Source: Spiroplasma syrphidicola EA-1 (GTDB lineage: Bacteria > Bacillota_I > Bacilli_A > Mycoplasmatales > Mycoplasmataceae). Taken from it: a DNA stretch of 64,000 nt. The translations under genes were made by a program, and so were the position numbers. Positions 1-64,000 of this stretch are shown in pieces. The stretch is taken from positions 434,001-498,000 of the forward strand of contig NC_021284.1 of the NCBI RefSeq assembly GCF_000400955.1, in the 5' to 3' direction. Position 1 is the stretch's first letter, and the number at the start of each line of letters is the position of its first letter. Below the pieces are notes generated by a model that saw nothing but the letters and a program-made list of their open reading frames with translations, was not told the origin of the DNA and did not search any database.

Positions 1-73
1 ATATTTTGTAAATGATTCTCAAAAAAATTATAAAAACCTTGATTAATTTTATTAATTAAGCAATGATCAAACT
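1..73 (+). other. 16S-23S rRNA spacer, 3' part
   Basis: AT-rich sequence directly upstream of the 23S rRNA. The 16S gene is presumably just outside the window. No tRNA gene is present in this part of the spacer. Its last bases lie next to the 5' strand of the 23S terminal stem. Confidence 0.7.
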
Positions 74-2985
<2,912 letters not shown>

Positions 2986-3054
2986 AAGAACCCATTTACA
3001 AAATAAAAGATTGTTTATTATCTAGTTTTGAGAGGATAATTCCGCTCAGCATAA

Positions 3055-3161
3055 TCTGGTGCTTATGGCATAGTGGTCACACCTGTTCCCATCCCGAACA
3101 CAGAAGTTAAGCACTATTACGCCGACGATAGCCGCAAGGTGAAAATAGGGCAGTGCCAGGT
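3055..3161 (+). rRNA. rrf: 5S ribosomal RNA
   Basis: It follows 23S after a spacer of about 70 bp, the usual bacterial order. The conserved core CCCATCCCGAACACAGAAGTTAAG-type sequence lies at about 3092-3115, and the ends TCTGGTGC and GTGCCAGGT can pair. At about 107 nt it is short, as is typical in Mollicutes. Confidence 0.95.
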
Positions 3162-3165
3162 TAGT

Positions 3166-3199
3166 AAAAAGGATTCTTGTTTACAAGAATCCTTTTTAT
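3166..3199 (+). terminator. rRNA operon terminator
   Basis: A near-perfect hairpin (AAGGATTCTTG, TTTA loop, CAAGAATCCTT) is followed by a T run directly after 5S. It is an intrinsic terminator closing the rRNA transcript. Confidence 0.9.
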
Positions 3200-3274
3200 A
3201 TTCTGAAATATTTCTTATTTGTTCTAATTTCCGCTATAATTAACTTAGTTAATTTAAGAATGGAGTATGAAAGA

Positions 3275-3523
3275 ATGGCAAAAAATTTAGACAATTTAAC
3301 AGTAATTAGCAATGGGGATATGACAAAAGTCTTTAATGAATTAGAATTAGGCAAAACAGTCCTATTATCAATTGAAAAAGGGCCGTTAGCAGCCCAATCA
3401 ATCGCAGAAGGATATTCAGAATTCTTTAAAGCAAAGATGGAATTAGCTGCTGAGGGAGCGTATGAAGGGCTTTGTGGCTGTGGTAAACCAGCTGATGCAA
3501 AAGTATATTTATGAAGAGAATAG
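3275..3523 (+). CDS. conserved small protein of unknown function
   Basis: An 82-residue protein, MAKNLDNLTVIS..., ending ...KVYLWRE. The penultimate codons include one TGA read as Trp. The start at 3275 is chosen because GGAG lies nine bases upstream; an in-frame ATG at 3260 would add five residues and lacks a Shine-Dalgarno site. A TATAAT at 3235-3240 could be its -10 box. The C-terminal part has a GLCGCGKP turn. I do not recognise a family. It stands alone between the rRNA terminator and a shared bidirectional hairpin. Confidence 0.75.
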
Positions 3524-3530
3524 GAATAAA

Positions 3531-3560
3531 AAAATAACCTCGCCAGGTTATTTTTTTATT
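3531..3560. terminator. bidirectional terminator
   Basis: Stem AAATAACCT / AGGTTATTT with a CGCC loop, followed by T7 on the plus strand and by a T run on the minus strand. It sits between two convergent genes and can serve both. Confidence 0.85.
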
Positions 3561-3577
3561 ATCTTGAATTTTAGCAA

Positions 3578-4381
3578 TTAGTAATTCATTGTATAAACAT
3601 TAATATAGACTTCTTGTTCGATAAAACCTAATTTTTTATATAAAGGAAAACCATCGGGGGTTGCAATTAAACCAACTGTTTGATAACCTTTTGTTTTAGC
3701 ATAATTTAGTAAATGAATTAACATCGCTTTGGCAAAACCTTGTTTTTGAAAGTCTTGGTGGGTAGCAATATCATCAACAATTGCTAACTCTGATTCAAGA
3801 TATAAATTTCCAGTCGTTGCTGGCTGGTTATCTTGCGTTAAAATTGTAAAATAACTAATTTCTTCATCTTGATTAATTTCAAAAAGGCTTTGATATTTAG
3901 ATAAATCAATTAGCGATAAATCAAAAGCATTATGAATAACGTTTTTAACTTTTTTAACATCTTCGGGACTATTTACGGCTTGAAATGTGATATTTTCGGC
4001 TAAATCATTTGCCATATTAAACTTATTTAAATCCAAAAGCATTACTTGGGCTGTTTCAAAGTGCTCTAAACCTTGTTGGTGGTAAAAATCACGGTCAAGT
4101 TGTTGATTATCTTCGGTGATTGTACATCATGTAAAAGATTCATTAGCGTTATGATATTGCTGAATAATTTTTTTCGCTTGTTCTTGTTGAACAGGGGTTA
4201 AAATATATGAGCTGATCACAATATTTAAGTTACTTTTTGATGCCAAGGAATTAATATGATGGATTTGTAGGTCTTGATTAACGTTAATTTTTTGTTTTCC
4301 GTTATCATGTTTGGGATCGGTCATATAAGTAATAAAATTGGCAATTAATTGGTTAATTTTTTTGTCATTAAAGTTAAGCAT
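3578..4381 (-). CDS. GNAT-family N-acetyltransferase
   Basis: 267 residues, continuous only if one TGA (Trp, at 4127-4129) is read through; otherwise it would look like two genes. The C-terminal half holds the acetyl-CoA binding motif A of the GNAT fold: a VDDIATHQDF strand, then QKQGFAKAM (the Q-x-x-G-x-A/G pattern), followed by the ...LYKKLGF... motif typical of the family's end. The N-terminal 110 residues are not recognised. The start has a strong AGGAGGAAG site. The substrate is unknown; GNAT proteins acetylate amines, peptides or antibiotics. It is transcribed divergently from the coiled-coil gene at 4597. Confidence 0.85.
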
Positions 4382-4596
4382 TTGTCTTCCTCCTGTGTAA
4401 TTATTTTATCATTTTTCATTTTTTTTACCTAATAGGACCCTTAAAAGTTAAAAAAAACTAAAATCAGCCTTTTTTTATTTATTAATAGTTTATTGAGAGA
4501 TTTTATACACATTTTTTCTATTTTTGATATAATTAATTTGTTCTAATCAAGAATAACATATGAAAAATAATTAAGAAAGTAAAAGGAGTTTTTAGA

Positions 4597-5070
4597 ATGG
4601 CGGTAAAAAAAACAGTCGCTCAAGCACCAACTGCAAGTGTATCAGATTTAATTAATCAAATTATTAATGAAGGTAGTGATTTACAGACAAAAGAAGAAGT
4701 TCAAGCAATTCGCCAAAAGCAATTACATGAAGAATGAGTTAAGAAAAATAATGAAGCATGTATTCTTGAAGCAAAAAAATGAGAAGCTCGAATTGCCGCT
4801 GCAAAAGAACGTGAAAAGAAAATTGCAGCGAAAAAAGCAGAACTTGATAAAGTTGATGTTGAAAAAATAGCTAAGTTAGAAGAGCAACAAAAACAAGAAA
4901 TTATTAAGAATAATGCTTTATACGAGGAAAGAACTAAAAAACAAATTAAAATGTCAAATATTGCTCGTGTTAAAAATGCAATGCGTGCTAGAAAAAGCAT
5001 TTTATCAAAAGAATCTTGAGAAAAAGAAGCTCAAAAATGAGAAAAATTATTGGATCAAGTTTCACGCTAA
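4597..5070 (+). CDS. coiled-coil protein of unknown function
   Basis: 157 residues, rich in Lys, Glu, Ala and Gln, with four TGA-encoded Trp. From about residue 45 to 145 it is predicted by eye to be one long charged helix or coiled coil (repeats such as AAAKEREKKIAAKKAEL). No signal peptide or membrane segment. The start is preceded by AAAGGAG. A terminator follows directly, so it is monocistronic. Possibly a cytoskeletal or scaffolding protein, but nothing beyond composition supports that. Confidence 0.8.
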
Positions 5071-5071
5071 T

Positions 5072-5111
5072 AAAAAACTAGAAGGTTATTCTAGTTTTTT
5101 TTTTTTTTTTT
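5072..5111 (+). terminator. intrinsic terminator
   Basis: AAAACTAGAA / TTCTAGTTTT hairpin with a GGTTA loop and an unusually long T run (about 17 T) just after the coiled-coil gene. Confidence 0.88.
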
Positions 5112-5174
5112 CTAATAAAGGCTGTAATTAAAACGCGAGAACTATCTTGAGGGCTATTAAAAGCCTTTATTTTC

Positions 5175-5183
5175 TGGTATAAT
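5175..5183 (+). promoter_or_regulatory. extended -10 promoter
   Basis: TGGTATAAT, an extended -10 element, lies 37 bp before the gene at 5220. There is no good -35 box at normal spacing. Confidence 0.5.
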
Positions 5184-5219
5184 ATAAAAAAGTAAGTTCT
5201 TTATTAAAAGGTGAGTTAG

Positions 5220-6779
5220 ATGAAAAGCAATGAAATTAAAATTTTAGATGTAAAGCCGTTTAAAAAACAAGTTAATATCAATAAACCAGAAGAAGTAGGG
5301 TTGATTCCTGAACAAATTAATGTTCATAATATGAATCACCACTTTTTTATCCAAACAAAAACACCATTAAAGACAAAAACTCCACCAATTAAACTAAATA
5401 ACGAAATAATAAGACGCCCAGAAAAAGTTGATATTAAGGAAGTTAAATCTAATAATCAAAAAGCAATCATAAATAATAAGGTGGGGACAAGTAAAACGCT
5501 TGGGGATGCTAAAAAGGCTGATAAAAATAATATTTATGAACAAGCCCGCTTAATTGCGAAAAAGATTGTCGCTGGGGAAAAACCAAAGCCAACTTCTGTT
5601 AATGATAATTTTAAAAAAGCCAATCAAGATCTTTTAAAACCTATTTTAAAACCAGAAATAAAAAAGGTTGAAGTTCTTAAAAAAAAGGAACTTGAGCCGG
5701 TCATTATGAATCCAGATTATTCACCCCCAGCTCCTAATTTAGTTGATCAGTTTACAAAAGTAGAAGAAAAAAACACGGCCCAACCAAAACTTACACAAAA
5801 AAGAACAGCTTCACCAAAAATAACCCCAAAAACCCAACATAATTTAGGAAAGCTTTTTCCTCATTTACGCAATAATGATTGTTTAAATAATCAAAATTCT
5901 AATGATATTATCGCAAAATATCAGTATAGTAATAGCGAAGTTGAAATTGATATTAATAAACGACCAAATTTAGAAGCTATAACTCCTGAGGAAACTATTA
6001 CAAAAGAAATCATCGAGTTACCAGTGGAAGAAAATTTAGGAAATAATAAATATCGCGAATTAAATTCTGACGGGGAAAGTGATGTTAATCAAATTAATAA
6101 TTTTTATGCCAGTTTATTTAGTTCATCAGATGAAGAATTGGGGATTAAAAAACAGCGTAAACAAAAGAAAAAAGATAACCAAGCTAATATTAATGATAAA
6201 AATAATCACCAATTACATAATACTAATCCTTCATTTGGTTATAATTACATGGTGAAGGTTCGAAATAACGGAACGCAAAAAATTAAAAGAGTTTCAAAAC
6301 ATAAAATTATTAAATGAAAAAACCCCTTATTTTTTAGTGGTCGGATTTTTACTTTAATCGGATTTTGTGGGATCTTAAGTTTAATTTTGCTTGCCAATAT
6401 TATCCCAACCAGCGGTTTTAATTTTTTTCCTGTCATGGAAGAACTATTAGGCCCACTAACACTAGGTTTTAATCCAAATTCATATTTTAATTCAGCTGAG
6501 GTTTTTAATTTGATTGTGATGACGTTATATTTACTATTTATTATTTTACCAATTTTATTTGTCCAAGATCGTCGTATTTGATTATGATATCTTTTAATTA
6601 TTAATACGATATTTATTGCTTATTTATTATTTATTATGATTTATCAGTATGGTTTTTTAGTTACAACAATTAAGATTGAATTTTTATTGGTTGAGATAGG
6701 ATTAGTTAGCTGTTTAATTATTAGTCAAATTTGTTTTGGTTTTGGGTTAAAAACTTATTTTTCTAACAAGAGCGTGTAA
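5220..6779 (+). CDS. membrane protein with long hydrophilic N-terminal domain
   Basis: 519 residues. About the first 365 are hydrophilic, Lys/Asn/Pro-rich and low in complexity, with several PxxP-like stretches and no signal peptide. The remaining 150 hold four likely membrane segments (about residues 372-392, 435-455, 462-482 and 490-510), joined through a TGA codon at 6315. The topology suggests a cytosolic tail anchored in the membrane. No known family is recognised. It precedes mnmA by 62 bp, and a small hairpin lies between them. Confidence 0.8.
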
Positions 6780-6841
6780 GAAAGGATTGCATTTTTTCCC
6801 AAAAAATGTTTAAATTACCTTAAACAAAAAAGGGGATTAAT

Positions 6842-7975
6842 ATGAAAAAAGTTATTGTGGGCTTATCCGGGGGAGTCGATTCTTCTGTTGCGTTGTATTT
6901 ATTGCAACAAGCAGGCTATGAAGTTGAAGCCCTATTTATGCGCAATTGAGATAGTAATTTAAATAATGATATTTTAGGTAATCAACAAATTAATGATATT
7001 ATTTGTCCGCAAGAAGTTGATTATCAAGATGCGAAGGCAGTTAGTGAAAAATTAGGGGCCCCAATTCATCGTGTTGACTTTATTAAAGAATACTGAGATT
7101 ATGTTTTTACGCATTTTATTGCTGAGTATAAGCAAGGGCGTACACCAAATCCGGATATTTTATGTAATAAATATATTAAGTTTGATTTTTTTCTAAAAAC
7201 AGCGTTAGAACAATATCATGGTGACTACATTGCAATGGGGCATTATGCGCGGGTTAGATATAATGAAGAGTTACAAGAATATCAATTATTAAGAGGAGTT
7301 GATACAACAAAAGATCAAAGTTATTTTTTATGTCAACTTTCTCAAGCCCAGTTGGCTAAAACATTATTTCCGTTAGGTGATTTAACTAAACGAGAAGTTC
7401 GCGCGATGGCTGAACAATTAGGATTAGCAACCGCAACGAAAAAAGATTCAACGGGAATTTGTTTTATTGGGGAACGTGATTTTAAAAAGTTCTTGGAAAA
7501 TTATATTCCAAACCAAGTTGGTGATATTGTTGATATTGAAACAAATGAAGTTTTAGGTCAACATTCTGGGGTGATGTATTATACAATTGGTCAACGCCGT
7601 GGTCTTAACTTAGGGGGAATGGCGGAAGCTTATTTTGTGGTTGGCAAAAATGTTGCTAAAAATATTTTATATATCGCAAATAGTTCCGAAGATCAATGAC
7701 TATACTCAACAAGTTGTTTAGTAAATGATACTAATTGAATTAATCAGTTACAAACAAATAATTTTACTTGTACAGCTAAATTTCGTTATCGCCAAAAAGA
7801 TATTCCTGTTAGCGTCGAAATTCTTTCACCAACAAGTTGCTTAGTTCGCTTTGCTGAAAAAGTAAAAGCTATTACCCCTGGTCAATCAGCGGTGTTTTAT
7901 CAAGATGAAGTTTGTCTTGGTGGGGGCGTAATTGATACAGCCTATTTAGATGACACAAAATTATGATACTTATAA
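6842..7975 (+). CDS. mnmA: tRNA-specific 2-thiouridylase MnmA
   Basis: 377 residues, the normal length. It installs the 2-thio group at the wobble uridine of tRNA Lys, Glu and Gln, using ATP and a relayed persulfide. Visible signatures are the PP-loop [12 protein letters not shown] near the N-terminus, [17 protein letters not shown], the catalytic cysteines in DILCNKY and [16 protein letters not shown], and [15 protein letters not shown] strong AAAGGGGA site precedes the ATG. Several Trp are encoded by TGA. It lies 15 bp upstream of recD2 and is probably co-transcribed with it. Confidence 0.97.
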
Positions 7976-7990
7976 ACAAAAGGGGAAATT

Positions 7991-10144
7991 ATGACAGTAA
8001 TTAAGGGTTATTTAAAGTTAATTGTATTTGAATCAGCGAATGGTTATCGAATTTGTAAGTTTCAATTAGAACATGATCGTAATCATCATATTTTTATTAA
8101 AGGTTTTTTAATGGAAATGCACCAAGATCAATTGTATGAATTAACTGGGGAAGTAAAAAATAATCCGCGTTATGGCCAAAATTTTGAAGTTCAACAAATA
8201 AAAAAAATCATGCCCCAAACGAAAGATGATTTAGTCCGATATCTCTCAAGTGATTTATTTCCAACAATTGGACCCAAGACAGCAGAGGTTATTATTAATC
8301 ATTTTCAAGAGGATGTTATTAATAAGATTAAAAATAATTTAGCGTCTTTAAATGATATTAAGGGTTTAACTCCAAATCAAGCTAAAATTATTCAAACAGC
8401 TTTTAGCAAAATGACGCAAGAAGATGAAATAAATCACTTATTTAGTCAAAATAATTTATCATTACAAATTTTATCGCTATTAAAAACAAAATATGATGTT
8501 GACCAAATTATGGCGATTTTACAAAAAGATCCTTATTCATTATTGCTAAAAGATAATATTAGTTTTAAAGCCATTGATAAAATCTTTTTAACGTTTAATT
8601 CAAATCCAACTGACTATATTCGTATTGGTTATTATGCCTGATATTATGCGAAAGAATTTTGTAATAGTAGTGGGGATACTTATTTAGAATTAGAACAGTT
8701 AACAAAAATACTACAAAAAAATTTTACCACGGTAACAAAAGAGATTATTTTGGCGGGGTTAAAATATGTTAAAGATCTTAATTTATTAATTTTTAAAAAT
8801 GAAAAAATTTATGTTGCCGAAATTTATCATAGTGAACTTAATATTGCGGCGTTATTAAATAGTTTAAATACTAATGCTCCAATTAGTGTGGAGGAGGTTA
8901 ATACTATTTTTCACCAAATTGAAGCCCAAAAACAAATTAGTTATAATCTCCAGCAAGTTAAAGCAATAAAAGAAGCGCTGTTAAGTAATTTTCTATTAAT
9001 TGTTGGGGGTCCGGGAACTGGTAAAACAACTGTTGTTGATGGCATTGTTAGTATTTTAAAAAAAGGTTTTAAAAATAATAAAATTATTTTAGCGGCCCCA
9101 ACGGGGAAAGCGGCTAAGCGCTTACGCGATAAAACAAAACAAAAAGCGGTGACAATTCATAAATTATTAAAATATGACCCATTAACAAATCAGTTTTTTC
9201 ATAATGAAACTAATCCCCTTGAAATTGATATTTTAATTTTAGATGAAGTAAGTATGGTCGACACTTTATTATTATCAGCAATTGCTAAAGCTAGTCAAAA
9301 TCTAAAAAAACTGATTTTAATTGGCGATGTTAATCAATTACCATCAGTTGCTTGTGGGGATGTTTTACGCGACATTATTAGCACAGACATTTTTAATGTT
9401 GTTCCTTTAACTGAAGTTTATCGTCAGCAAGAAGGAAATGATATTTTAGAATTAAGTTATGCAATTCAACAAGATTACTTTGAATATCATTTTGCTGATA
9501 AACAAGATGTTAAATTTATCAACAATAGTAATCCCAATGATATTTTAACGACTGTTGGGGATTTATATCAAAATTTAGTTGATCAACAGCAAGTTGAATA
9601 TGATCAAATTCAAGTAATTGCTCCAATGTATAACGGGGCTCTCGGGATTAATACGCTCAACAATTATCTGCAAAACAAAATTAATCCGGATTATGGCCAA
9701 AAACATTGTAAGATTGGTTATCAAGAATTTCGGGTTAATGATAAAGTAATGCAATTAAAAAATCGCCCGGAATTAGAAGTATATAATGGCGATGTGGGGA
9801 TAATTGTTGATATTAAACAAGATAAGGATTTAAATAATGTTTTAATTATTCAGTTCGATGATCAATTAATTAAATATCCCCCTGAACTGTATTATGATAT
9901 TACGTTAGCTTATGCATGTAGTGTTCATAAACTCCAAGGTAGTGAGTATGAATATGTTATTTTTGTTATTACGAAAGCTTTTTGAATTATGTTAAACCGT
10001 AACTTAGTTTATACAGGGATTACAAGGGCTAAAAACCAATTATTTTTATTAGGGGAAGAACAAGCTTTACATTATGCTGTTAATAATGTTCTGAAAAAGC
10101 GTAAAACAACGCTGGGGGAATTTATTAAAGATTTTAAAGGCTAG
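7991..10144 (+). CDS. recD2: RecD-like (RecD2) DNA helicase
   Basis: 717 residues. RecD2 helicases are 5'-3' SF1B enzymes that act without RecBC. The N-terminal 250 residues contain a helix-hairpin-helix segment (LFPTIGPKTAEVIINHF). Walker A GGPGTGKT is at about 339-346, the DEVSMVD Walker B motif follows about 80 residues later, and the end has the SF1 motif VI region NLVYTGITRAKNQL. Two TGA codons (8639 and 9983) split it in the standard code. AAAGGGGAAATT precedes the ATG. Its last 11 bp overlap the end of the convergent gene at 10134. Confidence 0.95.
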
Positions 10145-10601
10145 TTATTAGCAACATAATAAGACTTGTTATTAAGACAATAATTGTTGTTGCTAAGACA
10201 ATTTTGCGGGCTTTTTTAATTGTTGCTTCTTCTTCAGTTAAGGTTGGTTGATAACGACGACGCGAATCATTATAGTATTGGGCTGCTTGGCGATTCTTTT
10301 GTCAGCCAAGGATAAACCATAAGACTAATAAAATTACTCCAAAACCAACTAAAACTCATTCAACTTTTTTGATATCTTTAAGGAAAACAAGGCCAATAAT
10401 AAAACTAAAACCAATAATAATTGCACAAATACTAAATATAATTAAATAGTGCCAATATTGCAGTTTTTTTCATTTTTGATAATTCTGCAATTTTTCATTT
10501 TTATTAGTATTAACTTCCTTAATTGTGGCAGCTACTTCTTGAGCGTGCGCTTTTTTTTCGGTTGTTCTTAATTCTTTTAGTTTATTTTTTGTCTTTGCCA
10601 T
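10134..10601 (-). CDS. small membrane protein of unknown function
   Basis: 155 residues with three TGA-encoded Trp, so no long ORF is visible in the standard code. A charged N-terminus (MAKTKNKLKELRTTEKKAH) is followed by two adjacent membrane segments at about residues 55-75 and 80-100, a loop with a DSRRRYQP stretch, and a third segment at the C-terminus (IVLATTIIVLITSLIMLLITS). AAGGAATAAG precedes the ATG. Its 3' end overlaps recD2 tail to tail. Function unknown. Confidence 0.8.
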
Positions 10602-10715
10602 TTTTCTTATTCCTTTAATGTTATTTATTATTGTAGTTAAATTTTATAATAAAAAGCGGATTTTCTTTTCTTTTTTAATATTTTTTTTGCATAAATATTT
10701 TAGTGATTAGAGAAA

Positions 10716-10744
10716 TTGACTATTATTGGGCGCTATGCTAAGAT
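10716..10744 (+). promoter_or_regulatory. sigma-70-type promoter
   Basis: TTGACT, a 17-bp spacer and TAAGAT with a TGC extension. It lies 72 bp upstream of the gene at 10816. Confidence 0.6.
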
Positions 10745-10815
10745 TTTAACAATACAACTTATTAATTTATTAACTTAGCAAACTAGTACCCTAATTTGGA
10801 AACGAGGAAAATTAA

Positions 10816-11604
10816 ATGATTGCTTTTGAGGATTTTTGAATATTTATTGCTAATTATTGAGAAGGGATTGTTGCGATTTTATCTTTTATTACAACAATTT
10901 TATTAGGATTAATTTCTTATAATGTCCAAATTAAAAACTATAAAAAAAGCTTATCGCGGTTAATTAAACGCGATAATAATAGTTTTCGGAAACTAATTAA
11001 AGAAACAAAGGTTGATAATAATAGTATTTTATTTAAGAGTTATTTACAAGCCAAAATGGGGTTTGTTTTAAATGATGAAAATGGCAATGAAGATAGTCAA
11101 AATTATTTTATTTCGTTTCGGGAATATCAGTTGATTAAATTTATTTTTAAAGAAATTCACAAACATTTAGTTAACTTTACCTACATTTTAAACCTGGTTG
11201 AAGAATATCATATTGATCGAAATAATCTGGAAATTTCAAAAAAATCAAAACTACCAGAGTGTTTGGAACTATATAAAGGATTACTGGATGAAAAGAAATT
11301 ACCCCCAATCACCGAAAAAGACTATTATATTAATAGTGTTTATGATTTCACGGGGAAATTAATCACCGAAAACCAAATTGCCGAAGAAACATTACAAGAA
11401 CAATATAATTTCTTTTTAAAGCATGACCGCGAGGATATGATAATTTCAGTTTTAATTAAAACAGATAAAAAAGAAGCTGAAAAAACATCAACTGGTAATA
11501 ATAAAGTTTATTTTTCGGTAAATACTGCCGAAAAACGTCGCTTAATAAAAGCAGCGTTTAGGACGTTAGAACAAAATGATTATTTAAAAAAAGAAGGAGA
11601 TTAA
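10816..11604 (+). CDS. membrane-anchored protein of unknown function
   Basis: 262 residues: one N-terminal membrane segment (about 14-35, including two TGA-encoded Trp just before it), then a hydrophilic, mostly helical cytosolic domain rich in Lys, Glu and Asn. GAGGA lies ten bases before the ATG. An in-frame ATG at 11056 would miss the anchor. No family is recognised. The stop codon lies inside the terminator stem. Confidence 0.8.
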
Positions 11605-11625
11605 GCGAATTTAATCTCTTTTTTA
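11597..11625 (+). terminator. intrinsic terminator
   Basis: GAGATTAA / TTAATCTC hairpin followed by T6. It overlaps the last codons of the preceding gene. Confidence 0.85.
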
Positions 11626-11812
11626 TTTATTTCCAATAGGGTTTAATTAATAAATAAATTTTTTAGAAAATAGTTGATAAAATTGCAATTATTTTTAAAC
11701 TATGATATATTTAATTAATATTATATTTTAATATTAAACTTTGAATTATAAGCTAATTATGCAAAAATCAATATAGGAACTAGATATTTTAACTAAGGAG
11801 GGCGAAAATTAT

Positions 11813-13069
11813 ATGGCTAATTTTCACGATAGTGATACACATGAAAGGAAGGAAACTTCTTCATTAGAAAATAACACAGAAATAATTAAAGATAAATTTG
11901 CAGATATTGTTGTAGATGATTTTCAAAGTGAGAAAAAATTCTCATTATTAGTTAATTTGAAATACCATTTAAATCTTTATTGACTAAATAGTAAAGAGTT
12001 TTTTAATAAGTTCCCATTGCTAGGGTATTCATTAAAAAGAATTTTCTTTTCGTTAATAACTTTAATTTTGGCAATTTGTGCAATTTTTATTTTATTACGA
12101 CTAGTAACCCCAGATGATACTTATGTCTCAGATATTGATCTTGCTAAATTAAAAATTATTCCAGGATCGCCAGAATATAATGCTTTGCTGACAGAGCGAA
12201 TGAAGATTTTTGGAGTTTATGGCTCAATCTGAAGCCAATTAGGAACATATTTACGTAATGTTACGCCATTTATTAAAAAAACATTATTAGTTAATACATA
12301 TTATGATTCTGTTACTGGTCATTTAACAGGGGATACATATCAAACTTGATTTTATTTAGGAACTATCTTCTCAGCTGCGGTTGGTCAACCAGGAGAATTA
12401 GTTTCAACAGCCTTTGCACGGGCAATCCCATATTCTTTTGCCTTTGGTTCAGTGACAGTTTTATTAGCTTACTTTATTGGTGTACCATTAGGGATTATTT
12501 CAGCTAAACATAAAGAAAAATCAGTTGATAATGGTATTAATACTGCCGTTATTACATTATTAGCAATCCCACCAGTTATTATTGTAATTGGAATTTATTT
12601 AATCTCAATTTATGTGTTTAAAGCACATGGATTATTTAGTTCTGGGGGCTTTAGTACTAAGTTTTGGCCAGTTGTTGCAATCTTTTTAATGATTGCTCCG
12701 CCAATTGTTTTAACAACTCGTCGTTATGTGATTGATGAAATGACAGCAGATTATACAAAATTTGCCTTATCAAAAGGAATGTCAGATAGTTATGTGTTCT
12801 ACATTCATATTTTCCGTAATGCCGGAATTAGAATTTTCCGGGTTTTCCCAACTGCATTTGTGACAACTATTTTTGGGGCAAGTATCTTTGCCGAACAGAA
12901 CTGGGGAATTCCAGGAATGAGCCGCTTTATTGTCGCCGGGGTTGCGGCGAAAGATTCCTTTGTTGTTATGGGTTATATTTTATTAACTGCGACAGCAGGA
13001 ATTGCAACTAGTTTATTAGCTGATATTATGATGGCTGTTTTAGACCCACGGGTTAAATTAACGAAATAA
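11813..13069 (+). CDS. oppB: oligopeptide ABC transporter permease OppB
   Basis: 418 residues. First gene of an opp operon that imports peptides, the amino acid source of a Mollicute. About 65 N-terminal hydrophilic residues precede the first membrane helix (LITLILAICAIFILLRLV); there are about six helices in all. The family's EAA-type loop lies around FALSKGMSDSYVFYIHIFRNA, and the end AVLDPRVKL is typical of DppB/OppB. An extracytoplasmic insert (about residues 130-200) is larger than in E. coli OppB. GGAGGGCG precedes the ATG. It is 14 bp from oppC. Confidence 0.93.
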
Positions 13070-13083
13070 GAAAGGGAAAGAAA

Positions 13084-14076
13084 ATGATGAAAAATTTTGT
13101 TGGTAATGATTGATTTGAATTTAATGACTATGATATCAATAATTTAGATGCAAGTTTATTTGAAATTGTTGGCCCCCAAGAAGAAGCGGTGGAAAAACTA
13201 TCAACTAAATCATATAGTTATTGAAAAGTAGTCGGAAGATTATTAATTACAAGTAAGACTTTTATTATTTGTGCTTTTTTCTTAGCGTTAATAATTTTAT
13301 TAACAACAATTGTCCCAATTGGTAATATTGCTCGTCCTTTACCAGAAGACTTACCATTTCCAAATCAAGAACGCCCAATGGCGCCAACTTGACAATATAT
13401 TTTTGGGTTAGGAATGTCAGGGGAAAACTATTGAATTAAAATTTGAATTGGAATGCGAACAACCTTATTATTTACGCTAGTAATTGCGACAATTCAAATT
13501 GTTTTAGGAATTTTAATTGGATCAATTTGAGGATTTTATCGTAAAACAGATATTTGATTTATTGAAATTACCAGATTTTTAAATTTAGTCCCAACCTTAA
13601 TTTTATGGCTAATAATTATTTTTGCCTTAGGGAAATCCATGATTGTCATTATTTTTGCCGTTTCAATTACCAGTTGGATTGCTTTAGCGGAAGTTATTCG
13701 GGTACAAATTATCTTAGTACGTAATACTGAATATAACATGGCTTCAAAAATGTTAGGAACACGTGGTCACCGTATTATTTCAAAAAACATTTTGCCAAAA
13801 ATTCTACCGATAATTATTCAAACAATTTCATTTGCTGTACCAATGTCAATTGCGATTGATTCAACATTAAATTACTTTAACTTTGGATTTATTGAAGGGC
13901 GAGAAAATACAACATTAGGATTTATTTTAAATGAAGTTTTAGCCTCAAGTAAATGACAAGATTTCCCACATCTTTTAATTATTCCAATTGTCTTTATTGC
14001 CGGAACATCAATGCTATTTTTCTTATTTGGGAAAGTCTTTGCTGATACGCTAGACCCCAAAAATCACTATAAATAA
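13084..14076 (+). CDS. oppC: oligopeptide ABC transporter permease OppC
   Basis: 330 residues, the second permease subunit. A hydrophilic N-terminus is followed by about six membrane helices. The EAA loop is visible at AEVIRVQIILVRNTEYNMAS / KMLGTRGHRIISKNILP, and the C-terminus ends in the family-typical ADTLDPKNHYK. Six or more TGA codons encode Trp. GAAAGGGAAAG precedes a double ATG; the first is taken. OppD starts 15 bp downstream. Confidence 0.93.
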
Positions 14077-14091
14077 AAGGAGTTATAATAT

Positions 14092-36168: not shown

Positions 36169-37248
36169 TTAACGGGTATTATTTTTTGATCATTGTTGAT
36201 ATTCTTCATCAATTAGTTTTTTTAGCTCGGGAACTAGTTCATCTTGTTGACAAGTTTTAAATATTTTTCCTTTTTTAAAAATAATGCCACCATTTTTACC
36301 CCCGGCAATCCCAACATCTGCTTGTTTAGCTTCACCAGGCCCATTAACAACACATCCTAAAATAGCTATTTTTAATGGAAATTTCATATTTTTTGTATAT
36401 TCTTCAATTTCTTTAACAACAGTAAATAATTCATATTCTAAACGACCACAAGTTGGACAAGCAATAACGTCAACAACATTTTGGTATAAATCTAAGGCAT
36501 TTAATAATCTTTTACATACCTCAACTTCAGCAATTGGATCAGTTGATAAGCTAATTCGAATTGTATCACCAATCCCTTGCAGCAGTAGTGGGGAAAGCCC
36601 AGCGCAAGATTTAATTGTTCCAGTGTGTAAACTACCAGCTTCGGTAATTCCTAAATGAATCGGATAGGTTCATTCTTGACTGGCTAGGGTATAAGCTTCA
36701 ATTGCCATTAGTGGTTCAGTTGCTTTTAAAGATAAAACAATATCATAAAAATCTAAATTTTCTAAGATTTCAATATGACGGCGAGCACTTTCAATCATCG
36801 CTTTTGCTGTTCAACCATATTTATTAACTAAATCAAGGGGTAAACTACCTGAGTTAACCCCAATTCGAATTGGGATTTTTTTCTCTTGGCATTTTAAAAC
36901 AACTTTTTTGGTATTTTCAATATTACCAATATTTCCTGGATTAATCCGAATTTTGCTAATACCAGCATCAGCGGCAATTAAAGCAAACTCATAATTAAAG
37001 TGAATGTCGGCAACAAGCGGGCAAGGGGCACGCTCAACTAGTTCTTTTAAGGCATTAGCGTCATCTTTTCCTAAGACAGCAACCCGGACAAGATCACATC
37101 CTTCTTGATAAAGGGCATTGATTTGAGCTAATGTTGCCTCAATATCATGGGTTTTTGTGTTAGTCATTGATTGAATAACAACTTTATTTTGGCCACCAAT
37201 TTGAATATTGCCAACCATAACTGGGCGAGTGTTAATGCGATTTGTCAT
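36169..37248 (-). CDS. ispG: 4-hydroxy-3-methylbut-2-enyl diphosphate synthase IspG (GcpE)
   Basis: 359 residues. The 4Fe-4S enzyme of the MEP isoprenoid pathway, reducing MEcPP to HMBPP. Motifs: VIQSMTNTKTHD, VADIHFNYEFAL, RINPGNIG, IRIGVNSGSL, and the cluster-binding cysteines in ACPTCGR and GCVVNGPGE. Three TGA codons encode Trp, one of them eleven bases before the true stop. GAAAGGAAAA precedes the ATG. No other MEP gene is adjacent. Confidence 0.96.
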
Positions 37249-37275
37249 AATTTTCCTTTCTAAACATTAAAAATA

Positions 37276-37341
37276 GGCGGTAGGGGAGTTGATGATACCG
37301 GTAGGGGACTTTTAAAAACCCTTATTTTAAAGGTTTTTTCT
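37276..37341 (-). promoter_or_regulatory. ispG leader with hairpin and duplicated TCCCCTACCG
   Basis: Read on the minus strand, the predicted ispG leader holds a hairpin AAAACCTT / AAGGGTTTT ending in five T (terminator-like), then two copies of TCCCCTACCG at 37300-37309 and 37276-37285, 24 bp apart. This could be an attenuator or a protein-binding site. Confidence 0.4.
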
Positions 37342-37375
37342 TAAAGTCATTATTTTTCTTGTTTTTGTTGTTAAT

Positions 37376-37404
37376 ATCTTACATTGCCAAGCAAAAATAA
37401 TCAA
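37376..37404 (-). promoter_or_regulatory. ispG promoter
   Basis: On the minus strand: TTGATT, 17-bp spacer, TAAGAT, giving a leader of about 120 nt. Confidence 0.6.
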
Positions 37405-37521
37405 GGTCTAAGTAATTTTTGTTAAAATATTTAATTTTTGTAATTGTTGATCAATAGTTATTTATTAATTTTAAAGATGGTTTAGTTTAAAAGCTAAAGG
37501 AACTAGTGCTATTTTAACTAA

Positions 37522-37565
37522 TGTTCCAAATATTTTCCAATATTGTTCCAAATTTGTTCCAATTC
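37522..37565 (+). repeat. four tandem 11-bp repeats (TGTTCCAA core)
   Basis: TGTTCCAA cores start at exactly 37522, 37544 and 37555, and TTTTCCAA at 37533: a perfect 11-bp period over four units, one helical turn each. It is non-coding, in the 581-bp gap between ispG and yqeG, and ends about 65 bp upstream of the predicted ncRNA start. Confidence 0.75.
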
Positions 37566-37632
37566 GGACAAAAAACTGAAAATTTTAATCATTATTTATT
37601 GTATTTTACTAATTGAAATATATAATAATAAA

Positions 37633-37787
37633 TGTCTAGAGAAGTGTAAGATTTGTACATTTATTTATAATAATATTTGAACAAGTTTAGCCCTAATTAA
37701 TATGACCATACTTTGTATTAAAGTTTAGTCTTATGCTTCTTGGATACCCGATAAAAACAACCTCACCCGGGTTGTTTTTGTTTTTAT
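37633..37787 (+). ncRNA. candidate structured small RNA
   Basis: TATAAT at 37621-37626 suggests transcription from about 37633. The ends form a 13-bp closing stem, GAGAAGTGTAAGA (37639-37651) with TCTTATGCTTCTT (37729-37741), including G-U pairs. Inside is at least one hairpin (ACTTT-GTATT-AAAGT). The RNA ends at a strong terminator. No reading frame with a ribosome site fits. It does not match SRP RNA, RNase P RNA or tmRNA features known to me; a 6S-like RNA is possible but not shown. Confidence 0.5.
37756..37787 (+). terminator. terminator of the candidate RNA
   Basis: AAAAACAACC / GGGTTGTTTTT hairpin with TCACCC loop and T run. No protein gene precedes it on this strand, which argues for a non-coding transcript. 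Confidence 0.85.
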
Positions 37788-37829
37788 AAAGAAAATGAGT
37801 TATAATAAATACTTAGAGGTGATAAAAGC

Positions 37830-38426
37830 ATGGCCAAGCAAATTTTTAGAAAAAAGAAAAATCGTAATTTATTATTAAATTATTTTAAGCCATCTATTTA
37901 TGTCCAAAACGTTAATAAAATTAACCTTGAGTCACTAAAAAAACATGGGATTAAAGTTTTTATTTGTGATTTAGATAATACTTTGACCCCATTTTACCGC
38001 CGAATTCCAAATACTGATAATTTAAACTTAATTCAACGGGTAGAAAAATTGGGAATGCATTTTGTTTTATTATCAAATAATGCTAAAAAACGAGTTGAAA
38101 GCTTTGCTAATAAGGCTGGGATTGAACATTATTATTGAAATGCCAAGAAACCATTATTAAAGTATTTTCGTGTTATTAGTAAAAAGTTTAATGTTCAACC
38201 AAATGAAATTATTATGGTTGGTGATCAATTAATTACTGACGTTTTTTTTGCTAATCGTGCGCATATTGAAAGTATTTTAGTTGTGCCAGTAGCTGGAGTT
38301 GATGAATCAAATCGGTTAGTACGGTTGTTAGATCGTTTAGTTTATAAGCGTTTGGCACAGCGTAATATTTTACATAAAGGATTTTTTGATGAAGGAGAAT
38401 ATGGAATTGATTATGACATCTTATAA
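37830..38426 (+). CDS. yqeG: YqeG-family HAD phosphatase
   Basis: 198 residues. HAD superfamily class IIIA: FICDLDNTLTPF with the catalytic Asp pair (47 and 49), motif II LLSNNAKKR, and motif IV VGDQLITDVFFANR. The C-terminal region LLDRLVYKRLAQRN is usual for YqeG. One TGA is at 38136. GAGGTGATAAAAGC precedes the ATG. Its end overlaps the start of yqeH, the partner also found beside it in Firmicutes. Confidence 0.92.
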
Positions 38427-39492
38427 AACTTGCCATGGCTGTGGGATCACAATGCAAAGTGAGCATTCAGATCAAATTGGTTATGTTAAAAACCTAGAAC
38501 AAAATTATTGTTATCGTTGTTTTCGTTTAACAAATTATAATGAATTAATTGATTATGATGTTGCGGAAATTGATTTTTTAAAGCAAATTACAACAACTTA
38601 TGACAAAAAAAATACATATTGTTACTTGTTAGATATTTATGATTTATATGGTTCACGTAATCTTGAATTAGAAAAATTAATTGCGAATAATAATGTTATT
38701 ATTATCATTAATAAAATTGATTTGGTAATAAAATTAACAAACCCTAAAAAAGTTATTAACTATGTTAAATCAATCTTTGTTGATAGTCCGTTATATCATA
38801 AAATTACAAAAATTTTATTAGTTAGTGCAATAAAAAATTATCAACTTGATGAACTATATCATTTAATCAGTAATCAACAAGGTCCGGTTTACTTTGTTGG
38901 GACATCTAATACTGGGAAAAGTACGTTATTAAATAGTTTAATAAAATTAACAAACCAACAACAAAAAATTACTGTTGCTAATAGTTTCGCAACAACTTTA
39001 GCAACAATTGAAGTTAATTTGGGAACTAAGAATAAAATTTATGATACTCCTGGAGTTAAGAATGAACATAATATCATTCATTATTTAGCCAAAAAAAATC
39101 AAAAAGAATTAATTGTTAATCAGTTAATTCGTCCTGTTACGTTTCAACTTAATAGTGAACAAACAATTTTTTATCAAGGCTTAGCTAGTTTTACATATTT
39201 GACTGGTCCCAAAAGTAATTTTCATTTTTACAAAAATAATAAGATTGAATTGCATCGAACAAAATTAAATAATAAAAATAATTATTTTTTTGAACATGCT
39301 CAACAGGCTAATTTAAATTTAGCAGACTATCAAAATTGAAAAGCAACACGATTTAAAATTAAATCTTCAAACTTATATTCATTATTTATTTCTGGTTTAG
39401 GATGAATTACTTTTGATGGTTTTGCTGGCCAAGAAATTATGATTGAAACAAATGAAAATGTCGCCGTTTGATTATCAAATGACTTTATTTAG
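38401..39492 (+). CDS. yqeH: ribosome-biogenesis GTPase YqeH
   Basis: 363 residues. A circularly permuted GTPase that helps build the 30S subunit. An N-terminal zinc finger (CHGC and CYRC pairs) is followed by the G4 motif NKID, then G5, G1 (GTSNTGKS) and G3 (DTPG), so G4 precedes G1. The start is uncertain: ATG 38401 has AAGGAG only three bases away, while TTG 38407 and ATG 38413 are alternatives. It overlaps yqeG by 26 bp. Several TGA lie in the last 50 residues. Confidence 0.9.
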
Positions 39493-39555
39493 TTAAAAAC
39501 TTAAAAATATTTTTTTCAAACTTTACCAAATAAAATTAAAAAAGTTAAAACAATT

Positions 39556-39586
39556 TTAAAAGATAATTTGTCTTTTAATTTTTTTA
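39556..39586 (+). terminator. AT-rich terminator
   Basis: TTAAAAGA / TCTTTTAA hairpin with T7, after yqeH. Confidence 0.6.
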
Positions 39587-39594
39587 TTTATAAT
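39568..39594 (+). promoter_or_regulatory. candidate promoter of the large lipoprotein
   Basis: TTGTCT, 15-bp spacer, TATAAT. It overlaps the upstream terminator and leaves a leader of about 80 nt. Confidence 0.4.
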
Positions 39595-39678
39595 AACTGT
39601 ATCTCAAAGGCAACAATTATTGAAAAAGTAAATTTCAATTTGTTTGAGATATTTTATGAGAAAAAGGAGAGAAGTAAC

Positions 39679-42105
39679 ATGAAAAAATTATTAACAATTT
39701 TGAGTGTTTTAACAATTACTACAACAGGGGTAGGTTCGGTTGTAGCATGTAGTGGGAAAGGTCATGTGACAAATACCACAAAAGATGTTAATCAAAAAAT
39801 AAAAAAAGCTTTAGAAAAATATACAAACAAAAATACACCTTTTAAATTAAGTCGAGAAGAAGGTAATAAAAAAGATCGCTTAATAAAAGATTTAAAGGCA
39901 ACTTTAAATTTAGGGAGCAATAGTAATATTGCCGTTTTGGACCAAGACTATCAAGAATCTAATCTTAAAGAAATTAAAAATCAAAATGAAAAAGTTAAGG
40001 TTGAACCTGGTAGCGCAACGATTGTTATTAAAATTAATAATCAAGAAGTTTATAAAAATAAAATATTTTGAACTACTTTGCAGAATGGAATTGTGCAAGA
40101 AGGTCTAGAACAGTTTAAAACGATGCAAGGGCAATTAGGAGGTATTGTAGTAAAACAAACTGGGAAAGTTACAAAAAAAATTAGTGAAATTACTAAAGAC
40201 GATATTACAAATTCCTTTAAAGTAAAGTTTAATAAAACTTTAAATTTTAAAGTTAATGAAATTAATTCATTTCCAAAATTACATGCTTTAAAAAATAGAG
40301 CTTTAGATAATAAATTAATTAATTATGGAACAATCAATCTTGAGTGTTGAGTAAATACAAAAAACTCAAAAACAATTATTTATGATGGAACAATTAATTG
40401 AGTATCAGAATCAATTACCGATATTGTTAATGCTAATAGTGTTTTAAGTAAAAAAGGAACAAGTTCTAATATTACTAGTGTTGATTTACCGTTACCATTT
40501 TCAATTCCAAAAATGGGCATTATGACATTTAGCAAATTAGTGAAAGATATTTTGCCAGCTTTAAAAGAATTGGTAAAAACTAATGTTGATAAGGTTTATA
40601 ATTCAATTGGGAGTGATAAATTTGATAATAAATTTGATAATAATTGAACAGAGTTCTTAGAGTTTATTAGTAGTCAAGATGAATCAATAAAAAATACTTT
40701 GAATATGAAAATAAAGGATATGCTCCCAGCAGCTGCACAAAAAATAATTAATATTAATGGAACAGTTGGAGAGTTATTAACAAATATGGCCCCAAGTTTA
40801 ATTGCTTTATTACATTGATTAGTAAATAATGAATTTAAAACTCATAACATAATGTTAGAATTAATTCAATATTTATTGAAAGAGGTTGATCAAAATGTCC
40901 AAACTGGAATTAAAAATACCTGAGGTGAAGATAGCTTATTATATAAAAATACTAAAACTAATTTAGATAGTTTAATTTATTATCTGTTTCTTGGATATAA
41001 AAAAGAAAAATCTATTACAATAACATTATTTTCAAAAGAATATAGTAATGATAAAAATATTTTAGGTATTTATTCATGAAAAAAATATAATGATTATATT
41101 ATGGTTAAAAATAAATATAATAAAGCTAATAGCAGATTTAATTATCTAACTGAACTAATTTATAAATCAGAGGAATATTTAGATGCTAAGAAAGTACTTG
41201 ATGATACTGCAAAAAGATTAAATGATTTAGTTTATGAATCAGAGGAATATTTAGATGCTAAGAAAGTACTTGATGATACTGCAAAAAGATTAAATGATTT
41301 AGTTTATGAATCAGAGGAATATCTTGCTATTAAGAAAAAATATGATGATGCACAACAACAAATGAATATTTTTGAAGAAAATTCAGAGGAATATTTAGCT
41401 GCTAAGAAATTATATGATGAAACAAGAAAAAAATTATTTGATGTAGTTGAACAATTAAAATCTGGGGAAAATTATCTTACTGCTGTTGATGATCATAACA
41501 ATGCCCAAAAAAATAGCGATGGAGTGGTAGAAAAATTAAAGTCTACGAAAGAGTATCTTACTGCTGCTAGTGATTATAATAATACAAAAAAACTATATAA
41601 TAATTTAAAAAAAGAAAAAGATAAACTAGGAAATGATTTAGTAGAATTAAACCCAACTTTATTATTCACAAGTATATTAAATAACTTTAGTAACTTAAAT
41701 AAAAATATTAATTTAAAAAATATAATAACTGAAAATTTATTAGGATTAGATAAATATAATGGTTTGGTTGATATACTTCAAAAAGTTACTAATGAAAATG
41801 TTATTGACCAGTTAGGTAATAATATTTTGTCTACAGTTAGTTCAAATCTATCCGGAAAAATTAAAACAAAATTATTACATGGTGAGGCAAGAATAATGCT
41901 AAAAAATAAGGATGGTGTGTGAGAAAATTTAAAAGATATGTTTAAAGAAAAAGCAAGTCCTGATTTAAGTCAATTTATGGCAGCTAAAGATTTTAAAATT
42001 CATTTAAGTAATTTACAATTTGAATTAACTTCAACTGTTCATAAAGATGTTTTTATAACTACATCAGATAATTTATCTTTTGATCTTGTCTTTTCTGATT
42101 TATAG
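39679..42105 (+). CDS. large surface lipoprotein with coiled-coil repeats
   Basis: 808 residues. The signal peptide MKKLLTILSVLTITTTGVGS ends VVAC with Cys24. The mature protein has a soluble N-terminal domain, a central helical part, and from about residue 497 to 650 six related segments beginning S-E-E-Y-L / T-K-E-Y-L-T, the first four of exactly 24 residues. The first two copies are identical in DNA. About ten TGA codons encode Trp. GGAGAGAAG precedes the ATG at 39679; the upstream in-frame ATG at 39568 lacks a site and a signal peptide. It resembles variable adhesin-type lipoproteins of spiroplasmas; binding partner unknown. Confidence 0.85.
41167..41310 (+). repeat. perfect tandem duplication of 72 bp
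   Basis: Copies at 41167-41238 and 41239-41310 are identical; each encodes SEEYLDAKKVLDDTAKRLND plus LVYE. Degenerate units follow at 41311 and 41383. In-frame copy number can change by slippage. Confidence 0.95.
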
Positions 42106-42122
42106 TTTCAACTTTATGTAAG

Positions 42123-42154
42123 AAAAAAATATTAGGTTAACCTAATATTTTTTT
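42123..42154 (+). terminator. intrinsic terminator
   Basis: AAAAATATTAGG / CCTAATATTTTT hairpin with TTAA loop and T run. Confidence 0.88.
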
Positions 42155-42249
42155 GTAAAGTTTTTCCATAAAATTAATTATTTTTTTAATTTTTTTACTT
42201 GTGTTTATAATTGTTTTCACATAACATTGCCTTAGAAAGGAAAATAAAC

Positions 42250-44463
42250 ATGGAAAATATTATTAACGAAAATTACATATTTCTTGATGTTGATGATGTG
42301 AAAGATTTAGAGACATTATTTAACAAATATGCTAAAATTGCGCAAGAATATGGTTTAGTAGAAAACTATCAAAAACTTGTGGCCGGTTTTAAGAATCGTG
42401 AAAAAATTTCTTCAACAGCTTTTGAAGATGGTTTTGCGATTCCGCATGCTCGAATTCCCGAAGTAAAAGCCCCAGCCATTTTTTATATTCGCTTAAAAAA
42501 TAAAATTTTATGAAATTCGCTAGACAGTAAAGATACAAAGTTTATTATTATGTTAATAATCCCAGAAGGAACTGGTAATTACTTAGATATTTTAAGTGGT
42601 ATTGCCAGAAAATTATTAAAACCTGATTTTCGCCAGTTGCTGGAAAGAGAAACTGACAAAACTGTAATTACTAAAATATTATCCCAACAAGATGAAAGTC
42701 AAAGTGTTGAAAATCAAACTATTACAAAAGATAATAAAACTATTAATCTGGTTGGGGTTTCTGCTTGTGCAACGGGAGTTGTCCATACCTATATGGCTCG
42801 CGATGCCTTATTAGCAGCTGCCACAGAATTAAATTGAAATTTAAGTTGTGAAACGCAAGGGCAAAAAGGGCAGGAATATCCTTTAACAACTGAAGACATC
42901 GCAAAAGCCGATGGGGTAATTCTAGCAACTGATATTTCTGTTGAAATGGATCGCTTTATTGGTAAAAAAGTTTATAAAGTGGGAACAAAGCAAGTAATTA
43001 ATAATCCCCAAACCGAATTATTAAATACTTTGTCAAAAGGAAAACTGTTAAGTAAAAATGAAGGGGAGCAAAATATTTTTGCCGTTAAAAATAAAAAGGC
43101 CTGAATTAATCATATTATGAGTGGTGTTTCTTTTATGATCCCATTTATTGTCTTTGCTGGGATTTTATTTGCGATTGTGACCGGGATCGGAAAAATTATT
43201 TGAGGAACATGATTAGATTATAGTGGGACGTGAGATTACAACAAAATTGAATATCTCCAAAAGAATGTTACCGAAATAATTAATGGGCACGAAGTTGTCT
43301 CAGACAAAATCATTAGCGGATGAGAAATTGGGGCAATGTATTTATTAAATAAATTTGCTGGAATTGGTTTTACCGTTATGATGCCTATTATGGGGGCTTA
43401 TATCGCTAATTCAATTGCTGGACGAGCTGCAATAACCCCAGCTTTTGTTTTAACCTTTTTAGGATGTAATCCTGATATGTGGTTACATTATGCTATTTTT
43501 GCCAAAAAAGCTAATTTAATGCAAGGATTAGGAATTTTTGCTGCTTTAATATTTGGTTTTTCAGTCGGGTATCTTGTAAAATGAATTAACACAAAATGAC
43601 GAATTCACCGTTATATTAAACCAATTATGCCAATTATTATTATTCCAGTTTTTGTCTCTGTTATTTTCGGAGCATTATGAATGTTTGTGATTGGTAATAT
43701 CTTTGGTTTAGCAATTGGTTATCTTTATGATGGTTTAAATCGCCTAGAAAATTCTGGAGTAGGGATGGCCTTAGTCGGATTAGTTTTAGGAATTTTAGCG
43801 GGAGTTGATATGGGAGGACCAATTAACAAAATTGCATCCTTTTCAGCTACGGCGTTAATTTTTATTGATGGGGGAAAATCAATGGGAGCTGCTGCTGCAT
43901 CGTTTGCTATCGCCCCATTGGGTTGTGGGATTACAGCCCTAATTTTCCGCAAACGTTTTAAAGCTGATAAAGAATTAGCAATTAATGCATCAATTCTAGG
44001 ATTTATGGGAATTTCCGAAGGAGCAATTCCATTTGCTGTTAAATATACTTGAGCTGCAATTGTCCCTAATATTATCGGATCAGGGGTGGCGGCGATGTGT
44101 GCTGGATTATTCCAAGTTTCTGGATGAGTTGGAGCATGAGGAGGCCCAATCATTGCCTTATTTGGAGGAGTTACAACTTGATCAATGAGTTATATTGGGA
44201 TTTTATGATATTTATTAGCCATTGCGATTGGTGTGGCAGTTCATATCATTATCTTCCGAATTTTAGTTGAAGTGCAAAGCAAAGGGAAACTAACACGAGA
44301 AGATTTTAAAGAAATGTTTCACCGTAAAAATCATCGTCAAAATAGCAAAAAAGAATCTAAAAAAGACTTAATGACAGATTATCCAAAAATAGCTTTTTTG
44401 CAACATTATGTAAAATTCAACTCTTATAAAAAAATTTTAATAAACAATAATTCGATATTTTAA
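42250..44463 (+). CDS. fruA: PTS fructose-type transporter, EIIABC fusion
   Basis: 737 residues, three domains in one chain: EIIA with the phospho-acceptor His66 in GFAIPHARI; EIIB with Cys173 in VSACATGVVHTYMA; and EIIC of about nine helices (MSGVSFMIPFIVFAGILFAI, IANSIAGRAAITPAFV, ISEGAIPFAVKYT). It imports and phosphorylates fructose or a related sugar using PEP via HPr. GAAAGGAAAATAAAC precedes the ATG. A charged 55-residue tail is unusual. Terminated directly after; no fruK is adjacent. Confidence 0.9.
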
Positions 44464-44493
44464 AAGAGGCTTTATTTAAATAAGCCTTTTTTT
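44464..44493 (+). terminator. PTS gene terminator
   Basis: GGCTTTATTTAAATAAGCC hairpin followed by T7. Confidence 0.85.
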
Positions 44494-44547
44494 AAACTTA
44501 AAATAGGAAAAAAATATTATTTATTTTAGGAAAACTGTAAAAATTTA

Positions 44548-44575
44548 TTGAATTCTTGAATTCAAAGCATATAAT
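44548..44575 (+). promoter_or_regulatory. promoter of the TauE-like gene
   Basis: TTGAAT, 16-bp spacer, TATAAT. Transcription from about 44583 would give a 200-nt leader. Confidence 0.65.
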
Positions 44576-44594
44576 GAAGGTAGAAAAACAGTTT

Positions 44595-44740
44595 ATCTAA
44601 ATTATCCAATAGCTTAAAATAATAATTTTGTTAGAAAACTTAGATTATTTTTTTAAGGTCTTTTAATTTTAATTATTTTATAAGGGATAATTAAAAACTT
44701 TCCGTAATTAAATTTAGATCGTAAAACTATTTATAGTTTT
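44595..44740 (+). promoter_or_regulatory. structured leader, possible attenuator
   Basis: ATCTAA (44595-44600) pairs with TTAGAT (44640-44645), enclosing AAAATAATAATTTT, and is followed at once by TATTTTTTT, a terminator-like arrangement inside a 5' leader. A second hairpin AAAACTA-TTTA-TAGTTTT lies at 44722-44740. No known riboswitch motif was recognised. Confidence 0.4.
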
Positions 44741-44782
44741 AAGCCCTTGGTATTTATTAATTAGAAGAAAGGAGAAAAAGAA

Positions 44783-45931
44783 ATGGAATTAGAAAATATT
44801 GAATTAAGTCATACTAATACTGAAAAGACTGAATTTGTTTCAAAAAGTGATTACAAAAAGAGATTTACTTTTTGAATGATGTTATTTGGGATTGCTTTAG
44901 TAGTAGTTACATGTAGTTTATTAATTAATTATTTAGTTTTTTACCCTTGAAAAAATAATGGGAAAAAATTTAGTTGATCAAGTGAAGAATTAATTGCCTT
45001 TATTATTGTCATTTTCTTATTACTTTCAGCAATTATTTTTTGTATCCTATATTTTTGAATTACATTAAGAGTCAAATACAATGATCCTAATCAAAATAAA
45101 TATATCGTTGGAGCAACAGGCTTTACTGGTGGTTTTACCGATACAATTGGGGTTGGATCATTTGGGGTAATAACTGGGTTGTTAAAAGCCACAAAATCTA
45201 TTAAAGATGATTCAAAACTACCTGGAACTCTAAATGTTGCATTAGGAGTGAGTGCTTTAATCGAATCCGCTTTATTTGTTGGGGCAATTAAAGTAAATAC
45301 TACAACTTTATTTGTTTTAGTCGGTGCTGTTATCGCTGGAACATTTGTTGGGTCATTATTTGTTTCAAAAATTAAAGACCCTAAAATAGTCAAAATTGTA
45401 ATGGGGGTAACGCTTTTTTTTGTTGCAATCTTAATGATTCTAACTCATCCCCAAGTTAATGTAATTAACACGTCTGATATTGGGGATAAAACATCCTTAA
45501 TTGATAAACCATGACGAATTATTGTTGCCACAGTTGTCTTTTTCTTTTTAGGAATGATTCAATCGTTTGGGATTGGTTTATATGCTCCAGCGATGGCTTC
45601 ATTATCCTTTTTGGGTCTTGATCAACAAGTGGTCTTTCCAATTATGGCTTGTGGCTCATCATTATGTATGTTACCAGCAGCTTATAGTTTTATTAAACGT
45701 AAAAAATACTTACAATTAACTGCAAATCTCATTATGATTTGATCAATTTTTGGCGTCGTGGCGGCTTTTTTACTGGTCTTTGTCGGCTTACAAATGGGTG
45801 CTGGAATGGATGAACAAATGTTTAATAGTGTCCTAAAATGATTGGCAATTACCGTTATTTTCTATGTATCAATTTCAATGCTTACTGAATATTACTTAAT
45901 TGTAAAACGAACTAAAAAAACTAATATTTAG
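44783..45931 (+). CDS. TauE/SafE (TSUP) family permease
   Basis: 382 residues, about nine or ten membrane helices after a 30-residue hydrophilic N-terminus. The TSUP repeat is visible: GATGFTGGFTDTIGVGSFGV in the first half and FFFLGMIQSFGIGLYAPAM in the second, each a Gly-rich re-entrant stretch. Members export sulfite, sulfoacetate or other small organic acids; the substrate here is unknown. GAAAGGAG precedes the ATG. kbl follows after 42 bp, so it may be co-transcribed. Confidence 0.82.
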
Positions 45932-45973
45932 AATATTATCAATTGTGTTTAAGAAAGATGAGGTGATAAAATC

Positions 45974-47170
45974 ATGAATTTATATTCACGATTAGAAGCA
46001 GAATTAGAATTAGCAAAAACAAATAAAGTTTATAATGTTATTAAAATTTTAGCAACAGGACAAAGCGATGTGGTAAAAATCAATGATCAACAATTTTTGA
46101 ATATGTGTTCGAATAATTATTTAGGTTTTGCCAATGATCCTATTACAGTTAATGCTGTTAAAGAGGGGATTGATTTATTTGGGGTTGGTCCTGGAGCTGT
46201 CCGAACAATTTCAGGTAGTTACTCAATCCATGAAGAATTTGAACAACGTTTAGCAAAATTTAAAAAAGTGGAAAGTACTATCGTTGTGCAAAGTGGTTTT
46301 CAAGCCAATACCGGATTAATTCCTACCATTACAACCGAAGAAGATTTAATTATTTCTGATGAATTAAATCATGCTTCCATAATTGATGGGATTAGATTAT
46401 CAAAAGCAAGTCGCGAAGTTTATAAACATTGTGACATGGAAGACTTAGAACGGATTTTAGTTAAACACGCGGATAAAGTTAAAGGCAATATTTTTATTAT
46501 TAGCGATGCTGTCTTTTCAATGGATGGCGATATTGCTCCCTTACCAGAAATTAATCGTTTAGCAAAAAAATATCATGCTTATACCATCGCAGATGATGCG
46601 CATGGTGAAGGGGTGTTAGGAAACAATGGGGAAGGAACGATTGCCCACTTTGGCTTAGAAGGAAAAATTGATATTGAAGTCGGAACTTTATCAAAAGCAT
46701 TTGGCTTAGTGGGAGGTTTTATTTGTGGCAAAGCGAGCTTAATTGAATACTTAAAACAACGATCAAGAGTATTTTTATTTTCTTCATCTTTACCAGCCAG
46801 TTTTTGTTATGCGGGTATTAAAATCTTAGATGAATTAGAAAAAAGTAATCATCGCATTCACGCGCTTTGAGATAATACAAGATATCTCCAAAATAAATTT
46901 ATTGCCGATGGTTATTCAATTGGAACAACTAAAACGCCAATTACACCATTTATGGTTTATGAAGAAGCAATAGCAACGGATTTAACAAAAGTGTTATTTG
47001 AACATAATATTTTAGTATCCCCAATTATCTATCCTACTGTTCAAAAAGGAAAAGCTCGGATTAGATTAATGATTTCTGCTTTACATACAAAAGACGAATT
47101 AGATCAGGTTTATCAAATTATTACAAGTGAATATCAAAAATTAAAAACAAATAAGGAGGAAAACAAATAA
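45974..47170 (+). CDS. kbl: glycine C-acetyltransferase (2-amino-3-ketobutyrate CoA ligase)
   Basis: 398 residues, full length. A PLP enzyme splitting 2-amino-3-oxobutyrate with CoA into glycine and acetyl-CoA. Motifs: MCSNNYLGFANDP, GVGPGAVRTISGS, DELNHASIIDGIRLS, the IADDAHGEGVLG strand (PLP ring and pyridine N contacts), and EVGTLSKAFG with the Schiff-base Lys241. One TGA is at 46868. GATGAGGTGA precedes the ATG. Its stop overlaps the start of tdh by one base, so the two pathway enzymes are translationally coupled. Confidence 0.95.
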
Positions 47171-48135
47171 TGAAAAAAGTTTTAATCACTGGAGCATTAG
47201 GTCAAATTGGTTCTGAACTTGTTGCTCGTTTAAGAAATGATTTAGGATTAAACAATGTTATTGCCACCGATGTAAGACAGCTTGAAAACAATCCAATTTG
47301 TGAGGAAGGTATCTTTGAGAAGTTAGATGTTAAAGATTATGACAAGCTTAAGGAATTAGCACAAAAATATCAAGTTGATACAATTGTTCATTTAGCAGCT
47401 TTATTATCAGCTACGGCTGAAAAAAACCCAAAATTTGCTTGAGATTTAAATATGACAGGATTGATGAATGCCCTGGAAGTAGCAAAAGAGTTAAAGTTAA
47501 AATTCTTTGCTCCTTCATCAATTGCCGCCTATGGTCCTGATGCTAACCCCGATAATACTCCCCAAGATACTGTAATGCATCCAACAACAATGTATGGTGT
47601 AACAAAAGTAGCTGGAGAATTATTAGAAAATTACTATTATCTAAAATATGGGGTTGATTCACGTTCGGTAAGATTTCCTGGTCTAATTTCTTATAAAGTA
47701 GAACCAGGAGGAGGAACAACTGATTATGCTGTTGATATTTATTATCAGGCGATATTAACAGGAAAATATGAGTGTTATATTGCGCAAGGAACAAAAATGG
47801 ATATGATGTATATGGATGATGCAATTGAAGCCGTAGTTAAGTTGATGAACGCTGACCCAGAAAGACTAATTCATCGTAATTCATTTAATATTACAGCAAT
47901 GTCATTTGCTCCCGAAGAAGTTGCGGCGTCAATTAAAAAATACATTCCTAATTTTGAAATGACTTATAAAGTTGACCCTGTTCGTCAAGCAATTGCCGAA
48001 TCATGGCCAAATAGCATTGATGATAGTTGTGCCAAAGCGGAATGAGATTTTAGCCCACAATTTGATTTAGATAAAATGACCCAAGAAATGCTGACCAAAT
48101 TAACCAAAAAATTTAAAGCTGAAGGAAAAATTTAA
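47170..48135 (+). CDS. tdh: NAD-dependent threonine dehydrogenase, SDR type
   Basis: 321 residues. Extended short-chain dehydrogenase/epimerase fold: GALGQIGSEL dinucleotide motif at the N-terminus, VHLAALLS, and the catalytic Tyr142-x3-Lys146 in MYGVTKVAGE. RFPGLISYKVEPGGGTTDYA is typical of SDR-type threonine 3-dehydrogenases. Together with kbl it converts threonine to glycine and acetyl-CoA, yielding NADH. AAGGAGGAAAAC precedes the ATG inside kbl. Two TGA Trp. Confidence 0.94.
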
Positions 48136-48145
48136 GGTTTTTTTC

Positions 48146-48180
48146 AAAAATTCCATTTTATTAAAATGGAATTTTATTTT
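48146..48180 (+). terminator. kbl-tdh terminator
   Basis: AAAATTCCATTTTA / TAAAATGGAATTTT hairpin with T-rich tail. Confidence 0.9.
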
Positions 48181-48230
48181 GCAATTTTTAAATATTATAG
48201 TATCATAAATATACAACTAAATAAGTAAAG

Positions 48231-48446
48231 AAATAATTGATGTTCGGGAAAAGAGTTAAAATCTCTTGCTGTCCCAGCAACTGTGATGTGGATGAAAGTT
48301 ACAATAACCATTGAAGGAATCTTTGAGAAGGGTAGCTAGTAAAAAGAAACTAAGCCAGGAAACCGGTCATTTATTTCATTAGAATTATGTTATTCCTGGG
48401 GAATGAATTACAGAGTTATTTAAATTATTATTTAAATTATTTTTTA
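48231..48446 (+). promoter_or_regulatory. cobalamin (B12) riboswitch with putative terminator platform
   Basis: The aptamer (48231-48376) shows the family's conserved parts in order: GGGAAAAGAGTTAAAATCTC, then GCTGTCCCAGCAACTGTGA (the invariant core), CCATTG in place of CCACTG, GAGAAGG, and AAGCCAGGAAACCGGTC. The ends pair as P1 (AAATAATTGA with TCATTTATTT). A hairpin TTCATT / AATGAA (48375-48407), in the place of the kissing-loop arm, overlaps the P1 3' strand. ATTTAAAT-TATT-ATTTAAAT (48418-48437) followed by a T run could be the terminator. It controls nrdFIE; elsewhere such riboswitches turn genes off when adenosylcobalamin is bound. Confidence 0.9.
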
Positions 48447-48554
48447 GTTTTAATAATATCAATAGATAATTTCCAAAAATTTTCAGCATCCCTAATTTTA
48501 GCGGTTGCTTTTTTAGTTGTAGACAATTTAATAAAAAGTTAGAAAGGAGATCTT

Positions 48555-49574
48555 ATGGCAAAGAAAAAGATATATTATGATGAATCAGTTTCTCCTTTTG
48601 AATATTTTCAAAATGGGATGCACGGTAAAATGCGGTCAGTTAATTGAAATGTTATTAATGATGAGAAAGATTTAGAAGTATGAACACGAGTAACCCAAAA
48701 CTTTTGATTACCAGAAAAAATTCCAGTTTCAAATGATTTAACATCATGACATAGTTTAACTACAGAATGGCAACAATTAATTACTCGCACCTTTACCGGT
48801 TTAACCCTATTAGATACAATTCAAGCAACGGTTGGGGACCCGGCCCAAATTGCTAATTCCTTAACTGATCATGAACAAGTCATTTATACAAATTTTGCTT
48901 TTATGGTAGCTGTTCATGCACGATCATATGGGACAATTTTTTCAACTTTATGTTCAAGTGAACAAATTAATGAGGCTCATGAATGAGTTATTAATACTGA
49001 AAGTCTCCAAGAACGAGCTCGCATTTTGATTCCATACTATTTAGGGGATGACCCTTTAAAGTCAAAAGTAGCGGCCGCCTTAATGCCCGGATTTTTATTA
49101 TATGGTGGTTTTTACTTACCATTCTTTTTATCAGCGCGAGGAAAATTAAGTAATACTTCTGATATTATTCGCTTAATTTTACGCGATAAGGTAATTCATA
49201 ATTATTATAGTGGTTATAAGTATCAAAAAAAGATTGCTAAACTATCTACTAGTGAACAAAAAGAAATGCAAGATTTTGTTTTCAAATTATTATTTGAAAT
49301 TTTGGCTTTAGAAGAAAAATATTTAACAGAACTTTATGAAGGATTTGGATTAGTTGAGGATGCCATTTGTTTTAGTCGTTATAATGCTGGGAAGTTCTTA
49401 CAAAACTTAGGTTATGAATCACCCTTTACCTCAGAAGAAACTCGGATTGCGCCAGAAATTTTTACGCAACTGTCAGCTCGTGCTGATGAAAATCATGACT
49501 TCTTTTCTGGAAATGGTTCTTCATACATTATGGGTTTTACGGAAGAAACCGCTGATGAAGACTGAGAATTTTAA
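48555..49574 (+). CDS. nrdF: ribonucleotide reductase radical subunit NrdF, metal-free VPK type
   Basis: 339 residues. Beta subunit that generates the radical for reduction of ribonucleotides by NrdE. Of the six metal ligands of class Ib NrdF, Asp87, His121 and His215 remain, but the three glutamates are replaced: Val118 (FMVAVH), Pro178 (LMPGF) and Lys212 (RDKVIH). This Val/Pro/Lys set marks the class Ie subunits of Mollicutes, which carry a DOPA radical and no metal. The radical Tyr is Tyr125 (ARSYG). AGAAAGGAG precedes the ATG. First gene after the cobalamin riboswitch. Confidence 0.95.
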
Positions 49575-49575
49575 G

Positions 49576-50037
49576 ATGAAAAATAATTTAAAAATAAAAC
49601 AACCGCAAGGGGAACCTTATGTTGTTTATTTTTCATCGACATCAAATAATACCCATCGCTTTGTTGAAAAATTAAAAATAAATAATAGTCGGATTCCAAT
49701 TGACTTAACAACACCTTTGCTAGTTAACAAAGACTATATTTTAATTGTTCCAACTTATGCGGCTGGGGGAAATGATTGTACAGGTGCTGTACCAAAGCAA
49801 GTAATTAATTTTTTAAATACTAAAGAGAATCGCCAATATTGCTGTGGGGTTATCTCATCAGGCAATACAAACTTTGGTGATACTTATGCAATTGCGGGAC
49901 CGATTATTTCTAATAAACTTAAAGTACCTTTACTTTATCAATTTGAATTATTAGGAACAAAAACTGATGTACAAACAGTACAAAACATTTTAAAAAAATT
50001 ATGACAAGAAGGGGAGAAGTATGACAAAGAAATTTAA
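49576..50037 (+). CDS. nrdI: NrdI flavodoxin-like activator
   Basis: 153 residues. The flavoprotein that supplies the oxidant to activate NrdF. FMN-binding pattern: YFSSTSNNTHRFVEKL, VPTYAAGGN and SGNTNFGDTYAIAG. It begins two bases after the nrdF stop, and its last 17 bp overlap nrdE, implying coupled translation. One TGA at about 50002 near the end. In metal-free reductases NrdI is needed to make the DOPA radical. Confidence 0.95.
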
Positions 50038-52174
50038 ATTAAATGATAAAGACATTAATGAAGAATACATTACCTTAAATGCCAGAACAAAACTTTTTGA
50101 AAAAGGGAAAGATAATTTTAAATTTGATCAGTTAGCAGCAGAGTCATATTTAAAAAATGTAATTATTCCTAACAGTAAAATCTTTGAGACTGTAACTCAA
50201 CGAATTAATTATCTTGTAGATAATAACTATTATGATAAGGATTTAATTAATCAGTATTCGATTACTGCAATTGAAGAATTAACAAAATTAGCACAAAGCT
50301 TTAATCATCGTTTTCCAAGTTTAATGGGAGCCTTAAAATTTTATAACTTTTATGCTTTAAAAAGTTTTGATAGCAAAGAATACTTAGAGAGTTATGAAGA
50401 AAGAGTTATTATGAATGCTCTATTTTTTGGCAATGGCAATATTGAAACTGCTAAAAAAATATTAAAACAAATAATGCTTGGTCGTTTTCAACCAGCAACT
50501 CCAACTTTTTTGAATGCCGGTAAACAACAACGTGGTGAATATATTTCTTGTTATTTATTACGGATTGAAGACAATATGGAATCAATTGCTCGTGCTGTTA
50601 CTTCATCGCTGCAGCTTTCCAAAAAAGGGGGAGGAGTAGCGTTATGTTTAACTAACCTAAGAGAGTTTGGCGCCCCAATTAAAAACATTGTTAACCAAGC
50701 AACTGGTGTAATTCCAGTGATGAAAATTTTAGAGGATTGTTTTTCATATGCTAACCAATTAGGGCAACGCCAAGGAGCGGGAGCAGTTTATTTAAATGCT
50801 CACCATCCTGATATTATCTTATTTTTAGATACGAAAAGAGAAAATGCTGATGAAAAAATTCGCATTAAATCTTTATCGCTTGGTGTAATCATTCCGGATA
50901 TTACTTTTGAATTAGCTAAAAAAAATGAACAAATGGCTTTGTTTAGCCCCTATGATATTGAAAGAGAATATCATAAACCAATGAGTGATATTTCAATTAC
51001 AAAAGAATATTATAATTTATTAAATAATCCAAACATTAAAAAAACATTTATTAATCCCCGTAAATTATTTCAAATGATTGCGGAACTACACTTTGAGAGT
51101 GGTTATCCATATTTATTATTTGATGATACTGTTAATAATCGCAATGCTCATCCCGGCCGAATTGTAATGAGTAATCTTTGCAGTGAAATCGCGCAGGTAA
51201 GTACTGCTAGTGAATATAATTCTGATTTAAGTTTTCAAAAAATAGGGGATGATATTTGTTGTAATCTTGGCAGTTTAAACATCGCCAAGATGATGGAAAG
51301 TGGATCAGAGTTTGCAGAGACAGTTCAATTAGCTATTGAAGCCCTTGATCATGTTTCGCGAAAAAGTGATTTATCTTCCGCCCCATCAATTGCCCAAGGG
51401 AATAAAAAAAACCATGCCGTTGGTTTAGGTGCAATGAACTTACACGGTTTTTTGGCAACTAATCATTTGTTCTATCATTCCCCTGAAGCAGTAGACTTTA
51501 CCAATATCTTTTTCTATACGATAGCTTATTATGCTTTTAAAGCTTCCAATCAATTAGCTAAAAAATATGGATCTTTTGCTAACTTTGAAAATTCAAAGTT
51601 TGCTGATGGTAGTTATTTTGAAAAGTATACTGCTTGTGATGAAAAAAAATGAACACCACAAACCGAAAAAATAATTAATTTATTTAAACAATACGATATT
51701 AAAATTCCAACCCAACAAGATTGACTTGATTTAGTCGAAAAGATAAAAAGCAGGGGGTTAGCAAATTCCCATTTGTTAGCAGTTGCACCAACCGGCTCAA
51801 TTAGTTATCTTTCTTCATGTACACCTAGTTTGCAACCAGTTGTAGATGCAGTAGAAGTTCGAAAAGAAGGAAAATTAGGAAGAATTTATGTTCCTGCTTA
51901 TCAAATTAATTTTGATAACATGGAATATTATACTTTTGGCGCTTATGAATTAGGTCCAGATCCAATTATTGATATTGCTGCTGCTGCCCAACAACATGTA
52001 GATCAAGCAATTTCATTAACATTATTTATGACTGAGAAAGCAACTACTCGTGACTTAAATAAAGCTTATATTCGAGCTTTTACAAAAAGATGTGCATCAA
52101 TTTATTATGTTAGAATTCGCCAAGAAGTTTTAGCCGATAGTGAAAATTATCAATGTGATGCTTGTGTAATTTAA
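50021..52174 (+). CDS. nrdE: ribonucleotide reductase catalytic subunit NrdE
   Basis: 717 residues, full length for class Ib/Ie alpha. Active-site Cys are in ISCYLLRIEDNME and the second redox Cys in NLGSLNIAK-type context (CCNLGSLN, 51256-51285). NLCSEI holds the thiyl-radical Cys, and the C-terminal pair CDAC that exchanges electrons with a glutaredoxin-like NrdH or thioredoxin is present. PTGSISYL is conserved too. GAAGGGGAGAAG precedes the ATG. Two TGA at about 51650 and 51722. No nrdH is adjacent. A terminator follows. Confidence 0.96.
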
Positions 52175-52208
52175 AATTAAAATCCCATTAAAACTATAAT
52201 TGCAAAAT

Positions 52209-52246
52209 AAAAACTTTTAATATCCTAAAATATTAAAAGTTTTTTG
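52209..52246 (+). terminator. nrd operon terminator
   Basis: AAAACTTTTAATAT / ATATTAAAAGTTTT stem followed by T6. Confidence 0.9.
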
Positions 52247-52302
52247 GTTTGAGTTAATATATAATTAAAGCGTAAAGACAATTAATTGTTATTTTCTGCT
52301 AA

Positions 52303-52409
52303 TATAATAGCAAATTAAAGGGTCAGAGAAGACCGAATAAAAAAAGTGGTTGTTGTAAAACCCATATTTTATAAGCATTCTAGAAGACTGAAATCATTCA
52401 GTCTTTTTT
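52303..52409 (+). ncRNA. possible short transcript with own terminator
   Basis: TATAAT at 52303-52308 (no clear -35) is followed by about 95 nt ending in a strong hairpin AAGACTGAA-ATCA-TTCAGTCTT plus T6 (52383-52409). GGTC-AGAGAA-GACC forms a small 5' stem. There is no ribosome site or ORF. It may be a small RNA or the end of a lost gene. Confidence 0.35.
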
Positions 52410-52421
52410 ACTGCTTAAATT

Positions 52422-52560
52422 GTATATACACTAAATTCTTGGGATTAGCTAAAGCACTTAATTATCGATATGTTCCTATTGATAATCTCCTTTCTGATTG
52501 AGTCCATTTAGAATCTTACAAATAATAATATGGTTAGTCTCAAGAATTTAGTGTATATAC
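52422..52560. mobile_element. 139-bp MITE-like element with 20-bp perfect inverted ends
   Basis: GTATATACACTAAATTCTTG at 52422-52441 is the exact complement of the sequence at 52541-52560. The 99 bp between carry no full gene; on the minus strand a short stretch with AGAAAGGAG could be the start of a lost transposase. No clear target-site duplication is seen. It lies between the nrd operon and the conjugative element. Confidence 0.6.
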
Positions 52561-52902
52561 GTTGAAGGGAAGTGCAACAGGAACATTACTTTTTTAATAT
52601 TTTATATGATTAATATTTGGTAACTTTAATAATTATTAATAAATTAGATAATTTATTTTTCACTTGTATTTCACCTCATTTCATATTGAAAATTGTTCTT
52701 TACCAAATAATTAGTCATATAAAATTAAATATAAAATTAAATATAACTATAAACATGTGTCAAAAAGTCAGTTACAAACTATATTAAATATTAACAACTA
52801 TTATTGTTTTATTATTGTTTTATTAAAACAATATTTTATGCGCGCAATTTCAAAATTAAACATATCAAGCTTTAAAAATTAGGACGAAAGGAGTGCCTAA
52901 TT
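52561..52902. other. AT-rich intergenic region at the element boundary
   Basis: No gene is seen. It holds two direct copies of ATAAAATTAAAT (52717-52740) and a palindrome ATTGTTTTATTAAAACAAT near 52815-52835, followed by the GAAAGGAG site of the small ORF at 52903. These could belong to a replication or transfer origin, but nothing decisive is visible. Confidence 0.4.
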
Positions 52903-52965
52903 ATGAAAAGTGTTTTTTATTGCGTAAATTTTGATTTTTTCCCCTGGCGACACATCAATGATTAA
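52903..52965 (+). CDS. possible 20-residue leader peptide or remnant
   Basis: MKSVFYCVNFDFFPWRHIND with a strong GAAAGGAG site ten bases before the ATG. A 28-codon frame (52980-53066) with three TGA Trp follows without a site and may be the rest of a broken gene. I recognise neither. Confidence 0.3.
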   Translation: MKSVFYCVNFDFFPWRHIND

Positions 52966-53076
52966 AAACAAAGATTTTTATGTTGATTAAAAAACAGTGA
53001 GTGGGTGTTGCTGAAAAAATCAGTGATTCCAATCAGTGACAACAACATTGATTGGGGCTTAGTTAGGAGTTTTAAC

Positions 53077-53490
53077 ATGGCAAAGAATATTTACAATCTA
53101 TACATACTAAATTCTGAAATTTATCATCGTTTAGAAAATAAACAGGGTAAAGTAATAGGATATTTCATAAATAATCCATGTGTTAATTGTGTTAATTTGG
53201 AAGTATTTTATGTAAAAGCTAATTGAGTTTTTAATGATGAAGGATTTGCCAATTGTTTAACGGTAGGAATTAGCGATGTTAATTTATATCCAATATTTTT
53301 AAAAACAGATCTGCAAAACTTAAAAGACTATAAACCAGGTAGTGAAATTATTAAAAATTTCATTTCTTCAAATAGTAAAAAACAAAATACAATTAATGAA
53401 TTTCATCAAATGTATCAAAAAACAAATAGTTCTTTAAATAATACAAAAATAGATACAGAGCAATTATTAAAAGATTTAGAAAGTCTGTAG
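53077..53490 (+). CDS. element-encoded protein of unknown function
   Basis: 137 residues. TAGGAG lies eight bases before the ATG; frames starting upstream lack a site. One TGA Trp at 53224. No membrane segment. The C-terminal 40 residues are Asn/Lys/Ser-rich and polar. C-x2-C in NNPCVNCVN is the only motif-like feature. First of a set of closely spaced genes (next start 17 bp downstream). Confidence 0.7.
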
Positions 53491-53506
53491 AAAGGAACAT
53501 TCTAAT

Positions 53507-53950
53507 TTGGAACAAATTAAAAAACAAGTTTTTCTAAATAAAAGATATTTAGTTAAATGAACTGAAAAGAAAACAGCATTTGCAGTTCAATCGCCAGTTA
53601 ATCCTAAAGCTGTTATTTGGTGATCAAGAGAATGATTTCAAATCAGTAAAAAATGACCATGTGGAAGTGAAAATGCATGTTTAGGAGCTGGTGAAAATAA
53701 TCCAGGACATATTTATTGCCCGACAGGTTATTTTGCAACAGCTTGCCTTTTTAACAGAGACTATGAACAAATAGTCTATGGTGAAAAAGGAGTTGAAGAA
53801 ATTATTTCGATAAATGGTAAAAAACTTTTTGATGCATTTGAAGAAATGAAAAGAAATAATTCAAAACAATACTTACAACAAGCAATGCAATTACAAAATG
53901 CATTAGCTAACAAAAATGATACTTATTTAAATGTAGGAGGATATAACTAA
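53507..53950 (+). CDS. element-encoded Cys/Trp-containing protein
   Basis: 147 residues from a TTG start with AAAGGAAC upstream. Four TGA Trp and one TGG (around ...VIWWSREWFQISKKWPCGS) make it invisible as an ORF in the standard code. Four Cys in the middle (PCGSENACLGAG, IYCPTGYFATACLF) could bind a metal or form disulfides. Helical C-terminus. The stop is directly followed by the next gene (1-bp gap). Family unknown. Confidence 0.65.
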
Positions 53951-53951
53951 A

Positions 53952-54416
53952 ATGTCAAAAAGAACAGAAACATTAACTTTAAATAAATTTATTAAACAAC
54001 TAAATTTAACTGCAGAAATTACTATTGAGCCTGAAACTAGACATGGGTACTTCTGTGTAAAGACAACATTAGAGGACTTTTTAATTAATAAAAATCATAT
54101 TTACAACAATATTAAGGACAAAAAAATTAAACAAATTACATGAGATGGATCATTGAATAGTAATGGTTATGGAATAATTATTGAAATAGAGGGTGAATAT
54201 AAATCATTTAAAGAAGAAGTTAAATTGACCCAAAAAGATTTTTTTAAATCTTGCCCTTATACAAATACTGAAAAAATCAAAAATGAAGATATTTGTAATA
54301 ACTGTAAATCTCCAAGCGAATTTGATGGTGAGGAAGATATTCATAATCATATGTATGAGTGAATAGTTACGTCAGATGGTTTAGGAAAAATAGATCAATT
54401 ACCAGAAGGAGAATAA
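53952..54416 (+). CDS. element-encoded protein of unknown function
   Basis: 154 residues, joined through a TGA at 54141. GTAGGAGG precedes the ATG. It contains SCPYTN...ICNNCKSPSEF (three Cys) and HNHMYEW, a possible small zinc site, and an acidic end. No recognisable family. It is four bases from the next gene. Confidence 0.7.
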
Positions 54417-54420
54417 AGTT

Positions 54421-54555
54421 ATGAAGAAATCTGAAAATTGTAATTTTTGTAATAAAAAAATAGGACATGGTAATACAGTTAATAAATTTAATATGATAAT
54501 GCATTATTTATGCTATAAAAAAATACAAAAGTGAAAGATAACATTAAGTTGTTAA
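54421..54555 (+). CDS. small zinc-finger-like protein
   Basis: 44 residues: MKKSENCNFCNKKIGHGN..., ending ITLSC. C-x2-C (Cys7, Cys10) is followed about 18 residues later by MHYLC, a pattern of small treble-clef or zinc-ribbon proteins. AGAAGGAGAATAAAG upstream. One TGA Trp. Often such plasmid proteins are transcription modulators, but this is inference. Confidence 0.6.
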
Positions 54556-54594
54556 TAGATATTCTAAAAAATCTTAAAAAAGGAAAATAGAAAT

Positions 54595-55203
54595 ATGACT
54601 AAAAGAAATTTTTTAAAATTAAATAAAATGAAAAAAATAACAAAATATAATTCAAGAGACATTAATAACTCAGATTTTTTTAGAAATTTGGGATCAACAA
54701 TTTCAGTTTCAATATTTATCTCTTCAGAGTATAAAATATTTCTTTTAAAACTAATTTTTGAGAATTATGATTATTGATCCAATCCAAAAATATTTTTAAA
54801 GAAATTAAAAATGCAGCAAAATAAAATTTTAAAAAATAAAGAACTTATCTTAATAAGTAATTATAATAATCAAAAAATATTAAGTATATTTTCTTTTATT
54901 AGAGATATCATAGAGTTAAATTTATTTAAAAATTCTAGTTTTTTTGAAAATTTGGAATCAGTAATTTCAAACTCAATACTTATTAATTCTGGTTATAAAC
55001 CTTTTATATTAAAATTAATTTCTGAAAATAAAAAATATTGATCAAATAATCAAATATTTCTGGAAGAACTAGAAAAATCATATAAAAAAATTATAAGAAA
55101 TGAAGAAAGAATTTTAGCAAGTGACTATAATAAAGATGAAATTTTAAATATGTATATTTTTATAAAAACATTAGTAGAATTTAATCTATTTGAAATCTAT
55201 TAA
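54595..55203 (+). CDS. duplicated-domain protein of unknown function
   Basis: 202 residues made of two related halves of about 95: DFFRNLGSTISVSIFISSEY with KIFLLKLIFENYDYWS..., and SFFENLESVISNSILINSGY with KPFILKLISENKKYWS.... Lys/Asn/Ile-rich. AAAAGGAAAA upstream. Its last 23 bp overlap the convergent gene at 55181. Not recognised. Confidence 0.7.
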
Positions 55204-55927
55204 TTATTTTTCAATCTTCGTTAAATATACAATTAAACAATATAACAGCAAATCAAGGCCATGTTTTAATTATTCCTTGTAATCTATGTAATTGTTCATT
55301 TGTATCTTTATTTATTTCTATATCTTTTAATACTAATCTATTTTTATTGAAATAAACTTTATCCAAAATATATGAAACATTTTTAAGAGAATATGTTTTA
55401 TATACTATATCTTTTATTCTTTTATCTACAATTGATTCTTCAAATAAAATAAATGATGTGTGATTATGCTCCGTTCTTGTTAAAAGTGGAAATGGATAAT
55501 ATAGAGTTCCTCCAAAGCTATTGTTTTTATCTAATGGATTTGAAAATGTATTAATTCTATTTGTTCTTGTACGTTTTCCTGGTGCAATCTCTAAATATTT
55601 AGATTTACTTCAAGGTTTGATAATAGGTACTAAATCCCCAATTTTTGAATAGATATCTATTGTTATTTCATTTTCACTATATTCATTTTTTCATAAACTA
55701 AAAAAATTAATAAATTCAGCTTGTAAATCAAGTAAAAAACTTTTTGGACTATTTGAATTTCCATATCCATCAGATAATCTAATTTCTTCAAGTGTCTCAT
55801 TAATAATGATTTTAGTAATTTCGTGAATTGAAATAAATCTTAACTCAGCATAAATTAAACGAATTATAAAATCTTGTTTAGAAATATTATTTTCAAATAA
55901 AATCCTATTATTCTTATTTTTAAACAT
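55181..55927 (-). CDS. opposite-strand cargo gene, function unknown
   Basis: 248 residues, the only minus-strand gene in the element. Two parts are joined by a TGA. A helical N-terminus (QDFIIRLIYAELRFISIHEI) is followed by a segment with IDIYSKIGDLVPIIKPWSKS and KRTRTNRINTFSNPLDKN, charged and beta-rich, and the end has ...KTWPWFAVILFNCIFNEDW. AAAAGGATGATAA precedes the ATG. The isolated, reversed position is typical for cargo such as a nuclease or abortive-infection gene, but no catalytic motif is clear. Confidence 0.65.
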
Positions 55928-55984
55928 AATTTATCATCCTTTTAAAAATTATATCAATATTTTATATAGAAAGTAGGTGCTAAA

Positions 55985-57775
55985 TTGAAATATTTAGTCG
56001 TGTTAGAATCACCTAACAAAATATCCAAAGTAAAATCTTATTTAGAAAAAGTATTTCCTCAGCATAGTTTTCTTGTAAAGGCCTCAATGGGTCATATTAC
56101 AGAATTAGTAATTAAAAATGAAAAGTATCCATTGGGAATAGAATTAGATACTATGACTCCAATATTTAATGTTGTCGAAAACAAAAAAGATACTATAAAA
56201 CAATTAATTAGTTTTGCCAATGAAGTTGATAAAGTTATTTTAGCAACTGACCCTGATCGTGAAGGAGAAGCTATAGCATGACATTTACAAGAGCAATTAA
56301 AATGTCAAAATAAAACAATTAGATTAACTTTTAATGAAATTACAGAAAAAGCAATTGAAAATGCTTTTAACAATCCAGGACAATTAGACTATCAATTAGT
56401 TAATGCTCAACAATCACGGCAAATGATTGACCGTATTATGGGGTTTAAATTATCTAATTTATTACAAAAAGCTGAGAATTTAAAATCTGCTGGGAGAGTT
56501 CAATCAGTAGCTTTAAAGTTAATTGTAGATACAGAGTTAGAAAGAAAAGAACATAATAAGTTAGAGTACTGAACCATTAAACAAGAATATAAAGATAAAA
56601 ACGAAATTGAATTATATTTAGATCAAGATGGTAAAGAAATTGTGAAAGATAAAGTTCTCAATTCACAAGAAAAAGCAGAAGAAGTTTTATCTAAAATTAC
56701 TAATAATTTAGTTGTAAAAGAAATCATTGAAACCGAATTTAGCAAAAACATTTATGATGCATATACAACATCAAGTATTTTGCAAGATGCAAATATAGAT
56801 CTAAATTATTCTAGTGAAAAAACAACAAATTTATTGCAACATTTATTCGAAAATGGATATATTACTTATCCACGAACAGACTCTACAAGACTTAACGATG
56901 ATTTTGTACGAGCAGTCCATAAATTTATTGCAACAAATTATGGCCAAGAATATGTTGGTCAATATAAATCCGGTAAGACTAAAGAGAATGTTCAAGATGC
57001 CCATGAAGCAATTCGCCCAACAAATATTAATTTAACACTAGATAAAGCAAAAAAAGAAATTGCTAATTACGATGAATATAAATTATATGAATTAATTTAC
57101 ATCAATACCTTATATGCTTTAATGGCAAATGAAACTGGTGTTAAATATAAAGTATTATTTTCTAATAACGGATATACTTTTAAATTAAATTTTAAAAAAT
57201 ATCACTTTACTAGTTATTATGATTTACAAGAAATAGTTTTAGATAATTTTGATTATCATTTTAAAGTTGGAGAAATGATAACTTTAGAATCAGAATGAAT
57301 TGCAGAACAACATTTTACAAAACCAAGCCCTCGCTATACTGAGCATTCTTTAATTAAAAAACTTGAAATTGCAGGGGTTGGAAGACCTTCAACATATGCC
57401 ACAATTATGAGAACCTTAATTAACCGTGAATATATTAAATTTGATAATAAAAGCATTTATCCTACTGAAGATGGTATTAAAGCCCATAATTTATTACAAA
57501 AATATTTTTCAAATATTATTAATGAAAAGTATACGGCTGATATGGAAAAGGTATTAGACAGAATTGCAGATGGAGAAATTAATCATATTGAATTTCTAAA
57601 ATTATTTTATAATAACTTTATTTTAGATTTTAATAATGCAACAAGCATAATTTTTAAAAATTCAGTTAAATGTAGTAAATGCGATGTTGGTTATATTATT
57701 CAACGTAAGAGTTATAAGGGTAATTATTTTAAAGCATGTAGTAATTTTCCGGCTTGCAAGAATATCGTAAGTTAG
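55985..57775 (+). CDS. type IA DNA topoisomerase, plasmid-type paralogue
   Basis: 596 residues, shorter than chromosomal TopA. TOPRIM domain: LVVLESPNKISKVKSYL and ATDPDREGEAIAW. The active-site Tyr is about 295 in YITYPRTDST. GVGRPSTYATIMRTL is conserved. One C-terminal zinc motif (CSKC ... CSNFPACKN). The start is TTG at 55985, with AAGTAGGTG upstream; no in-frame ATG is close. Such accessory topoisomerases accompany conjugative plasmids and are thought to help transfer or segregation. Confidence 0.92.
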
Positions 57776-57789
57776 AATAGGAGATAATC

Positions 57790-57954
57790 ATGCCAAATAA
57801 TGACTGAGTTGAATTAAAAGAGTTATCAACCGAATATTGTCAGCAAAGTTTACTATGCACTAGAAAAATAAAGTTTTATTCCAAAAAATTAAAGAAAGGA
57901 CTTTGTGATAATCATTATGATCAACTATGTAAAGTATCCAAAATTAAAAAGTAA
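57790..57954 (+). CDS. small Cys-containing protein
   Basis: 54 residues, MPNNDWVELKELSTEYCQQS..., with Cys at 17, 23, 39 and 47 and His in CDNHYDQLC, possibly a zinc-binding fold. TAGGAGAT precedes the ATG. One TGA Trp. Basic C-terminus. Unknown function; same direction and close to the topoisomerase. Confidence 0.55.
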
Positions 57955-57969
57955 AAGTAATTTTAATAG

Positions 57970-58308
57970 TTGGCCAATGGTAAAACAACTTTAATTACAA
58001 AATGTTGAGGTTATGTTGTTGGAGCATATGAAAGTATTATGTTAGCAGCTAATGAATTTCATAACCAAGATTTAAATAATAGACTAAATGAAATATTTTG
58101 CTTAGAAATTGAGAAAATTAATAGTATTAAAAACATTATTAATAATAAAAAAATAAATAAGTTAATTCCTGTTGTTCAAAATAAAGATAAATATCAAAAC
58201 TGTTTAGATGAAACCGGGAAATATCCAAAAGAAATGGAAACATTAGAAATTAATAATTTTCTGGATATTTATAAAATAGATAATGAGGTGCAAAATGGTA
58301 ACAGTTAA
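57970..58308 (+). pseudogene. N-terminally truncated P-loop protein remnant
   Basis: The frame opens after a TAG at 57967 with LANGKTTLITKCWGYVVGAY, i.e. the second half of a P-loop (GKTT) without the preceding Gly-rich part, and continues 90 helical residues to 58308. No ribosome site fits TTG 57970; ATG 58039 is the only ATG, with a poor site. It is most likely a decayed ATPase gene, or a short gene starting at 58039. It overlaps the next gene by 14 bp. Confidence 0.4.
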
Positions 58309-58762
58309 AGAACGTTTAAAAGAATATAAAGATAAGCACTATGGCAAAGATGGATATTGTACATCCGAAGATATTGAACAATGTGTTTGCTTAGAATCAA
58401 TGCTGTATCGGGCATTAAAAATTTGTGAGCAAGAAATTACAGAAAAGGACATTACAATTAATACTAAAAATATGTGTATAGATTCTGCAAATAATTATAT
58501 GTCAATTGTTATTAAAGAAAATGAGCAATTAAAAAAAGATAATGAAAAAATGAAACAAAATCAGTTATTTCATAAAGATTTTGATGGTGTTGAAACATAT
58601 TTTGGTGAAGGAGATTGGCTGGGTTATACAGAACAAAGACCTTGGATTCAAATGTATAAAATAAAAAATTTCCCGATATGTGATTGTTTAAAACCTTGTG
58701 GATGATATTTAGGCCATTATTGAACTCATAGTGAATATTTGAAAAAGAAAGGAAAAAAATAA
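58295..58762 (+). CDS. element-encoded protein of unknown function
   Basis: 155 residues. GAGGTG lies just before the ATG at 58295; an in-frame frame start at 58283 is less likely. Coiled-coil centre (ENEQLKKDNEKMKQNQ). Several Cys pairs (EQCVCLES, ICDCLKPCGW) suggest metal binding. Two TGA and several TGG Trp. The stop codon abuts the MazG-like gene (ATG is the next base), so translation is coupled. Confidence 0.65.
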
Positions 58763-59056
58763 ATGGATAAATTATTAGAACCAATTTTAATGCATTATGG
58801 GGATAAGCAAATTACCCAAGCTATTGAAGAATTATCAGAGTTAATTAAAGAACTTTGCAAAAATATTAAAGGAGAGGAAAATAAGGATCAAATTAAAGAA
58901 GAAATGGCAGACTGTTATGTAATGTTAGAACAATTAAAATTATTATTTAGTTTTGATTCAGAAGATATTAAAAATATCATGCTTAAAAAATTGCATCGAA
59001 CGATTAGACAAGTTGATCAAGAAGTTCAAGCGAGAATTAAAAAGGAGAGTAATTAA
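58763..59056 (+). CDS. MazG-like nucleotide pyrophosphohydrolase
   Basis: 97 residues. The all-alpha NTP-PPase pattern is present: EELSELIKEL (E-E-x-x-E) in the first helix pair and EEMADCYVMLEQL (E-x2-D) in the third, the Mg-binding positions. Members hydrolyse NTPs or dNTPs to monophosphates; phage and plasmid versions may change nucleotide pools or cleanse dUTP. GAAAGGAAAAAA precedes the ATG. The next gene starts 4 bp downstream. Confidence 0.8.
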   Translation: MDKLLEPILMHYGDKQITQAIEELSELIKELCKNIKGEENKDQIKEEMADCYVMLEQLKLLFSFDSEDIKNIMLKKLHRTIRQVDQEVQARIKKESN

Positions 59057-59059
59057 AAT

Positions 59060-59317
59060 ATGGAAAATTTAAATAATAAACTTGATCACAGACATTATTG
59101 ATGGATAAAAAATACTTTATTTCGCCATTATACTAAAGAACAAATTTTAGATGCTTTTAATAAAATAAATATTGCAGTTCAAAAAGCAAAAAAGGGCCAA
59201 GAAATTATGCCCTGAGCAAATGATACCGAATTAGATCGAAAACATTACTGATGAGTTAGAAGTACTTTGTTTAAACATTATGAATATGAAATTTTATTAA
59301 GTTTAATTAATAATTAA
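59060..59317 (+). CDS. small protein with duplicated HYWW motif
   Basis: 85 residues of two similar halves: LDHRHYWWIKNTLFRHYTKE and LDRKHYWWVRSTLFKHYEYE. Four of five Trp are TGA. AAAGGAGAGTAATT precedes the ATG. Aromatic/basic helices suggest nucleic-acid or membrane binding. No family is known to me. Last gene of this transcript; a terminator follows. Confidence 0.7.
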
Positions 59318-59331
59318 ATTAAGATATTAGG

Positions 59332-59357
59332 AACACATGTTTAACATGTGTTTTTAA
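59332..59357 (+). terminator. intrinsic terminator
   Basis: ACACATGTT / AACATGTGT hairpin with T5. It ends the block of small genes. Confidence 0.85.
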
Positions 59358-59467
59358 TTAATATTCTAAAATATTTTAAAAATTATAAATTTAAATATCA
59401 AAATGTTATTCACTTTTAAAAAATGAATTATATAATGCAATTGTCAAGAATTAGTTTGTATATTCTC

Positions 59468-59496
59468 TTGACAAATAATTGAGTTTAGTCTATCAA
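59468..59496 (+). promoter_or_regulatory. promoter with upstream dyad
   Basis: TTGACA, 17-bp spacer, TATCAA. The -35 box is part of an inverted repeat GTCAAGA / TCTTGAC (59443-59473), a possible operator. It drives the 46-residue gene at 59518. Confidence 0.5.
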
Positions 59497-59517
59497 TTAG
59501 AGCCAGGAGGTGAAAAT

Positions 59518-59658
59518 ATGGCAATAAAATGAAAATCAAAAAGTCCAGAAGGTAATCGTTTTCATAATACAGATGGAACATTTGCAAAAAAACCAACAAA
59601 TAATGATGTTGTTAAACCAATAATTAATCATGATATACCACCCAAAAATAAAAAATAG
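59518..59658 (+). CDS. small basic protein of unknown function
   Basis: 46 residues, MAIKWKSKSPEGNRFHNTDG, ending PPKNKK. Excellent AGGAGGTGA site and own promoter. One TGA Trp. Probably unstructured. The stop is followed at once by the first hairpin cassette (TATAAT at 59659). Confidence 0.65.
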
Positions 59659-59727
59659 TATAATGTTATATTAGATGATCAAAAAATATACGCATACAAT
59701 TTTTACCATATGCGTGTATTTTTTTAT
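59659..59727 (+). repeat. hairpin cassette, copy A
   Basis: TAGTATAAT, then AGATGATCAAA, then a 10-bp stem TATACGCATA / TATGCGTGTA around CAATTTTTACCA, then T7. It shares its layout and flanks with copy B at 61464. It acts at least as a terminator; an ATG at 59675 opens a 36-codon hydrophobic frame with no ribosome site. Confidence 0.6.
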
Positions 59728-59862
59728 TTTATATAATATTTATATTACCTATAATATATTAATAAAAAAACTGATATATGATTAATTATAAATATTAAAT
59801 TTTTAATTAATTATATATTTATGATAAAATATTTTTGTTTATAAAGTAGATTGGACAAATAT

Positions 59863-61434
59863 ATGAAATTAGTTACTTTAGATGCAATAATTCCAAGAGA
59901 TGATTTTGAAACTCTGGAAGAAGCATCAAATAATACAAGAAATAAAACAACTATATCAATTGAAGATTTAAAAAATGATTCATTTTTCTTTCTAAATTTA
60001 CGTAAACCAGATTTTCAAAGGGAAACCAATGATTGAAGCCCCCAAAAAATAGTAGGACTTGTAGAAAGTTTTTTAAAAGGGGATTTAGTGCCTGCTATTA
60101 TTTTATGAAAGAATAAAAATGGCTTGATATTTGTAATTGATGGTTCACATCGTCTTAGTAGTTTATGCGCATGAATTAATGATGACTATGGAGACAAGGA
60201 TATTTCTGCTAAATATTTTGACAATTATATACCTGAAGAGCAAAAAAAGATTGCAGAAGATACTAGAACATTAATGAAAGAAAAAGTAGGTTTATTTTCG
60301 GATTATTATAAACAGACTGGGCAAACTCACGATAGTAAAAATTCAAATATTAATCTGTACCTTAAAAATTTAGGTTCTATTTCTATTCAAGTTCAATGAG
60401 TTGAAGGTGATTCAGATAGAGCAGAGCAATCATTTTTAAAAATTAATCAATCTGCCTCTCCAATTTTGCCAGCAGAATTAGAACTTATTCAATCAAGACA
60501 TACCCCTCAGTCTATTGCTGCAAGGGCAATTTATCGTGCGGGAAAAGGCCATAATTATTGATCAATGTTTTCAGAAAATACTCAAAAATTAATTAAGGAT
60601 TATGCAGAAAAAATTCACTTATTTTTATTTAAAACTGGAACAGTTTCTAAATCAGATTTAAGTTCATTTGCCATGGCAGGTTTATTATCATCAGGAGATT
60701 CATTAGGTATTATTTTACAAACAATTAAAATATCAAATGCTTTAAAAGATAATCTTGAATATGTTGAAAATAAAACAATTGACGAAAGAATTATAATAAA
60801 ATATATGAAAAATACTTTAAAATTACTTGAAGTAATAAATTCAAATCAAAAAGGTTCTTTAGGTCTTCATCCATATGTATATTTTTATTCAAGTAATGGG
60901 AAGCACAAGATTGGATCATACTATGGATTTTTATTATTAGTTAAAGAATTAAATGAACAAAATAAATTTCCTGAATTTATTAGAGCTCGTGAAAAAATTG
61001 AATTAATTTTAGTAAAATATCATTTTTTAGTTCAGCAAATTATAAGAAAAAATAGAAGTACAAGTAATTCATATGTAAATGTGGCAAACTGATATAGACT
61101 TTTAATAAATGAAATAATTTCTAATGAAAATGAAGAAATAGATAATATAGTAAAAAAATGTATTCAAAATAATCAAAATTTTAGTTATTTAAATTTAGCG
61201 ATTACAGATAATGAAGATAACTCAACTAGAAAAGATTTTTCACGAGGTCAAAAAAATATTATTAAAATGCAAACATTATTTGATACTCTTCCAAAATGCA
61301 AAATTTGTAATGGATATGTTGATATGAATTCAGCTTCAATTGATCACATTAAGAGAAAAGCAGATGGAGGAGAGGCTAATTTTAATAACGGTCAAGTAAC
61401 ACATATTTATTGTAATATGTCCATAAAAAAATAA
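59863..61434 (+). CDS. DUF262 / HNH nuclease-like protein (GmrSD-related)
   Basis: 523 residues. The N-terminal DUF262 (ParB-like) domain has PDFQRE at about 49-54 and IDGSHRLSSL at about 92-101, the family's DGxxRL motif. The middle is helical. The C-terminus is a zinc/HNH unit CKIC ... SIDHIKRKADGGEANFNNGQ ... IYCN. DUF262 with HNH defines modification-dependent restriction enzymes (GmrSD) and relatives used against phages. ATG 59863 is chosen; TTG 59851 is possible. Many TGA Trp. Terminated by the copy B hairpin. Confidence 0.85.
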
Positions 61435-61463
61435 TTTTTTAAAACGTTCAAATTCTTTCATAG

Positions 61464-61534
61464 TATAATATTTGTGTAGATGACCAAATGACACATGCTA
61501 CGATTTTTATCGTATGCATGTGTTTTTTATTTGG
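61464..61534 (+). repeat. hairpin cassette, copy B
   Basis: TAGTATAAT, then AGATGACCAAA, then ACACATGC / GCATGTGT enclosing TACGAT / ATCGTA, then T6. Same architecture as copy A with changed but still paired stem bases. An ATG at 61480 is in frame with the next gene but has no ribosome site. Confidence 0.6.
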
Positions 61535-61566
61535 TAAAGAACAAAAATGAATGAAAGGATATAAAT

Positions 61567-61860
61567 ATGACTTATCAAACAACAATGTCGGCGTTGATGT
61601 TTTTATCAATTGTTTTAGTAATTTATGAAATTATAGTTTTTGTTAAGTGAAATAAGTACTGTCAAAAAATATGATCAAAATATTTTCAAAAATGAGTTAA
61701 TAGCAAACCTGAATTAAAACAAGAAATTCAAAAGTTAGATGAAGAACAAATTTGCAAAGCTAAAAGAGAAATAAGGGTTAGACTAATTTTTAATTTAATA
61801 GTATTAGCAATTGCAATAATTGGTGTTATAGTTTTTGGAGTGCTAAGTTTTAATGGATAA
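61567..61860 (+). CDS. small two-helix membrane protein of the transfer region
   Basis: 97 residues. Membrane helices at about 6-26 and 72-94 with a charged loop between. GAAAGGATATAA precedes the ATG. Its stop overlaps the start of the coupling protein gene by 8 bp. Position suggests a role in the conjugation machinery. An in-frame extension upstream to 61480 lacks a ribosome site. Confidence 0.7.
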
Positions 61861-64000
61861 TCAAGAAAAAAAGAAATTTTGAAATAAATCTAGAAAAGAA
61901 TCTTTAATTAACTCTATTATTATATTTCCTTTTGTTTTAGGAATTGGGGTTGTGATAATTCCATTTTTGAAAGTATGAAAAATGGAAGGGTTTAAATTAT
62001 TTAAATATTTTGATTTTTTATGATTGTTTATTAAAGAAAATCCGGTTTTTATAACTTTGCTATGTGTAATTCTAACTACCATTTTTTGAACTATAGCTTT
62101 TACTATTATTTTAATTAAAAAAGAATTGGAAAAAGTTTATATTAAAGAAGTAGATTCAACTGAATATGGTGCAGCAAAATGAATAGTTAATGAACTAAAG
62201 GAAAAGGGAAAAATAGAATCTTTCAATGAACTATATCCTAGTTATAGTCTTATAAATTCTGAGCAACCTGGTTGAGCAACAAGATTTATTAAAAACAAAA
62301 ATGAGTTAGTTTTTAACATTCGAGATAATACGCATGTCGTATGTTTAGGACCAACAAATTCCGGAAAGTCTCAAAAAATCGTAATGCCCTCAGCAATTTA
62401 TAATGCAAATTTGGCTTCTGACAAACAACCATGTATGGTTTTTACTGATCCAAAAGGAGAGTTATATCAAAATCTTTCTAAACCATTACAAGAAAAGGGA
62501 TATGAAGTATTAACCTTAAATTTACGTGATGCTAAATTATCCTCATCTTGAAACCCGCTAGCTATTGCATTCAAATATTATTATGATTCAGTTACATTAA
62601 ATGAACAAATTCAGATGGTTAAATTCAATAACTTAGAAGAGTTAAAAGAAAAATTGAAAGACATTAAGTGCTATGATCATGAAGAAAGTTTTTGTTATGA
62701 TTGTTTAAATTCACTAGAAGAAAAAGGACAAATTGCTATTTTTGAAAAGATGTGATTTAGAAAAGTAAGTAAAGCAGAGTTGCTTTGTGAAACAATGAAA
62801 CGAGAATTAAAATCTTTTGCTATTGAAGAAATTAATGATTTAGTTTTAACAATTTGACCGTTAAAAGGGAGCGACAATGATCACTTTTCTACAATGGCCG
62901 GAAGTATTGCCAAATGTTTAATGCTAGGGATGTTAGAAATATTGGATAAAGACCCAAATGAATTGACACTAGAAATGTTCAATTTGCCAACTATCGGAAT
63001 TTTGGCATCAGACCGCCAAAAAATGAAACAATGACATAATTCTTTACCTCTAAAATCAATGGCCCGAATAATTGGTTCAAATGCCTTGAAAACGGGTGAT
63101 AAAGAACTAGGTTCTATTTTATCTACGTTAGATAAAGGACTACAAATTTATCAAGATATTGGAATTCAGACTATTGTTTGTAAAAACGAAATTGATTTAT
63201 TTGCATTTACTGATAAGCCAAAAGCTCTATTTCTAATTGTGCCTGATGAAAAAACTAACCGCCATATTTTTGCCAGTTTAATTGTTTCTCAATTATATAA
63301 AGCAAATGTTCTGATAGCAAATTCACAATCTAATAAGCGTTTGCCAAGAGACATCCAATTTTATTTAGATGAATTTGGGAACATGCCAATGATTCCAAAC
63401 TTTCAAGGATTCGTAACGGTTGCTCGAAGTCGAGGGATGTTCTTTTTACTTATTTTGCAAGACTTTTTACAATTAGACCAAAAATATGGAAAAGAAAATG
63501 GGGGGATTATTCGCTCCAATTGTAACTTAAACATTTATATTCAAACAAATGATACACAAACAGCCGAAATGTATTCAAAAATTCTAGGTGATCAAACAGT
63601 AGAAGTTGTCAGTTACACAACTAGTCGCGATCCAAAAACAAAGAAAATCATTAAAAACCCACCACAAACTAGATTAGAAGGAATGCCATTAATTAAAGCC
63701 GGGGATTTGATGAAACTAAAAAATCCTTATGGAATTATTTTTAGTTCGAAAGAAAATCCAGGATTAGTTTACATGGAATCAGCCTGAAAATTTGCTAAGG
63801 AATTTAATCTAGGAAAAGAACGAAAAGAAAAAGAAATTAATACTGTTGATTTCTTAAATGACTACTTTTTTGATTTATTTTCATATGTTCCCGGTAAAAA
63901 TAATATTGATGTTGATATTTTGGTCAAACAAGAAACAGAAAGAGAGATTTCACAAAGCAAAGAAAAGGTTGAATTACCAAATATTACAAGCTTACTAGCT
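61853..64000 (+). CDS. VirD4/TraG-type coupling protein, 3' end outside window
   Basis: 716 codons are visible and the frame is still open at the window end. Two membrane helices (about residues 18-36 and 72-92) precede the ATPase: Walker A GPTNSGKS at about 166-173, TDPKGELY, and Walker B FYLDEFGN at about 503-510. LEGMPLIKAGDLMKL and MESAW are typical of the TraG end. It brings the DNA-relaxase complex to a type IV secretion channel. Numerous TGA Trp. Translation is coupled with the preceding small membrane protein. Confidence 0.93.

Follow-up and report, generated by a model that had tools for sequence, protein, structure and literature searches.

Why does a cobalamin riboswitch stand in front of nrdFIE, the operon of a B12-independent ribonucleotide reductase, in a Spiroplasma? 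A sequence-only reading of the window (the 64,000-nucleotide stretch of DNA analysed here) had placed such an RNA at 48231-48446, and had argued that its presence implied corrinoid uptake and probably a B12-dependent counterpart elsewhere in the genome, or else a relic or a sensor of another corrinoid. We consider it highly probable that the element is a genuine cobalamin riboswitch which would switch nrdFIE off when adenosylcobalamin (AdoCbl) is available. The features read from the sequence that point this way are the aptamer, its kissing loop, an alternative pairing of L13, a complete NrdJ, BtuR and an uptake operon headed by a riboswitch of its own.

The aptamer and the class Ie operon behind it

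The search with the RF00174 covariance model proposed by that reading returned a match at 48221-48385 (+), which spans model positions 1-189 of 189 and scores 81.7 bits (E 1.5e-18), above the gathering threshold of 31.5. The family call was thus borne out, with all four expected motifs in place (at 48268, 48308, 48325 and 48352), the B12-box motifs and P7-P11 extension complete, and an L5-L13 kissing loop (UCCCAG/CUGGGG) readable and covarying across loci. The interval first given for the element takes in both aptamer and P13/L13 hairpin and ends short of the terminator-like hairpin at 48485-48509. Full-length model match, conserved core motifs and kissing loop are those of an RF00174 class I cobalamin riboswitch; unlike the known family, the present example lies in Mollicutes.

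48221..48385, +: cobalamin riboswitch aptamer of the full-length class I type with P7-P11 extension (RF00174 covariance match)
48268-48286, +: motif GCTGTCCCAGCAACTGTGA (from sequence)
48272..48277, +: L5 loop UCCCAG, forming the kissing loop with L13 (position from the RF00174 alignment; pairing and covariation)
48308-48313, +: motif CCATTG (from sequence)
48325-48331, +: motif GAGAAGG (from sequence)
48352-48364, +: motif AAGCCAGGAAACC (from sequence)

The aptamer ends about 170 nt before the start of nrdF, and the B12-independent reductase operon follows directly downstream. The position before nrdFIE was likewise confirmed by family models, all matching on the plus strand:

48555..49574, +: nrdF, R2 subunit of class Ie type with V118, P178 and K212 (TIGR04171, 409.7 bits; NF010572, 604.4 bits)
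49576..50037, +: nrdI, flavoprotein activator (TIGR00333, 178.1 bits, cut-off 74.65)
50021..52174, +: nrdE, catalytic R1 subunit (TIGR04170, 972.5 bits, cut-off 750)

A single base separates nrdF from nrdI, and nrdI and nrdE overlap on the same strand; a single transcript is therefore likely. In NrdF, three metal-binding glutamates are replaced by V118, P178 and K212, and these VPK residues occur in all 55 NrdF proteins compared. Reductases of the VPK type are metal-free and carry a DOPA radical formed with the help of NrdI (PMC11846895). Judged by these residues, the regulated enzyme is of the metal-free class Ie and not an ordinary class Ib reductase; the class Ib name was considered for NrdF and dropped because the metal ligands are replaced. 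The nearest solved relative is the Mesoplasma florum class Ie subunit (6GP2; PMC11846895), which shares the V/P/K substitutions and an operon with nrdI. Unlike the Mesoplasma system, the Spiroplasma nrdFIE stands under a cobalamin riboswitch, with NrdJ encoded in the same genome.

Leader pairings and putative transcription termination

Between aptamer and nrdF, the leader contains the parts expected of a switch:

48389..48411, +: P13 hairpin, conserved 3' of the aptamer in relatives, with L13 starting CUGGGG (48396-48401)
48397..48407, +: putative antiterminator 5' half (L13/P13 segment), partner 48482-48494 (duplex -10.5 kcal/mol)
48485..48514, +: terminator-like hairpin with an imperfect stem (48485-48509; -7.4 kcal/mol) plus U-run, then the conserved TTTTTAGT
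48543..48550, +: probable ribosome-binding site AAAGGAGA (from sequence)

Control through the L13 kissing loop is established for the cobalamin riboswitch family (PMC9600662). L13 has two possible partners in the window, L5 and the 5' arm of the terminator-like hairpin, and the second pairing, as an alternative to the first, points to an OFF switch that works by attenuation of transcription. The pairing of 48397-48407 with 48482-48494 also appears in the ligand-free minimum-free-energy fold of 48386-48545 (the leader without the aptamer); the centroid fold of the same segment has the terminator hairpin instead.

Among nine representative loci, cognate pairings were stronger than those of permuted partners, both for L13 with the terminator (P 0.0012) and for L13 with L5 (P 0.0099), in a test for which the terminator hairpins were chosen after inspection and the relatedness of the loci was ignored. 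The two loops also covary across loci (UCCCAG/CUGGG, UACCAG/CUGGU and UCCUAG/CUAGG), in a set that leaves out automatic mis-picks, namely L5 (AAAAAG) of the salvage-operon loci described below and L13 of a few others, those loops having been read separately. Taken together, the leader pairings support, without proving, an AdoCbl-induced termination before nrdF.

We propose that in the absence of AdoCbl L13 would pair with 48482-48494 and block the terminator, so that nrdFIE would be transcribed and dNTPs would come from the O2-dependent, metal-free class Ie enzyme. When AdoCbl is present, L13 would dock on L5, the hairpin at 48485-48509 would form, transcription would stop before nrdF and NrdJ would take over.

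It is conceivable that the RNA binds AdoCbl and acts on translation or mRNA stability rather than on termination: the hairpin of the window is imperfect and was missed by a strict pattern scan, and the ribosome-binding site lies about 30 nt downstream. However, the centroid fold contains no anti-RBS pairing, and the other nrdF leaders also carry T-run hairpins at equivalent positions between aptamer and nrdF, together with L13-terminator complementarity, and we regard control at a later stage as distinctly unlikely. In two relatives (G166 and G169) the leader hairpin is weak (-2.1 kcal/mol).

A B12 circuit elsewhere in the genome

The 1,107,344-bp genome has three RF00174 sites. The strongest, at C1:789633-789818 (107.9 bits), is followed by genes for a membrane-anchored protein of 163 aa and a membrane protein of 211 aa, and nrdJ lies convergent to this operon, just past a ribA-like gene. 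Two further genes complete the set of partners:

C1:791752-794280: nrdJ, class II AdoCbl-dependent reductase of 844 aa (NF005991, 1322 bits, cut-off 854)
C1:943482-944009: BtuR/CobA, corrinoid adenosyltransferase (PF02572, 147.6 bits)

NrdJ aligns with the B12-dependent reductase of Thermotoga (1XJE) across the active-site segments and keeps the cysteine-rich C-terminal tail. The class II reductase that the earlier reading had expected elsewhere is thus present. Its prediction of corrinoid uptake was also supported, with a riboswitch-headed operon for transcobalamin-like and ECF S-like proteins next to nrdJ, plus BtuR/CobA and EcfT. The genome search it had suggested, for nrdJ and corrinoid ECF transporters, thereby recovered nrdJ, the ECF S-like protein and EcfT, and with the counterpart in hand its fallback of a relic or another corrinoid is unneeded here.

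Modelled with a mean pLDDT of 83, the 163-aa protein matches the beta domains of transcobalamin, intrinsic factor and haptocorrin (Foldseek E about 1e-5). All of its first 19 Foldseek hits are B12 carriers from vertebrates, except for one bacterial protein that shares the fold, and VIA gave Z values of 11-14 to B12-carrier beta domains, with the next unrelated rows near 6. The protein is accordingly predicted to adopt the transcobalamin/intrinsic-factor beta-domain fold, a shared fold being no proof of B12 binding. It resembles these domains and DUF4430 in predicted fold and differs from them in its membrane anchor and low sequence identity (12-21%); Pfam DUF4430 itself was reached weakly, by one relative alone (15.6 bits). 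Relatives of the 211-aa protein stand behind riboswitches in other genera, one of which matches an ECF S component weakly (15.3 bits, under the cut-off), and the protein looks like an ECF S component.

The third riboswitch (78.7 bits; L005:6158-8411) precedes genes for an ABC-2-like permease (weak match), a 329-aa lipoprotein and a 121-aa membrane protein, which are conserved in relatives and may encode a second corrinoid transporter. The lipoprotein has many invariant aromatic residues, and its model (mean pLDDT 77) gave no significant Foldseek match. Neither Pfam nor NCBIfam had a significant match to this lipoprotein, to the ECF S-like protein or to the 163-aa protein.

Searches of this genome found no PF02310 B12-binding protein and no NrdD, and NrdJ is therefore the sole B12 user seen; no other B12-dependent enzyme was recognised, and no other reductase here is expected to function without oxygen. 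Because a B12-dependent reductase is also encoded in the genome, the metal-free enzyme is probably the one shut off under B12. Since NrdF is of the VPK type, the switch would choose between an oxygen-dependent, metal-free and a cobalt-dependent, oxygen-independent route to DNA precursors, and the B12 of the host would decide between them. Such a complete uptake-and-use circuit was unexpected in a tiny, insect-associated, reduced lineage; import, adenosylation and sensing of B12 appear to be retained for one enzyme.

The riboswitch could also respond to another corrinoid, or to hydroxo- or methylcobalamin instead of AdoCbl, for several corrinoids are acceptable to cobalamin riboswitches (PMC9600662). 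Nevertheless, AdoCbl fits the full-length class I architecture and a genome that encodes BtuR and an AdoCbl-dependent enzyme, and a different ligand seems to us unlikely.

Intact, eroded and lost riboswitches in relatives

Across the order, RF00174 matches were found in 43 of 320 genomes, 35 of them above cut-off; within the genus itself, matches occur in 13 of 14 genomes. A match lies directly upstream of nrdF in 15 genomes (among 63 site neighbourhoods) and in a sixteenth, G314, and 15 of these 16 encode nrdJ, whole or broken (broken, for example, in G315 and G316). Within the family (60 genomes), nrdF is present in 40, nrdJ in 20 and both in 10. An nrdF riboswitch above cut-off occurs in eight of the ten with both reductases, none having been found in the other two (G179 and G209). 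Among the 30 family genomes with nrdF and without intact nrdJ, a full one above cut-off occurs in none, or in one if G195 is counted, whose partial riboswitch passes the cut-off and whose nrdJ is a pseudogene. The association of nrdF riboswitch with nrdJ (Fisher P 5e-6, G195 counted against it) and that of intact BtuR with nrdJ (20 of 20 nrdJ genomes against 1 of 40 others, P 5e-15) are optimistic as P values because the species are related; on the NrdF tree, the state with both reductases requires at least five changes. No PduO-type adenosyltransferase was found in the 60 genomes. In G195 (L137, G195:C2:111000-121500), nrdJ, uptake genes, BtuR, nrdFIE and two partial riboswitches are clustered within 10 kb, with nrdJ and BtuR in joint decay.

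A search with R1, a model made from nrdF leaders, recovered shortened copies upstream of nrdF in six genomes (G183, G184, G188, G189, G190 and G192; loci L119, L120, L124, L125, L126 and L128; 44.8-67.4 bits), in which neither nrdJ nor BtuR was found. All six leaders lack the CCATTG...GAGAAGG arm, and five have GCACCTG in place of GCAACTG. Erosion affects the ligand core, whereas the L13 hairpin, the terminator and the antiterminator segment hardly vary; the ligand of the shortened leader in these nrdJ-less relatives may therefore have changed or been lost. Short copies resembling AdoCbl-II, below the AdoCbl-II threshold, precede nrdF in G067, which has nrdJ, and in G071, which has an nrdJ fragment; G067 shows a joint change of the kissing bases (UCUUAG/CUAAGG).

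These eroded copies would fit a relic that has lost cobalamin sensing in the window as well, as in some nrdJ-less relatives. So would the presumed sister species (G164, 1,123,322 bp), which has neither nrdFIE nor its riboswitch at the corresponding site and in which a 69-bp remnant of nrdE (78% identity, nucleotide E 8.6e-10) indicates that the locus was lost. In the window, by contrast, motifs and P7-P11 are intact and the score is far above cut-off. The relic reading was set aside because the B12 partners (NrdJ, BtuR and the uptake genes) are all in the genome, and it is in our judgement very improbable. The relatives thus form a natural series in which the riboswitch is intact, eroded or lost, tied to loss of the B12 enzyme.

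Other routes to dNTPs carry the same element. In G166 (L059, G166:C1:164678-172848) a cobalamin riboswitch precedes class III nrdD and its radical-SAM activator, and the nrdD fragments of G169 have a partial riboswitch upstream. Nine genomes of the genus carry a riboswitch ahead of an operon (or what remains of it) for nucleoside phosphorylase, deoxynucleoside kinase, transketolase, a KDPG-type aldolase and a probable nucleoside deoxyribosyltransferase (L063 of G173; equivalents L060, L062, L070, L073, L079, L091, L093 and L094). A role in deoxynucleoside salvage is probable from these protein families. Neither nrdJ nor nrdF had a match in five of the nine genomes. The deoxyribosyltransferase family PF05014 was not found in the genome of the window, the salvage alternative being a feature seen in relatives. 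It is possible, and we suggest it tentatively, that in Spiroplasma and its neighbours cobalamin riboswitches govern the whole dNTP supply (class Ie nrdFIE, class III nrdDG and, in the clade around the genus, the salvage operon), and that the shortened leaders of some nrdJ-less relatives have changed or lost their ligand.

There is a precedent for a B12 riboswitch upstream of a B12-independent reductase where NrdJ is also encoded: according to Borovok 2006, as cited in PMC4991794, Streptomyces coelicolor has one before its class I operon nrdABS and also has class II NrdJ. As described there, nrdABS is of class Ia, whereas the Spiroplasma nrdFIE appears to be of the metal-free class Ie, in a genome of ~1.1 Mb with NrdJ as the sole recognised B12 enzyme. 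The open-access literature searched, outside which most subscription papers fall, held no paper joining Spiroplasma with a cobalamin riboswitch, and automatic annotation may already flag the element. As far as shown by that literature, the lineage, the class Ie target and the reach into deoxynucleoside salvage and a wider dNTP-supply regulon would be new.

Two further features of the window lie outside the operon. The segment at 52330-53400, downstream of nrdE, recurs at several places in G164 with 83-95% identity, and is thus probably a repeated element that is mobile or derives from a phage. Genes for 23S and 5S rRNA occupy 73-3161, at the start of the window.

Follow-up and report, generated by a model that had tools for sequence, protein, structure and literature searches.

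In the window, that is, the whole 64,000-nucleotide stretch of the Spiroplasma syrphidicola EA-1 genome analysed here (NC_021284.1, positions 434,001 to 498,000), an nrdFIE operon encoding a ribonucleotide reductase is preceded by a cobalamin riboswitch. The features of the locus, in window coordinates, are the following:

48221..48385, + strand, cobalamin (B12) riboswitch aptamer, RF00174 (cmscan 81.7 bits over the full model 1-189, cut-off 31.5)
48273..48277, + strand, loop L5 (CCCAG), proposed to kiss L13 and complementary to CUGGG in the P13 loop
48392..48404, + strand, hairpin P13, ATTCCTGGGGAAT, bearing loop L13; the 3' side of the hairpin is also the putative antiterminator 5' arm
48482..48492, + strand, putative antiterminator 3' arm and terminator 5' arm TTCAGCATCCC, pairing with GGGGAATGAA of P13
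48485..48514, + strand, putative intrinsic terminator, a hairpin with TTTTTT after it (-8.0 kcal/mol, beating all 60 shuffles)
48543..48549, + strand, ribosome binding site AAAGGAG of nrdF, read from the sequence
48555..49574, + strand, nrdF, predicted class Ie (VPK) R2 subunit, 339 aa under code 4
48906..48908, + strand, Val118 codon (Glu in class Ib), by alignment
48927..48929, + strand, Tyr125 codon, expected DOPA radical residue, aligned with the Tyr of M. florum R2e
49086..49088, + strand, Pro178 codon (Glu in class Ib), by alignment
49188..49190, + strand, Lys212 codon (Glu in class Ib), by alignment
49576..50037, + strand, nrdI, flavodoxin-like NrdF activator, 153 aa (TIGR00333, 178 bits, cut-off 74.65; PF07972)
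50021..52174, + strand, nrdE, catalytic R1 subunit, 717 aa (TIGR04170, 972 bits)

The reading frame at 48555-49574 is open under genetic code 4 and is interrupted by six in-frame TGA codons under table 11, so that TGA has to be read as Trp. It is the only R2 gene of the S. syrphidicola genome, and its product scores above the cut-offs of both NF010572 and TIGR04171. A sequence search against solved structures matched NrdF to 6gp2, the class Ie R2 of Mesoplasma florum (E 7e-196), with 283 of 336 aligned residues identical (84%), and residue-by-residue alignment placed D87, V118, H121, Y125, P178, K212 and H215 of NrdF in the same columns of 6gp2. The first-pass annotation had proposed that Val118, Pro178 and Lys212 replace three metal-ligand glutamates while Asp87, His121 and His215 remain, as in the VPK (class Ie) type. 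Both parts of this proposal were confirmed by the alignment to M. florum NrdF, in which the V, P and K columns match, no intact Glu ligands are placed there and Tyr125 is retained too, and the substitutions also by an alignment of 121 NrdF sequences, in which 63 class Ib sequences read DEHYEEH at these positions, nine read DQHYSKH (QSK) and 49 read DVHYPKH. A set of 248 Mycoplasmatales genomes contains 88 full-length close homologues of this NrdF, and DVHYPKH is the signature of every one. A class Ib R2 (dimanganese NrdF) was ruled out, as Glu is absent at positions 118, 178 and 212 (DVHYPKH versus DEHYEEH).

The operon as a whole resembles the class Ie (VPK) systems of M. florum (6gp2/6gp3), Aerococcus urinae and Streptococcus pyogenes, with which it shares the same seven active-site positions and the gene order nrdFIE, with intact NrdI and NrdE encoded downstream of nrdF. 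The cysteine motifs of NrdE comprise Cys177, Cys387, Cys414, Cys712 and Cys715. The assignment of NrdF to the VPK class Ie type is thus supported by the alignment to solved structures, and metal-free DOPA chemistry would be expected of it from its homologues, for which a DOPA radical at the active-site Tyr has been described (PMC8902622, PMC7615503). The VPK type occurs mostly in Mycoplasmatales and Lactobacillales with the order nrdFIE (PMC11846895); by itself it is ordinary in Mollicutes and already published, and the regulatory link is the new part.

The genome holding the window is a single contig of 1,107,344 bases. Outside the window, about 308 kb from nrdFIE, a second reductase is encoded:

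genome 791752-794283, - strand, nrdJ, class II reductase, 844 aa, intact

NrdJ scores above cut-off for both PRK08115 (1322 bits) and TIGR02504 (572 bits) and ends in a cysteine-rich tail. In the alignment, its residues C183, N467, C469, E471 and C480 have Cys, Asn and Glu counterparts in Thermotoga maritima NrdJ (1xje) that we take to be catalytic from what is known of the class II family. As judged from these signatures, NrdJ is an AdoCbl-dependent class II reductase. The gene ribA, encoding GTP cyclohydrolase II, lies immediately 3' of nrdJ (L007:6104-6703).

Three cobalamin aptamers were found in the genome, the second of which stands upstream of two genes adjoining nrdJ, one for a small protein and the other for a membrane protein. 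A profile search with this riboswitch-controlled membrane protein gave a single PDB match (6fnp, E 2.2e-7), which is the B12 transporter complex ECF-CbrT (PMC5997447); Pfam and NCBIfam held no named family for it or for its small partner, and a profile search of the partner against solved structures gave no assignment. An adenosyltransferase of the CobA type is present (145.7 bits), whereas the PduO type (PF01923) is absent from the S. syrphidicola genome. The common B12-binding domain was not found elsewhere in the genome, so that NrdJ may be the cell's sole B12 enzyme, although some B12 enzymes lack this domain. The third aptamer precedes genes for an ABC-2-like permease and a lipoprotein (L008:7578-9725; genome 1024577-1026724, - strand), possibly a further B12 uptake system, and similar permease/lipoprotein pairs occur at L229, L231 and L246.

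The aptamer before nrdF has an intact core and B12 box and ends 169 nt ahead of the gene, a distance that ranges from 119 to 347 nt across 14 measured leaders. Its proposed L5-L13 contact varies among relatives: both sides are changed in a compensatory manner in G106 and G153 (ACCAG/CUGGU), and the outer pair is lost in G192 and G204, leaving A and C unpaired. In the P13 hairpin, ATTCCTGGG is invariant among nine aligned leaders. The duplex of TTCAGCATCCC with GGGGAATGAA has a calculated energy of -10.5 kcal/mol, and in most lineages the terminator 5' arm is complementary to the P13 3' side despite differing sequences, as exemplified by the pairs GGGAUG/CAUCCC, UGGUCA/UGACCA and UGGCUAAAA/UUUUAGCCA. 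P13 forms stronger duplexes with its own terminator arm than with swapped partners (eight lineages, permutation p 0.0005), the exceptions being G046 and G051 with weak antiterminator pairing.

The terminator hairpin of the window is bulged and was missed by a strict scan. When each of the 14 leaders was compared with 60 dinucleotide shuffles, 13 contained, in the stretch from the aptamer to the ribosome binding site, a hairpin plus U run that outperformed the shuffles (p 0.016 to 0.049). The terminator takes a comparable position in 12 leaders and lies elsewhere in G198, and G112 has none; these two S. eriocheiris-like leaders (347 nt in G112 and 319 nt in G198) have no clear terminator at the usual place. 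Most leaders thus end in a terminator, and covariation between its 5' arm and the hairpin of the kissing loop implies a B12-OFF transcription switch, for which two mutually exclusive structures are the simplest model. The identity of the ligand, the OFF direction and repression by B12 are all inferred, the last from homologues and from this RNA architecture.

The comparison covered the same 248 Mycoplasmatales genomes, with searches for the riboswitch and for the proteins NrdJ, NrdF and CobA. Of the 88 VPK genomes, 19 have NrdJ (15 intact, four broken), and the riboswitch stands before nrdF in 16 of these 19 and in one of the 69 without NrdJ (Fisher p 1e-13), or in 12 of 15 versus five of 73 if intact NrdJ alone is counted (p 1e-8), simple p values that overstate the association because the genomes are related. 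A divergent NrdJ-like match in G125 (38% identity) was left out of the NrdJ count. The exceptions are G076, G118 and G140, which have VPK NrdF and NrdJ with no riboswitch before nrdF, and G056, which has the riboswitch and in which NrdJ was not found. CobA accompanies intact NrdJ in 28 of 30 genomes. On the NrdF tree the presence of the riboswitch changed at least seven times, and a phylogenetic pair test found four well-supported independent pairs differing in NrdJ, of which about two agree with the association and none oppose it, too few for significance. The pattern over the 248 genomes fits a switch between two reductases, and together with the NrdJ, CobA and CbrT-like subunit of the genome it supports the first-pass suggestion that the cell alternates between a cobalamin-dependent and a metal-free enzyme according to B12 supply.

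Four NrdJ-less sister species (G037, G057, G103 and G126) show sub-threshold aptamer matches just upstream of nrdF, with part of the core kept. These degenerate aptamers (L197-L200), cobalamin or AdoCbl-II-like with near-identical cores, stand in genomes without NrdJ or CobA and are read here as relics, or possibly as repurposed elements. In G009, G022, G028 and G034, nrdJ lies in broken pieces with stops and NrdF gave no match; ribonucleotide reduction may have been lost there altogether.

From these sequence data, nrdFIE very probably serves as a class Ie, B12-independent backup to NrdJ under control of a B12-OFF riboswitch. When B12 is present, it would be imported via the CbrT-like ECF subunit and adenosylated by CobA, and NrdJ would make the deoxynucleotides; in the ligand-bound leader, P13 would be held in the L5-L13 kissing loop, so that the terminator could form and transcription would stop short of nrdF. 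Under B12 scarcity, the P13 3' side would pair with the terminator 5' arm, allowing read-through and synthesis of the metal-free enzyme, in which a DOPA radical on Tyr125, made with the help of NrdI, would replace the dimetal site. Such physiological switching would leave room for oxygen as a second reason for keeping NrdJ, since class II enzymes tolerate anoxia.

The alternative that survives best, though it is unlikely, is that the riboswitch is a leftover no longer exerting control, with class Ie made constitutively and NrdJ kept for anoxic conditions. The ability of class II enzymes to function without oxygen (PMC11846895), the degenerate aptamers of NrdJ-less relatives and the weaker expression platforms of G112, G198, G046 and G051 would all accord with it; however, the window aptamer scores 81.7 bits with its core and B12 box intact, the antiterminator and terminator arms co-vary among lineages, and the aptamer has decayed where NrdJ is gone. 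A leader acting mainly at translation, or as an ON switch, is less probable again. It would explain why distances and terminators differ among species and why the long G112 and G198 leaders show no clear terminator at the usual site, but a terminator with a U run exceeds shuffles in nearly all leaders, and the B12 riboswitches of Streptomyces nrdABS and Propionibacterium acnes nrdAB are reported to control or lower transcription (PMC4991794, PMC3848588). It is hardly credible that NrdF works with metal in the ordinary way or is inactive: three Glu ligands have given way to other residues, just as in 6gp2 and in homologues whose metal-free activity has been proven, the VPK residues are kept in every close homologue, and a VPK enzyme is the sole reductase in 65 species (PMC11846895).

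The proposed backup seems to have been lost in one relative. S. chrysopicola DF-1 (G132) encodes NrdJ at 97% identity, the only reductase found there, and NrdF was not found. Its synteny with the window breaks off at 48180, which is 40 bases short of the aptamer, and nearby an nrdE-like remnant of 69 bases (E 3e-9) persists (L247:1490-1558). The operon appears to have gone from this genome along with its riboswitch. With the NrdJ-less sisters, this provides a natural loss series in both directions.

B12-riboswitch logic on a B12-independent reductase is not new. PMC4991794, citing Borovok 2006, describes a B12 riboswitch on nrdABS (class Ia) beside NrdJ in Streptomyces coelicolor, and in P. 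acnes such riboswitches lie on nrdAB and nrdDG (PMC3848588). Both systems share with Spiroplasma a B12 riboswitch upstream of a B12-independent reductase in an NrdJ-bearing cell. The actinobacterial backups, however, are class I or III enzymes other than Ie, whereas that of Spiroplasma would be metal-free, and P. acnes carries genes for making cobalamin itself, whereas Spiroplasma appears to import B12. The nrdJ-cbrS-cbrT-pduO cluster of Lactobacillus delbrueckii (PMC5997447) is alike in placing NrdJ beside a CbrT-type subunit and in its adenosyltransferase, but the adenosyltransferase of Spiroplasma is of the CobA type and located elsewhere in the genome, and Spiroplasma has, besides NrdJ, a reductase operon with a B12 riboswitch in front of it. 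In the open-licence literature, which yields weak evidence of novelty, no report of B12-riboswitch control of class Ie or in Mollicutes was found, nor any paper on Spiroplasma B12 riboswitches or class II reductase; the class Ie papers checked for the word do not mention riboswitches. The arrangement suggests when metal-free reductases serve cells, as the leader RNA would name the condition, the absence of B12.

Related bacteria appear to place the same metal-free enzyme under another riboswitch. In Mesoplasma-type genomes, VPK nrdF is preceded by a 2dG-I (2'-deoxyguanosine) riboswitch (L098, L203, L204, L213 and L215). The Mesoplasma class Ie leaders that were checked carry 2dG-I instead of the cobalamin riboswitch of S. 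syrphidicola, and the Mesoplasma genomes with these leaders gave no NrdJ or CobA match, whereas both proteins are present in S. syrphidicola. The enzyme would answer to cobalamin in Spiroplasma and to 2'-deoxyguanosine in Mesoplasma.

Some spiroplasmas without a class I reductase carry a cobalamin riboswitch about 400 bases upstream of deoD, which is followed by a gene for a second deoxynucleoside kinase (PF01712) and then transketolase. The deoD-dNK riboswitch loci are:

L228, L232, L237, L239, L240 and L244 (and L242, L245)

Genomes with this riboswitch include G061, G174 and G201, which lack a class I reductase, and G094, G115 and G189, which gave no reductase match. Such leaders suggest that B12 scarcity turns on an alternative deoxynucleotide source, deoD-dNK salvage. 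On balance, we lean towards cobalamin being a general signal of deoxynucleotide supply in spiroplasmas, with B12 riboswitches placed on whichever B12-independent route was retained, class Ie or deoD with the kinase; if so, the role of the metal-free enzyme in spiroplasmas would be set by scarcity of B12 and not of metal. G144 and G195, with no reductase match, also have the deoD riboswitch, followed by less complete downstream genes.
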